Below are positions 1 through 64,000 of a stretch of 64,000 nt of DNA, in pieces (position 1 is the stretch's first letter; every line of letters begins with the position of its first letter). Position numbers and translations under genes: made by a program. The DNA is from Hysterium pulicare CBS 123377 (lineage: Eukaryota; Ascomycota; Dothideomycetes; Hysteriales; Hysteriaceae). Location of the stretch: assembly GCA_000467715.1 (NCBI GenBank), contig AJFK01001064.1, positions 62,001-126,000 on the forward strand, written 5' to 3'. The notes under the pieces are model-generated. The model did not search any database, was not told the origin of the DNA, and worked only from the letters and a program-made list of their open reading frames with translations.

Positions 1-4
1 GGAT

Positions 5-367
5 TCAGTCTCGTTTGGGGCTCAAGAGGTCAAACATGGGCTTGGAAGGATCAAGTTTGATGCTTTGACCACGGTAAGTTTCGTGCTGCAAACCCCACGA
101 ACAGCAGTTCGCAAGGAAGTCTGATATGGATGGGGGTTCAGTGGGGCAGTAGGTACTATTCCTTGATGCCAGCTCTCCTGCCCAGCGAAGTGATCGAGCG
201 AAATTCAAGTTGTCGCGAAATAATTGTTCCCAATCCTCTAGGAGGCTGAGGACGGAAGTCTGCCTCGCGAGCTTGATCCATCGAGTACGGCGCAGTGGTG
301 CTTGGTGAAATTGCCTTAGGTTTCGAGGGAACGAGAGGAGGTCTTTAACAAAACCAATTTGAAGCAA
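5..367 (-). CDS. possible C-terminal fragment of an unknown protein
   Basis: An open frame of about 120 codons runs on the minus strand and ends in TGA at 5-7. Its 5' side has no ATG in frame near the top; the first codon of the open stretch is TTG. If it is real it is a terminal exon. The composition (several Trp, Arg and Leu, a mildly basic N-terminal half) is compatible with protein, but I recognise no domain or motif. The left window edge sits just past the stop, so the downstream neighbour is unseen. It may equally be a chance frame. Confidence 0.2.
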   Translation of the reverse strand: MLQIGFVKDLLSFPRNLRQFHQAPLRRTRWIKLARQTSVLSLLEDWEQLFRDNLNFARSLRWAGELASRNSTYCPTEPPSISDFLANCCSWGLQHETYRGQSIKLDPSKPMFDLLSPKRD

Positions 368-641
368 GGTGATGCATGGCTGAAAACTCTGCTAAGCTCC
401 TTTGGCTCTAGTACGTGGGATGCGACCAATCGGCATGGACCAACATCTTGGCTATCCTGAGGACGCAGCTCGGCCTCTTTGGGGGCTTGTTCGAGACAAT
501 AATTACTTGAAGTAAAAAAGAATGGGAATCGCCCTGATATTATTTGGTTTTCGTGTTATTCAACGTGCGAGTCAGCCAATTTTCGTCTCTCTTTAATTGA
601 TGATCCGTCGTTGAATTGGCTTAAGAGCCTCAATCATTACC

Positions 642-1726
642 ATGATTTACTCTCTATGGCCATTTTATATCACATTCTTTTCGATGAGCATATCGCTTCT
701 TGTCCACAGCGAAACATACACCGATGAATCCTGCAAAGCGGTTGTTACCTCAATGGGAGCATGCGCCAAGCGATGGGATAGCATTCGTCAGAACTGCACA
801 AAAGGAATTACAATTAACACTCGATGGCCGGGACCATGCGAATGCTCTTATTTCGCCAAGTACGTGAGGTCCGGGTAGAAAGTCCATGTCTCCGTCCTTG
901 TACTTTTGCTTTAAATGTCCACTACCTAGATCTTCACAAGTGGTAGCTGAAGATGTGAACATTATAGGCAGAAGTACTAAGCGGGCTCTGGCAGTAACAA
1001 ACTCTCTTTTTGAAGATTAGGCTAATTATACTCTCACCTTCAGCGACCTCCCTTGTTTTGATGAGCAGGCGTTTTGTGCGCATCAGGTGTGGACTCAGGG
1101 ACGTTATCTTAAACAAAATGGTTGAGCTTTACTAACCTCCTCTCTAGGTACCTCAATGGTTTCGGGACGGTGTGACCTCCTGCATAGCAAAGGACGCCCA
1201 ATATACAATTAGAGCCTCTTTAGGCACTTGGCAGAATCCTTTCACAATAAAAGGGCTCGCGGGGAATGCCACGGCCATCGTTTCCAGTAACCAAACGACA
1301 TTGACGGCCCGTCCAGCCTCGATTCCGACTGGCGCAATCGCTTCAACTACAGTAAGTGTCACTTTGCCGACACTCACGCCGTCCGCGACAAGCACTCCTT
1401 CTGCTGTGGGGACAAATTCGAGCAAGCTCTCAACTGTAGCGAGTGCGGGAATCGCAACCGGGTTTTTTGTCGGAGCAATGTCTATGATTGGTGGGGCCAT
1501 CTATTCGGTGCGAAGATATCGGACGAAGAAGTCAAAGGCGAAGAAGATCGTAGAGGATCATGATAGAGCGGAATCGGTGATTTATGAGAGACCTGGACAC
1601 ATTGTCGAAGCAAATGGTCGAGGAGTTACGCATGAAATGGAAGGAGAGAAAGGTATTGAATTGGAGAGCCCGATACGATTTGTTGAACTGTCGGGGAGGA
1701 AAAGTGATATTGATGTTGTAGTATGA
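642..1726 (+). CDS. Cys-rich single-pass surface protein (unknown function)
   Basis: Three exons (642-859, 1044-1086, 1148-1726) give 279 residues. Introns begin GTACGT and GTGTGG; the second has a TACTAAC branch site shortly before its AG. Residues 1-22 form a signal peptide. The ectodomain, about 23-110, has eight Cys including a C-x-C pair, followed by a Ser/Thr-rich stalk. A transmembrane helix (about 175-198, rich in Ala, Gly and Ile) is followed at once by a basic stop-transfer patch (RRYRTKKSKAKK) and a charged cytosolic tail. The plan resembles fungal wall-sensing or orphan surface proteins. The Cys spacing does not clearly match CFEM or WSC domains, so no function is assigned. The start is the first ATG and directly yields the signal peptide. 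Confidence 0.75.
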
Positions 1727-2110
1727 GTAGTTGATAAAGAATATATTGGGGAAGCTTAACTTGCTTGGCCCGTGCGTCTATCAGGGCGCGCTGCACCTCG
1801 GGTTACTCTTTCAAGGTTCCCCTCGTCTTTGCAATTGAACGTGTGCAAAGGTCGAATACAATTTTACCACGAGGGGCATATCATAGAATCGTCATTTCAA
1901 GTGTATTAGTTCAGTTGTGGAACCAGACTGCCGCGGCCGATAAGGAAGAAAATTCGGAAAAAGGAACGTTCATCTGATTTTCACACCACAATCCAGCCAA
2001 TTTCAAAGAGACGGTTCTAACGATCAACGAACTACGTACCTGCAAATCTTCGATTGTATACGAGTTCCTCCATCAGTTCCAGAATACCCGCTTTTGGTTA
2101 AAGGTTAAAC
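1727..2110. other. intergenic, nothing recognised
   Basis: This gap holds the 3' flank of the surface-protein gene and the promoter of the phosphatase gene. I see no repeat, RNA gene or credible small gene in it. Confidence 0.6.
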
Positions 2111-2964
2111 ATGCCAGATAAAGACAGCGGAACCCCCAGAGTTTTTCTATATAGACATGGTGTGCCAAACGCTGATAGAATTCCGTAGAGACCGAGCTGA
2201 TGATTTCAGGGGAAACTGGATGGTCAAAGTCTGGTAGATTTACCGGCACCACAGAAAAAAGCCTCACCAGTCATGGTGAAGCCCAAGTACTTGCGTCGGG
2301 CAAGATGATTGTCGGTGCTAGAAAACTGGTGGATCCGGGGAACCTCGCACACGTGTTCATCAGCCCTCGGAAACGGGCAAGTCGAACATTCGAACTTGCT
2401 TTTAGTGCGGAAGATAGAGAAGTGTTAGAGAAAGGCGGACGCGTGAGCGAAACGAGTCGCCTCGCTGAGTGGGATTACGGCTTGTATGAAGGCTTGAAGA
2501 CTGCTCAGATCAGGAAAGAAAGAAAAGAGCGAGGATTGGATACCCAAAAGGAATGGGATATCTGGCGAGACGGGTGCGAGGGCGGAGAGTACGTTTGATC
2601 AATGCTCCATTGCTGGCTCGTGAATCTGACGATGTGTATCTGCAGATCGCCACAGGAGGTAACGGACCGCATTGACTCTTTGATCACAGAGATCCGTGAG
2701 TTACAGAAAGATAGCATGCACGGTGAGAAAGCTGCTGACGTGCTGCTCTTTGCACACGGTCATCTGCTCCGTGCGTTCGTGAAAAGGTGGTTAGGCTATC
2801 CGATGGAATTTCCATTGTCATTGATGCTGGAGCCCGGTGCTGTTGGTGTTCTTAGGTGCGTGTTTCTAAGAGTACTATACGGGATGATGCTAATGGCTTA
2901 TAGTTACCAGCATCACAACATCGATGAGCCTGCATTGCTTGTTGGAGCTGGGTTTCCCCTTTGA
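2111..2964 (+). CDS. histidine phosphatase (phosphoglycerate mutase superfamily)
   Basis: Four exons (2111-2159, 2210-2588, 2646-2855, 2904-2964) encode about 232 residues. The N-terminus reads VFLYRHGETGWSKSGRFTG, the RHG phosphohistidine motif, and the splice at 2159/2210 falls inside the RHG glycine codon. The second catalytic signature is LLFAHGHLLRAF near residue 180, with GGESPQEV about 40 residues before it. This is the branch of small fungal phosphatases related to yeast Shb17 (sedoheptulose-1,7-bisphosphatase). The substrate cannot be fixed from sequence. The third intron is 48 nt and open in frame, so a retained-intron product would be 16 residues longer. Cytosolic by lack of signals. 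Confidence 0.88.
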
Positions 2965-3539
2965 TTGGTGATCATAGAAGGTGTTCGACTTCATAGACAT
3001 AGCAGCATGAGTGATAGAAAGACTTTGAATTCATTGAAACCAGATAGCATTGACAACTGAACATCAAGTAAGGAGTTGATGGATTAAACAAGAGGTTGAT
3101 GTACGTGACAAGCTGGTACTACTCATCTCGAGGCTGATAGAGATGCACGTGCCATGCCTATAATCAGTTTAGCGGGAAAGCTGCGGGGTAGGGAAATGTG
3201 ATGCCGAAGAGAGCATCATGTCTTGCTGCCGATTGATTCTCAGTGGACTGTTGACAGAAAAGGACCGAGATACGGAATGTAGTTGGAGTAGTTCTATGAC
3301 AAGCGGAGATTTATCCTCCGTCGTTGTGTATTTGAGGGCTAAGAAGGGCTCTGTCGGTTGAAGATTCCCGCTCTGTAATCGTCGCCGTACCTCGGGTGAG
3401 AGCTCCCATTGCAGAAATCTCACAGCTTTCATCCAGCATTGAAAAGACACCACACCCTCAAATACACCCGTACGACTGCATTTCCCTTCCTTCAGAGCTG
3501 TGTCGAGGTTGTCCAGGCACGGCGGAAGCTAATTTGATC
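2965..3539. other. intergenic, 5' leader of the next gene
   Basis: Non-coding stretch between the phosphatase and the dehydratase gene. A frame from about 3396 is open into the next gene, but the ATG at 3540 gives the expected mitochondrial presequence. No other structure seen. Confidence 0.55.
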
Positions 3540-5243
3540 ATGTCTGCCTTCAGTCGCAACCTGTGCAGCACCGCATCACGCACCATCCGACAGCGAGCCA
3601 GCATTGGCAGCAGAGCTGTTCGCCCAATTACCTTAGCATCAACACCTCGAACACCTGCTGCACAGCGTTCCGCTATTTCGGCTTCATTCTCCACCATGAC
3701 TTCTCTCAAGAGTGCTGGTGCTCCTCCCATCTCTGGCAATCGAGAATATGATCCGGAGATCAAGGACGTTGCGAGCTATGTGCACAACACCCCGGTTAAC
3801 TCAGAGCTTGCTGTACGTTTAGATTCCCTCTACAGCTGCTGCATAGCCTAATTGAAACTTTTCCAGTTCGACACTGCCCGATGGGTCTTCCTAGACACTC
3901 TAGGCTGCGGTCTCAAAGCCCTCGAATTCCAACAATGTAAAAATATCCTTGGGCCTGTAGTCGAAGGCACTGTCGTCCCCAATGGCACAAAGGTTCCCGG
4001 AACGAATTACCAGCTCGACCCCGTACTTGGTGCTTTCAATATTGGTGCTATGATTCGATGGCTAGACTTCAACGACTGCTGGCTCGCTGCTGAGTGGGGT
4101 CATCCCTCCGACAATCTTGGTGCCATTCTCGCGACTGCAGACTGGATATCACGGACAAATAGGGCTGGAGGCAAGCTAGGCAATGGCAAGATCCTTAAGG
4201 TCAAGGACGTACTTGAGGCTATGATCCGGGCACACGAAATCCAGGGCTGCATGGCCTTGGAGAACTCTTTCAACAAGGTTGGATTAGATCACGTTGTGTT
4301 GGTCAAGGTTGCTTCCACTGCTGTCGTGGCTCAAATGCTTGGCTTGAACGAATCTCAGACTCGTGATGCTATCTCTCAAGCTTGGTGTGATGGCCAGTCG
4401 ATGCGAACATACAGACACTCCCCCAACACCATGTCCCGAAAGTCATGGGCCGCCGGTGATGCTTGCCAATCGGCCGTAAACCTTGTCTTGAAGGTATTGC
4501 GTGGCGAGGGTGGCATGCCCACTGTCCTTTCAGCACCAACCTGGGGTTTCTACGATGTGAACTTCGGCGGCAAGCCCTTCCAGTTCCAGCGAGGATACGG
4601 CAGTTACGTGATGGAGAACGTCCTGTTCAAGGTCTCATACCCCGCCGAATTCCACTCTCAAACTGCCATCGAGGCTGCCAAGCGCATCAATGTCAAGCTA
4701 CGAGAGATGGGCAAGACCGCCGAAGATATCGAGGCCGTCACCAACCGAACCCACGAAGCCTGCATTCGTATCATCGACAAGCAATTCAAACCCATGGACA
4801 ACTTCGCTGACCGTGACCACTGCGTCCAGTACATGGTCTCCACTATGTTCGTTTTCGACCGCCTCGAAGCCACCGATTACACAGATGGTGGTGAAGCCGC
4901 TACTTCGCAGCTGGTTGAGTCCCTTCGTCAACGGATCACCTGCGTTGAGGACCCACAATTCACAAAGGATTACCATGACCCCGAGAAGCGCACCATCGCC
5001 AACGCTCTCACCGTCAAACTAAAGGACGGAACCGTTCTCGAAGAAGAAGTCGTCGAGGCTCCCTTGGGCCACAAATTGCGACGGGAAGAAGCCAAGCCCG
5101 AGATCTTGGCCAAGTATAAGAGGCATTTGGGACCTCATTTCCCAGCGGAACATGTTGATAAGTTAGTGGCGTTGGGCCAGGATACAGATAAGTTATTTGA
5201 GTATGATGTGGATAAATACGTTGATCTTTATGTTACGAAATAG
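3540..5243 (+). CDS. PDH1: 2-methylcitrate dehydratase, mitochondrial (PrpD family)
   Basis: Two exons (3540-3812, 3867-5243) give 549 residues. The MmgE/PrpD fold fills most of the protein, with family stretches such as ARWVFLDTLGCGLKAL, FNDCWLAAEWGHPSDNLGAI and AEFHSQTAIEAA. Residues 1-60 are rich in Arg, Ser and Ala and poor in acids (SAFSRNLCSTASRTIRQRAS), a typical matrix-targeting presequence, which supports the ATG at 3540. The enzyme dehydrates 2-methylcitrate to 2-methyl-cis-aconitate in the methylcitrate cycle, which disposes of propionyl-CoA. The 54-nt intron near the 5' end starts GTACGT. The length fits fungal homologues with a presequence. The other cycle enzymes are not in this window. 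Confidence 0.93.
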
Positions 5244-5833
5244 ATTCTTTATCGTTATTGGGGAGTCATAGGTAGCATGATAAAAATGGACTCGCTTTTT
5301 TAAATTTCAAATGAGAGACTATTCTTAAAATCAGCACTAGATACATAATAAACTAATATCTAGTAATATCCTTACTAAAGCTAGCTAGAAAGAAGAAGTT
5401 TAATTTTAGACTTTTCTACTGTAAGAGAAACTAGAGGAAGAAAAGTAAGTAAAGTAGTAGTGCTCCTAATCAGTCCAGAGGAGGTGAGCGCTTCGTGCAG
5501 AGGGGATTCAGCTTTTGGGAAACGTGATGAATGGAGGTGACCACCTGTAGGACTACTCCCTAGAATCTAACAGAGTAATGCTAGACTGCTGTATACTAGA
5601 AAAAGACACTTTTTTGATTTTTAATTTATTTCTATCTAATACATCCTTTTTCTAAGGTATAGTGAAACCAGAACTTTTTCTTTGGAGTTGAGAGAGTCGT
5701 CTTCATGCGCCGTAGCGCCATCATAGTGCCACACACAGCCTAATCCACCCATCTTCCCATCTATCAGTCTGACCAGTACCACCCGAGCCCTTCTAACCAC
5801 CTTTCTACCCAGGAAGCCACCCGTCTCCACCCC
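5244..5833. other. AT-rich, TA-rich island; possible decayed repeat
   Basis: From about 5270 to 5470 and again 5580-5660 the sequence is unusually rich in A, T and TA/TAG steps compared with its flanks. Between these lies a more balanced block, 5460-5580. No open frame of interest and no clear terminal repeats. This is the texture left by RIP-type mutation of repeats in ascomycetes, but no element family can be named. Confidence 0.35.
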
Positions 5834-8028
5834 TCAAACCGAGATCATACTCCTCACGATCCGCTTCAGTAGTTCATCTTGCTCCGACGAGAACCCCTTA
5901 GTGCCAAGAGCAGTCCGAGCAAGCTCATCGAGCAAGCCCGTAGTCAGCTTCGTGCTGCTCGGCTGATTCACATAACCAGAAGTTCTCGCACGCCCGATAT
6001 GCCTCATCAAGATCCTAGCCATCTCCGCAACATGCTCAAACAGCATGTTCTTCTCTGCCGCAGAGGCATGGCCGCTCGCCCAGGGATACTTCAACAGGAT
6101 CGAGATGGTCAGCTCGAAGGGGCGTTGCGGGCTGTTTCGCAGAAAAGACTTCGACTTCGACTCCGGCCTATCGGCCAGCGAGCGCAGAACTCGGAGTTCT
6201 TCAGCTGTGACGAAGCCGCGGAAGGCCGATTCGTGCAGGCGGGGCGCGCGTATGTTTGGGCTCTGTCCGATCCAGTCGCAGGAGGTCGTCGAGGGAAACA
6301 GAGCCCGCATGAGCTCGGGCTCACTGCCTAATACCACTTCGACCTTCTGGCGGTAGTGGAGGAATTGGATGGCGATAAAGCCTGGTTTCTGGACTCGCTC
6401 GACCTGATGTCTCGCAGAGCGTATGGAATTGAATTCGATATAGCACTCGGAGGCCTTGCCCTGCTGGCGATCGAAGATTGTGTGGATAAGGGGTCTACCG
6501 GTGCTGGATTGCAGGATCTCAGACGAGCGGTTCAGGAAAATGAGGATGTCTTCTTTAGTGATCTCGAAGGGAGGCTAAACGGACTTGGTATCAGTACTTA
6601 TAGTTATTTGGCGGGACGGTGAGCAGCTAGAAGAGACTTACCTGGCGAATCTTCACAATGCCTGGACGGCCAAAGGGAATGGTATTTCCAGCAGGAATTG
6701 CGCTAGTGACTATACTCTGAGGATGAGAAGGGGCTGCGGCCCACGGAGCGGGCGTATAGGCGTTTGGAGGGGTATATAGCGGATTTGGAAGATAGGGAGA
6801 AGGTGAGGTGGTGTTGTAGTCAGCCATCGCTGATCTTCCAGGAATTGGCAATCCATGTTGACGGTCAAATGGAGAAAGGGAGGCAGTGTTGTAGTCGGCC
6901 ATCGTTGATCTTCCGGGAATTGACAGTCCATGTTGATGGTCAAATGGGGAAGCTCCATATGGCACGCCCGTCATGCCTGTGTGAGGCTGTCCGATGGTAG
7001 TATGTGTCGTCTGCTGTGCGAAAGGGGAGGAGCTAGCCATTCGTAACGTATTACCTAATGGTGGAAGAGCATTTTCGATTTGGTTCATGGCGAATGGGTC
7101 ATGGGGAGCGTCGAAAGCGCTGTAAGGCGCATTGATCGCGTGGCCACCAGTATGCCACTGCGTAGCTGAGGTTGCTTGAATTGATGGACGCCCTTGCGTA
7201 GTAACCTGGTTACCACGGTATGGGGTTGCAGCCGGATTCAAGGTACTCGCTGGCATTCCTAGCTGGTTTCTATTTGATTGACGGCCGGCGTTGTCAGTTG
7301 GGAGACCCCAGAGTTCAAGCAGAAGCTTGCGACGAGTGTTCGGCGAACCACAAGGCTCTCCTGGCATGTTGACGATGTGATAAGGAAGATGATATCGTCG
7401 TTGCGGGCTTTACAACAAGAGAAGTCAGTTTTGTGGATTTTGAGTGGGCGGCCAACGTGTGTGGGGCGGTGAATAGGAGAGCCCTTAGGGCTGATAACGT
7501 AATCTTACATTGCTCTCATACGCTGAACATCCACCCCTCGTCTCGCCCAAATTGCTGGATGAGGACTCTGTCAACAAAATTAGCTGCTTGCTTAGCTTTC
7601 GAAGAACCAGAAGGCTAGGCAAAGGACATTCTCTGCCCTCCTGCGAAAGTATGGCAAACACCAAGCCGCAGCATCAGCAACACAAATGCAAACTGCAAAC
7701 TTACTGGTACACGAGCATAGTAACCCGGATCATTCGTGGGATCTCCCATCCAGTCGTCCACTCTCCTGGGATAATAGATCGGATCACCCTCTCCAGGACC
7801 AGACACCCACGCGCTGCTCTCGTTGGCTGCCTCCGCTTGCCCATCCTCAGCCGCCGGACCTTTACTGTCGACCGCGGCGGGACGATCAGATGCAGCGTCA
7901 CGACTACCGGCTGCAGAAGCACGAATAGTACTACCATCAGCTATTGCGGGTGGCTGTTCGACTTCCGTGTGGGAACTAGTAGTGGCTTCTGGAGGTTCAT
8001 CGACGACCTTGGGAGGACCCGCAGACAT
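5834..8028 (-). CDS. RRM-type RNA-binding protein (exon structure partly unresolved)
   Basis: Minus-strand gene. Resolved exons: 8028-7705 (ATG at 8028; acidic, Pro/Ala-rich N-terminus), 7614-7522 (AANFVDRVLIQQFGRDEGWMF), a long exon ending at 6642, and a last exon 6574-5834. The join between 7521 and about 7367 is unclear because the two open frames differ in phase. The last two exons give a clear RRM: IVKIRQPPFEITKEDILIFL for the first strand and ASECYIEF as the RNP1-like strand, then a C-terminal extension of about 170 residues with a conserved-looking ALFPSTTSCDWIGQSP stretch. The middle is Pro/Ser/Asn-rich and holds a 25-residue tandem duplication. It resembles fungal proteins annotated only as RNP-domain proteins. 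The target RNA is unknown. A TGCTAAC just upstream of 8085 suggests another intron 5' of the chosen start. Confidence 0.65.
6811..6947 (-). repeat. 75-bp tandem duplication inside the RRM gene
   Basis: Two copies start at 6811 and 6886, exactly 75 bp (25 codons) apart, about 90 percent alike. In the protein they read as two successive blocks with the core MADYNT and QHGL-IPGRS. The period is a multiple of three, so the frame is kept. Confidence 0.85.
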
Positions 8029-11000
8029 GTCAGCTTTACGAGTGAGAATCGCAGGCGCAGAGAGCGAGCGCCAGTGCCTGTACATCTATACATAGGGAAG
8101 TTAGCAGCTCATTCAAAGTTTATAGGCAAGAGTTAAAACAGAACAAACAACAGTCCCCATGAACGACGATAGTCCGCAGGAGAAGCAGATCCTTCCAAGC
8201 TGCCGCCAGACGCATGGTATCCAGATTTATGACAGGCCAGGAACCCGTGTACGAAGCGATACACAGGAATCCATTTGAATGGGTTCCTAAACACATCGCG
8301 GCTAACAGGAGGCCGTCCGTCCACATCAACTACATCCGGAGTAATCAAGAAAGCCGGAAGTAGAGTCGAGGCCAGATAATAAGGCAAGACACCTCACATC
8401 TTCTTCTCTGCGCAACCGATATATCCTAGAAGACCCTGCTGGGCGGCTTTACTCTTCCCAGGTACATCAAGGGGGGCAGAATTTCTCCTTGGGACGGCAT
8501 GTCCAGGAGAAGTAATGCTGGGGTAGTTCAGTTTGACGAATACGGCAGCCCTCAACCATATTCAAATGCATTCGGAAAGCACTTTCCACGTTGCTGATAT
8601 TGGACGCTTGGACGGGTGGCCCTTTTGCAAGTAGAGAAGTAGATCCTGCCAGGCTGACGGTGACGACCATGGCATTTCCCTCGGTCTCGTCTTAGTGACC
8701 AAATAGATACTGATGCTGCCAGGAAGCCCTTCTCGAGCATTTCAAACATTTGCCATCTCTTTATTCCATTCAGTCGGACGGACCAGCATAGGGGACGGCT
8801 AGATTTCTTGTCGATCAGACGTTGGGATTGGATCATTCTCGTAAGATGTCCGCAGCGACAAGGTCGCAGTCGTGGGCTGTCGATAATATTAAAGAGACGG
8901 CATCCAGGAGGTGGGAAGCCATGGTAATATCCTAGCTTCGATCGTATCAAACAGATGGCTTGCTCGAGAAGTTGGATGTTACCGAGGTAATACTTCAACT
9001 TGAACGCCTCTCCAGTCTTAATTGGAGACCCAAATGGCATTCAAGAGTCGGTCCAAACAGCTACAACTCGGGCGATAGCCTCGCTTCTGACATATCGATC
9101 TATAACTGAAAACACCACTCGATTTTCGTCGAGCAGACTCCATTGCTTGCTCATAAGCAAGAATGCTGTTCAAGGGGTGGTCCAGATCCTATTTCGCGGC
9201 TTTCTCGACTGGAATGGTAGTGTGCCGAGTCGAAGATGGTACATATCTTCGCCAGAGCCGCTGAATATGTATAGGCTGGCTTTCCAGCCGCTGAATCTTG
9301 CGTATGCGCAACGGGAGATGAAAGCTAAGAAGTCGAAAACCCACTATGTCTTCTCTTTCGCTGTTCCACACCGGATATTATACGGTATATTGCAGAAGGT
9401 TTCGTTGCCAATTCTCCTAAGCAATCTTTTCATCTCTACGATGGAGCCTGTAGAACTCATGGATGGCAGTATCGTTATTTGGTCATTTGAGTCGATGTCA
9501 AATGCGTCTCAAGATGGGTATCCGTCAAGAAACGATCACCTCCAACCGAGCCGAGGATTGGTCTTGAAGAATTGCAACGTTCTTGATTTGTTGCCCGTGC
9601 GAGTACAAAGGAGGCAGCATGTCCAAGAAAAGAGGATGTTGATGAGTTTCCTGTTACCAAGGCTGCCATTGCGAGGACGAAAGAAAAGCGAACGGTCCAC
9701 TCAAGCTTCCCAGGGTGCCGGCCTTGGAAGAGGACAAATCGTGAGGCCGACAGGAGTATCGGAGGTCATTGCAAGGCGCAGTACTTGGATGAGAGTATGC
9801 ATTATCTTGGTCCAAATTATCGTGCCTAAAGGACCCCCCTGTGTCCATATTGCAGTGGTGTCCAGTCGGCCGCTGCTGAGAGGCTGCCATCCGGGGCAGC
9901 GAAACAAGAAACAATACAAAAGGCAAGAGCGCGCAACATGAAACAAACAGCGAACTTACCGGATCTTGATAAGTAGCCCTCATGGCCCCTAACGACTACT
10001 GCTGCGGCGTGTGTATCTGTGGCGCGGTCGATGAGGTGCCTCAGAGCGCGGGCCGCTGTCCACGTCGGTCGGTCTTGAAAGCAAGGGGTACTACGATGTG
10101 GGCGCTGCGGCTGAGATACGCCACGTCTCAACGAATGAAGATCGGGGGAGCAAGGTCGCTGGCGTGGTGGTGCAAAGAAAGGCCGAAGTTCGTTGGGGTG
10201 GGTTGTGAGGGTGGTGATGAATTGGTGCTTTGGAAGACGAACTCGAAGGGGACTCCAGTTGAGTCCCACGATGAAGCGGCGGTCGACGTTCACCAACTTG
10301 AAAGATGCCGACTATCCTCGACGACTTGGGGTTAGGAACTCGAGAGCCCCCCTTCGTGCAAACTGCGGCTCCTCCAAGTAGAATATCGCCGGGGCCTCCT
10401 TAGCCTACTATTCTGTCAGTTCACTAAGCTTGTTTTATCCTCCCTTTCAAGTAAATCCCGACAGGACGATGGAGCCCCTCTCACAACAAACCTCGGAGAC
10501 GAGTATTTACTTTCTTTGATCAGGGCTCCATCTGCTAACTACTATCCAAAATGGCTCGAAAAATGGCGTACCTCCAAGACACGAAAGTCAACCTTACCTA
10601 TGCTGAGATGCTCGCTCCCAAGGACTCCCAAGTACCATGTCCGAATGCGCTTCCTAATATGGGAATGTATCGCAAAGCAATGTTGGTCCCAAATCTTGAG
10701 TGACGATGGATTAGGAATGTCATCTCAAGAGAGACTGCTTCCCATCGAGGAGGAAAATATCTGTGATGATACCTCGTACGCCAATACCTATTCGCCCTCG
10801 GGTTAAGATAATAGAACGGAGCCTTAGAAGGAGTCTACTGAGTTACATTTCTAGCGGCATTTCCTGCCCTGACACGTACATCTTACATTAGTAGAGAGGA
10901 AAGGAGAATGAATAGTGAACAAGCGACTAATCTCTGCACCCTCTCAACGGCCAAACGGTGCACAGGTTGACGGCCATGGAATTTGAATTGAAAATTCACG

Positions 11001-11287
11001 AAGGAAATGGAGAAGTTGAATCACATTTATGAGATTTTATGATTGTGGCTGTCCTAGGCTCTTTCATCGACTGGAGGAAACCATGCGACATTACCTCCTA
11101 TTTCACATTCATTTCCAGACAAGAGCTACTCCTAATGGCTCAGTGTCATCGTTTCTGGAAGTCCAGACCATGCTGTGAATCTACTTTTCCGCCACCAACG
11201 CCACACACCTCAGACCAAAGAGGCTAGTTTCTAGACGAATCTAGCCATACCCCACGCCGACAGGGCTGAACGAAACATGCGAATACT
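8029..11287. other. gene-poor stretch with unresolved open frames
   Basis: No gene can be named here. Notable open frames are 9000-9941 plus (313 codons, from TTG), 8552-9040 minus, 9826-10296 minus and 10516-10806 plus. On the minus strand, 10296-9960 looks like a leader or first exon ending at a good GGTAAG donor near 9960. None shows a recognisable motif, and codon texture favours no strand. A split orphan gene on the minus strand is possible. Confidence 0.35.
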
Positions 11288-11987
11288 TCAATCGAATGGT
11301 GTCAAGAATGATTCAGCCACAAATCGGGCTCTTGCGTTCAACTTGCGGAGCAGTTAGTCACCGTGATTGGGCAGGATGCTTCGCTAGTATAGGGGAGGCA
11401 TTCGGTCAGGCAATCAAAGGACTTACGAAGAGCTTCATTTCCGAGATTTCCTTATCCACCTCCTCCATAAATTGAATGATGAAGTCAACAAGCTTATGTT
11501 TCAGCATCTCTTCGGTATGGAAATTGGTGATCAGGAACGAGATGTCATATCCCTAAATGGTTAGACTCCATCCAGATCTTATGTCTGACTTTCAGCCTTC
11601 ATACCTTGACCGGCTTCCTCCGCAGAATGAAGAACGCCTCGGCTCTCTGTGTCAGAAATCGGGTGAACTTGTGTACCAGAATATGCTCTATCTCGTCTGC
11701 CTGTTTTATCTTGATGCTGATCCGAACACTATTGATGCTGGGTTCGATGAAGACCTTCTCGTTTTCGTTCCTCGACACAGTCAATGGATTCAGGAGTATC
11801 TCCGGCGAACTTGCTGCCTCTATTTCTGGCACGTTGTGCCTTTCCGACGCTTGCGAGGCGAAGTTTGTCAGGGTGAGGGCGGCTGTGAGGGAGGATCGCA
11901 CACATTGGAGGTATGGTCGGAGGGATTGTGACTGCAGGTATCAGATTCTCGCCCCTGTCAGAAGCTGTTTAAGACCACACATACCAT
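11288..11987 (-). CDS. ARC19: Arp2/3 complex subunit 4 (ARPC4, p20)
   Basis: Four coding exons on the minus strand: 11987-11985, 11931-11605, 11552-11427 and 11341-11288, giving 169 residues, the family's normal length. The first coding exon is only the ATG; the donor GTATGT follows at once. Family sequence is near-identical throughout: [79 protein letters not shown] and the terminus [11 protein letters not shown]. Introns are 53, 52 and 85 nt. ARPC4 forms the core of the actin-nucleating Arp2/3 complex and works with the Las17 homologue encoded at 53-55 kb. Confidence 0.96.
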
Positions 11988-12252
11988 TCTGGAGGATATT
12001 CAAAAGCCACTCAGTGCCAGAAAAAGGGGTGTGGGAGAGAGCTTGGCTGTCCCATGTGAATATTCGGCCGTGGTGATGCAGCGCAGGGAGCAATGGTGGG
12101 GGTGAGGTAAGACCAGCGCTTAGTAAGCCTTTGTATAAGGCTGCAGGTGCTTGCTTTTGCCTCAACACACTCCGATAAATTGTAAACACCATCGAAACTC
12201 AACTCCACCTCGCCTTCCTACCCCGAAGACTTCAAAGTCGTCTGACTCCACC

Positions 12253-14165
12253 ATGGACAGTATACCAGGTATGACCACGGCACCTTACAGACTTCTGGGT
12301 TCTCTAAACTAACTCTTCGATGCAATCAGTAATCGTCAAACACCAGGGCAAAAAATACAACGTAGACGTTGACCCTTCCTCAACCGGCGAGACCTTGAAA
12401 TACCAGCTCTTCTCCCTGACTTCCGTCGAACCCGACCGTCAGAAGATTCTAGTGAAGGGTGGGCAGCTCAAGGATGATGCTGACCTATCGAAGCTCGGCT
12501 TCAAGCCTGGACAAACACTCATGATGATGGGGACACCCTCGGGAGATGCTTCAGCCGCCTTGGAGAGACCCAAGGAAAAGATTCGGTTCTTGGAGGATAT
12601 GACCGAGGCTGAAGTGGCTCAGTCTGAGGGTGCAACACCAGCGGGTCTACAGAACTTGGGCAATACCTGCTACATGAATTCTACCCTTCAAACTCTGAAA
12701 TCCATACCAGAATTACAAGAGGAGCTTGGCCGGTATTCAGAGAGGTAATTCCTCAAGCCCTCTCAAGTCCAAAATATTCTAACAGTATGGCAGTTCGTCA
12801 AGCTCGGCCGGATCCAGCTCGCTCAGTCAACTGGGCCTCGGAGGTCTAGGAGCTTCTATGGACCTCACGGCATCTTTACGCGATCTTTTCAAACAGATGT
12901 CCGAAACGCAGGAGGGATTTCCGCCTCTCATGTTCCTCAACGCTTTGCGGTCCGCATTTCCTCAATTCGCACAACGTTCGAAGGATGGCCATGGATATGC
13001 ACAGCAAGATGCCGAGGAAGCATGGTCACAAATCGTGTCAAAACTGCGACAGAATCTCAAACTAGATACGACTTCGAAGGAAGACGCTGCTAAAGACAAG
13101 TCTTTTATCGATAAGTATATGGTAGGCACGTTTCAGTCAGTACTAGAATGTGACGAGCCCGCTGCGAAGGAGGGTGGCGAAGAGCCGGTAAAGAGTGAGG
13201 AGGAGTTCTCCAAGCTCAACTGTCACATCAATGCGGAAACTAACCATCTGCGCGATGGTCTGATGGCTGGATTGAAGGAGCAGATCGAGAAGAACTCGGA
13301 AGTATTGGGTCGGAACGCAGTGTACACGAAATCATCCCGCATCGCTCGACTACCGAAGTATCTGCCTGTACACTTCATGCGATTCGATTGGCGGAAGACC
13401 ACCAACAAGAAAGCGAAGATCATGAGGAAGGTCACTTTCCCGCAAGAGTTGGATGCCGTAGAATTCTGTACGGATGAGTTGAAGGAGATGCTGATCCCTG
13501 TTCGGGACAAGATTCGTGACATTAGGAAAGATGAGGTAGATGTAGAGAGGGCTCGCAAGCGACAGAAGCGCATGCGTGACAATGAAGCAAAGAACAAAGA
13601 AGATGAGGCTCACAAAGAGCCTCTCCAGAAGAAGAAGGAGGCGAAAGAAAAGGCTTCCGCGGATGGCAGTGGTTCTAAGGACACCGAGATGACCGATGTG
13701 GAGTACAAGACTGATGCTGAGATTGAGGCCGAACGCGCCGCCTCGATCCTTGCTGCCAAGAAGGAACTGCTGGCACTTGTAAGCCAAAAGCTCTCTGCTG
13801 ATCAGGGTGCTAATCAGACTGGCCTTTACGAGCTCCGCGGGGTGATCACTCACCAAGGTGCCAGCGCTGATAGTGGTCACTACACGTCGTTCGTCAAGAA
13901 GCAAGGCCCAAAGGATCCAGCCACGGGCAAGAGAAAGGAGGAAGATGGGAAGTGGTGGTGGTTCAACGACGAAAAGGTTTCGGAAGTTGACACCGATCGA
14001 ATCGAGACTTTGTCTGGTGGTGGTAAGATCCTGCTTTCACATTGAGGCCATCGATTATTCGCTAACGGCTGTCCAGGTCAAAGTCATTCTGCGCTCATCT
14101 TGCTCTATCGCGCCGTTCCTCTTCCTACCATTGAGGACGAGAGCAAGGCAGAGGGCAAGGCCTGA
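12253..14165 (+). CDS. UBP6: ubiquitin C-terminal hydrolase 6 (proteasome-associated DUB)
   Basis: Four exons (12253-12268, 12330-12744, 12794-14022, 14077-14165) give 582 residues. An N-terminal ubiquitin-like domain (residues 5-75), which in this family docks on the proteasome base, is followed by the USP catalytic domain. The Cys box is GLQNLGNTCYMNSTLQTL with Cys119; the His box is DSGHYTSFVKK, then WWWFNDEKVS and SALILLYR. A highly charged Lys/Glu insert lies around residues 390-450. The first exon is 16 nt. The acceptor at 12793 keeps the frame; the nearer AG at 12785 would lead to an early stop. The enzyme trims ubiquitin chains from proteasome substrates (USP14 in animals). Confidence 0.95.
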
Positions 14166-14580
14166 GGGAGCGAGAACTCCAAATTACCAGTCAACCGTGC
14201 ATACATTTTGATTGCTCCAGCGAATGGCATATTTGGTGAATGCGAGTACGGCGTTCCAGTTGCATAGCATGAGAAAGGCATGATGCATGGCTAGGTTAGA
14301 TTTCTGTATTGTATGCGCTCATATAGACAGGTACCAACGACATCAAGGTCAAGTCTGTGTGCTTTCGTTGTTCGTGTCGCGTGTAGTGACATACTCGGAT
14401 ATGGCCTCCGGGGCGGTTAGGCTCCAAGCACGAGGTTATTCCAACGTCCATCCTTTCTGCACCGCTCCCAACTCGACCTTGCAATACTCACTCATTCATC
14501 CCCACTTCTCTATCGTTTTATCCATTCCTTGCGTGCGTTCACATGACATTCACATAGCCATCATATGACGTAATTTCGAA
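14166..14580. other. intergenic between UBP6 and REC8
   Basis: 415 bp holding the 3' flank of UBP6 and the promoter of REC8. No other feature except the CRE-like octamer listed separately. Confidence 0.6.
14566..14573 (+). promoter_or_regulatory. CRE/ATF-like octamer just before REC8
   Basis: TGACGTAA ends 7 bp before the REC8 start codon. This is a good match to bZIP (CREB/ATF-type) half-site dimers. Being this close to the ATG it may lie in the leader, so its role is only a suggestion. Confidence 0.25.
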
Positions 14581-17037
14581 ATGTTTTACAGTCACGAAGG
14601 TGAGTCCTCTTTCTCTCAGCCCACAAGTTTCGGGCAGGCTTACATTCGCAGTTCTTACCTCGCGCAAGTATGGCGTGGCCACGGTCTGGTAAGGATGTGG
14701 ATCGCGTCAAGACGCATCGAATATCACTGATAATCAGATCAGGCTTGTTGCCACGCTCGGATCCAAGTCCAACTTAAAGAAAATCAACCGCAAAGCGATT
14801 CTCGACGTCGATGTCCCAAAAGCATGTCAAACAATCCAAGCACCCGAAGCGCCAATGGCGTTGCGTCTCCAGAGCAATCTCCTGTAAGCACATTCTTGGT
14901 GAATGGGCGCAAAGATGAGAATGCTAACACGGCTCAGGTACGGTGTCTCGCGCGTCTATCTGCAGCAGTGTGGATACGTGCTCGCAGATGCGCAAAGTAC
15001 GACTAATGCTATGCGCATGATGCTTACAATTGTCAGAACGGCTGAGTTGGATCCTGAAGCAGGAAAAGCCAGGTGAGTCTCCATCCCACGTCAAATTAGA
15101 AAGTGACACTAACGCCTCCATCAGACCGGATCAACTCATCTTAGAAGATGATCCATTTTTCTTACCAGACTTCGCATTCCCAACGCTCGACTTTGATTTC
15201 TCTAAACTCGACTTACCGATGCGTACTGAGTCTCAGCGCTCTGGAGCCTCCCTCTCGCTCACACCTTACGGCTCCCAGCCAAACAGTGAATCATCTTCTG
15301 GCGGAGCTATTGGAGGCATAATCATTCCATCAACTGACTCTGTAGACCGAACCATGGGTCCCTTCAATATGCAAGGTGATGATGGACGCGGTACAAGCAG
15401 ACTCGGAGGCCCAAGCAGTTTGCTCGGGAGAGAAGATGAATTCGAAGGATTTCAAGAGCCTCTTTTCGAGATTGATGCTGATGGAAATGTGCGGGATCTA
15501 TCTCCCAGTCAGCCCGTACGAGCCACACCTGCGGCTGGCGGCGTCTTGCCCTTTGGGAGTGACACTGCAGTGAGTGCAAGAGTGAGACGGGAGCATGAAG
15601 AAGGCCAAAGGGCCGGTGCCCAAGTGAGTGTATTCCATTAGCGCAATGGCATCCTTCGAGTCCTAACCTCACCTACTTCAGCTCCAAGGTGAACACGAAG
15701 ACCTCGATTTCCCCATGATCGATGACGTTCTCCCCGAAGGCGAGGCTTTTCCCACCACAACCCAAGCCCGACCTGGAGAACACACTTCCTCTACTCAGCC
15801 TGAAGAAGTCCAGACATCCTCCGCAGCTTCAGCGCCCATGCGCCGCAAACGGGTCCCGAAGATTATTCCTCTGGACCAGACAATGGAACTTCGAAACAGC
15901 GATCTCTCCAATTGGAATACTGATTACCTACGCAATATGGCCGATGCAGCTCGCACCAAGGAACAGCATCGAGCTGTGGCTCAAGCAAAAATGAACGCAG
16001 AGTACTGGATTTGGGGATCCGGCATCGGAAACATTGGCCGTAGACTCGGTGGAACAGACACCAAAACACCGTTCGATATGTTTTACGGCGATGCACTATT
16101 CGCAGCCATCACAGGAGTCAGTCGTGGTCCAATAGCTGGTACGAAGCGTGATCGAGACAGTGGCATCGACGAAGAGACAGCAGCAGAGTCCCGACGCAAG
16201 CTCCTACGCTCATCTGAAGAACACGCTCGTGGCGGAGATGACGATGAAGGCATGTTCATGCCTGGTGGAGACGAAGAAGTAGAACTGCCACGAGATGCAC
16301 CCTCTGCGCTCGACGACCAAGCTCTCTTTTCCGCCATGCCATGGAACATCACAGCCTCAATCCGTGGTTCCTCCGCCGTTGCACGCAGTGGTCGTCCCGG
16401 TTTCTCCACTTCAGTGGGCGGACCCAGTTCCATCGCTGGACCAGCAGACACCTTCGGCCGCCGTGGAAGTCGCATGGTTAGCGCAAGTCCTCTCCATGGC
16501 CGTGGTCAAGCCGGCAGCCTTGAAGCACTTCGAAGTCTCGAAGGCGAAGATGAATTGGGTGCTGTTAACTACGAAGACTTCGGACTCCCTCCTCTCGCAG
16601 GACCCAGCGGCTCCGACCAAGACTACGACCTCTATGCCGACCCCGAGCCTCTTCCCACAGGTCCAACGGTGCGCGTCCGCGAAGCGCTCGATGCGGAAGG
16701 TTTCAATTTCCTCGCGTTCATAGAAGACGGTATCATAGAGAAACGCAAGCGACTTCAAGAAGAGGCGGAACTCATGGATGATGTCCTGCAGGCTGAAGCG
16801 AGGGCTGACGTGGACGAGGTTTCTTTCGAAGAGTTATTCCCGCCTGAGAGTAATTCGAGAGTAGTCGCTTGTCAGGCGCTTATGCAAGTTCTTGCGCTGG
16901 GAACGAAAGGCATGCTTAAAGTCAGACAAGATGAGTGGGATGGGGAGATTGGGCTGAGGATCGTGGGTGATGTGGTGGTGCCCCAGCCAGAGCAGGAAGG
17001 GGAGGAAGAAGATGGGGAGACCTCGGAGGAGGAGTAA
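14581..17037 (+). CDS. REC8: meiotic cohesin kleisin Rec8
   Basis: Six exons (14581-14599, 14652-14688, 14743-14883, 14938-15072, 15125-15623, 15682-17037) encode 728 residues. The N-terminal kleisin domain is clear: MFYSHEV then TSRKYGVATVWLVATLG, VPKACQTIQAPEAPMALRLQ and LLYGVSRVYLQQCGYVLADAQ, which contacts the SMC3 head. The long acidic middle is disordered, where separase and kinase sites lie in the family. The C-terminal winged helix (about 655-715) reads VSFEELFPPESNSRVVACQALMQVLAL...GMLKVRQ and binds SMC1. PMALRLQ and RVY lean to Rec8 over the mitotic Rad21/Scc1 paralogue, but Rad21 should be excluded by a tree. The first two exons are only 19 and 37 nt. Confidence 0.88.
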
Positions 17038-17519
17038 GAAGTTAGGCGGTGCTAAATTGGGATGCTGGGATTCGAGGTGTAAGGTTTCGGGAATCTAGAG
17101 GTGCGTCTACGGTCATTTGTACGATACATGGGATGGTAAGTGGATGCTTCATACTCCGGCATTCTGAGTTTCCTACTTCTGCATAGTCCATCTGCTTTAT
17201 GCGTTCAAAAGGTCCGTCCCTTTAGTCGGTGTTTAGCTTTTCTCTTTTCGGCTCCGGTCGCTCAACTTCTGCTTTATAGAGAAAGATTTGCTGCTTCCAA
17301 GGGACATTGATCACATCCAGATTACTGACTTCATTGAATGACGAAGAGAAGCCTTTCAATCGAGGAGGGATAATAGGGCTTTCAATGCGTGACATCATCC
17401 TCCTCGCCCTAAGAACATAAAAAAGCATAGGTAGGCAATCTTGCGTCTCAAGCGTTTCACTCTTCACATTGCCAAGGAAAGTAGCTCCTTCCCAAAAGCA
17501 GAGTTTCCGAGGCAAAATG
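17038..17519. other. intergenic; weak minus-strand frame
   Basis: A 102-codon minus frame at 17530-17222 ends with a protein-like basic tail (VERPEPKREKLNTD), but its upper part runs into the repeat tract. It could be a remnant of a terminal exon. Nothing else recognised. Confidence 0.3.
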
Positions 17520-17765
17520 TAAGAAGTCACTAGAACAAGAAGGAGGGCTTCCTTAGAAGAGTTCCTTCTCAGACAAAATCAAAGATTCACTAAACCCGAA
17601 GAGAATCCTAGCTAATTAGAAATGTTCCTTTCGCAGTAAGATCATAGATTCTCCAAAACTGTTAGAGAAAACTAGCTTCTCGGAAGCACTGCTTCTGACA
17701 TCGAAATCAGAGAATTTTGCAATTCAAAAAAAGGGGGTTTTCCCTGGGAAGCATTGCTTCCAAGA
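17520..17765. repeat. degenerate tandem repeat with GAAGCANTGCTTC palindromes
   Basis: About four diverged units of 60-70 bp share a purine/pyrimidine pattern: a GAAG/CTTC palindromic core followed by AATCA-AGATT-like sequence. Perfect 6+1+6 palindromes GAAGCACTGCTTC (17683-17695) and GAAGCATTGCTTC (17748-17760) lie in the last two units. The same core occurs at 59826-59838, and a weaker version near 19394-19410. Confidence 0.6.
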
Positions 17766-18911
17766 TGAAAATTCAAGCTACATCAAAGCATCGAGCGCGA
17801 AATCGCTTCATTTACGTCGTCGACAGCGACCACCTCGTCACCAGAGCCCTGCCCAGTTTACAATTACGTCTTCCCACCAAACCTCACACAAGAACAACAG
17901 GAACGTCATATCGAGCAATGTATCGAGCGCGAGACTGCGACATTCATGTCATCCGTACAAGCATTCGCATTCACGCAGGCATCCGTGCTCATGCCATCTA
18001 CATCGACCTCCGGATACACGCAGCCCTCTGGGTTCACGCGGCCCTCTGGATTCATGCTATCCACGTCATCTACGCAGGCGTCGGCATCCGCAGCTAAAGG
18101 GGTCGAGTCCGAAGGGGACGAGAAAGAACGTCAGCGGCTCCCTGCTCATGAGTTCGCGGTATTATGTGACCGGATAAGATTCGACTTTGGCTTCGACCCC
18201 AAGCAAGCTGTTGTTCTTGCCAGCCAGTATCCTGTACTCTCTGGTCGGGTCATGGATTGCCTTAGGGCTGTTGATCATACCATGGAATTCAGACTTATGT
18301 TCGAAAGGCTCAAATCTCGCACCATAGAGATCTGGTGTGCAGAGGTAATTTTTTTCCTAACTGAACCAGCCAAGGAACTCCTAAATCGACCTAAATTTCA
18401 GCCGCTATCTTGTACTGACCTCACGCGCCTCCTGTGGTCCCATTCGAAGAACCATGGCTGCTACGGCATTCTTTTGACGCCGACCTTAACCTCGGATCCG
18501 CAAGGTATCAGTCAATACTTGGTAGACCACCAAGGCCAACCAGACCTGTGTTGGTTATACGTTGGCAGCTCTGCTAGCAATTACAGTCCTGGTGGACTTC
18601 GAACACGAAGGAAGTCCCATGAATGGAGAAAGAAGGCCATTGAACAAAAAACAACCAAAGACGACTATGCAGTGTACCGCATCTGGACCGACGCCCGCTA
18701 CAAACCAGACGCCGAATGGTTGACGCTTGCAGGCTTCCACGTTCAGAGAGGAACGGAACACGAGAGCACCAGACCTATAGTCAATGTCTCTGTCTTCTCC
18801 TCGAATTCGTCTGTTCCGCACTCCTCCGCGCTTAATCTCGAACCACAACGCAGAGTGTTGGTACCCTATTTCGTCTTGCTCCCTGGGAAACACCTTGGTC
18901 AGGGTTATTAG
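17765..18911 (+). CDS. GIY-YIG-like orphan protein, 5' end missing or unresolved
   Basis: The main frame runs to TAG at 18911. The first ATG is at 17946, but the frame is open and protein-like back to about 17765 (SIEREIASFTSSTATTSS, EPCPVYNYVFPPNLTQEQQERHIEQ) with no ATG, ending at a stop beside the GAAGCA repeat. A likely 57-nt intron, 18345-18401 (GTAATT...TTTCAG), is also open in frame. The second half holds GCYGILL, then CWLYVGSSAS, an Arg-rich LRTRRKSHEW and EWLTLAGFHV, an order that resembles GIY-YIG nucleases (GIY, YIG, catalytic Arg). That is inference. A broken relative lies at 32769-33994. The N-terminal half before the domain is Ser/Thr-rich. The gene may have lost its first exon to the neighbouring repeat. 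Confidence 0.5.
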
Positions 18912-19090
18912 TGCGTAACAATTTGATGGAATGTTAGCGAGACAATAAATGCTACGATGATGTCTACACGCAAGAGATGAAGGCGCGGAGGAACCAAAGT
19001 TCTCGAGCATACAAAGCAAGAAAGAGAGCCGAGCAGGAAAGCGACAGCAAGGGCGAGGGCGAGGGTGATGCAGAACCATAAGCCTTCAGT
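18912..19090. other. 3' flank of the orphan gene
   Basis: Short flank with no independent feature recognised; it leads into the tandem repeat that follows. Confidence 0.5.
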
Positions 19091-19375
19091 GGTTGGCAAG
19101 CTTTAGCATCGTGTTATTTGTCGACGGTGGGTTTTAGCAAGCTTCGGACAATCTTTTCTAGTATAAGTTCAGGAAGCACTTTGTGGTTATATTACTTTGT
19201 CGATGGTGGGTTTTGGCAAGCTTCAGGTAATGTTTTCGAGTATGCGTATTATGTTATTTTCTATAGGGTGGGCAGAGCAAGAAAATGCAATGATTTGATC
19301 TTATCTACTATACGTTCGGCGAGCACTTCCAGCGTTTATGTTACTTTATCAGAATGCAATTGAGTATACGCAATA
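19091..19375. repeat. degenerate direct repeats, about 79 bp spacing
   Basis: The block GGTGGGTTTT-GCAAGCTTC occurs at 19126 and 19205, 79 bp apart, each preceded by TTTGTCGA-, with a partial copy starting near 19091. A related block (GTTC-G-GAGCACTT...TTATATTACTTT) occurs near 19167 and again near 19314. Copies are diverged. No coding or RNA function apparent. Confidence 0.55.
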
Positions 19376-21261
19376 TCTACCGGACTCGAAATTGAAGAAA
19401 GCGTTGCTTCCGAAATGAAATGAAATTCAAGGATGCACCAAATCGGTCAGAAACACTACTTCTCAAATGGACTCCGCGTATTTCGGAATGACCTACATTT
19501 CACTTCTCCAGACCAGACCTTTCCGCTTCAAGAACATGTTTTAATGCTACATTCTATATTTCTTCTACAATGTTACACTCGCATTACTATGCTGTATATC
19601 CCCTCCCGCCACACATCCGGAAGTCTTAAAAAGGGTATCTCCGAGGATATACTAATCGTTCTCCCTAGCAACCTCTACAAGATTTTCTTGAAAAAACTTC
19701 TTTGCGGAAATGGCTCTGAAATAACCCAGTGGCGGTGGCCACAAGAATCCAAGATCACGATCTGTCATTCAATATTTCAACTAGATTTGGAATCATGTCA
19801 GACCGCTTATGTCCGTCATGCTCTCAGGCAACCCTTTGCTCCAGCAAGCTATTCAGCGGCGACGATGATCAGTGGTAATGAAGTTACTAGCACGCCGCGC
19901 TAGTATGAGTAAAGCTTTTGCATGTGAGGTTGATGTTGTTTCAGCCACATGCGTAAATTATTATTGAACTTGCATAAAATTTTGACGGAATCCCGAATGT
20001 TGGGAATGAGTGGAGCCGGACGGGATTACGATACCCAAAGGGCTGTAGACTGGAAACGTCTGAGGGTTTCCCTCGTGCTCATGTTCGTCAGGGAAGAGTT
20101 TGCAATGTCGAGGAGAGATCAGTGGCGTTGCAGAAGCATGACCGGCAACTTTGATATTCCCGGCATGAGTGGTCTGCCTAACTTCAGTTGTGGATTTGTA
20201 AGTACTCGAAGTACCATCATCGTGCAGGACGGCAAGGCCTCTACCAGACCAGAGTAAAAGGTAAACGTACGTTATATTCAAGCTAGAAATGCTGCCGATG
20301 CAGTCCCTTTACCCAGAACCAGGATACACTGAGATCTCGCACCGAGACAAGCGATGGCAAGAGAAGAGTATAATATGCAGGAGCACGTATGGGGAAACCG
20401 TTGATTGAATCATATTGAAGCCGCGTTGACTGCCGCGTGCTTGTGGCGTCACTGATGGTGATCGTAAGCATGCTAAGACATGTCGGTTGATGAACTAGTA
20501 GTGGGGGTTGCGGGTAGACATCGCGTGTTGCCGACACTTGACAGAATTGATATATTGTTTTTTTAGGGGCGAGTGAGAGTTGGGAAGGAGAGCACGTGGG
20601 CGAGGTTGTTGTGGCAGAGACGTCGAGATCGAAGATTGAGATTTGGTCTTCCTCATATGAACCCAGCTTTACCAGTCCATCATCGTCGTCCATTACTAGT
20701 GCGCAATATCAAGCGTAGACCACACCTTCCAGCCTTTGCATCTAGCCTCGAGGACCTTTCCAGTGATCAATTGTAGGACGGATTCTAACGAAGGCTATTT
20801 ATTATACATTGGTGTGCCAATTAGCAATCACAAAACTTGTGGATTGCACTAGGGAGAAAAAGATGCGGGTATGTAGCTCCTCCATTGTCAACACGCTGTA
20901 TTGGCATCTCAAACTTGACAATATGAAACATAACGGCTACTCTACCCTCTAGCCAGCCTCTCAAGCTGCAGCCTGACTTAGAATTGAAGTGCTGTACGTT
21001 CAGAGCTATAAGTTCTGCATATTTCAACCCCGAATCTCCTCCGCTGTCAGCAGACACCGACGGCAAAGTCCATTTTACTGGACCTGGCTCTCCCTTAAAG
21101 CTCCGAGGCTGAATTTCCGGCTTGCGTCTTTGTTTCCATTATTGACGCTTTGGGATTCTGGCTTATGCGAGGAGTTCGAAGGTTTCCTCACTCGTTCACC
21201 AACATCGATTATGGGTCCAAGACACCTAGGGAGTGTAACGAGAAGCTATGGAACTGTGTGA
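19376..21261. other. gene-poor stretch, weak frames only
   Basis: Contains open frames at 19433-19903 plus and 20693-20283 minus. The latter starts with an acidic ATG-initiated stretch (MDDDDGLVKLGSYEEDQISIFDLD) that could be the first exon of an orphan gene, but no supporting downstream exon is clear. Nothing recognised. Confidence 0.4.
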
Positions 21262-21687
21262 TCATTTCCCTTCTGTATGCTGGTGTTCCTTTGCGATACG
21301 GCGAGCGGAAACCTCTGCAACCTTCCTCTCCATTTCGCGTTTCTTTATGACGAGATTCTGGCGGGCAACCTCGAGCTGAGCGATCTTCTCTTCAGGTGTT
21401 GCTTCCAGGTATTTATTCTTTTCCTGCGGATGGTTAGATGTGTCTATTTTACAAAATGCAGAGGGTCGACTGGGAGCTGAAGATTGCCGATTGACGACAT
21501 AAGGCATGATGTAGAATAGAGCAATTATAAAAAGTTCCAACGGAGAGATTGAGAGTGAGCATACCTGGCTGAAGTCCCGTCTTGTTTTCAATCCAGCTCC
21601 ATAGATAGCTCCTGTCACAGTAATGGCAGTGACTGCTCCGGTCATAATCCAACGGCGGATTGTCTGTCTCGCAGCCGGTGAGGCCAT
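21262..21687 (-). CDS. small single-pass membrane protein, probably mitochondrial
   Basis: Two exons on the minus strand (21687-21565, 21423-21262) give 94 residues. After MASPAARQTIRRW comes one hydrophobic helix (IMTGAVTAITVTGAIYGAGL), then a charged coiled coil (EEKIAQLEVARQNLVIKKREMERKVAEVSARRIAKE). A short basic N-terminus, one helix and a coiled tail is the layout of many small inner-membrane assembly factors. I do not recognise the family by name. The intron has a good GTATGC donor and CCGCAG acceptor. It shares a 272-bp divergent promoter with HSK3. Confidence 0.75.
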   Translation of the reverse strand: MASPAARQTIRRWIMTGAVTAITVTGAIYGAGLKTRRDFSQVCSLSISPLELFIIALFYIMPYVVNRQSSAPSRPSAFCKIDTSNHPQEKNKYLEATPEEKIAQLEVARQNLVIKKREMERKVAEVSARRIAKEHQHTEGK

Positions 21688-21959
21688 TTGTTCAAGAGTA
21701 TGGAAACTCACGAAAGACCGTTGATGATCATCGAGTAGTTAGTGACGAGGTGGATTGTGGTGGAAGTTGAAGAAAGTCCGTAAACTTTTCGAAGTGTAAT
21801 CATCGGAAATCCCCGAAGAACTGCCGACGCGATCGCGCCAAGATTTTTGAACATAAACAATCAATACGTCCGCCGATGCATCACCAACTCGAACACCTCG
21901 TGAATTGTCGCAACACTGCTTCGAACTCTTCTCCAACCAATCCTCCTCTGCAAACAAAA

Positions 21960-22343
21960 ATGGCCAATCTCCCTCGCCCTCAAACCAATACGTCGCGCTT
22001 GAGCACAATGCCCTCACAAAAACCCCGCCAATTATCCCACCTTCATGCGCAACTGGCGCAGCTGACCGCGAATGTTTCCGACTTGGAGAACTTGATGAGA
22101 ATGACGTCTGTTCAAGCGCAAAGTATGCGTGGGCTTGGAGGCTACGCTGGTGGGATGTAAGAATACTGGACCAAGTCCACGAGGATATGCCCTTTCCCAG
22201 GGAACACAATTAGCTAATGGCTTTGTTTGTGCAGGTTCATGGCAGCAAGTAAAGTTCTTGGTGAAGAGACGGTTCGAGGTGGCGGTAATACCACTGCCTC
22301 TGGCGTCCAAGCTGAAAATGGTCGAGAGCAAGGTCGGACATGA
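21960..22343 (+). CDS. HSK3: DASH complex subunit Hsk3
   Basis: Two exons (21960-22156, 22235-22343) give 101 residues. The conserved core is RQLSHLHAQLAQLTANVSDLENLMRMTSVQAQSMRGLGG, continued across the splice as MFMAASKVLGEE, matching the Hsk3 domain. The DASH (Dam1) ring couples kinetochores to microtubule ends in fungal mitosis. The intron has a GTAAGA donor, an AGCTAATG branch site and a GCAG acceptor. An in-frame ATG at 21876 would add 28 residues. I chose 21960 because conservation starts after it, but the longer form cannot be excluded. The Gly/Asn-rich tail after the core is not conserved in the family. Confidence 0.9.
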
Positions 22344-25300
22344 CGACTGGTCACCATGCGATTCGACGTTGAGCGCGGAGTGGCCGTCTAGCATGTCCTC
22401 AGCGGCGCATCCAACCCTTCCGCGTAACTGAAGAGATGTGTGGGAGCTCAAAACATGTGTCATTAAGCATCCAGATGGTAACACGTCGGGCTGTGGACAT
22501 GGAGATGTGTGGGGAAGGCTAAGCAGGATTGGGAGTACAGCTTAAGGCTTGATATAAAGAGATATCAGGCATTGGTGGTACAAAGACTATTTGGAGATAA
22601 TACCGAGACTAACTGTTGTCCCATGCGGTTTCTTACACTGAGGATAGCTGAGAAGCTGCTGCTGGCCAAGGGGCGGTGAGAATTGTTGAACGACCCACAG
22701 TCGATTGGCGAATCTAGAAATACAAATGCGACCTTCATTCTTGACTCGAAACCGAAGGCCTTCAGCAAGCTCTGTGGGGGTTATTGACCGACTCGAGCGA
22801 GATCGTCGCCTCGAAACTGATATCTTCATTGTCGTCGGCGATATATGTGCACGTGTGGCGCCGACGGAACTGTACAGAGCTCACTTTCCGGGTCAAAGGT
22901 GGAGGAGACAACTCCACAGATTACGCAGGGTCCTCGAGGCTTATCTCACATCCGGGCTGCACCGTTGAGATGGGTCGAGTTAAGGTGGTTCCCGGACGCA
23001 AGTCATCATTCGTGGTGGTTGATCGTTAGATAAGATTGCTGTGAGAACGCGATAGGAAGCTGGTTGGAGGACAAAACGACGATATCGTGGGACTCTCTGT
23101 CGTGATCCATGCCCCACAAGTCGATACTGCATTTTGCGCATCCAATGTTGATGCAGAATTGTCACGACCGTGCGGCTATTGGTAGCACACGGCAAACCTG
23201 GAGATTTCGTTATCATCTTGGGCCAGATAAGCTATCATGTTTCAGAAGCGGATGTCGGTGAGCAGACCCTTTACTCGGGCTATATATTTTAAGTCCCGCC
23301 TGCTGTTCATTGAAAGGGTTTTAACAACTCGGTGCTTGGAGTTTCGATCGATCTTCCGCTCGCCCTTCCTTTCCCAACTGGTACCTGCATCTCGAACGCC
23401 AAGCTCTAGGCCAGCCCTTATTAGGACCATCACGAAGGAGGATCACGGAGTATGAAACCGGACCGGAGTATTCAGACAACATGATACACGACTCCGAGCT
23501 GCCAATGCTCCTCCCTACAACTTACTCCGAGTGCTCCCTCAAGCGCCAAACTTGGGATGTTGCTGACGATGCGATTATTTCACGTGCAGTTCGGGCATCA
23601 AGTTCGCACACGACCGCAATGCACCTCATCAACACTTTGCCGGGCGCACGGCATCTCATCCCTTTGGAGAAGCTATTTTATCAGTGAGCGGACGGCTTGC
23701 TGATGCTTCAGAGGGCGGCATGAGACTGCTAAGGGTAAATTGAAGAAAGATGATGCAACCCATCCCACGTCCGCATCCCGCGCTCTCATGTTCTCCAGGA
23801 CGACGGCGCCTGGCTTCCAGTCGCTGTCTCCGGAAAACGCCCCTCATTTGAACCCCGAATTGGATCGTCTCCTACGGCTGCTCGCCTTGCCCCGGTCAAT
23901 CAGAATTCCTCAACCAAAGAGGGGGCGCGGCATCCGCGGTATTTGCAGTACAGAGCAGTTGCTCGAATCGAACGCTCATGCTGTACAATTTCGCATACTC
24001 CGTGTTTCTTTGTTATTTCCGCCGCCCGCAGCAGAGGAAGGAGACGACCCGTCATTGCGCTCAACCACTAGTCAACGAGAGGGGGCTTGCTCTAAACGTC
24101 GCGGTCCAGACGTCCTCTCCTGCAGCGACCACGGCGGATTTGTCCAGCGCAAATACCAAGCTTGGGCCACCGGAGTTTATCGGCTGAACGCGGGCCTGGG
24201 CTTTACAGACCCACACTCACCTGCAAGTCAGTCAGCGCAAGGTTCAAGGATCGCTTGCATGATTCAGGGATTGGACCCCCACGCCCTCTGAGCTCTTCTT
24301 TCAGCAGTGACAAGCTTCGACCCAGCGGAAAGGGGGTGATATTCTTCGCCATAAACTCACGCCTAGCACGGCTTTGGCTCCATCGCCAAAAATTAAGCCA
24401 CGCCTCGCTCAATAATTATATTTATGGTCGATTGGATTGGTTGTGTAGGTATGCTGTAGGATCGGCATGTGATTGCCCCGCGACACCGGAAATGGGCTCG
24501 ATCATCGGCGGACTGGAAGATCAGCCCGCTGGTTCATACGCAACGTCCAACCTCCATGACCCGGTAGATCGTGGCAATTACTGACGTCCACATACGCACG
24601 AAATGCTATCGTGGTTTTCATTTTTTCAGATTTGAAAAGACGTGCAGCTGAAGTCATCGTCAAAATAGTGACGAGCATGCATCAGGATTCACCTTAGCGA
24701 TGCACTTCTGCCGCTAATGTCGACGGCTAAAAAGAGCACAACACCAAAGCGGCACCGGTACGCTTTCTGTATCCAGAATGTGTTGAGACATCGGTCTTTC
24801 GAAGGTAGGTACAGTTTTTACCTTCATGGTTTAGACAAGATACCAAGTGCCTCTAACTGGCTCGCCGTTGTTTCGAAAGTACACCAATCGGCCCTTGATC
24901 TCAAGGTCAATATGACTTAGCACGGAAAGAACTTGGAAAGTGAATATATATCTTGCCTATAGAAGTACTTGTTCGTGTGACTTCTGCTTTTGACGGAGAG
25001 AATATCGGCAGGGCATGTGTACTTTTCGTTTATTGATTGAAGCCACCAACATTCCTCTGACAGTTTTTACAGCTTTCCATTATTTCCAGCCACACGTTTC
25101 CGGCACGGTCCAGATACTCAGGGATCTTCCGGGCTAGCGCCGGCTGTCTGGAAATATTCTGATTCAATGCAAGACTTCATCTCGGTACGCTTCTGTGGCT
25201 TTGCTGTCTGAGAGGACGACTTACTCGGATATTGCCATGAACAAGAGCATTTCAAACCCCGAGAACTCTTAACTCTATTTTTTGAAGCTACTATGAGCCA

Positions 25301-27002
25301 ACTTGCACTGGCCTCCTGATGTCGCCTTTGTAAGTGCTCCGATTCGTGGGCGGGCGCGAAACCATAGCTTTTAGAACATGTTAGGGCTGGGCAATACACG
25401 TGCTTCTGAGCACGCGAGTGGAGAATGTCCCGGACAGAAGTGGAGCTTTGATGAGAGGCGTCACAACAAAGACTTGCCGCCTCGGGAATTGTAGGAGCGG
25501 GATGACGGGAATTCCTCGGGTGGTTGTCGGGTGACGGTCAGAATTCCTAGGTAGGTATGCCGTTGAATATCTTGTATTGACGGGCAAAGAGTCGTTGCGG
25601 AGGAGATTCAGGATGTAATATGCAGAACCTGTTGCTAGGGTTTCTATCTAGGTGCTGAGAATCATAAGGAGCAGTTAGCAGTCACGGGCTTGATCTTGAC
25701 ATTTGAAGTTGTCCAAAACAGGACAGCAACCTTAGAAGCTTTTGTGATGGTGCTAGAAAGCGCCTCTGATTCAATTGGGACTGCGCTCCGTATTTGGATT
25801 TTGCTTTGGCATATGAGTCGCATAGCGAGATCCACTGTTCCTCCCTCTAGCCACGAGGTAGCATTTGAGGCAATTCACTAGGGAAGAAGCGGTCCAGTGG
25901 AACTGGCAAATGAGCCTCTGGATCGATATACAGACGCCAATAGAGTGCTCAGAATATAGTTTTGCGACCAGGTCATGATTTTCCGAAAGCTCTAAGTCCA
26001 GATGAACGCATTTCGCCATCAGAATTATAGGCCTTCGCTACCGAAGGAAACAACCCAACCCACCACATCGCTTTGTCGTCGAAGTCGTAGATCGATGCAC
26101 CGGCTCGGTTCCTTGGCGGGTGGTGCGTCGTAGAAAACTCACGCCGCAGTGACAATCACAAGTAAAAGTGGCTCATAGTCCCTTCTTTCTAAACGCCCTT
26201 TCCGCCTCAACCCCCATTTCAGCACCGAGAAAACCATATCACAACTTCACCTCGCTCTCCACATTGATATATCCGGCTGCCAGCGGCCTGCAACGAGGCT
26301 TCGCCAAGGATCGCATATTCTGCCGCACGGGTTGCTCTCTCGACCATCGACAGGGTATTTCGGCTGGTTGCATCGAAGCGTCCTTTCCCGCCTCTTCCCT
26401 TTGCTTTTCTGCTGTATGACGCAGCAAACCTCTTGCTCTTTTACTCGAGGTGACCACAGCGACCGCCGTCGCGCTCGCCGGCATCCGTTTTCATCGCCGC
26501 GTTGTCGGACTACCACACCCAGAACACACCAGAACACTCCCAACACTCCCCATCCCCAGCGCATTTCATCTCCATCCGCAGGGTCCCTTGCGACCCACTC
26601 TGTCGGCTTAGCATCCTGGAGACTCTAGTGCCACAAGCCACTCTGACTGGTCGTGTTCGGTCGGAACCCCCACATCGACACGAACGACTCCGCCCAAGGC
26701 CACTCACGGCGTCGCAAAGAACAGCTGCCAAGGGTGGCTAGTCCAGTCGCAGCTTGCAGGGCCGGACGCACTAGTCCAGCTTTTCAAATTGTCCCCGACC
26801 TAATTGCTCACCCATCAAACCGCCTGCTGCCACCACCGCCCGCCGCAACGGGCACCTCTCCATACAATCCACTTGTTGGCCCCGTGGGAGGAAGCAAAAG
26901 CAACAACTCAATTGAATAGCTGTTCTGCAGGTCGCAAAGCACTGACAGCTCTGGTGGTGCACTTGGATCCCCAGGATTCTTGCGCAAACACGGTCGGCAG
27001 TA
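22344..27002. other. long gene-poor region and leader upstream of the GATA gene
   Basis: About 4.6 kb without a nameable gene. Frames at 22829-22587 minus, 23216-22980 minus and 23740-24291 plus lack motifs; the first has some protein-like character (RFRVKNEGRICISRFANRLWVV). From about 26170 to 27000 the plus strand is pyrimidine-rich and C-rich, as in long 5' leaders of fungal regulatory genes, and holds several short upstream open frames. Most of the promoter and leader of the AreA-type gene probably lies here. Confidence 0.5.
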
Positions 27003-29940
27003 ATGTCTCTGGGGCAATATGGGGAGCAGCGTGGGGGAAACCTGCACGCTTCTGCCCTTTCCGACTTCGACGCACCCCCCATTGGAGGATTCAGCGATCC
27101 ACGGTCCTTTCATACATCATCTTCTCCTAGACACGTTCGGCTCCCTCCAGATCATTTCAACTCTTCGGAATCGTCCTCCACCATCCAATCCCTCACATCC
27201 GCGAGCACGTTGGACAGCAAACTGGAGCTCTCACCTTCAGAAGCCGCTGCTCGGAGGGGTATGCTGGGAGACTCGATCTTTCCAACTCTTCAAAACGATG
27301 CGTCGATAGACCTTGAGAGCCCTGAAGAGATGCAGAAGAACGATCCTCTAGCAACGCAAATATGGAAATTATACAGTAAAGCTAAAACCCAATTACCAAA
27401 CGCGGAGCGCATGGAAAATTTGACCTGGAGAATGATGGCTATGAGCATGAAGAGAGCTGAGCTTGATCGCAAAGGGTTCGTCATGACATCTCACCCAGCA
27501 TTTGTTTGGCATGATGGCTGTTATTGTATTATGCTGACTCGACAATGCATTTTCCAGTCTGTCTCGACAAGTGAATGTGAATTCAAGTATGAGCCCTCCG
27601 AGCACGACTGCGGCAGCATCAGCCTCAAGGAGCGCACCCAGCGGAATAGCGCAGCTCCGCAAATCAATTGATCAGCAAGGCCAATCGCAACCACCTCATC
27701 CAGACGCCATGAATTTGGACGATTTTATATTTCCATCGTCCGTTGCCTCTCCAGCAGGACTATCTCCTTCTCCTTCGGCCGAAAAGGCAATTTCCTCCAA
27801 TGCCACAGCGCCAGCGATCCCAATACGGAGGACTTCCCAACTGGCCGATCAGTCTCTACATCTTGCGCGCGCATCAGCTCCCTCAGTACCTCCAACCATC
27901 ACACGCGAGAATGAGTTCGGCTATATACAACGCCATGTGCGCAAAACAAGTATTGATGAACGAAGGGTGAGTCTGAATTCTGCTTTGAGATTGTAGCAAC
28001 CTAAACTTAGACTAACCCTGTAGCAGCCTCGAAAGCGCCCAGCAGAGCAATCCCCTCAAGTACCCGCTGTCAATAGCATCATGATCCCTAATGAACCCGA
28101 GGCAGAAGCAGCACTTAACCACTACACATTGGACCAGCCCATGCAGCCACCTAGCTTTCAGCCCCACGCACCACACCCCCAAGTGCCATTTACCATTGAT
28201 ACCTTTCAACTTAATGAAGACCCTATCATCAGTTCCGCTGGCCCCTTTCAGCAGAATTTCTCATTTTCTCCTGTTGGATCACCTCTTATGAACCAAGCTG
28301 GCCCCTACTCCACCATGTATAATCCTCACTCCATGACTTCATCGCTCAACTCCGCTGACTACTACTCCCCTCCTGGCTCCGCGTATCCTTCGGCTGTATC
28401 AACACCTCAGCCGATTCAAGAAGGCAGTGAGATGTACTTCGATCGTAATGGATTGGACATCCGGCAACATGGCATGTCGCAATACGGACCACATCGACCG
28501 TCGAACCTATCGAACTCGGTACAAGCGCAATACATATTTAATCCAAATGGCGATTCTTTATTCAGTGCCGTCACGAATTCCGCACCTCCAGCACCCTTCT
28601 CAGCGCCGGCCTTCCCTCAGCCTGGACATGTAGACCCATCGCATGTTCTACATCATGGTCTTCCAAACGGAGGGCGTGGCGAAAGTCTGCAAATCCCTCG
28701 TCACGAAAATATGTTTTCGTTCGGCGCCGAATCGGACGGTGAAGACGAAGAAGGCGGTGCGTTTGCAGACAGGACAATGCCAACGCAAGCCGAGTACTCG
28801 CCAATGGACGACGGGTCAATGGACTTTAGCGCTGGATTCCAATGGGAGACGAACCTGTCGAACCAATTCAATCCGGTGCCGGCGAGGTACCCAGCCGGAC
28901 CCCCACGAAAGACGGTGACTATTGGACCGACGGAAATGGTGCCTTCGCCGCAAGATCATTGGAGTCCAGGAGGCAGCCTGGGCCGAACTCACGGCTCTGC
29001 AGCGTCCGTCAGCGACATCCGTAACAGAAGCAGTGATCCTAGACGGCATGGGAAAATACCCCGCACCAGCTCGACCCCGAATGCGGCTGGGCTCGCCCAT
29101 GCCCAAGGAATGCATCAGCGACCACAGTCCTCACCTAGCTCGCCGCCAGAATCAGGCTTCAGCTCCGCAGCTCCCTCGCGTCCTGTCAGTCCCGGGGGTA
29201 CAAAGCAGGGCGATCAGAATGGAGTGCCTACGACGTGTACGAACTGCTTTACCCAGACGACACCGCTTTGGCGACGCAATCCGGAGGGCCATCCATTATG
29301 TAATGCCTGTGGCCTCTTCTTGAAGTTGCACGGCGTTGTTCGTCCGCTTTCCCTAAAGACGGATGTCATTAAGAAGCGGAACCGTGGCAGCGGCAACACC
29401 GCTCCTGTCGGCGCGGCATCGACGCGATCATCGAAGAAATCCTCCCGTAAAAACTCACTTGCACAAACTCCCGTCACAACGCCCACTTCAGGGAAAGCCA
29501 GCGGCGGTGATTCGGAATCGCCAAAGTCGACGGACTCGGGAGGTACAGGACCTACTAACAACAACGCGTCGAACAACGTGTCCGGTGGAGTGCCAGGCAT
29601 GAAGAATGGCGGTGTCATTCCCATTGCACCTGGACCGCCGAAACCACAAGCTGCTCCCGCGGTCAATCCAGCTCACAACCGTGGTGTCAATGTAGCGCCG
29701 AAACGAATGCGCCGACAGAGTAAGAGCGGCCCGCAAGAGCTGGAAATGGCAGACGCCGATGATACAGCTGGGAGGGCACCGGCACCTCAAGCAATGAGGA
29801 AGAAGGATGGACCGTCGCTCGTCCAGAGTCCTATGGGAGCCCCAAACCTTGGCAGTCTTCCTATGGGTGCCATGGGCCAAGGTTTAACAACCGGCGTGAG
29901 CGGCCCCCAGGAGTGGGAATGGTTGACTATGAGCTTGTGA
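27003..29940 (+). CDS. areA: AreA/NIT2-type GATA factor, nitrogen metabolite regulator
   Basis: Three exons (27003-27475, 27558-27966, 28024-29940) give 932 residues. The N-terminal block [45 protein letters not shown] is the AreA signature. One GATA zinc finger, C-x2-C-x17-C-x2-C from Cys699 to Cys723 ([25 protein letters not shown]), is followed by the basic [19 protein letters not shown]. The extreme C-terminus EWEWLTMSL matches the family's conserved tail, which in AreA meets the co-repressor NmrA. In the family it activates genes for secondary nitrogen sources when ammonium and glutamine are scarce. The second intron ends in TAGCAG, a tandem acceptor, so isoforms with or without Gln295 are expected. 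Long disordered Pro/Ser/Asn stretches lie between domains. Confidence 0.96.
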
Positions 29941-31546
29941 CGCTTTCAGGCTTTACATTTCCCTAAACTAGACTCAGAGCACATGGGGTAGAATTTGTGC
30001 ATCATACCAGGTGTGGAGCTCTGATAAGGATACCAGTCGTTTTGCTCGTGCATTGCAATTTCATAGGTTCGGGAGTTAGGAGTTCTCACACATGGGGTAG
30101 GTTAGGGCGGTTGCACTTGAGCGTTGTTGTTTGAAGACCTTTTATCTGTCTTTACCATGAGTACGCCATGTCATGTTTTCTATCCCTTCGATTTTGATAC
30201 CTGTCACTTTTCATTTATACCAGTTTTGTTTTGCCTTATTGCTGGTAGACTTGTTTTTATTTCTTTTCCATTCGTCCTCTTTCTCCCTACACATCGGATA
30301 TGCTGAATATGGTCGTCGGCTGGGTGGAGGAGGCAGGCGCTCCATCATAGCTGGACACCGCCTAATAGGGCGAGAAGTCCATCTGAGCTTCTCCCCGTTG
30401 CCGGCAGGGCTCCCGGCTTCGTAGATGTGTCTTTGGGGGATGGAAGTATTACCGTGCCTGAGTCTTTTGGCATAATGAGCTAATCGCGGGGGGTTTTCCT
30501 TGGCCCGATGAGCTTTTTGTTTCGACTGCTTCTGTTGTTTCTAGGCTTGGAAAGCGAGAATGCGACTCGTTTCGTATCTGCGGTCATGCTATCGGGAGGA
30601 GATTTTAGATTGGGAGAGCGGTGGTGGACGGAATGGACCATCGAAGCGCTCGAGGTTTGATAGATGAGGCAAAGCAAAGCAATGGAAATACACACATTAA
30701 TGAGCAACCAAACTCGCAAAGAGCATATTTCCCTGTACTATCTAGGTACTTAAAGCAACCCGTGCGCGAAAAAAATACTACTGTTTCGAACACTGGGCGT
30801 GACGTGCGTGATATAACTCGACTCTCGATGTTCTTCCCCTTGGTCGGATCGTTCTCCCGCTCCAACGACCCGCGATAATTATGAAAACGCTGTTATATGT
30901 CTAACACCACGGGCCGATATCTCTACCTCTTACTCGTTGGATTTCTCTGAGTATAGTTAGCATGTTCATACAAAGACTAGGTGTGCTAATGCATTTCCGG
31001 ATGGGAACTCGGCAGAACACGAGGTGGGCGGGCTCGAGAAGTGATTGCCTGTCAATAGCGGTATGTGGACCAGGGGAAGTGAGATATAAGGTTTATGCAG
31101 GTGCTATCGAGATGCGGCTCTTCATTTTATACGTCCGGATTGCAAGGTGCCCCTTTCTTATAGGGCCCCATTAAGAAAAGCTTTTCGCGAAGTGACGAAG
31201 TAGAGCACAGCGGTGTAGATATGAAGACTCCGATGATAAATTTCGGGGACACACTTGAAGGGTTCCTACCTGAGCAGGGTCCAATTTCTATTCCTCGTAG
31301 GATACCACAACTATCTATGTGTCCGTCTTCTCACACATACAACTTTGCTTTGGTCAATTTACCTCTGCTTTCCTAATTCGGCAGTCTCACATTTCCCCGC
31401 CAATCCCTAACCCCCCGGCAAGTGCAGCTTGGACCACAAAACGTCACTCTTTGGTAAAATCACCCAAACATCTCTGACGTTGCTGCATCTTGACACCGAC
31501 CACCACTTCGACCACTGGAAACAAAGTCTGTGGAACATCGAACATC
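29941..31546. other. 3' flank of the GATA gene and promoter of the DJ-1 gene
   Basis: T-rich 3' region at 30120-30300, then mixed sequence. No gene, RNA or clear repeat recognised. Confidence 0.5.
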
Positions 31547-32473
31547 ATGCCAAAAGCACTTATCCTCATTGCTGACGGCTCCGAGGAGATTGAGTTCGTC
31601 ACGCCTTACGACGGTACGTTTTTCCACACAAAACTGAGGCCGCGGTACAACCCCAAATTGCGAAGAAAGACTTACTGATACGTTGCACGACAGTTCTCAC
31701 GCGTGCGGGAGTAGAAGTCACATCAGCGGGTGTCGAGCTCAAGAATGGGACTCATGCTGTGTACGTCTCACTGCTCTAGTCTTCGCTGCACTTAAGTACT
31801 TGTCTCCACTTCTTCATTCAGCACATCTCACTTTCTCACACTGGCACTCCCATCTTCAACCATACATACTCACCACCTCGCCTCCCAGCTGCTCTCGCAA
31901 CGTCCGCATCATCCCCGACCACCCAACCCTCTCGTCCGTCCCCAGCGCCTCCGCTCACGAACACTACGATGTCCTGATCCTTCCCGGCGGCGGTCCTGGC
32001 GCTGCGACTTTCTGCGGCTCTGATTCAGTTCTGAAACTCATACACGAGTTTCGCGCGCAGGGAAATAATGTGGCTGCCATTTGCGCAGGAACGACGGCGT
32101 TGGTCAAGAGTGTGGATAAGCATGGCGGAAAGGGAGAGCTGGCTGGAAATGGAGGCGAGGTTGAGGTGACGAGTCATCCGAGTGTCAAGGGGGAGATTGA
32201 GGAAGCGGGATGGAAGTATAGTGAGGAAAGGGTGGTCATTAGTGGGAAGGTGGTTACTAGTCGAGGGTAAGTGAGGCTTTTCTTCGTAGTTTATAAGCTG
32301 TGGAGAGAATTGGAGAAGACTCGATAATCGCTCTGTGGGGCAAAGACTGACGTGCGTGAATCTCTAGCCCTGGCACTGCTCTCCTCTTTGCCCTTACACT
32401 CGTCGAGCTCCTCTGCGGAAAGGAGAAGCGAGACGAGGTTGCTCCGCCCATGATTCCTCCAGCAAGCCTATGA
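31547..32473 (+). CDS. DJ-1/PfpI family protein
   Basis: Four exons (31547-31613, 31694-31760, 31889-32266, 32368-32473) encode 205 residues. The fold is complete: MPKALILIADGSEEIEFVTPYD with the conserved Glu16, HYDVLILPGGGPGA, the nucleophile elbow VAAICAGTTAL with Cys110, and VVTSRGPGTALLFALTLVELL near the end. In DJ-1 proteins this Cys/Glu pair supports glyoxalase/deglycase-type chemistry or redox sensing; which one applies here is not decided by sequence. No targeting signal, so likely cytosolic. Exons 1 and 2 are both 67 nt and the second intron is 128 nt. Confidence 0.93.
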
Positions 32474-32768
32474 TCAACTCACAAGCTCGATGCACTTCAC
32501 TGCACAAATTTATTCAGTGCATATATTTACGGCGAATACCCTATCTGGTTTACATTACTTTGGAGCGTTATGGCAGGCTGGACCGGAGCGGTGAAGGAAT
32601 AAACAGTCAGACATTGTGGAGGATCGGGGGGGAAGTCTGCTTTCCTCTCTTTCTCATCCGACAGTAACTAGACTCCAGGGAGGGGGCTAAGGATGTAGAT
32701 ACATACTGATTATCTAAAAGCAAATTCACCATGCTTTCACGAGCTTGACATACATACCTAGCCTAAGA

Positions 32769-33994
32769 ATGGCGCAGAAAAAGGGCTCCTCCACCGAGGT
32801 GCGAACGGTGATGCCTCTGCACCAGAATAGCATGTAAGTGACTGCGTTAAACGCCAGACCTTGCTGCACACTTCAGAGCATCATTTACGTTCTCCCAATC
32901 CACGACAGCCCCTCTCTCATCAACGGCATCATCTACGTCCTCCCTCGATCGAGACGGCTTCAACGATAGCAACAAGGGCACAAGCTTGAGGGATGACGAA
33001 GATAAAGACAGACGCGAATAATGGCAACAGTCCCAAAGGCGACGACAAAAAAAAAGACCACGATTACCCGCTACCAAGTTTGCTGTAGTCTGCGACCGAG
33101 CGCGATTCGGCTTCCATTACAAATGATGCACATCTCGGAAGCGGCTCCGCTCCCGGAGAGGGTCATAGAAGCCTTAAGAGCTATCAGCTCCAGCATTTCA
33201 ACAAGGCTTACGCTGGAAAGAGCTTCCATCTCGACCACTTGCTATTTGGTGGGAAGAAGCTAATTTCCTTTTTGACGCCAAACGCGCGGAGTCTTCGTAC
33301 GCGTGATGAAGATGATCCTCTTTCCGTCTCGGACTTTCTCAACCTCTCGTGGACCAACTCGTCTACATATGGTCCCTATAGCATTCTGTTGGTATCTACC
33401 GGCTTACCATCTACCGCACGAATGCCTTGGCGTCTACCACAGCGAGGGATCCTTGCTGGGTATACGTCGGAGGCGCAACCTCTAATGGACAATGCAAATC
33501 CAGAGCCCTGGGATACAGCACAGCCAGGGCGACCACGTTAGCAGGAAAGTTGGTGCCAAGAGAAAGCCTTTATCTCATCCTCCAGGTCTCGTCTGCTAAT
33601 GCTGGTTACACGAATAATACAAACCAGACGCGCGAAAGATTCTCTTCGCGGACCTCCTGAGAACAGAAACAAATAGATCGAGGGAATATCAAACATCCTC
33701 TCCGCTTCTCTCATTCTCTCATGTTTATCAGAGTTTCTCTGTTTGACCAACGAGCGCCTCCGCTCTCTCCTGAACCACCAATTCGAACAGACGGTACAAC
33801 ACCCCTCTTTCTCTGCTCTCATCGTCTCCTTGGAGACCCAAACATTTCTACCAGTCGTGCCTATTGCCCCCATTCTAACCCTGAACGAAGCATGGAGAAA
33901 TGGAATGTGCGTCGATGAGATCGAGTCGGGGGAGTTCTGGGCTCAGTGGAAAGCCGGAAGGTATGCACAGCAGAAAGAGCGAGAAGAAGAGTAG
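32769..33994 (+). pseudogene. decayed paralogue of the GIY-YIG-like gene at 17.8 kb
   Basis: Pieces of one protein family appear in order but in different frames. A first exon at 32769-32833 joins over a GTAAGT...TTCAG intron to ASFTFSQSTTAPLSS. Then LPATKFAVVCDRARFGFHYK matches LPAHEFAVLCDRIRFDFGFD of the 17.8 kb gene. DPLSVSDFLNLSWTNSSTYGPYSILLV matches its PLSCTDLTRLLWSHSKNHGCYGILLT, and DPCWVYVGGATSNG matches DLCWLYVGSSASNY. At least three frame changes or stops separate these, one beside an A9 run near 33050. An open stretch 33743-33994 (LNEAWRNGMCVDEIESGEFWAQWKAG) may be the old C-terminus. Some breaks could be unrecognised introns, but not all have splice signals. Confidence 0.55.
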
Positions 33995-35230
33995 GCGTTG
34001 GTTGGTGACCTTTCCTGTCCTCCAGCCGGCCTTCGCTTTGGAGGCTGTAATAGGCAGGCTATGCGGGGCGATAGAACTACCAAAAGTTGCAGTTAGATAA
34101 AGAGCCAAGAGGCCGAGATACTGCGATATGGTGGTTGAGCGGCTGATGATTTGGATTGGAGATGTTATTCTGCTGGGAGGAGTATGCTGGTATGGTTTCA
34201 GTGGGTGATTTGATGAGGGTGACGGTTGAGGGATGCACAATGGGATAAGAGTGGGTATATTTCAGTGCCATGATTCAGCGATGTGGCGGATTTACAAAAG
34301 AGTGAGGTAGCATGTATTGTAGTCGATATTGTGATAGTCGAAGTGAGTTTACATAAAACTCTGATTCTGAATAGAAGTAGGCATGTATGAACTTTCAAAG
34401 TATCTTTCAAGACGGATCCACGGAGGTGTTATGGTCATTGGAGTGGTGTGTGAGGTACTTTGATATGTCATGGCGATCATATCTCGCTAGGATAACCAGA
34501 CTGCACTCTGCGACTCTGATTAAATTTATAATTCGTCGATACGAAGGAGTACACATAATTTTCAGCTCTGGTGGCTGCTGGATCTAGGATATATCAAAAG
34601 GCCAAGAAACTGCGTAAAGTAGCACCGGTCTTAAGGTTCTAGTATTTCTAGTCCTCGGATTGTGTTACTGGTGAAAAAGATAAGCAAAAGGCTCTCGACC
34701 TGGTGGAAGGTTGATGCACGGTATTGAGTATACGAGGAGGAAAGACCAGGAGAGGTTTGTGATTCAAGGGAATATAGTAATTAGCATATAAGACTAACAA
34801 ACGGTCTACCCTCAGAAGACACAGTCTCTGACAAGCAGAGCTAGATGGTCAATGAAAGAAAAATTCAGGACATAAAGAGTAGTCTGGCGCTGGCTGGAGA
34901 CTTTTTTTGGGAAGCGTACCGACGGTGCTGTGATGTAGGTGGCATGAGTGGCCAAGTAATCTTCTCATAAGCACTTGGCTGATGAGGATAGGTAAGACAT
35001 AGGGGCTAGAGGCATAGATTAGAACATGGTGGGATTCATCTAGATATGCCGTCGTAGTCCTCCCTCTAAGAGACTCTCAAGTAATAAGCTCCTTCTTCAA
35101 CCCGATCACCATACCTCTACAGATCCTAATCCCACATCTAGACCTAGGCTAGACCAGCATTTCCTGTTCCCATTTCCATTGCCTCGACCGAAAACTCCAT
35201 ATACGCCTCATCTCAACATTAGCATTCCAC
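33995..35230. other. intergenic, nothing recognised
   Basis: About 1.2 kb between the pseudogene and the convergent end of the MFS gene. Slightly AT-rich, with no open frame or repeat of note. Confidence 0.5.
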
Positions 35231-37304
35231 TTACATAACAACCGCAACGTGGTCATCCATGTATTGGGAGATGTCGCCTAGGAAACATGCCGCGATGATC
35301 GAGATACTACCAAAAGCGATGCTAGTGTAATAGACGTACTTGTACGCCTCTGAGTAAGCCATCTGTCCCGCTTTGACGACCGCAGCATATAGCATATCAT
35401 TCCCCTTGATGCCGGGTAAAAGAGCAATGTCCTCAAGCAAGCTGGCACCAGTGAGAGTAATAACCTCTCCGATGAGGGCAGGGGAGGTGATATTTGCTTC
35501 GACGAGTGTTCCGCCAATGTAGTACGTGGCTGCAGGGACGAACTTGTTGACGAAGACATTGTAGTAAACGCAATAGCCGATGGAACCGCCTATGACGCGG
35601 ATAGAAAGGGTAAGGGCAGCAACAGTGGCGATAAGGTCGTCAGGACAGATGATGGTAGTCATGATTGAGGCTGGGACAACGATGCCGCCAATGCCGAGTG
35701 CAGCGACGACGAGGATGCCCCACAGTTTGTAGAGATTGTCTGGCGTTGCGATGGCGAGGGCACCGCAGCCAGCTGTCATGAGAATTGAGGAGATGACCAT
35801 GAGCGTCTTGTTGTTGCCTCGAAATACGGATAGGAGCCAGAGAACGACGAATGCGCCAGTGAGAATGCCGAACCCAATTGGGAGACCGCGGAGGCCGACA
35901 CCGACGGGGTAATGGCCGTAGACGTTGAAGGCTTGGGTGGGCCAGAACATGAGGATGGAGAAGAAGTTTGCGCCGGATATGAACGTAATGATGAGAGTTA
36001 AGATGAGGATCCTCGGAGCTTGGTTAAGACGGCGTGGGAACATGGGGAAGGGGGCGAATTTCGCTTCCCAGACCACGAAGAGGATGATGAGAACGACCCC
36101 TAGAATCAAGGGCGTGAGGACGTGGGCGCTGTGCCATTTGTACTTCGATGTGTGAGCATTCAAATGCTTGGGGGAGTAATAAATGTTTACCTGATAACCA
36201 CCCCATTGCATACCCGCCATGAAAAGAATCATACCAGCGATGCTCAGAAAGCCTCCAACAAAATCGATTTGACGAATTACCTCACGGCGAGTCAAGCCTT
36301 GAGAGTTAACACGGGGTGGGGGAAAGTAGAAGACGACAGTAAGTACAAGACCAATGAAGGCCCATACTCCTGAAATCAGACCGCAGTACCTCCAAGTTGA
36401 GTGGTACGCGATCAACTGTCCCCAGAGCACAGAGGGGCAGAATGGAATGATGGTGAAGACCAAGATTGCGACATACTTGCCTCGCTTTGCCGTTGGAGCG
36501 AGTTCGGCAGTCGCAGCTAAGGCTGTAAGTTCGTTGATGCCAGCCCCAATTCCAGCAAAGACCATTCCACCTAAGGCGTTCATCAGCAACATAGTTTGAC
36601 GACGTACAAGCGAGGGGAATAATACCAATGAAGATGTTCATTGTGTGGGCAGTTGAGCAAATGATCATCCCAAGGACGACAAAGCATGCACCAACGATAG
36701 CAACGTAACGCCTTCCAAACAAGTCGGACAAAGACCCTACGAATGGGCATACCGCTGCTAGAGAAAGCAAATTTGCTAGGACGAACCAAATCCAGCGGTC
36801 GGCTCCTCCAATGTCGCCGTAGATGTACGGTGGTACCTGTGGTACTGTCAGTTTCGGCCACCTCGGAAGCCTGCGTTTTGACTTACAGCACCGAACAGGT
36901 AGACTGGAATTTGAGAGCCTGTCCAAAGAAAAGCCTGAGATATGTCAGGCCGTGGTACGTGAGCGTTTGTCGTTAGTGCCCTACCATTGCAATCAAAGCC
37001 ATTATCCTTCTCTTGGTCATCTTGCACAACTGTCAGCGTAGCCTTGGCGACGTTCTCTCATGTTTGCCTCACCGGATGCTCTTCATGATCCATCCCATCT
37101 CCTGTCATGAAGTCAGCGTTGTGTTTGAGACGTCCAGGTGAGAGTCTGACCAGCCGTGCGCAGTCCATTTTTCTCGTAATAATTGCTGTGGCCAGGGACT
37201 TGATCATGGGTCGGAATGTGCTCGAGCTGCCTCGCACTGCCCTTCTCGTGGTCGACTGGCGTGTGGGCTTCAACTGAGCCATCCGAACTATGAGTTACCG
37301 CCAT
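35231..37304 (-). CDS. MFS drug/toxin efflux pump, DHA14 (TRI12-like) type
   Basis: Seven exons on the minus strand (37304-37151, 37101-37073, 37020-36985, 36934-36887, 36836-36626, 36570-36191, 36142-35231) give 589 residues. A hydrophilic N-terminus (about 60 residues) leads into roughly 14 transmembrane helices. Motif A after helix 2 is GSLSDLFGRRYVAIVG. GMVFAGIGAGINELTALAATAELAPTAKRGKYVA and QWGGYQ are typical of the fungal trichothecene efflux pump (TRI12) family. Exons 2-4 are microexons of 29, 36 and 48 nt, so the start of the transmembrane domain is missed if introns are ignored. Substrate unknown. No biosynthetic gene lies beside it. TRI12 relatives also include siderophore transporters, so iron use is an alternative. 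Confidence 0.9.
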
Positions 37305-40248
37305 GATGGTCCTTCAACAGCCCGAGGTTGTTGCGAAGAGTGGTGAAGTAGCAAGTTTGAAGAGTGAAGTGTGAAGAGAAGAGAAAAGAAATGATGCCTC
37401 CAAGACTGGGGCGTCACGATGATAGTCAGGCAAGTTCCCGATGTGAATGGGTGATCAAGGGAGGAAGGAGGGAATTGGCATCCGCTAGAGTTGTCGTTCG
37501 ACGCGGCAAGGGCAGTGGTAATAAACCCTGAAAGCCGCCCAGAGGCAGGTGTGGGAACCGATGTGCTTGCCGTGTTGGGCTGTGGATAGGAAGATACAGC
37601 AGGAGTGGTTAGCTGAGAAGCCCAGCCCCCTGCACAGACCGAGGCCTGTCCCTTGTGGAAGGTGCGAAGGCGGGCCAAAGAAGCGGACTACTTCCGCGTT
37701 GCAGCCAATTCCGTGCATGCCTTCTTCCTGATAGGCTTGACGGGAGGCATCTTTTTAGCCTTCAACTCTGTTCTTTTGTTCCCTCAACCACTGACGACAA
37801 CAACACCCACGAAGTGGAATTGGTGTAAAGCCCATGTGACCGTTTCGTCCATTTCTCCGCAAAGTTGGTGGCCGCCGTCGCCTCCGTGTCTTGGGCTTTG
37901 TGGGGAATCCACAAGATCCGGGGTAGAAGTGGGCCAGAAAGCGGAGTAAGAACAAGCGACTCGATCACCCTCTGGCCCTCAAGTGACGATATCGCCTCGG
38001 TATGTCTGCATAAGGCCAGTCTTCCGCTGCATCAACTGTCACTGTAACTTAATCCAGCGCAATCTCCTTAGGTTCGTTCTTGGACCATGATTCCAGTCTC
38101 GTGGTGCTTCATTGAAGGGGGTCTAGAATGGAGTCTTTATGTGGTTTTTAACTGCTAGATCGTCCCTTCGATCGGGAGAGCTGCAAACCGCATACTTGGG
38201 CATGAGGAGAAGTTTGCATTCCCGGTCTTTGGCATCCTGTCGCCAAAACGATTGGTGCACTTCGTCGTGTCCAGGCTCATGGGGCCTTTGCATGTTAATC
38301 TCTTCGTCGCCGGGATGCTGCGTCTTCCCAGTAGCTTCATCCCTCTTTTATAATGTATTTGCTATATCGAATTTCTTGCGCTTTGACAAAGCCGTGTGGC
38401 GAGAATTAAGCAGCCGCCTAAAAGTTGGTGCCCGCTTTCATCGTGGATCACTGACTTGTTGGAATCCTTCTTGGACGGGCGTTTCGAACCAGATTCAGCG
38501 CGATAAGGACGTACAAATTCTTTTATAGGGCGAATTGCAATTACTCTGGACAAGAAGAGTTATCGTACGAAGCCATCAACTGCGTGCGAAGTCAAGCTTT
38601 AAATAAGGGCCTCAGTCCCCAATGATCTATCACATTTGGCAAGGGAGATGAGTAATCTCATGCGTTTCCTGGCAGAACCGAGGAAGAAGCTACAGCGCAA
38701 GCTATCACTTACTGGACACCTCCCTGGCACGAATGAAATTCCGTGGACAAGCTCTATAGTAGTCCTCATCTCTATGTTACCGTCTATCTTCAAAACTGGT
38801 TGGAAGATTACGTGATCAAATCGCCAGCCTTGCCAGCGCATCACTGGACACAAACATGCAGGCTTACATCAAGGAAGACAAGCCCCGAAAGCGCGCCATG
38901 AAAAGCAAAATTAAAACGCTCATTCAACGACATGGGAAACCGTCAATTTCGTATTACTGAAGTTCTTGGACTTTGCAAGCCAGATGTTATTCCCGATGGT
39001 CACGCTCAGAGTCATAAAGAGGCCTGAATACCACTTCATTGACTGTGTCGCGGTTGAGAGTATGAAGAGGAAGATCGGGAGCACATCACGAGTCCGCAGG
39101 CTCACAGAAGCTGAGACTACTAAACCTGCATTCGTCAGGGGTTGAATAGGACTTTGAGCGACTCTCGGTTTTCTAGCCTCGTGCCGTGGAACATAGCCCA
39201 TTCTACATTTAGCTCGGGGCTTAGGGAACAGTCTGACAATGGCGCCGCCATGAAAGACGAGAGCCGAGACGGATAGACATCGATCAAATAGACCTTGGGC
39301 GTGAAGGCAGTTTGGAGGTCTATATAGCATGTGAGAGTCGTTCCGGCGACCGGAGGCTGTTCTGCTCAGTTAGCTTACTGTATACTGCTGTTCTGCGAGG
39401 TTTTTGGAGGGAGGCCGGTCTTCATATCCTTTCAATAGACAAGGCGGTTCGCGAGAGGATGTGCACCAGGGGTAAGCGACAGCTATAGTGTCGTGGGACG
39501 TGTCAAAAGTGTTTCTTGCAGATATTGATGTAATGCAGTGGCCTCGAGGTCGAGGTCGGTCAGGCCCAACTGCGGAGGTCATGATGAAATGGCTGCCCAA
39601 ACGAGCTGCGAGTCTGAAAGCTGCCAAGTAATGGGTATTCGAATATGAAACATTGCTTGCCGCTTCAAAATGGTAAACCGTGTGTTTGATCCATTTTCTG
39701 GTGAAGTCAAGCTAAGAATAAAATTATTGGCATGTGCCAGGCCGTGCAATAAGTGGTAATGCCGGGAAATGTTATGAAACAGGCGCAGGCTATGCAATTG
39801 GGGAGCGACAGCCACGAGAAGTGAATCAAAGGAAATCGCTATGACAAGTGCCAAGACAAACGAAATAGAATATGATTGATTAAAATCAAATTCAAACAAC
39901 TTGAACCGAGTGAGATGAAGGCACGAAATAGAACCTGGAAGCAAACAGGAAACACAGAGCTGAGAGTCGGGAGTCGAGACAAACTTGCAAGCAGATAGAA
40001 AAGACCTTGGGTATCCCCCTAAAGAAATTGAGAGACTCCAAAATGAAACGCCAGAAGCCGCGAGGCACCCAAAATCTGAAATGTCCGCTAATAATGTTTT
40101 CTGCCGCGAGGCATCCGATCTTAATATAAATACGATCCAGTCCGCGAGGACATTAAGGTTCTGATTTGGGTGTCGTAACTTCGTGAAATGAAAAGAGAGC
40201 TGGCTAGAGACTCGACTCTGCCTCAACCAAGGGAAGGATCTGTATGGT
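37305..40248. other. gene-poor stretch, weak frames only
   Basis: Nothing nameable in 2.9 kb. A minus frame at 39330-38920 contains two hydrophobic runs (LPIFLFILSTATQSMKWYSGLFMTLSVTI) and might be the rest of a membrane protein. A 234-codon minus frame at 40283-39579 overlaps the 3' end of the next gene and lacks an ATG start. Short direct repeats GCCGCGAGGCA occur at 40057 and 40103. Confidence 0.4.
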
Positions 40249-40746
40249 TTATATCCTCCGCTCGAGATGCTGTACACGAGCACGGAATCCTTTGACTATC
40301 TCGCCGATCCTGCGCACTTTATCGAATTCGACTTGTAGTTCGTCGATTTGACGAAGAATTTCGCGGAAGCGAGCGATTTCGGCATCGGCCATTTGGAGCG
40401 CGTTGCCCGCGCGATCATATTGGATTTGGGTTGCGGTTTGGGTTTGCTCTGTTAGCTGAAGGAAGTCTGCATTAGCCTTGTCTCAATGTCCTTGGGAGGG
40501 GGACGTTCTCACAGCTTGCCAACGTTGTTGGATAGAATACATGAGTCGATCGAAATGTGTGCTCAACGCTTGGAGACTTGATGGATCCAGTAGAAGGCGA
40601 CCTTGACTGGAGGCGTGGCTGGCTGCGCGAGAGGAGGAGGAGCCTGCTTGTGAGAGCGCAATTGCTTGGTGTTGGCGCAGGAGTTGTATCTCGCCCTGGG
40701 TGAGGCCCAGTTGTGTGTCTGGGATGGAGTTGGCCGGGGATGCCAT
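40249..40746 (-). CDS. small coiled-coil protein, possible BLOC-1 subunit
   Basis: Two exons on the minus strand (40746-40513, 40455-40249) give 146 residues. The first half is Ser/Gln-rich and disordered (GSSSSRAASHASSQGR). From about residue 55 it is helical: LSTHFDRLMYSIQQRWQ, then AGNALQMADAEIARFREILRQIDELQVEFDKVRRIGEIVKGFRARVQHLERRI, a heptad pattern to the end. The ID-EL--EFDK-R-I--IV--F--R pattern is like Cnl1-type BLOC-1 subunits of fungi, which act in endosomal sorting, but that is from memory of the family and not certain. Splice sites are strong (GTGAGA, CTTCAG). Confidence 0.8.
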
Positions 40747-41732
40747 CACACGTCTTGACTATGGAGGCCATGTCATTGTCGGACCAAAGACACGATGCTC
40801 ATGGCACCAGGTGGATAGAAGAACAGCGCCGTGTCTCTGGCGTTCTGTCGGCGGTGACGATATGGCTTTGATTGGGACGTTGCACAGTGAGGGAGGAGAG
40901 GAGGGAGCCAAGACCCAAAAAGGAAGCACGGCAAATCAACGCACCCTCCATCAATGCCTGATGGCTGATATGCCAGTAGCAAGGGACGGCAGACATCCTA
41001 ATGAAGAGCAAACTGCAGCCCTACAACCAGTTCATCGTGGCCGCAGGAGAGCCTTGCCATGCCCGTACTACGGATAGACACGATGCAGCCTCTAAATCTT
41101 TTCTTTCCGCTAGCAATTGGATCACCACCGACGCCATCTCATGCTTCTCGGCTGTACCTGTCACCAGCGGATGGACTACACCAATCTACTTATGGCTGCT
41201 TTGTCTCTTCCTGTATCACGTTGATGAAATCGAGTGCTAGACATGTTTGACACGGAGAACGCCTTTCCGCCACCACACCCTCTCCGCTCCGTGCCTCAAG
41301 AGCAGGGGAGATAATATCGCAAGAACCCCGAGCGTAGGCGCTAACTTCTACTGGACAGACATTCAAAAGGAATAGAGCACTTTTGAAGTTTAGCTGATCA
41401 ACAATGCAGGACCGTTTGAAAGATAAGCTGTTAATCGACTTAATCGACTTTATCAACTTCTTCCACCAACGGTTACTCTGCTTCTGCGGGAAAAGCAGCA
41501 GCTTCGACCCGGTAGACATCATTTCCAGATGATGGACGAGTCAGACCGGGAACACGGAACATACGTCTCTCGAGATTCGAGATTCGAGGTTTGTTATTAA
41601 ATTTCGGGGCTATATATCACTATGTTCGTTAAGATTCTGAGATCCGGAAGATCTATTATATACCTACGTTTCCTCAACTCAATTGAATGTTATAGCAGTT
41701 TGATCATTTTTCCCCTGCGGAAATCCCTCGAG
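40747..41732. other. divergent intergenic region
   Basis: Shared upstream region between the coiled-coil protein (minus) and the esterase (plus). No independent gene seen. A short duplication, GAGATTCGAGATTCGAGG, lies at about 41572-41589. Confidence 0.5.
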
Positions 41733-43307
41733 ATGAAGTTAATCCTTTCCGCTTTCTGTTTTCTTGCCTCATTGATTTCCGCAACGATCCTCCAAAATGG
41801 ACAGGTTCGTGATGTCTCATATCCAGACACCACCATTGCATCCATAACCACCAACTCAACTGGCTGGAAAACATATGGACCAAATACTACTGAAATATCT
41901 TATAAGGGGAGATGGGATAGCAAATACATTTCCTGGTGGTCGTATGTGTCGTTATGTTGTCTCTTACGAACGATCCCTTGCTTATTCCTCTAGCGCTCCC
42001 GGTCTCAAATTTGGCTTCACGGGCTCGAACGTTGCCCTAACTTTTGGCCAATACACGTCCCCTGGTGTCCTAGTCGCATACCGACTTTCCGGGCAAGATT
42101 GGATGTTCACCAATGTCACAGCAAACACCACCCACCAGTTGATTTCTCCTTCGACACCCGGCCTCAACATGACCATGGCATGGCAACTACCTTTAACTCT
42201 GGAACTTCGCGTTACTAACTGGGCATACGGTGTCCAAATCTCTGGCATCCACGTCTCCGCCTCCTCGAAACTCATCAAACTCCCTACTTACTCAAAGACG
42301 ATCGAGTTTATCGGCGATTCATTGATTTCGGGAATGTATTCCACTTACGAAGGTCTCACTTCATTCGGCTGGGGCATTGGCGCTGGACTTGGCAACGTCG
42401 AGTTCAGCATAACCGCCTACCCCGGTATCTGCCTCGTCGACACGAACTGCTGGGGAAACACAAGAGGCCAAACATATCAATGGTACCATGTCTCTGACAC
42501 CTCATACCGCGCGACCGAAATCTACGGCGATAATCCGCCCGAGTGGAACTTCAAGGCTCATCCTGCTGCTGATCTGGTCATTATCAATATTGGGACTAAT
42601 GATAATAACACGCATAATAATGTGTCTAACCATCAGTATCTATCCAGCTATATAGAGCTTGTAGGCGGGGTGCACAAGGTATATCCGAATGCACAGATCA
42701 TAATCATGTCCCTGTGGAACGGATTCTATGCGCTCGGAAACACGTATGCGCAGGGCGGTGCTTTCATTGATGAGATACAGGAAGTTTATAATCATTACAA
42801 GGATCAAGGTTTCATACACTACTTCAACACTACGGGAATCCTTCAACATAATGATATTGTAAGTTCACTCTTCGATTCGAATATGACGCTTCAAACTCAT
42901 CGCTCATCCTCCTTCTATCCATCGACTGACCCCTTTCAAACCCCTCCTCTCCACCTTAGCTAACACCACCGTACCACCAGGGACCCCAATACCACCCCAC
43001 AGACGTTGGCCACATAAAAATCGCCTCCCACGTCCTCCAATTCATAAACTTAAAACTTGGATGGGAGCTAGGAGCCACAGGGCCAGAAGTGCAGCACGGT
43101 ACGTCAATTCCCCCTTAATGTCCAAAAGAAATCGCAATGAAACTCTAACGTGAGTTTCGCTAGATACGTTATATTGGAACGATGGTGAGTTCCGGTAGCG
43201 CTATTGCCATTATCTACTACCTACTTACCCTGGCGCCCGCCTAGCGGTGGTGTGATGTGATTTCTGAAGACGAGGCTGACTTCCACGATCTAGAACAATC
43301 GTACTAA
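41733..43307 (+). CDS. secreted SGNH/GDSL esterase (carbohydrate esterase-like)
   Basis: Five exons (41733-41941, 41994-42858, 42981-43098, 43164-43184, 43270-43307) give 416 residues. Signal peptide MKLILSAFCFLASLISA. Then a beta-rich jelly-roll part (about 25-150), followed by the SGNH hydrolase domain: IEFIGDSLISGMYSTYEG with the nucleophile Ser, INIGTNDNN with the block-III Asn, and HPTDVGHIKIASHVL carrying the catalytic Asp and His. This two-part layout is that of CE2-type acetyl esterases that remove acetyl groups from plant polysaccharides. Several N-glycosylation sequons (NTT, NVT, NTTG) agree with secretion. The fourth exon is only 21 nt (TLYWND). A role in plant-wall breakdown is inferred. 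Confidence 0.9.
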
Positions 43308-43866
43308 GCGCTCACGGTTACTCTACCGAAGGGGGAAGTGGCGCGGCGCTTATGCATGAGAGCATCACAGAGCCTTGTAACAGCCACAGCGATAGTGTGG
43401 AGAAGGGAAGAGAACATCCAGGCTCTACTCTGTCTCATGTCTATAGCCACCGTCACAGGAAAAGCCAGTTCATTCATCGATGAGATATCTTGATATGTGT
43501 GATAATATATTTGACACGTGAGCAAATCACGTCTATTCACAGGTCCCAGCTTCTCCCCTTTCTCTCCTTCTCACCCCGAAAATGAAATATACACAAGAGA
43601 AAGAAATAGTCCAATCACCCGCTAATAACGCAATGCAGTTCTATCCAAATTGGAAGAAGATTGTGGGGATATCATACCGGACCGAAAATATTACAAGGAA
43701 AATGGGGTATATCGGATAGAGAGATAGAGACCGCTAAGAGTATAAATTCGAAAAGGAAAGGAAATCATATGCACATGCCATGCCTTCTTGATGCAACGGC
43801 TGATATCGAGGTTCAAAAGGAAAAGAAATGCGTGATGCGTAAATGACAGAGCGGGGCGTGCTTGCT
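43308..43866. other. convergent intergenic region
   Basis: 3' flanks of the esterase (plus) and the ferric-reductase-like gene (minus). Nothing else recognised. Confidence 0.55.
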
Positions 43867-46407
43867 TCATATAGCATAGTTCTCCGCGTGTAGAAATATT
43901 TCGTCCTTGTTAGGGTCACTCCATACACCCCTTTGCAAATCTGCAATGGTGTTGCTGACGTCTATCCTCATGCTGGGAGGTCCGCATACGAACACACACG
44001 TTCGTCGTCCAAAGCTCTTGCTTAGTTGTCGTAGCGTATAGGGTATATCTGGACGCCCGTACTCGGTGCTCCAACCATCCTTCTTCTTGACAGCTGCAGG
44101 CAAGAACGCGAAACGCATGAGATTCTTTTGGAATTCGGTCGGTGTGGAGGGGAATCCGAAATCGAAACTTTGAGAGGCGCCAGCTTGCGTGCCGTTGGTG
44201 TTTAACGCTACGGTATCGAGGGCACCAGTTCCGGCTTCAACCGCTTGCGATATGTCGAGAGAGAGATTGCGGTCTTGGCGACGTTTGGCAAGAGAGCGAA
44301 TGGGTTCAGGTTGATGAATCCCTGCTGGGGCTGGTGGAGCGAGATGACCCTTATTTACGGGAACGAAATGAGCTTGAGGCAGGGCGGTTATGGCATCTTC
44401 GTTCTCGCGGCGGAGTTCTTTTTCGCGCTCTGCATCGCCTGCTGCTTCTTCGCGAATGAAGGCAGAATGCCGTTTCGAGGAGAGGCCAGAGAGGCCAGAG
44501 ATGCGCTTGTCGGCGATGTCTTGGAAAGCGTCGTTGACCTTATCATGGAAATAGAGGCTTACGGGTCGAGTGGGCGTTTTCGCGCTGACCAGTTGACCAC
44601 CCGTCATTCGCTTTGCTGCAGTGATGTAGAATTGGCATTGAACGGTGTCTGGGGGTGCGTATTCACGGCATATCCTAAGCTCTTCTTTGAACCATTCCAT
44701 AGTTTCAGGGCGCTTGAGTGCCCAGATGACGTGGATACTCTTGGTGACCGCTTTCCCATCTCGCATCTTCTTGATGAGGGTCAGGAGCTGGCTGACGATG
44801 GCAGTAATACCACTACCGCCAGCAATCAGGACGACGTGATCGAAGGCTTCAATGCGTCTCGTCATACCACCATAGGGGCCATCAATGAAAGCCCGATATG
44901 TATGCCAAGGACCATGCTCAATCGCACTCCTTAGTACTTTGTTGGTGAACCCACCGAAGGGTCGGAAGACCAAGACCATATCTCGGTATCCCTCACCATA
45001 CTCGGAGGGGAAGTCTTCGCTGCAAAGCGAGGCGACGGTGAATGGATGATTCTCAAACACGGAAATACCTGGCATTCGAAGGTACACATACTGCCCCGGT
45101 CTCCATCTAACCTGGGTGGGGATGGTGATCTTGATCGCGTTTTCAGGCATGATGGTGACGGCGGCCTCATCACCAATCAGCCAAGACATCCGGAATGGGT
45201 TCGTCCAGTTCAAGAAGAACAATCGCAGAAGATAAGATGATAACCAGATGGCTAGTGTGGCGAAAAGATAGTTCCAAGATGTGAGGTAGTTGTGGCAGTG
45301 CCAGAACATCATGCCCAAGAATACCATGGAGACTGGGACGTGCAAAGTGACGAAGAGTTCATACATCCAATGGCGGAGTGGTGCTATGGAGTGCACGCAG
45401 AGGAAACACAGGGGTACAAGAGCAGCAACGCCTAAGATCGGTCAGTAACTATTGAAAATCGTTTCGCGAGAATGCCTACCAGTGCCATAGATGTAGAACC
45501 CCCCTCCTTGGTTGAGCAAATTTTTGAAAACTTGCAGTCCACCTTGATCCCACACTGGTGTAATGTAGAAAGGTATTGTATGGACAAGGCTCAAAAATAG
45601 CATCAGATATCCACCCCATCGATGCAACACATTAAGCCGTTCATGTCCGATACCAGTCATCATGGAGATGAGGTTCGCCTTCATACTAAGGCCTACAACC
45701 CAGGGCATGAGAGCAACAGCGAGCATACCAGCTCGGACCGCGAGTGGTGGAGATCCGAATGCGATGCTTTTCCAAAATAGAGGTTGTGGAATAAAGCAGT
45801 AGAGGGTGACAAAGATAAAGGCTGCTGCAACAATGATGCAGACTCCCAACGAGGGTAACGCGATTGGTCTCCAGCCTTTTCGGACATTCAATTGCGGTAT
45901 TGGGTGATAAAAGATGAATCTGAACAATGCAATGGTGTTATTGATCGGCCCAATTGACGAAATAGATGATTGTGTCTGCGGAGGCCCTGGTAACGGGCCA
46001 GTGCGTGGAAAGAACTTGTTTGTGGACTTGTCAGTATAAAGAACCGACAACTCGTAATCTGTGTCGGGAGAAGTGGTCGTTGATGATTTCAATACCTCTT
46101 CTTGGTGGAGAACAGTCCGGATCTTATCCGTAAAAAGGTGGTAGTACCGCAGCATCGCTGCGATAACCAGCAGAGGTATGCAAAAGTACACGAATCCTAA
46201 TGCATACTTTCCGCTCTTGTTCCACGGATCCACGGTGTTGGCCTCAACTAACCCCGGCGGACTTGTGCTGTTGAAGGGAATGTTTATTCGTTTCGCCAGA
46301 GTTGAAACAACCTCCACGACCTCTCGCTCCGCCAGTGATACCGCAGACTCGAATTGCTCGAAAGCCACACCCGCCCGTCGCACCAAGGTCTCCGGAATAG
46401 CTGGCAT
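43867..46407 (-). CDS. ferric reductase-type transmembrane oxidoreductase (FRE/NOX superfamily)
   Basis: Two exons on the minus strand (46407-45480, 45431-43867) give 830 residues. A long N-terminus with one helix (KYALGFVYFCIPLLVIAAML) precedes the ferric-reductase core. Haem-binding His pairs appear in HRWGGYLMLFLSLVH and in HWMYELFVTLHVPVSMVFLGMMFWH. The FAD site is NHPFTVASL, the NADPH site starts at VVLIAGGSGITAIV and ends with CVFVCGPPSMRIDVSNTI. The family passes electrons from NADPH through FAD and two haems to extracellular ferric or cupric ions at the plasma membrane. An unusual spacer of about 150 residues, charged and Ser/Ala-rich, splits the NADPH-binding half (roughly residues 600-740). 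Metal-dependent control is expected but no site was identified. Confidence 0.92.
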
Positions 46408-47499
46408 GATTGATTATCCTGGTGGTGTTTCCGGTATCTTCAAGGAAGATAAATCAACTCAAGATGTCGTCTTGCTTGCACACTTCTGCCCGCAGAAGCT
46501 GTAGTCGGAAAGGAATTGGACTGGGTTGTCTGTGGGAGGTTTGACTGCGAAACGAATCGCTCAAAGTTGCCAGAGGACCCCTCTACATGGGAATCGAGAC
46601 GTGTTTTAAATAAGCTGCGGGATTGATGCGGTGTGAAAATGCAGCTTCAAGACTATTCGGGTAGCTGTGTTGCAGGAACGACTCGCTAATCGCGAAATGA
46701 TGAATGCAGTGCGCCGCCAGAGACACAGTCTCAACTCGTATGCAACAAGGGACAATTTAACAAATGCAAAGCAGGAACAGAGAAGAGGAGGAAACGCGGA
46801 GAGAGCTGTGAGCAACAGAGGGTATGATGCTGATCGGAGGTGGCGGTCATCCTTATGTTCCTGCGAAGGTGGAGTAGAGTAGGATGCAAGGGTCTAGGGT
46901 CTTCCGTATCGCACAGCCAGTGGAAAGCTAGATTCAACCGCTCGCACACCACACTACCCACGCTATTGGGCCAAGGATGTGATGAAAATCACGGCAGCGA
47001 CTGACTAGCAGGAGCACAGATTGACCCGCCCCAAAGAGGACTCCCGCACCCCGGGTCTATCCATCCCCGGTCGTATTGGGAGAATGCGATATATCCAAGT
47101 CGCCAGCGTGGTCCACTCTGGTCAATGAATGCCCCCAAGCATCAGCGACAAAGGGGGCATCTCGCGAGAGGACCGGACCGGTTGACATGCGCCTGACCTA
47201 GACCCAACTCTAAGCGGGAGGCGTTCTTCCTGCAGCGGAATGCAGCTCGGGGGCACAGCAATCGATACCGTTCCCGCCACCCGAAGGAGCCTTTTCACGA
47301 TCGATAAGGCTGTTTTATAGTGGTTGCACGGCATGACATGGACAATTGAAAGGATTCATGATATGCCTGTCTGAGGTCAGCTTCAACGATCGCCTTGTTC
47401 ACACGAGTAAGACTCTGTCATCGAGTAAGTCTGGCCTTCGACTAGATTTCGCTAGAGAGTATTGAGGAAGCCACCTCGTGGAGGTTGGGCAACAATGTC
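46408..47499. other. intergenic, nothing recognised
   Basis: Upstream region of the ferric-reductase-like gene and beyond. Only short open frames without motifs. Confidence 0.5.
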
Positions 47500-48135
47500 T
47501 CCAATTCGCAGGTCGGAGGGAACCTCGTTCGCATGGCTGGACTTCTGCCGGGCGAATCAGCACGAGACTGTGCGACGGAGACATGTTGACGGGCCTTGCA
47601 TACGACTGCACAAGAAAAAGCAGTTGGGAGGGCGGCTTTTGGGGTTGGTTGGTGTCGTTTCATTGAAATAACCGCCCACTGTCCACTTGCGGTTGGCGTC
47701 ACGGATAAGCTTTTCGAAGGCCGCTCTGACCTTCCCCTCAAGCACATCACCGCTCAATGACTTGCTGGAGAACGTCAATGGCTGTCGATGAGTATGCGCA
47801 TGAATTCACACCTCGCGCTGCGATGTGTGATAAACCTCCAACATGGCATCTTTCCATTCAGCGTTTCCCGATGCTTTGGCCCGTTTAGAGACCGTTTCGT
47901 GGATGTTCCTCTCCGTCATCACTCTGCAGTCCACATCAATGCCTCCAAAAAGGCCGGTCATACGTACGGACTGCATCTCTCGAAGCGCCGTGGCCCATTT
48001 TGAGACCATGCTGATTTAATTAAGGGCCCAACTCACAACCGCCAGCCCTACAGCCAGGTGCATGGGCAACTCTTCTACCGAACCTTCCAACGTGCTCGCA
48101 CGCGCTGGGCCCATTGCTCATCCATGGTCAACATG
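47500..48135 (-). pseudogene. protein-like fragments of an unrecognised gene
   Basis: On the minus strand three protein-like pieces follow each other: MLTMDEQWAQRVRARWKVR near 48135, then MVSKWATALREMQSVRMTGLFGGIDVDC with ETVSKRAKASGNAEWKDAMLEVYHTSQRE (48009-47809), then FSSKSLSGDVLEGKVRAAFEKLIRDANRKWTVGGYF (47778-47660). They lie in different frames, and the gap between the last two (about 30 nt) is too short for an intron. GLFGGIDVDC faintly recalls uroporphyrinogen-decarboxylase-like proteins, but I do not assign it. It may be a remnant or a gene with odd splicing. Confidence 0.3.
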
Positions 48136-49154
48136 TTGGTGGCGGCAACTCTAATTGAACTGCATGCAGGTACTCCCAGCTTCTACTACCTTGCGAGCGC
48201 TTGCGAAATCCCGAATCTGCCAAGACAGGGCAGTCCCGAAAGGGAGCTCAAGACCGTTACGCTATGCCATCTGCTGCAATAGGGGAATGCCCATTGTGGA
48301 AGCAGGCTCATCATAGACTCTAAATGGGGATATGGAATATGGTAAAAGGCAACAGGCAAGCCTGGTAAGCCGGATTAGGCAGATGCTGATATCGTGGGAC
48401 CGATCAGCAAGTGTCCAACACTTCCAACTCTCATCCCTACGTCAAGGCGCGCTGCCGTTGGCACTCTAGCACTATATGCATCTCTAGCATCACTACCAGC
48501 TGGATACACGTAGGTGTCCAACAAAAGTCACCCTTCTACGTTACTGCGATCCAAACTCCATCGATCTCATTCGCTAACTCTTACAATAACCAGATGTAGA
48601 ACATTTGCCACTCGCTATTGAACTATTCCAGGTTATGTTTTTATCACAGCTCGAAGTGAACAGACAAGACGTCGGAGCGTACCACGTGACCGCCAGATGG
48701 ACTCTCAACACCGTCATTTGTCGTATCTAAATGGGGTATGACTGTCTTCTTTTTATCATCTGTTCATGACCGTATCCCGCCAGGGTCTATGGCTATATTG
48801 CTCTTCTACAACTCACCAGTCACTACACATGTTGACATTTCACTCCTAGATCATCAAGGTGATTCAAGACTGATATCTCACCAAGTTGTTGTTAGAACGT
48901 CGCGCTTCCTTCAGACTCACAACTAGCAAGTATCAGAGTTGAACTGGCTAGCTCGTATTCAAAACTACATTTAGGACACAAACGGTACTCCTAATCACAC
49001 CGCACATTGAACAGCTATGAAGCTCGCTGTCATTCCACTTCCAAATATAAAAATAAAATGTTCTCAACCTATTACTATTTCATCTTTCCTCCTCATCTAA
49101 ACCTCCACAGGACCCTAACCCTCTATACCTTTCTCTAATCTTGACTCCTCTAAA
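48136..49154. other. intergenic, nothing recognised
   Basis: About 1 kb, short frames only. The last 100 bp before 49155 are pyrimidine-rich, like a fungal promoter or leader for the proline-rich frame that follows. Confidence 0.45.
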
Positions 49155-49595
49155 ATGTCCCAGCCCAACCCTAACATCACTTATTCTTCCGACGCCTACA
49201 CAGCAAGTAGATCTACGGCCCCTCCATCTCAGCCAGCCAACACCCCAAGAGCATATGCGACATCCCCCTACAAATACGAAAGCGGGGGGCTCCGCCTAAA
49301 ACCCAATGTGACTATTCGCTCCTCCCCTTCCTTTTGCTGAGCGACATATCTATCCTAACGGAAACATTACCGCTCCCCTGGGCTACGTTCCCCCCCCAAC
49401 CCATCATACTCCGCTCCCGGTGTTCATACACACACTCCTGCCCAGCCGTATAGTGCCCCTTTTCAGCCCACCACCATGTATCCGCCAGGGCTACCGCCTG
49501 CGGGACACGGGCAGCAGCATTTCTTCCCTGCTATGTATCCGCCAAGCATACCGCCCAACCAACCGCCTGCTGGTCATGGGCAGCCACCGCATTAG
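49155..49595 (+). pseudogene. Pro/Tyr-rich protein gene with frame breaks at homopolymers
   Basis: The start is good: an ATG at 49155 after a C/T-rich leader, encoding MSQPNPNITYSSDAYTASRSTAPPSQPANTPRAYATSPYKYESGG. The frame changes near a G6 run (about 49283). A second frame reads FAPPLPFAERHIYPNGNITAPLGYVPPP. It changes again at a C8 run (about 49390) to NPSYSAPGVH, PAQPYSAPFQPTTMYPPGLPPAGHGQQHFFPAMYPPSIPPNQPPAGHGQPPH and a stop at 49595. The three pieces share the same low-complexity style and order. Either the gene has decayed by homopolymer slippage or the assembly has base-count errors. The two MYPP...AGHGQ units near the end are a 19-20 residue repeat. Confidence 0.5.
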
Positions 49596-52500
49596 AGGCA
49601 AGCTCATCAAGCTAGTAGTCAATGAGGGAGAAAGTAGGTCGAGAGTAGGGGTGGGTCATGATTCGTGACCTACGTAGGGAATAGGTAGCTCTTCGGGATT
49701 TCTATCTGGTAGAGCATGATTTTCGGTGCGGATTAGCTAGTAGACCTAGTTTTTTCATCTGTACAACTTAGCTTGTACCTATTCATTTGAGCAATTATGC
49801 CTCGAGTTCTACCTTTCCTGAAGCTATGAAAAGAGCGTTATCTCTTGGAGGACCCAGTATTCAGTCAAGGTTATCCTTTCAAGCGTAGCATTCTCCCAGG
49901 TACCTAAGTCATTCTCAAAGCCGCACCTCCCCTACCTACTACCCAGCCAAATCACCCGCGCGTCTAACAAACCAAGCCTTCCCCCATCACCATACACCCA
50001 CCGCTCGAATCCTAGTCGAGTCCCTTTCGTCTCCATCATTCAACCTACCACGGAAATCACCCCCTCTCCTTTCCCAAAATCTATTTCCCATCCAGTGGCG
50101 AACTCTCAAATCTAAAAATATCCTTACCGTCGACATAGATGCCCGGTAGGTGATTGTACCACCTCGCCTAAATGTTTCATGCACGCCGAGAAAAATGTTT
50201 CATGCACCTCAATATATACGCATATGCAGAAGCACGCATGTCAGATGCATCACGCTTGGGCATTTGGAATTTAGGGTAGCCCTACGAGGCAGACTGGATT
50301 ATGCAGCGCAGGTACTAGGTTTTGCGTTCGGTGCATGTGGTTTTGTGTGTGGGTGGGCTCGGCAGTTAGGGGTGGAATGTAATTGTACTCGGGGTAGCTG
50401 CGATTTGAAAGCTCTTTTGGGTTGCGCAAGGAGAGGATGGGGCGTGATGTTGTGGTGTAGATTGGATGGTCGAACGGATTAATCGTGGAAGGTTGCGGGA
50501 TATTTTTAGCAGTCCGGGGAAAGAAGACGAGATGGGAAATGCCTCAATGGGGCAGGTGAAATGGAGCTGGAAGCACGAGGCTACGTCACTAGATTTTGTT
50601 CGCGACCAGCTGAAATGCACCATCGCAGATCATGGGCAAGGATGTTTTGTAAGACGAGAAATCTGGACTTTGTTGGAGAAAGATAATCGCATGAACATTG
50701 GTTGAAATGGAAAGCTATTAGGGGCGAAACGGCTAGTTTTGATGGAGAAGACTGCGACGTATCTGCCGTTATGATCTTGAACGGAGACGATTGGTATACA
50801 AGCCTACTCGTCACAAATAGCTCGATCCCTGTCCACGGCAACCTCTTCACTTGTTGCGTAGTGTGCATAAAACATCTTGGTGATTATATAACAACATCGA
50901 GGAGGTTCACGAGAGAGCGATCGAATTTCTACTCGGTCCACTCTGCGCGATCCCAATGATCTATCCAGCCATGCGTTCAGCCAGTTCAATTAACGTAGCC
51001 CTTATTCTCCGCACCATCAACTAAACTGTCACGCCGCTGCACTATAGCTCTGAGTGAAGGGCTTAATCCGTCTCACGAGCGGCATGGAGAAGTGAACTAT
51101 ACACATGATAAGAAGGATAGAATTGTCGTATAGCATCAAGTTATTGCGAAAGGATATAGGTTTGTGAATGTTGAGAGAAGGCGAAGAGCAGCATCTTAGG
51201 GCCAAGTATGCAGTATTATGGAGTGAAGACATTTGACCGCGAAAGAGGCGGAGAGATTTTGCGGCATCGGGATGGTGATTCGAGATATAGTCCATTTCCG
51301 AGGTCAGTTGCTGGACACGATCATTAAAGGGTTGTGGGTGAAAAGGTAAGGAATCACTTGTCGAGAACCGTATTATCGTTCATGAGCTGAACATGAGATG
51401 TTCGATCTATTTAGTGAGTAGTATCTGAACCGAGTAATGGCATCGTGGCGTTGGTGAGGCTAAAGCATTCGGGAGGAGTATGTGGCTGATAATCTGAAGG
51501 TTCTATAAGCGATCGTCCAAGTTGGAGATATTGAGGGGTGCGGCATTCTAAAATGGGCCATGCATATAATGGAATGTCTCATTGTTGTCTCATGGCATTG
51601 CTAAATCTTGCAATAGGTAGCTTTAGGGAGGTGTGTCTGCCCTTACCGATGTCAGTGCTACCGATCGATATAGATGATCTTGAATCGGAAATAGGCATTA
51701 AAGTGAGCTGCTCTCCCTAAGCTTATATGGAAAGTACTGAAAGTAATATTCCTTATCCCAAAAAGTGAGAAAAGGAAAACATGAGATAGAGGGTGGCTTA
51801 CCCTCACTTCATGTAGCGACCACATCGCAACACCGCATTGCTTTGACTCACACTAGATACCCATCCCTGAATTTCCGATGGCAACTGCTCTCTTTCAACT
51901 CCAATCTTGACGCAAACGGCATTGGTTCAAGATCAGGGCCTGGGCAGGGAAGCCCTCGGAGTCGCTTCTCCCAACTTTTCATCCTCCTAATAGTAATATA
52001 CTCCGCCGGTAGTTCATGATGAAGCTCCACGCGTTTTTACCTCACCGTTGTCTCGGAGAAAGCGCTAGGTGATTTGATGATTCCACTGCAATCCAGCTCG
52101 GGTGCTGATATGATCAAAAGTCATGGCAACGCAAAGGCCATTGCGTTTGTCCTTCCACTTGCGCTGCTCATACAATTTATCACGGAAGCGAAGATAACCA
52201 AAGAAAGCGACAGAGCAGCAAAGAAATCACAAGTACAATACATTCAACGTTTTGCTCCACTTTTCATTTGGGATAAAACGTCAAAGGAGTTGGCAAAGAA
52301 AAGCCTGACCGAATGCAGGTTGAATAATAAACTGCGATTAAACGATGAACGCCCTCTTGGAGAACGGAATGCTCGTGTATACCCTGAGGGTGGCCTTAGA
52401 TTGCTAATGGACCAAAGGCTATGGAGAAGTAATAAGTGTATAGCAATTGCACAACTAAGCACTTTCCAGATACGCTTGATGATGGTAATCAGCTTTAGCA

Positions 52501-53052
52501 TCCGTCGCTGAATCTGAAAGATCTGTGTAGAGTCCGGGTTGATAGGGGCAGATACACATATACACACATACTAAAGCAATATGTTACGACTCCCACCTCG
52601 TTCAGTCAAAGGCATAAGGTTTAAAAACCATAGCAGTATGCGCTCCTTTTCTTGCGACTCATCGAATTCATCATAGCAGTTTTGTGATTTGGAATACCAG
52701 CTTTGGAAACATGGATGAGGTTGGTTGGTTGAATGACTAAGCAGTCGCTTGAACAAGCGTTTCCCCAGCTCCAAGACCAGGAAAGTGAGCCGCAGCAACA
52801 CTCACTTCACGTTTGTCCTCATAACCCCCATTTTTTCCATGTTGCGACGACGAAAGCCCGAATAATTATTCGTACTACCAATTCACAGGCGTCGACACCC
52901 AGCACCGTCCGCGTAATCTTCTTCATGTGCTGCCTAACAGCATCGTCACTCCGCCCCTCCTGCTAGGCCTGTGCTCCGGAAGCCCAAATTCGACAACCTC
53001 ATACCCTTCCCTGTTCTCCCACACGACGGACCGCTCCTGACGCGTCTTTACT
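49596..53052. other. gene-poor stretch
   Basis: About 3.5 kb with only short frames. A 15-bp direct repeat AAATGTTTCATGCAC occurs twice near 50169-50212, about 27 bp apart. No RNA gene or mobile element recognised. The final 200 bp are C-rich and form the promoter and leader of LAS17. Confidence 0.5.
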
Positions 53053-55200
53053 ATGCCTTCGATACTCTCCGAAGAGGATAAGCTGACGGTCAAACGGACT
53101 GTGCCCAAAGCTTCGAACAAGATCCACGCCGTTGCCGTTGCGAAACTATATATAGCGTACCCCGACAGACACCGATGGACATACACTGGTCTTCAGGGTG
53201 CCGCAGTACTCGCAAATGACTTGGTTGGGAACACATTCTGGATCAAGCTGGTAGATGTGTCTGTACGTCAATTGCTCTGGCACTTCTCGATTTCTAACCT
53301 CACTAATTGTTACTAGCCTGCAAACCGTGGAGTGATATGGGATCAGGAAATCTACGACACTTTCTCCTACAATCAAGATCGTGTATTCTTCCATACCTTT
53401 GAACTCGAGGACTGTCTGGCCGGACTTTCTTTCAGCGATGAAAAAGAGGCAAAAACTTTCAAGAAGAAGATGGACGACCGAGAGAAGAAGGCAGATAAGA
53501 ATACGAGGAATAAGCCATTTGGAGCATCTATGCAAGGCTCATCCGCTACAAATGGCAAGAAGGAACACCATGGTCTACTTGGGGGTATCTTTGGCCACAG
53601 ACACAGTTCGGCTTCCCACCACCAGCCTCAATCGATCATTCCACCGAGCACTTTGAGTGTCACTTCACCTACTCAGAACAGCCATTCCAACGCATCGAGT
53701 GCCAGAAGCTCCGCGATTGATACTACGGATCCATCTTGGCAACCCCTACTGAAGGAATTGCTTGCTATGGGAATAACGGAGGATCAAATCGAGGAGAATG
53801 CCGACTTTATCAAGCTATATATTGAACAAAGGAAGATAGAGGAAAAGATAGCAGCAGACTCAGCAGCGAAAGGCGCGAGGGCTCCACCTCCCCCGCCACC
53901 GAGTGCACCTGCGGGAAGGACCACATCGATCAGCCCTCAGAATACGGGAAGCTCGAGGAGAGGGCCCCCTCCGGCTCCGCCGCCAGCAAGGAGAACTAGA
54001 ACTGATGTTCCTGTAGTCAACCGAGCTTCGTCATCAAGTCCAGCACCTCCTTCACCTCCAAGACAAGCATCGCCTCCTCCTGGGCCTCCCGTTCCGAGAT
54101 TCCGTGCTCCTCCTCCCATTGCTGAAGCTGGGAAATTTGCTCATGAGCCTCCAGCGCCTCCGTCAAGAGCGCGAGCTACTTCAAATAGTCTGGTAAATCC
54201 AGGGCCTCCCCCGCCTCCTCGACCCCCGAAAACACCCGTCGAAGAAGAGTCCAGTCAGCCAGCACACAAATTTGGCGTACCGCCGCCATTTACAGGCGCT
54301 CGCGCACCATCTAATCCACCTCTTCCGCCAAGTCGAGGTCCAGTCCCTCCTCCGCCCCCAGCGCGAGATACCCCTTCAATCCACGTAGCTCCTCCCCCAC
54401 TCCCGCCAAAAGGCTCGTCTGCGCCTCCGCCTCTACCGCCTACGACATCTCGTCCTCTCCCATCTCCGAGCTCAGTTCCTCCGCCCCCGCCTCGCAATAA
54501 TGTTCCCGAAGATGACGAGGACTACGATCCATATCGATATGCGGCTTCGGCACCACGCGCAGTACCTCCACCACCGCCTCTACCTTCAAATAATGCCCCT
54601 CATCCTCCTCCATTGCCTTCGACAAATGCCCCAGCACCGCCGCCTTTGCCGCCATTGGGCAACGTAGCACCGCCTCCTCCGCCGATGCCGCACAGTTCGA
54701 TACCTCCTCCGCCGCCGATGCCGAACAATTCGATTCCGCCTCCGCCTCCGATGCCGAACAAATCGATTCCCCCTCCACCTCCGATGCCTTCAGGCCACGT
54801 TCCTCCGCCTCCGCCTTTGCCCCCAGGCAACGGACCACCCCCACCGCCTCCAATGCCCGGCGCAGGCTTACCAAAGAAAGCGGCAGGTGGCGGCGGCGTA
54901 GACAATTTGTTGGCGGACATTCGTGGCGGTGCCAGGCTGAAGAAAGTTTCGGACGCGGAAAAGAGGGATCGCAGTGGAGCGCTCGTGCCGGGCGCGGAAC
55001 CTTCGGCCAGTTCACCTTCTGCTGGAGGTGCAGCTGCTGGTGCTGGTGCGGAAGCCGGTTTGGCTGGAGCGTTGGCTAGTGCGCTTGCTGCCAGGAAGAG
55101 TAAAGTTAGTCATAGTGGTAAGTTATTGGATATCTCGACCGTTTACTCTTCGATGTGCTAATGCATAATAGATGATGAGGATGAAAATGACGATTGGTGA
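53053..55200 (+). CDS. LAS17: WASP/Las17 homologue, Arp2/3 activator
   Basis: Three exons (53053-53262, 53317-55117, 55172-55200) give 679 residues. The WH1/EVH1 domain spans about 10-125 (KIHAVAVAKLYIAYPDRHRWTYTGLQGAA, GVIWDQEIYDTFSYNQDRVFFHTFELEDC). The middle (about 195-570) is Pro-rich, with five successive IPPPPPMP-type blocks that bind profilin and SH3 proteins. A WH2 actin-binding motif follows (NLLADIRGGARLKKVSD), then an Ala/Gly stretch. The last exon supplies the acidic end DDEDENDDW that contacts Arp2/3; without the 54-nt intron at 55118-55171 the protein would lose it. It drives actin patch assembly in endocytosis and would act on the complex containing the ARPC4 at 11.3-12.0 kb. 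Confidence 0.95.
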
Positions 55201-56634
55201 TTGAAGAATGAACGGGATTAGGTGGATGCTGTTTGTAGAATGCAATAACGGCTTTGGCCAATTCTTGTCAGGAGTCTAGGACAACCGCGAGGCACGACGG
55301 CTTCGTCCTGAGGACCCTGGAAAGACCATTGGTGGATGAAGAGACAAGTGTACTTTGTCTGGGTCAATGGGATTGAGACACTGCTCTGAAAGCGTGTGTG
55401 GATATTGAAAAACGATACCGAGGACCGAATTGGAGTTTAGCGTGGAGTAGTGTAGCGGTTACATTGATAGTTACTACTGAGAAGTATATGGCCCTTCTTT
55501 TGACCGCGCTTTATTGCTGAGTATGCCTTCTGCAAGGATCCCAGGGGTTTAAGTATGTCAACCGTGCATCTATATTTTACGTATCATGGTAGAATCACCC
55601 GAAGCCAGACGCTTCATAGTTTCCGGGGATGGATGTCAAAGTTCGAATGCTCAACATCCTAAGTTCGGATACCCACCAATTCGATGTTGTCTAATCATTA
55701 AATATGAAATTTCCAGACAAGAAGAATGCCTTCTTTCTCCTTGATGGGACTTCAAGGATTTGGAGCATGAGGAAAGGTTTCGAAGCAAAACGACAGGCTT
55801 GTTCAAAGAATGGAAATATCAAGATGGCGTTACCATCGGCCCCTTAATTAAACACCCTTTTTAAACGTCTTCCTGATCTCCAAAACATCGTGCATCTCAG
55901 CTGGCTTTTGTTGAAAGGAGAACTGTCCAACGGAAACCCCTGATCCCCTTATCACCCTCAGATATTTGAGATATTGTGTACGGGGCTTGAAAAGGGGAGA
56001 TAACTGCATACCTTGGACCAGCCCATGAAAGAGATGTAGTCTATTCTACACCCTGTAGGTGTTTGTCCAGGGAGTTTGCTGCTTGTCTTACTTAAATAGC
56101 TGCTCCCACCTACCTTGTACCAGCGGATCATTTCTTTCTCTTCAGAAACACAATGACGTCCCGCAAACATGAGATGAGATACGTCTTTCATGGATGCGAG
56201 CGAATAACACATATAGCTCCTGAACAGACTTGTATGCATGACTTCCCAGAGAGAAGCTGCGTTGAAATACGTACCAAAAGTATTCAGGGGACTAGTACCC
56301 GGGAGGTTTTGTGATACCCACGTAGAAGCAGGACACTGAAAAGACTTGAAGTATTATTTCAAATCCTTGGGCCGTCTTGAATATAACGATGAGTGTCTGA
56401 AGGAGGAAGATACTGGCTTGGTCCACTCCTTACGGCTAGCGTCGAGCAAGAACGATAGAAGCCCCGCACAGAACCTAATGATTCATTCGCCTCTGAAGCC
56501 CCTCCTCCTGAGTCACGCCGACATGCCCTGATTGGTGATAATCCTTGGGAAAGTTCACGCGTTGCTTCTGCGTTCGTCTGTAACCAAGTACTTATTCCGA
56601 TCAAAATTCTTTCTCCTTTAAATCTCTTACAATC
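55201..56634. other. intergenic between LAS17 and the tRNA gene
   Basis: 3' flank of LAS17 and about 1.2 kb more with only short open frames. Nothing recognised. Confidence 0.5.
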
Positions 56635-56656
56635 GGACAGATGGCCGAGCGGTTAA

Positions 56657-56708
56657 GTCAGTACCATTTGGAGATTTTTTGATTGAAATCTTGCTAACCA
56701 TATGCCAG
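56657..56708 (+). other. spliceosomal-type intron in the tRNA D-arm
   Basis: 52 nt, begins GTCAGT, has GCTAAC 15 nt before its end and closes with GCCAG. It lies between the D-loop and the 3' half of the D-stem; joining TTAA to GGCG restores the canonical D-arm. It contains six T in a row (56675-56680), normally a Pol III stop signal. Confidence 0.75.
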
Positions 56709-56723
56709 GGCGTGCGACTCAAG

Positions 56724-56748
56724 TGAAAGCTTTCCAGTTTAACTGGTT
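56724..56748 (+). other. canonical tRNA intron after position 37
   Basis: 25 nt directly 3' of the base after the CAA anticodon, the standard place for introns cut by the tRNA splicing endonuclease; tRNA-Leu(CAA) commonly has one. It contains a CCAG/CTGG hairpin and a CTT that can pair with the AAG of the anticodon loop. Confidence 0.85.
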
Positions 56749-56772
56749 TTCGCATGGAGAAATCCTCGTGGG

Positions 56773-56821
56773 GTATGTGATATCTAGTCTTCAATACAGA
56801 TTACAACTAATTTCCCAACAG
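56773..56821 (+). other. spliceosomal-type intron in the tRNA T-arm
   Basis: 49 nt, begins with the strong donor GTATGT, has an ACTAAT branch site 13-18 nt before its end and closes with ACAG. It separates the 5' T-stem (GTGGG) from the T-loop (TTCGAAT). Removal restores the T-arm exactly. Its final G stands in for the missing base of the B box. Confidence 0.78.
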
Positions 56822-56847
56822 TTCGAATCCCACTCTGTTCAACATTC

Positions 56848-56853
56848 TTTTTT
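56848..56853 (+). terminator. Pol III T6 terminator after tRNA-Leu
   Basis: Six consecutive T begin 7 nt after the discriminator base, the usual place and length for a fungal RNA polymerase III terminator. Confidence 0.75.
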
Positions 56854-57372
56854 GTCATTGTCATTTTATAGTAATACCTATATACTTGTTTCAATAGCTA
56901 TGTTGGTTGATTAAATGCTAATGAATCAAAAAAGCTTGATGCTACTTTTTTTTGAAAGTTGCGAAGGTGGGGGCGTAATATGCCAACACAGGATAGTTCT
57001 CGTATATTAATCGAAACTCCAGCAGCATTTCTGGCCCAGCACCAGTTACGGTGTAACTTGAGAAATATCAGAGGTCAATAAATAAAAGAGAGCCCCTATA
57101 TCTATCTCCCACAGAGATGAGATGTACACGATAACTTATAATGATGACGGAATTTCTCCATTTCAAGACCATAATAGAATTGCCTCAATGTCATTCAAAA
57201 TTATATTCCGCTATTTGTACATGCCGACATTAATTGAGAGCATTCGCTCTATCATGACTAATTTCCTACCTCCAGGCGCTGCTGAAGGTATGTATATATC
57301 TCATAAAGCCCATCCATGCTCAAGTAATGAATGTGTTCCCATAGCTCAGGTCTTATAGACGCCTCCTCTCGA
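56854..57372. other. intergenic, AT-rich
   Basis: Flank between the tRNA and the convergent end of the next gene. A frame at 57122-57358 plus is open but lacks motifs. Confidence 0.5.
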
Positions 57373-58201
57373 TCATTTGTTCAACTCCTCAGATCGCTTC
57401 TTCAACTCCTCCTTGCTGGCTGGTTTTCCGATGTTCTCAGCCATCACAGGGCCCTGTACCAAGACATGTCAGCTCCATCATATCCAATTTGACCTTTATG
57501 TTTGTGACGGAAGGTAGTCTGTACGTACTGGATTGGCCTTATGAGCAGCCTGTGCCGCCATGCCACTAATACCTCCCGACGTGGCGCCCGAATTGTCATC
57601 TTGATGGTTGGGGTGGTCGGAAGCGGTGGAGTCGTTGGATTCCTTGGCGACTTTATCGAACAAGTCTATGAAGCACGAGATTGTTAGCATGTTTGTTCAT
57701 CCAAGGAGAGAATCGGACACGTCTGTGCTGCAGAGGTTCATCGTCCCTAGAAAAGGATACAGATAAAAGACCGACGAGGTAGAGAGATCGATAAGGTAAT
57801 GATTTCAAGGATAGACCATCCTAAATGGACGTCTTGATGGGTCGTACTCGATCATGGTGATCGTGCTCGAAAAGACAGGACTTACTACTGCCAGTATTTT
57901 CTTCGGCGGGATGAACAGGCATCTTAGCTTTTTTCTGTCTTCTCCAATTTCCGAATTCGTTCTTGATATTCCCGAGTCCTTCTGCCCTCAAACTGAGCTT
58001 CTCAAAAGCCTTCTGTATCTCTTCGTTGGTCGAGTTCGGGGTGATTAGAATCTCTTCCTCTTCTTCGTCGTCTGACTGTTGCGTATTCGATGGAGTGTCT
58101 TTGGCGAGATCGGCGAAATTGGGTTTCTGGGCGTAGTAGTCGTCGATGAGTTCGTGTATGGGTTTCGTGGAGCCAGGAGGAATTGTGGATGGTGAGGCCA
58201 T
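57373..58201 (-). CDS. small acidic conserved-type protein of unknown function
   Basis: Three exons on the minus strand (58201-57886, 57665-57529, 57453-57373) give 177 residues. The N-terminus MASPSTIPPGSTKPIHELIDDYYAQKPNFADLA is followed by an acidic run of nine Asp/Glu with one Ser nearby (QQSDDEEEEEILI), a short helix (TNEEIQKAFEKLSLRAEGLGNIKNEFGNWRRQKKAKM), a Ser/Asp/His-rich linker and a C-terminal charged helix (GKPASKEELKKRSEELNK). Splice sites are consensus (GTAAGT, GTACGT) and the frame joins cleanly. No domain recognised; the mixed acidic and basic helical plan suggests a protein-binding adaptor. Confidence 0.78.
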
Positions 58202-59144
58202 TATAAGGAAATATGACCGGTGACGTCGCTCAATATACGCGCCAAAGGGAAGGTGGGGTGCCAAGGCTGGTGCGGGGCCTTGTGGACCGAGCTGGAAAAG
58301 TTCTAGATAGAGTCGTGAATTAAAGTAAAAAGGTCTTTGACGAGGTCGAGAAATACGGAAAGATGATGGCTTGCGACGGCGAGGAATGTACCCTATTATA
58401 AAGTGAGAATCGCCAGGTTCTTCGCTGTCATCGTGGAACAGAAACTGCCGTGAACCGTCTGCAACATGTTGAGAAAATGTTAGCAACGCCTTAAACATCC
58501 TCTGGAATCAACGGCTTTTGACATAATTTCCCGAATTGGAAATACATTTTCTAAGCTTCCATTGGTGCGGCATAGAACAATATCAATCTCACATTTGACA
58601 TTAAACTTTACACAGGGTTATTCTTTGTCCACCTGAAGACTCTTGTCCAACTTTTAGATCTTTGACTAATATTTACTTTGTCTCATTTAGCGGATATATT
58701 CTCTACAATATGTTGCGATTTCTGCTTCCTCCTCTTCACAACTCCTTATGTAGCATCTCAGCCTATCTCTACTCTCTGAAAAAGCGCCGCCTCTTTCTCA
58801 AATCTGCGAGCAAAATGTGCCCACATTTGATTCCAAGGCATCTGTTGTGCCGCTCTTTGGTCACCTTCCTCTAGAGAAGAACCCAGGAAGCGAGGCGAGG
58901 ACTCATATCCAAACCCATCGTGACAAGCTCTGGACGAAGTTGATGTAGAAAGTATACTCTTGAGCCTTCTTTCGGGGGTTCACTTCTCCTCTTCCGCATG
59001 TACTATAAGTACTCCGGGGTTCCCGCCAAAAGCTTGTCTCACTCCCAAGGCGTGGCCGATGACTCCACACTCTCCCGTGTAGCCAAAGAGAAGATTCTGA
59101 TGCCATACACCCGTCCATCATCCCTCTGAATTCAGATATTCTTT
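58202..59144. other. intergenic, nothing recognised
   Basis: The minus frame of the neighbouring gene is open upstream to about 58498, but the ATG at 58201 is the better start. No other feature seen. Confidence 0.5.
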
Positions 59145-59411
59145 TTATTCTCCACCCCAAGATCCGAAGACTTTGTAAAAGCAATATCCGATCCAGAGAA
59201 ATGCGAGCGTGGACAGCATAAATGTGGCAATTAATTGGAAAGGAGATCTTTCTACCAAAGCGACGGACGCTTCTGAACTGTCATCACGGGGAAAGGTTTG
59301 GTAAGCGAAGGATTGCTGTTCGGGTTCGTACACAGTGACTGGATCGGTTGCTGGGTGGTGGTGGGGAGGAGGATCGGAGTGCGGATGATGATGGGATGTA
59401 GATGCGTCCAT
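59145..59411 (-). CDS. small His-rich tail-anchored membrane protein
   Basis: A single 88-codon exon from ATG at 59411. The N-terminus is His/Pro-rich (MDASTSHHHPHSDPPPHHHPATDP), the middle polar, and residues about 58-80 form one hydrophobic helix (FQLIATFMLSTLAFLWIGYCFYKVF) close to the C-terminus, the layout of a tail-anchored protein. No signal peptide. The His cluster could bind metal ions, but that is only suggestion. No family recognised; intact, and the start is the first ATG. Confidence 0.6.
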   Translation of the reverse strand: MDASTSHHHPHSDPPPHHHPATDPVTVYEPEQQSFAYQTFPRDDSSEASVALVERSPFQLIATFMLSTLAFLWIGYCFYKVFGSWGGE

Positions 59412-60464
59412 TTTTGAACATGAGTGAGGTTAGTTGGCCAGTACAGAGTGGTATACTTGATGTCATGGGGATTGCGTGACTTTATAGGACGTCGTGGCTT
59501 AGAGGACTGTAGAATTAGGCTGAAGGATTGAGGCTGTGCAGTCTGCGGAGTTGATTGATTCATCTGAGAAGATTTCCTTCTTTAACGGATTTCGAAAAGA
59601 TCGATTTCCATGGGAGAGGATCTCCTTTTGAAAGGCTTTCCTTCTTTAACGATTTTCGAAAAGATCGGTTTCCCTTTTAAGCAGATTTTCATGCTAGACA
59701 CTCAGGTTCTGAGACTCTGTGCCTCTAAAACGGTTTCCGAGCGAGACGAATATCTTCTCAGAAGCATTCTTTCTAGCACAGCTTCTCAAGGATTTCAATA
59801 AATGGCGAAGAAGGAACTCTTCGTAGAAGCAATGCTTCTAGCAAGTTTTGTCAAAGATTGGAACTGCTGCTTGATTGTTTTCTCCCACATTACCCTGGAT
59901 CTACTTACTCCTTACGTTTTGCTAACCTATACGCCAGGTTCAGAGCTTTACCTTTGACTTTATTGGGAGATGAGAAACGGGACCGGGACCGGAGTTGGAG
60001 GCACATTACACGGATCTTTCTCCATGGCATTGATTTAATCTTGTTACTCGTGAGCGACACAAGTTGATTAAGTGGGGATTTTTTTGACTTCTGAGGAAAA
60101 GGAGAGGCGGTATAAGCGTAGGTGATCGATTTGGTCCTTGTACGGAAAGGTCATTCTCATAGTATGCCTGGGCTTCAAAGAATAATTGAGACAAGTGAAG
60201 ATAGGCTCAGACTTAGCTCATCTAACATTGATCCGTTTACTATAATTTAAAGAGTTATTGAGATGAGCAAACGTCCTCTTTAACTTGGCTTATGGTCCGG
60301 GACGAAGGTTAGACGATTTAAAAGGCAGAAATATACCCACCTATACAAACCTCATGGCCAGACTGAATCCCGGGAGGTAAAAAGAAACTTTGAAGTAAAG
60401 GAAACATAAATACGAACTCGATCTCGAATCCTTCAACACGCCCTGAACCGATCTTGATGATCTC
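59412..60464. other. intergenic with repeat tract
   Basis: Contains the tandem and palindromic repeat listed separately; the remainder (59840-60464) holds no recognised feature. Confidence 0.5.
59573..59840. repeat. tandem repeat with GAAGCANTGCTTC palindrome
   Basis: Two units starting near 59573 and 59637 share TTTCCTTCTTTAACG and TTTCGAAAAGATCG, about 64 bp apart. They are followed by diverged units with TTCTCAGAAGCATTCTTTCT, and the perfect palindrome GAAGCAATGCTTC at 59826-59838, then GTCAAAGATTGG. Core, period and trailing AAAGATT match the tract at 17520-17765. Confidence 0.65.
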
Positions 60465-61254
60465 TCAAGCCGTCTTCAAGTACCTCTCCCACTCCTCCTT
60501 CGACGTATACTTCTCCATCAAAGGCTTATACCCCATCACCTTCGCTCCAAAAGCAAACGCCCCCTGAATCTTCCACGGAACCCACCACCTCAACGGTCCC
60601 AAAATCCAAATCCTCGGAAACCACACAAGCGCAGTCGCGGAAGCATGTCTACACATTCATCAACCCCTTCACTGGAGAAAAGAAGTGTCACACTCACTGA
60701 CTCAACATTATCTGAAACGGATCTAATTTACTCTTCCCCTCACTAACATCACTAACGAACCAAAGCAAATTCTGGAAAAACAACCAATCCATCGGCTCCG
60801 GCACGTCGCTCGGATGCGCCCATACTAAGATCGTCGTATCCTCCTCCGCATCCGCACACGGCCAAAAGGTATGCGGCACCCACGGTTTGATCTGATAGTC
60901 GCCGTCCGCGGGTGTCCGGATCTTGTCGATAGCGGCGTAAGTCGAGGTCGTACCGACGCGACCAGAGAGAACGCTGAAGGTTTCGGATTGGTCGAAGTGG
61001 AGGTGCAGGGGTGGGGCTTGGGGGTGCAATTTCCCGGTTTTGCAGAGGGGGTGGGTGGATATGTAGGTTGCGCGCATTAGGACGCTGGGAAGAGTGAGTT
61101 CTGGGATAGGGGTGAGGGATGTTTGAGGTGGTACTCACGTGGCATTGCGAGAGGGATGGGGTTCGAGGAATTCGATGATGAAGGAGTTGGAGAAGAGGGA
61201 GATGGGGCCGGCGATTAGTTTCTCGTCCAAGGGGGTTCGTTGGCCCACAACCAT
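60465..61254 (-). CDS. cupin-domain protein
   Basis: Three exons on the minus strand (61254-61139, 61084-60698, 60648-60465) give 228 residues. The cupin motif 1 is complete: HLHFDQSETFSVLSGRVG, i.e. H-x-H-x4-E-x6-G. Motif 2 (YQIKPWVPHTFWPCADAEEDTTILVW) supplies the last metal-binding His. The C-terminal part after the cupin is helical and hydrophobic (ALVWFPRIWILGPLRWWVPW) and ends in a basic tail. Single-cupin proteins of this shape occur widely in ascomycetes, often beside secondary-metabolism genes, but none is nearby. Reaction unknown. The frame continues upstream of 61254 with other in-frame ATGs; the start was chosen to give a compact N-terminus. Confidence 0.85.
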
Positions 61255-61865
61255 TTTGTCAAAAAATAAATAATTAGGATGAAAAAGTGTATGCTCCGAT
61301 TCATTCAACTGAACAGGTTGGATATGAAGAGGTATAGACACGCCTTTTATGAAGTGAAAAATGGTCTCAGTCAACTCGAGAGACTAGTCCCGGAGTGAAA
61401 CGCTCTTCGGGAAAGCTTCTGAAAGAAGCATTAGAAACATGACGGATGCTTGAGTATTTGGGGTAGGTGTGAGCCTTGCCGCTTTGACTGTTGAAGCATT
61501 TCAGCTCTGCCTTCCCTACTACGCCGTACATTAGCTGTAGTTGGCTAGGGCTGACGGGTTACTCAGCAGTCCGGCCATTTTAGCCTCTGATCCATTCGTG
61601 AATATGGAGAGCTTCACATACAGATTCTGGTTGGTCATTTCATAGAGCTGTGCTGAGAGAGAAAGTGGTTGAATCATGGATACGTACTCGAAATCACTGA
61701 GGTATCCTTGTCGATAACGCGATACGGTAAAGTCGGCACGTGCTCTTTGATGCTGCGATACGTATTAAATGATGTTTGAAATTGAAGCTCTCCAGATTGG
61801 TATCTAATGGCAAAGAAAATCGAAAATGAGGCTTTATTCCCAAATTAGTCCGAAGTTTGTCCTTC
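61255..61865. other. intergenic, nothing recognised
   Basis: Promoter side of the cupin gene and 3' flank of the next gene. A GAAGC-type fragment (GAAAGCTTCTGAAAGAAGCATT) near 61410 resembles the dispersed palindromic repeat. Confidence 0.45.
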
Positions 61866-63764
61866 TCATTTCTTCAACGCAGCTTCAGGATCCTTCTGGA
61901 AACTCTTACACCAAGAAATCCACTCCGAAGCACCCTTCTTCATGATCCTCTTAACATCTTCCCGAGCGTCTCGGAGCTGCCACTGTTCGTCCTGTTCAGG
62001 CGTCAATTGCTCGATCTTCCCCTTGTTATCTTCTATCTCCAAATCTCTGCCTTCTCTCCTCTTGGGCTGCCACCCTATAGCTTCGAGAACCGCCGCTTCA
62101 TTCACGTCACTTGCGACCTCGTCCAGCTGTGGAAACATACTGAATTCTTTCCTCAGGCAACAGTGTTCTAAGTAATGTCGTAGTGTTTCGAGTTGATGAC
62201 TCTGCTGCATGCGTAGTGTGATGGCCTTATCTTTCTCCTTTCCCTTTCCCTTTCCCTTGGAAACTGTTTTCTGCTTCCCGAAATCTTCCTCATGATGTCC
62301 GCACGTGCATCCCTGAACCTCATGGACTTCTGGTTCTGGAGGCTGCTCTCCAAGTTGCAGTCCCTTCGTCATTCTCTTGCTGGTCATGGCGCCACGGATG
62401 GATGAGTGCGCCCATACAGCAGATACTTCCATTAGACCACCAAACGTAATTAGGAGAGAGGCATCTACGGCCGCGGCGAAAGGGAACAGAGTGGATGCAA
62501 CGACGGCGTCCCGACGAGATTTTTCGCGAGTGCGGAGGAGAGTATTCACGAATTCGGAGCGTATCTGTTCTGGACTTGAAGGTAGTGATGGCGGAAAGAC
62601 GAGCGTTAAGTCCTCTAGCTTTTTGGGTTTTGGGTTGGAAAGAGATGTGGTAGAGTCTTTTCGTTGTGGGACATCGATGCCAGCACCCATTACAGTAAGT
62701 GCGGACGCTGTAGAAGTAGGTGGGGAGCTCGGTGGAGAGTTTGGCGAGTTTGGCGAGTCGGTCGAAGGTGATGTCTCTTCAACCGTTGAAGTGATAGCGC
62801 CTTCAGATACTCGATCAAGGAACTCAAGATTCGATGTCTTTGTCAATGACACGCCCTTTCCTATCACAATTGTGGCTTTTGCCTTTATACCCTTCCACGT
62901 CGCTGCGGATGCTTTGCTCATTGTTGCTTTTCGTACGTCTTCTTGCCATTTTCTTTGCGTTTTGTGCCAGTGGCTTTCTTTTTCGCCAGGAGCCGGCTTG
63001 GAGAGAGGCGGAGGTGGCGGCGTATAGACCAAGAATCGATCTGGAATATCCTCTGCTTTTACTCCCTGTAGTCGTGGTTTAGGAAAAGGGATGAGATACG
63101 CTGTCAACTTTCCTGGTTCACGAGTATGCGTCAAGGTCTCTGTCGACGACACTAAGGTGATACTCGGGAAGCTTAGATTTGATTCGCGTCGTTCGGGAGA
63201 TGGAGACTGAATATCAAAACCGGCTTCTCTTGCCTTGGAGGAGCCAACAGTTTCTGGCGCTTGCGAAGATGCTGCTCGTGCTGTACTTGGGCGCGAATTT
63301 TGGCGTAACTGTAGCGGAGGTGGATATAAGTCTGGATCCTCTGGATTTTGTGGACTTGTTGCGGGACTACTAGAATTCGCTCTCGAATGGTTCCCACTCA
63401 GCCTACGGGGATTCCTTGGGGGAGGGGTTAAAGTTGGGATATGTGATTGCGAAGGTAGTGACAATTGCGGGCTATTTTCGCAGCTGTATTCAATCGGCGC
63501 AGTCTGTGGTGCATCTGCTACCGGCTCCTCATATGGTGGTGGTGGTTCATCGTGTATCTCTTCCGCGGGGTTATGATCGTGCATTCGCTCTATCGGATCG
63601 TGGCGGACTGTGTAATTCGGTGTAGGTTGCGCGGATGCATTCGAACGAACATCTAATGGATTTTCTTCATGCTGGTGAGAGAATTGGTCTTCATCACGCC
63701 TTAGATCTTGAGAAGAAACTGATCGCTCAAGGATTGCAGGCTCTGCTAATTGCGTTGAACTCAT
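61866..63764 (-). CDS. large, partly disordered fungal protein of unknown function
   Basis: One uninterrupted exon of 632 codons plus stop from ATG at 63764. The first third is disordered and Pro/Ser-rich with a PPPPYEEP motif, the kind of PY site bound by WW domains of Rsp5/Nedd4 ligases. The folded part begins about residue 220: GKLTAYLIPFPKPRLQGVKAEDIPDRFLVYTPPPPPLSKP, ESHWHKTQRKWQEDVRKA, and a helical hydrophobic piece (VVASTLFPFAAAVDASLLITFGGLMEVSAVWA). A Cys/His cluster (CTCGHH) and a KGKGKGKEKDK run follow, then a charged C-terminal helical region. The pattern is seen in conserved ascomycete proteins without assigned function. An upstream TTG-initiated extension is unlikely to be used. 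Confidence 0.82.
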   Translation of the reverse strand: MSSTQLAEPAILERSVSSQDLRRDEDQFSHQHEENPLDVRSNASAQPTPNYTVRHDPIERMHDHNPAEEIHDEPPPPYEEPVADAPQTAPIEYSCENSPQLSLPSQSHIPTLTPPPRNPRRLSGNHSRANSSSPATSPQNPEDPDLYPPPLQLRQNSRPSTARAASSQAPETVGSSKAREAGFDIQSPSPERRESNLSFPSITLVSSTETLTHTREPGKLTAYLIPFPKPRLQGVKAEDIPDRFLVYTPPPPPLSKPAPGEKESHWHKTQRKWQEDVRKATMSKASAATWKGIKAKATIVIGKGVSLTKTSNLEFLDRVSEGAITSTVEETSPSTDSPNSPNSPPSSPPTSTASALTVMGAGIDVPQRKDSTTSLSNPKPKKLEDLTLVFPPSLPSSPEQIRSEFVNTLLRTREKSRRDAVVASTLFPFAAAVDASLLITFGGLMEVSAVWAHSSIRGAMTSKRMTKGLQLGEQPPEPEVHEVQGCTCGHHEEDFGKQKTVSKGKGKGKEKDKAITLRMQQSHQLETLRHYLEHCCLRKEFSMFPQLDEVASDVNEAAVLEAIGWQPKRREGRDLEIEDNKGKIEQLTPEQDEQWQLRDAREDVKRIMKKGASEWISWCKSFQKDPEAALKK

Positions 63765-64000
63765 GACGTCGATTTTGAGAAAGGATTGGAGTGAGACAAT
63801 CTGAAGCAAAGGATGCGAGATCGCTCCCTTTATGTAGATGTAAGCTTCCTATTTTCCTACCAGGATGAATCCGATGGGGTAAACCATTAAAACCCATGCA
63901 CAAAGGTCTTTGGCTGCTTGTAGCCGTGCATCTGCGGTTAGGATTACGCATGCATTCTCTCGTAGAAGAAGGAAAGCGAGTGGATGCGAGCGTGTTCGCC
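63765..64000. other. promoter side of the last gene
   Basis: Upstream flank to the window edge; no feature recognised. Confidence 0.5.

Follow-up and report, generated by a model that had tools for sequence, protein, structure and literature searches.

The U6 snRNA of Schizosaccharomyces pombe contains an mRNA-type intron that is spliced during maturation (PMC10484740), and fungal U3 is described as the product of a Pol III gene that contains normal spliceosomal introns (PMC5832005). A spliceosomal intron of lichen rDNA is removed by yeast from a Pol I rRNA (PMC8527467). According to a 2017 paper (PMC5832005), U3 and U6 were the sole small structured RNAs then known to be often interrupted by introns. 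tRNA genes with two or three introns, located in the D, anticodon and T arms, are known from Cyanidioschyzon merolae, nucleomorphs and crenarchaea, and the archaeal positions include 25/26 and 53/54 (PMC4090602; PMC4033280). The main texts of the two reviews contain no word beginning with "spliceosom". Among the papers listed by our literature search, with preprints and most subscription papers outside its scope, there was no report of spliceosomal introns in tRNA genes, which is weak evidence of absence.

Here we analyzed a 64-kb window of the genome of Hysterium pulicare CBS 123377 (64,000 nucleotides of contig AJFK01001064.1, the whole stretch under study). A first-pass annotation had proposed that a tRNA-Leu(CAA) gene in this window is interrupted by two inserts of spliceosomal type in addition to a normal tRNA intron, and that its transcript may mature through two splicing machines. 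The same annotation held that Pol III RNAs are not normal substrates of the spliceosome, a statement that has to be tempered in view of the U6, U3 and rRNA precedents.

The tRNA-Leu(CAA) gene of the window

The gene occupies positions 56635-56841 of the plus strand, on which all features of this locus are located, and consists of four exons separated by three inserts of 52, 25 and 49 nt. Exon 1 (56635..56656) contains the 5′ strand of the acceptor stem (GGACAGA), nt 8-9 and the 5′ part of the D arm. It is followed by mRNA-type intron 1 (56657..56708; 52 nt), which lies within the D arm, starts with GTCAGT, includes GCTAAC and ends with CCAG; the A of its branch-point-like CTAAC (56694..56698) is 11 nt before the intron end. 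Exon 2 (56709..56723) contributes the 3′ part of the D stem, nt 26, the 5′ strand of the anticodon stem (TGCGA) and the loop up to nt 37, including the anticodon CAA. The next insert (56724..56748; 25 nt) is a canonical tRNA intron at the Sen-type position 37/38, listed by ARAGORN as i(39,25). Exon 3 (56749..56772) comprises nt 38, the 3′ strand of the anticodon stem (TCGCA), a long variable arm, as in leucine tRNAs, and the 5′ strand of the T stem (GTGGG). The mRNA-type intron 2 (56773..56821; 49 nt, GTATGT ... ACTAAT ... ACAG) separates nt 53 from nt 54, and the A of its branch-point-like CTAAT (56807..56811) is likewise 11 nt before the end. Exon 4 (56822..56841) supplies the T loop (TTCGAAT), the 3′ strand of the T stem (CCCAC), the 3′ strand of the acceptor stem (TCTGTTC) and A73.

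The four exonic pieces of the first-pass annotation were found to be exact to the base at every junction, and the spliceosomal signals that it had read in the 52- and 49-nt inserts are present in the sequence. The placement of intron 1 within the tRNA is the one point to be qualified: this intron can be slid by one base with the product unchanged, and its place, approximately 21/22 to 22/23 at the border of the D loop and the D stem, is not unique. A one-base slide is also possible for intron 2, but only a single register gives GT-AG.

No tRNA was detected at 56635-56841 when the 64-kb window was analyzed with ARAGORN, nor by Rfam at the gathering score or at E values up to 10 on 55000-58500. 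This would be expected of an interrupted gene. When the two GT-AG inserts were removed, ARAGORN identified tRNA-Leu(caa) with a 25-nt intron, which agrees with the earlier assignment of the 25-nt insert as a normal tRNA intron. Excision of all three inserts, as had been predicted, restored the cloverleaf: ARAGORN returned tRNA-Leu(caa), and 20 of the 21 stem pairs were formed, 19 of them Watson-Crick. In an unconstrained free-energy fold of the mature tRNA, 37 of 42 brackets matched the cloverleaf.

The frequency of such structures arising by chance was estimated from three controls. The last 21 nt of the gene were grafted behind each of 976 stretches of 300 nt from elsewhere in the window, and at most two GT-AG excisions were permitted; a cloverleaf score of at least 45 was obtained in none of these and a score of at least 40 in two, the score of the gene itself being 50. 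Among the 17 T-loop sites of the window a score of 40 was reached only by the tRNA-Leu(CAA) gene, with 38 as the next value, and none of the 25 T-loop sites in the reversed window reached 40.

Elements resembling those of Pol III genes are present as well. By inspection, the string TGGCCGAGCGG at 56642..56652 represents the A box and is uninterrupted. The string AGTTCGAATCC at 56820..56830 is B-box-like (consensus GGTTCGANTCC); it exists in the DNA with the terminal AG of intron 2 in the place of nt 52-53, which gives G53. A terminator-like T6 run (56848..56853) begins 6 nt beyond the end of the gene. A further T6 run within intron 1 (56675..56680), a possible premature Pol III terminator, equals the gene's own terminator in length and is the only run of five or more T inside the 16 interrupted genes considered below. 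Pol III might stop at this run in some rounds of transcription, or the gene might be weak. With one T5+ run observed in the inserts and about 2.3 expected by chance, depletion was not significant and gives no proof of selection against such runs.

The first-pass annotation had raised the question of an intact Leu(CAA) gene elsewhere. A 23-mer consisting of exon 1 and one additional base, and a 22-mer from exon 3, were each found at one place only in the 37.2-Mb genome when up to three mismatches were allowed in ungapped comparison, and no second Leu(CAA) was present among the 40 tRNA genes recovered by a survey that is not a census. As far as can be tested from the sequence, the Leu(CAA) gene appears to be single-copy. 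UUG codons might also be decoded by Leu(TAA), and the Leu(CAA) gene therefore need not be essential.

Interrupted tRNA genes in the genome

The survey covered the 37.2-Mb genome (596 contigs) and drew on three sources. The B-box pattern GGTTCGANYCC gave 84 sites, all of which were taken as loci; this pattern was not enriched, as the reversed control contained 145 matches. Patterns combining the T loop with T5, of which two were covered in full (89 and 47 matches) and others up to the matches listed, contributed only their more tRNA-like places. The T loop with T5 was enriched (89 matches versus 46 in the reversed control), and the GTTCAA form was not (47 versus 41). The third source was a set of 20 listed Rfam tRNA matches, for which 63 of 1229 candidates had been scored, and which served as a starting set, not a census. 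AGTTCGANYC was rejected as a search pattern for being too loose (538 matches). CTAAY ahead of AGTTCGA was not enriched (39 places versus 72 in the reversed control); these 39 places hold five of the 16 interrupted genes and no new one.

A total of 242 T-loop sites were parsed, and at each of them one or two excisions of 44-80 nt could be made, starting with GTNN[AGT]T and ending with AG. The scores were split: 39 sites scored 50-59, seven scored 40-48, and the rest scored 37 or less or were unparsed (no parse in 155 of 242). The 39 sites scoring at least 50, together with Tyr(GTA) at L014, the T loop of which is outside the pattern, were considered as 40 confident tRNA genes. The seven sites at 40-48 (L133, L018 twice, L048, L079, L036 and L078) were used neither as tRNA genes nor as controls, and the tRNA-like L019, L020, L029, L068 and L080, which have no near terminator, were excluded from the 40. 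The survey yielded no gene for Asp or Asn; it is therefore certainly incomplete, and insert-free copies may have been missed. The confident tRNA genes are few and mostly one per anticodon, and in such a low-copy set each insert may be costly.

We found 23 mRNA-type inserts in 16 of the 40 genes, with two inserts in seven genes and one in nine. The interrupted genes are Leu(CAA) of the window, Leu(AAG) L052, Leu(TAA) L105, Arg(ACG) L076, Arg(TCG) L123, Ile(AAT) L077, Gly(TCC) L016, Gly(CCC) L107, Lys(TTT) L095, Thr(TGT) L022, Pro(TGG) L139, Cys(GCA) L100, Val(CAC) L044, Phe(GAA) L093, Ala(CGC) L180 and Trp(CCA) L183. Arg(TCG) has the plan of the window gene, with inserts in the D loop, at 37/38 and at 53/54. 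The other 24 genes were insert-free and each was given an isotype by ARAGORN. At L011, L014, L015 and L096 the program produced odd labels through a misplaced 37/38 intron; once this intron was removed, the genes were identified as Lys(CTT), Tyr(GTA), Gln(CTG) and Met(CAT), respectively. Overall, a 37/38 intron is present in 31 of the 40 genes, 13 of the 16 interrupted and 18 of the 24 insert-free ones.

Mature forms, supplied to ARAGORN with short artificial flanks, were assigned the expected isotype and anticodon in all 16 cases and form 20 or 21 of 21 stem pairs. With the mRNA-type inserts alone removed, a tRNA was reported for all 16 genes and the expected anticodon for 13. In the unspliced state eight genes were missed, and among the other eight the anticodon was right only in Arg(ACG), Gly(TCC) and Ala(CGC). 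The sequence of the Ala(CGC) gene retains the G3:U70 pair. Unconstrained free-energy folding reproduced the exact cloverleaf for Phe only (42 of 42 brackets); the other 15 mature tRNAs matched in 23-40 of 42 brackets, with z from -0.3 to -2.5.

The 24 insert-free genes recovered include a copy for only two of the 16 interrupted isoacceptors, Ile(AAT) (L099) and Gly(CCC) (L007), and none for the other 14. For Phe, Trp and Cys a single gene each was recovered, and it is interrupted. A run of at least four T begins within 40 nt downstream of every one of the 16 genes. The B box is present in all of them by way of the search, and the A box is unbroken in all except Val(CAC) and Phe(GAA). In Val(CAC) the first insert lies within the A box at 11/12, and the terminal TAG of the insert together with the following CTAGTGG partly rebuilds an A-box-like string. 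The first insert of Phe(GAA) also lies within the A box, in the D loop before GG.

Several other groups of loci were noted in the course of the survey. L097, L101, L102, L103, L106, L109, L125, L130 and L132 are recurrent non-tRNA loci of 650-705 bases in which a B box resembling a T loop is accompanied by a T run. An upstream TATA stretch is present in most of them (e.g. CACCTATATATA..TTTTATT), like the U6 copy L172, and some carry CTTCGGGGGG or AAGCTAACG; L097 and L109 resemble C/D snoRNAs. No Rfam match to these loci was obtained at E up to 0.5. They look like multi-copy Pol III RNAs with an upstream TATA and a downstream B box. The two copies of L018, L078 and L133, with scores of 40-48, are tRNA-like, with GGGGA/GGAGA acceptors, odd long anticodon arms and T runs; they show no clear anticodon and no GT-AG insert, and the Rfam tRNA model matches one L018 copy only. 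These are perhaps tRNAs with another type of insert. The tRNA-like L019, L020, L029, L068 and L080 (..CGGTGTAGT.., GGTGAGATGGTG..) occur as several diverged copies with no near T run and are perhaps tRNA-derived repeats.

Signals, boundaries and positions of the inserts

All 23 inserts start with GT, end with AG and have T at +6; G at +5 is present in 22 and a pyrimidine before the AG in 21. A strict CTRAY was found in 20 inserts, in which the distance from its A to the insert end is 8-14 nt, and is absent from three. The length is 47-78 nt with a median of 51. For comparison, three introns of protein genes in the window were located by protein alignment: 54 nt (GTACGT..CTAAT..CCAG), 49 nt (GTAATT..CTAAC..GCAG) and 48 nt (GTAGGC..CTGAC..TTAG). 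In these three the size and signals are the same as in the inserts, in agreement with the first-pass annotation. As regards proteins encoded in the window, the best named matches of 2-methylcitrate dehydratase and ferric reductase are from Glonium stellatum (94% and 85%, respectively), and that of ubiquitin hydrolase is from Zopfia rhizophila (81%), with no Glonium among the 120 matches listed. The proteins are thus closest to those of Dothideomycetes, and the host, a filamentous ascomycete, may stand near Gloniaceae.

The boundaries were examined by enumerating all excisions of 40-90 nt, with GT-AG not required and the other inserts of the gene taken out, and scoring the resulting cloverleaf. 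The annotated excision was at the top score in 16 of the 23 inserts and was the sole top in nine. These nine GT-AG excisions were the best of 2,137-3,163 by cloverleaf score alone. Intron 2 of the window gene was the single best among 2921 distinct products; for intron 1 of this gene some non-GT-AG excision outscored the annotated one. A rival GT-AG excision never gave a better score than the annotated one and tied with it in two of 23 cases. Non-GT-AG excisions scored 1-5 points above the annotated one in seven inserts, the worst case being intron 2 of Cys, where 115 such excisions did so. An automatic GT-AG scan arrived at the same introns as annotated for 14 genes out of 16; it omitted Cys intron 2 and took the insert of Arg(ACG) for a long intron of the anticodon loop. 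Of the 23 inserts, these two are the least certain.

The inserts are found at positions from 11/12 to 53/54. Thirteen are located in the stretch from the D arm to 26/27, two in the anticodon arm, two in the variable loop, two in the T stem (50/51 and 51/52) and four at 53/54. The acceptor stem and the part of the tRNA beyond nt 54 contain none of the 23, a gap that is partly methodological because only genes with an uninterrupted T loop and 3′ end could be found by the searches. With the splice regions trimmed, no likeness was detected among the 23 inserts: the score of the best pair was matched or exceeded in 55 of 60 shuffles. An introner-like origin, which we also considered, is not supported, given this absence of mutual sequence similarity.

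Proposed removal of the inserts and comparison with known systems

The observations are best explained if working tRNA genes have been invaded by U2-type introns, which the spliceosome would remove, the 37/38 intron being left to the Sen endonuclease. We regard this as very probable. The earlier proposal of two splicing machines for one tRNA, where splicing itself is deduced from sequence, is strengthened by the occurrence of the same grammar in 16 tRNA genes.

That the interrupted genes are instead pseudogenes or dead copies with introns, the tRNAs being made from intact copies outside the assembly or the survey, is unlikely. Dead genes should lose their splice signals, and here GT-AG is retained in all 23 inserts, G at +5 in 22 and CTRAY in 20. 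Nor does the formation of 20 or 21 of 21 stem pairs in all 16 genes, each followed by a T run, suggest decay. An assembly in 596 contigs and a survey without Asp and Asn genes do leave room for additional copies, and insert-free copies exist for Ile(AAT) and Gly(CCC); against this stand the uniqueness of the Leu(CAA) exon probes at up to three mismatches and the lack of a recovered insert-free copy for 14 isoacceptors. The window gene, with a T6 run in its intron 1, would in this respect fit a dead copy. A comparable situation is described in PMC4090602, where eukaryotic insertions in the D and T arms mostly affect a single gene out of many synonymous ones, and such genes are regarded as pseudogenes.

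Even less probable is removal of the inserts by the tRNA splicing endonuclease as ectopic introns bounded by a bulge-helix-bulge (BHB), as in Cyanidioschyzon and archaea, although ectopic introns of the D, anticodon and T arms are described, including archaeal ones at 25/26 and 53/54 (PMC4090602). BHB pairing in the strict sense, between nt 2-5 of the intron and nt 2-5 of the downstream exon, was found in two of the 23 inserts, neither of them in the window gene, and the endonuclease model leaves GT, G at +5, CTAAY and YAG unexplained. Finally, it is also very improbable that these are tRNA-like segments of Pol II transcripts, spliced as mRNA or lncRNA, with the tRNA incidental or released: Pol II transcripts are the ordinary spliceosome substrates and an internal T6 would not halt Pol II, but the cloverleaf is bounded by the acceptor stem and discriminator, a T run lies just beyond all 16 genes, the A box is unbroken in 14 and the B box, by way of finding, is present in all.

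If tRNA genes carrying U2-type introns are indeed at work, the A and B boxes would direct Pol III transcription of the whole window gene, and the nuclear spliceosome would then remove the D-arm and 53/54 introns. End processing would follow, and the Sen endonuclease and tRNA ligase would act last, on the 37/38 intron. Spliceosomal removal is placed first because the D and T arms could not fold otherwise. Sen of budding yeast is active outside the nuclear compartment, so the order of spliceosome and then Sen would arise naturally. In the inserts at 53/54 the AG of the intron precedes TTCGA, so that the DNA retains G53 of the B box. This site may be tolerable for transcription since the AG of the 3′ splice site supplies the invariant G53.

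It is likely, with somewhat less confidence than for the presence of U2-type introns as such, that the spliceosome is an obligatory tRNA-processing machine in this lineage, without which Phe, Trp, Cys, Leu and other tRNAs could not be made. Two unrelated splicing systems would then act in turn, translation capacity would be tied to spliceosome capacity, and introns would survive mainly where the Pol III promoter is kept or rebuilt (53/54, 4 of 23 inserts). If true, this would represent a new class of tRNA introns and a genome-scale service of the spliceosome to Pol III transcripts. It bears on whether the spliceosome requires Pol II at all, on the ordering of spliceosomal and Sen splicing on a single RNA, and on how introns spread into genes that have internal promoters. 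Fungal annotations may list as "missing" or "pseudo" some tRNA genes that are simply hidden, because most genes built in this way are overlooked or misinterpreted by ARAGORN and Rfam.

Compared with described systems, the inserts would represent a known intron class (U2-type) in a class of RNA, tRNA, for which we found no report of it. The introns of archaea and C. merolae are BHB-based, in contrast to the inserts described here, which have BHB pairing in two of 23 cases, a length of 47-78 nt and GT/CTAAY/AG signals, and those of nucleomorphs are 3-24 nt long (PMC4090602). Some positions of the inserts (25/26, 53/54) are shared with archaea. Canonical 37/38 introns are also present in 13 of the 16 interrupted genes, the window gene included, and the other inserts differ from them in position and signals. 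Introner-like elements are known from Dothideomycetes, the same fungal class, where spliceosomal introns multiply (PMC4457414); unlike these, the 23 inserts have no mutual likeness beyond the trimmed splice regions. The introns of U3 and lichen rDNA resemble the tRNA inserts in being spliceosomal introns of non-coding RNA (PMC8527467; PMC5832005). They differ in that the tRNA inserts interrupt arms on which folding depends and are located inside the internal promoter or next to it. In H. pulicare itself, the best-scoring U6 copy (L172) has no intron; another copy (L174:1501-1607) has the 5′ stem-loop replaced by other sequence with the rest conserved, and may be a pseudogene or a variant. The U6 introns of S. 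pombe and other fungi share with the tRNA inserts the combination of a spliceosomal intron and a small structured Pol III RNA (PMC10484740; PMC5832005). The difference is that the host RNA here is a tRNA and that many genes are affected, with two such introns in seven of the 16 and a 37/38 intron besides in 13.
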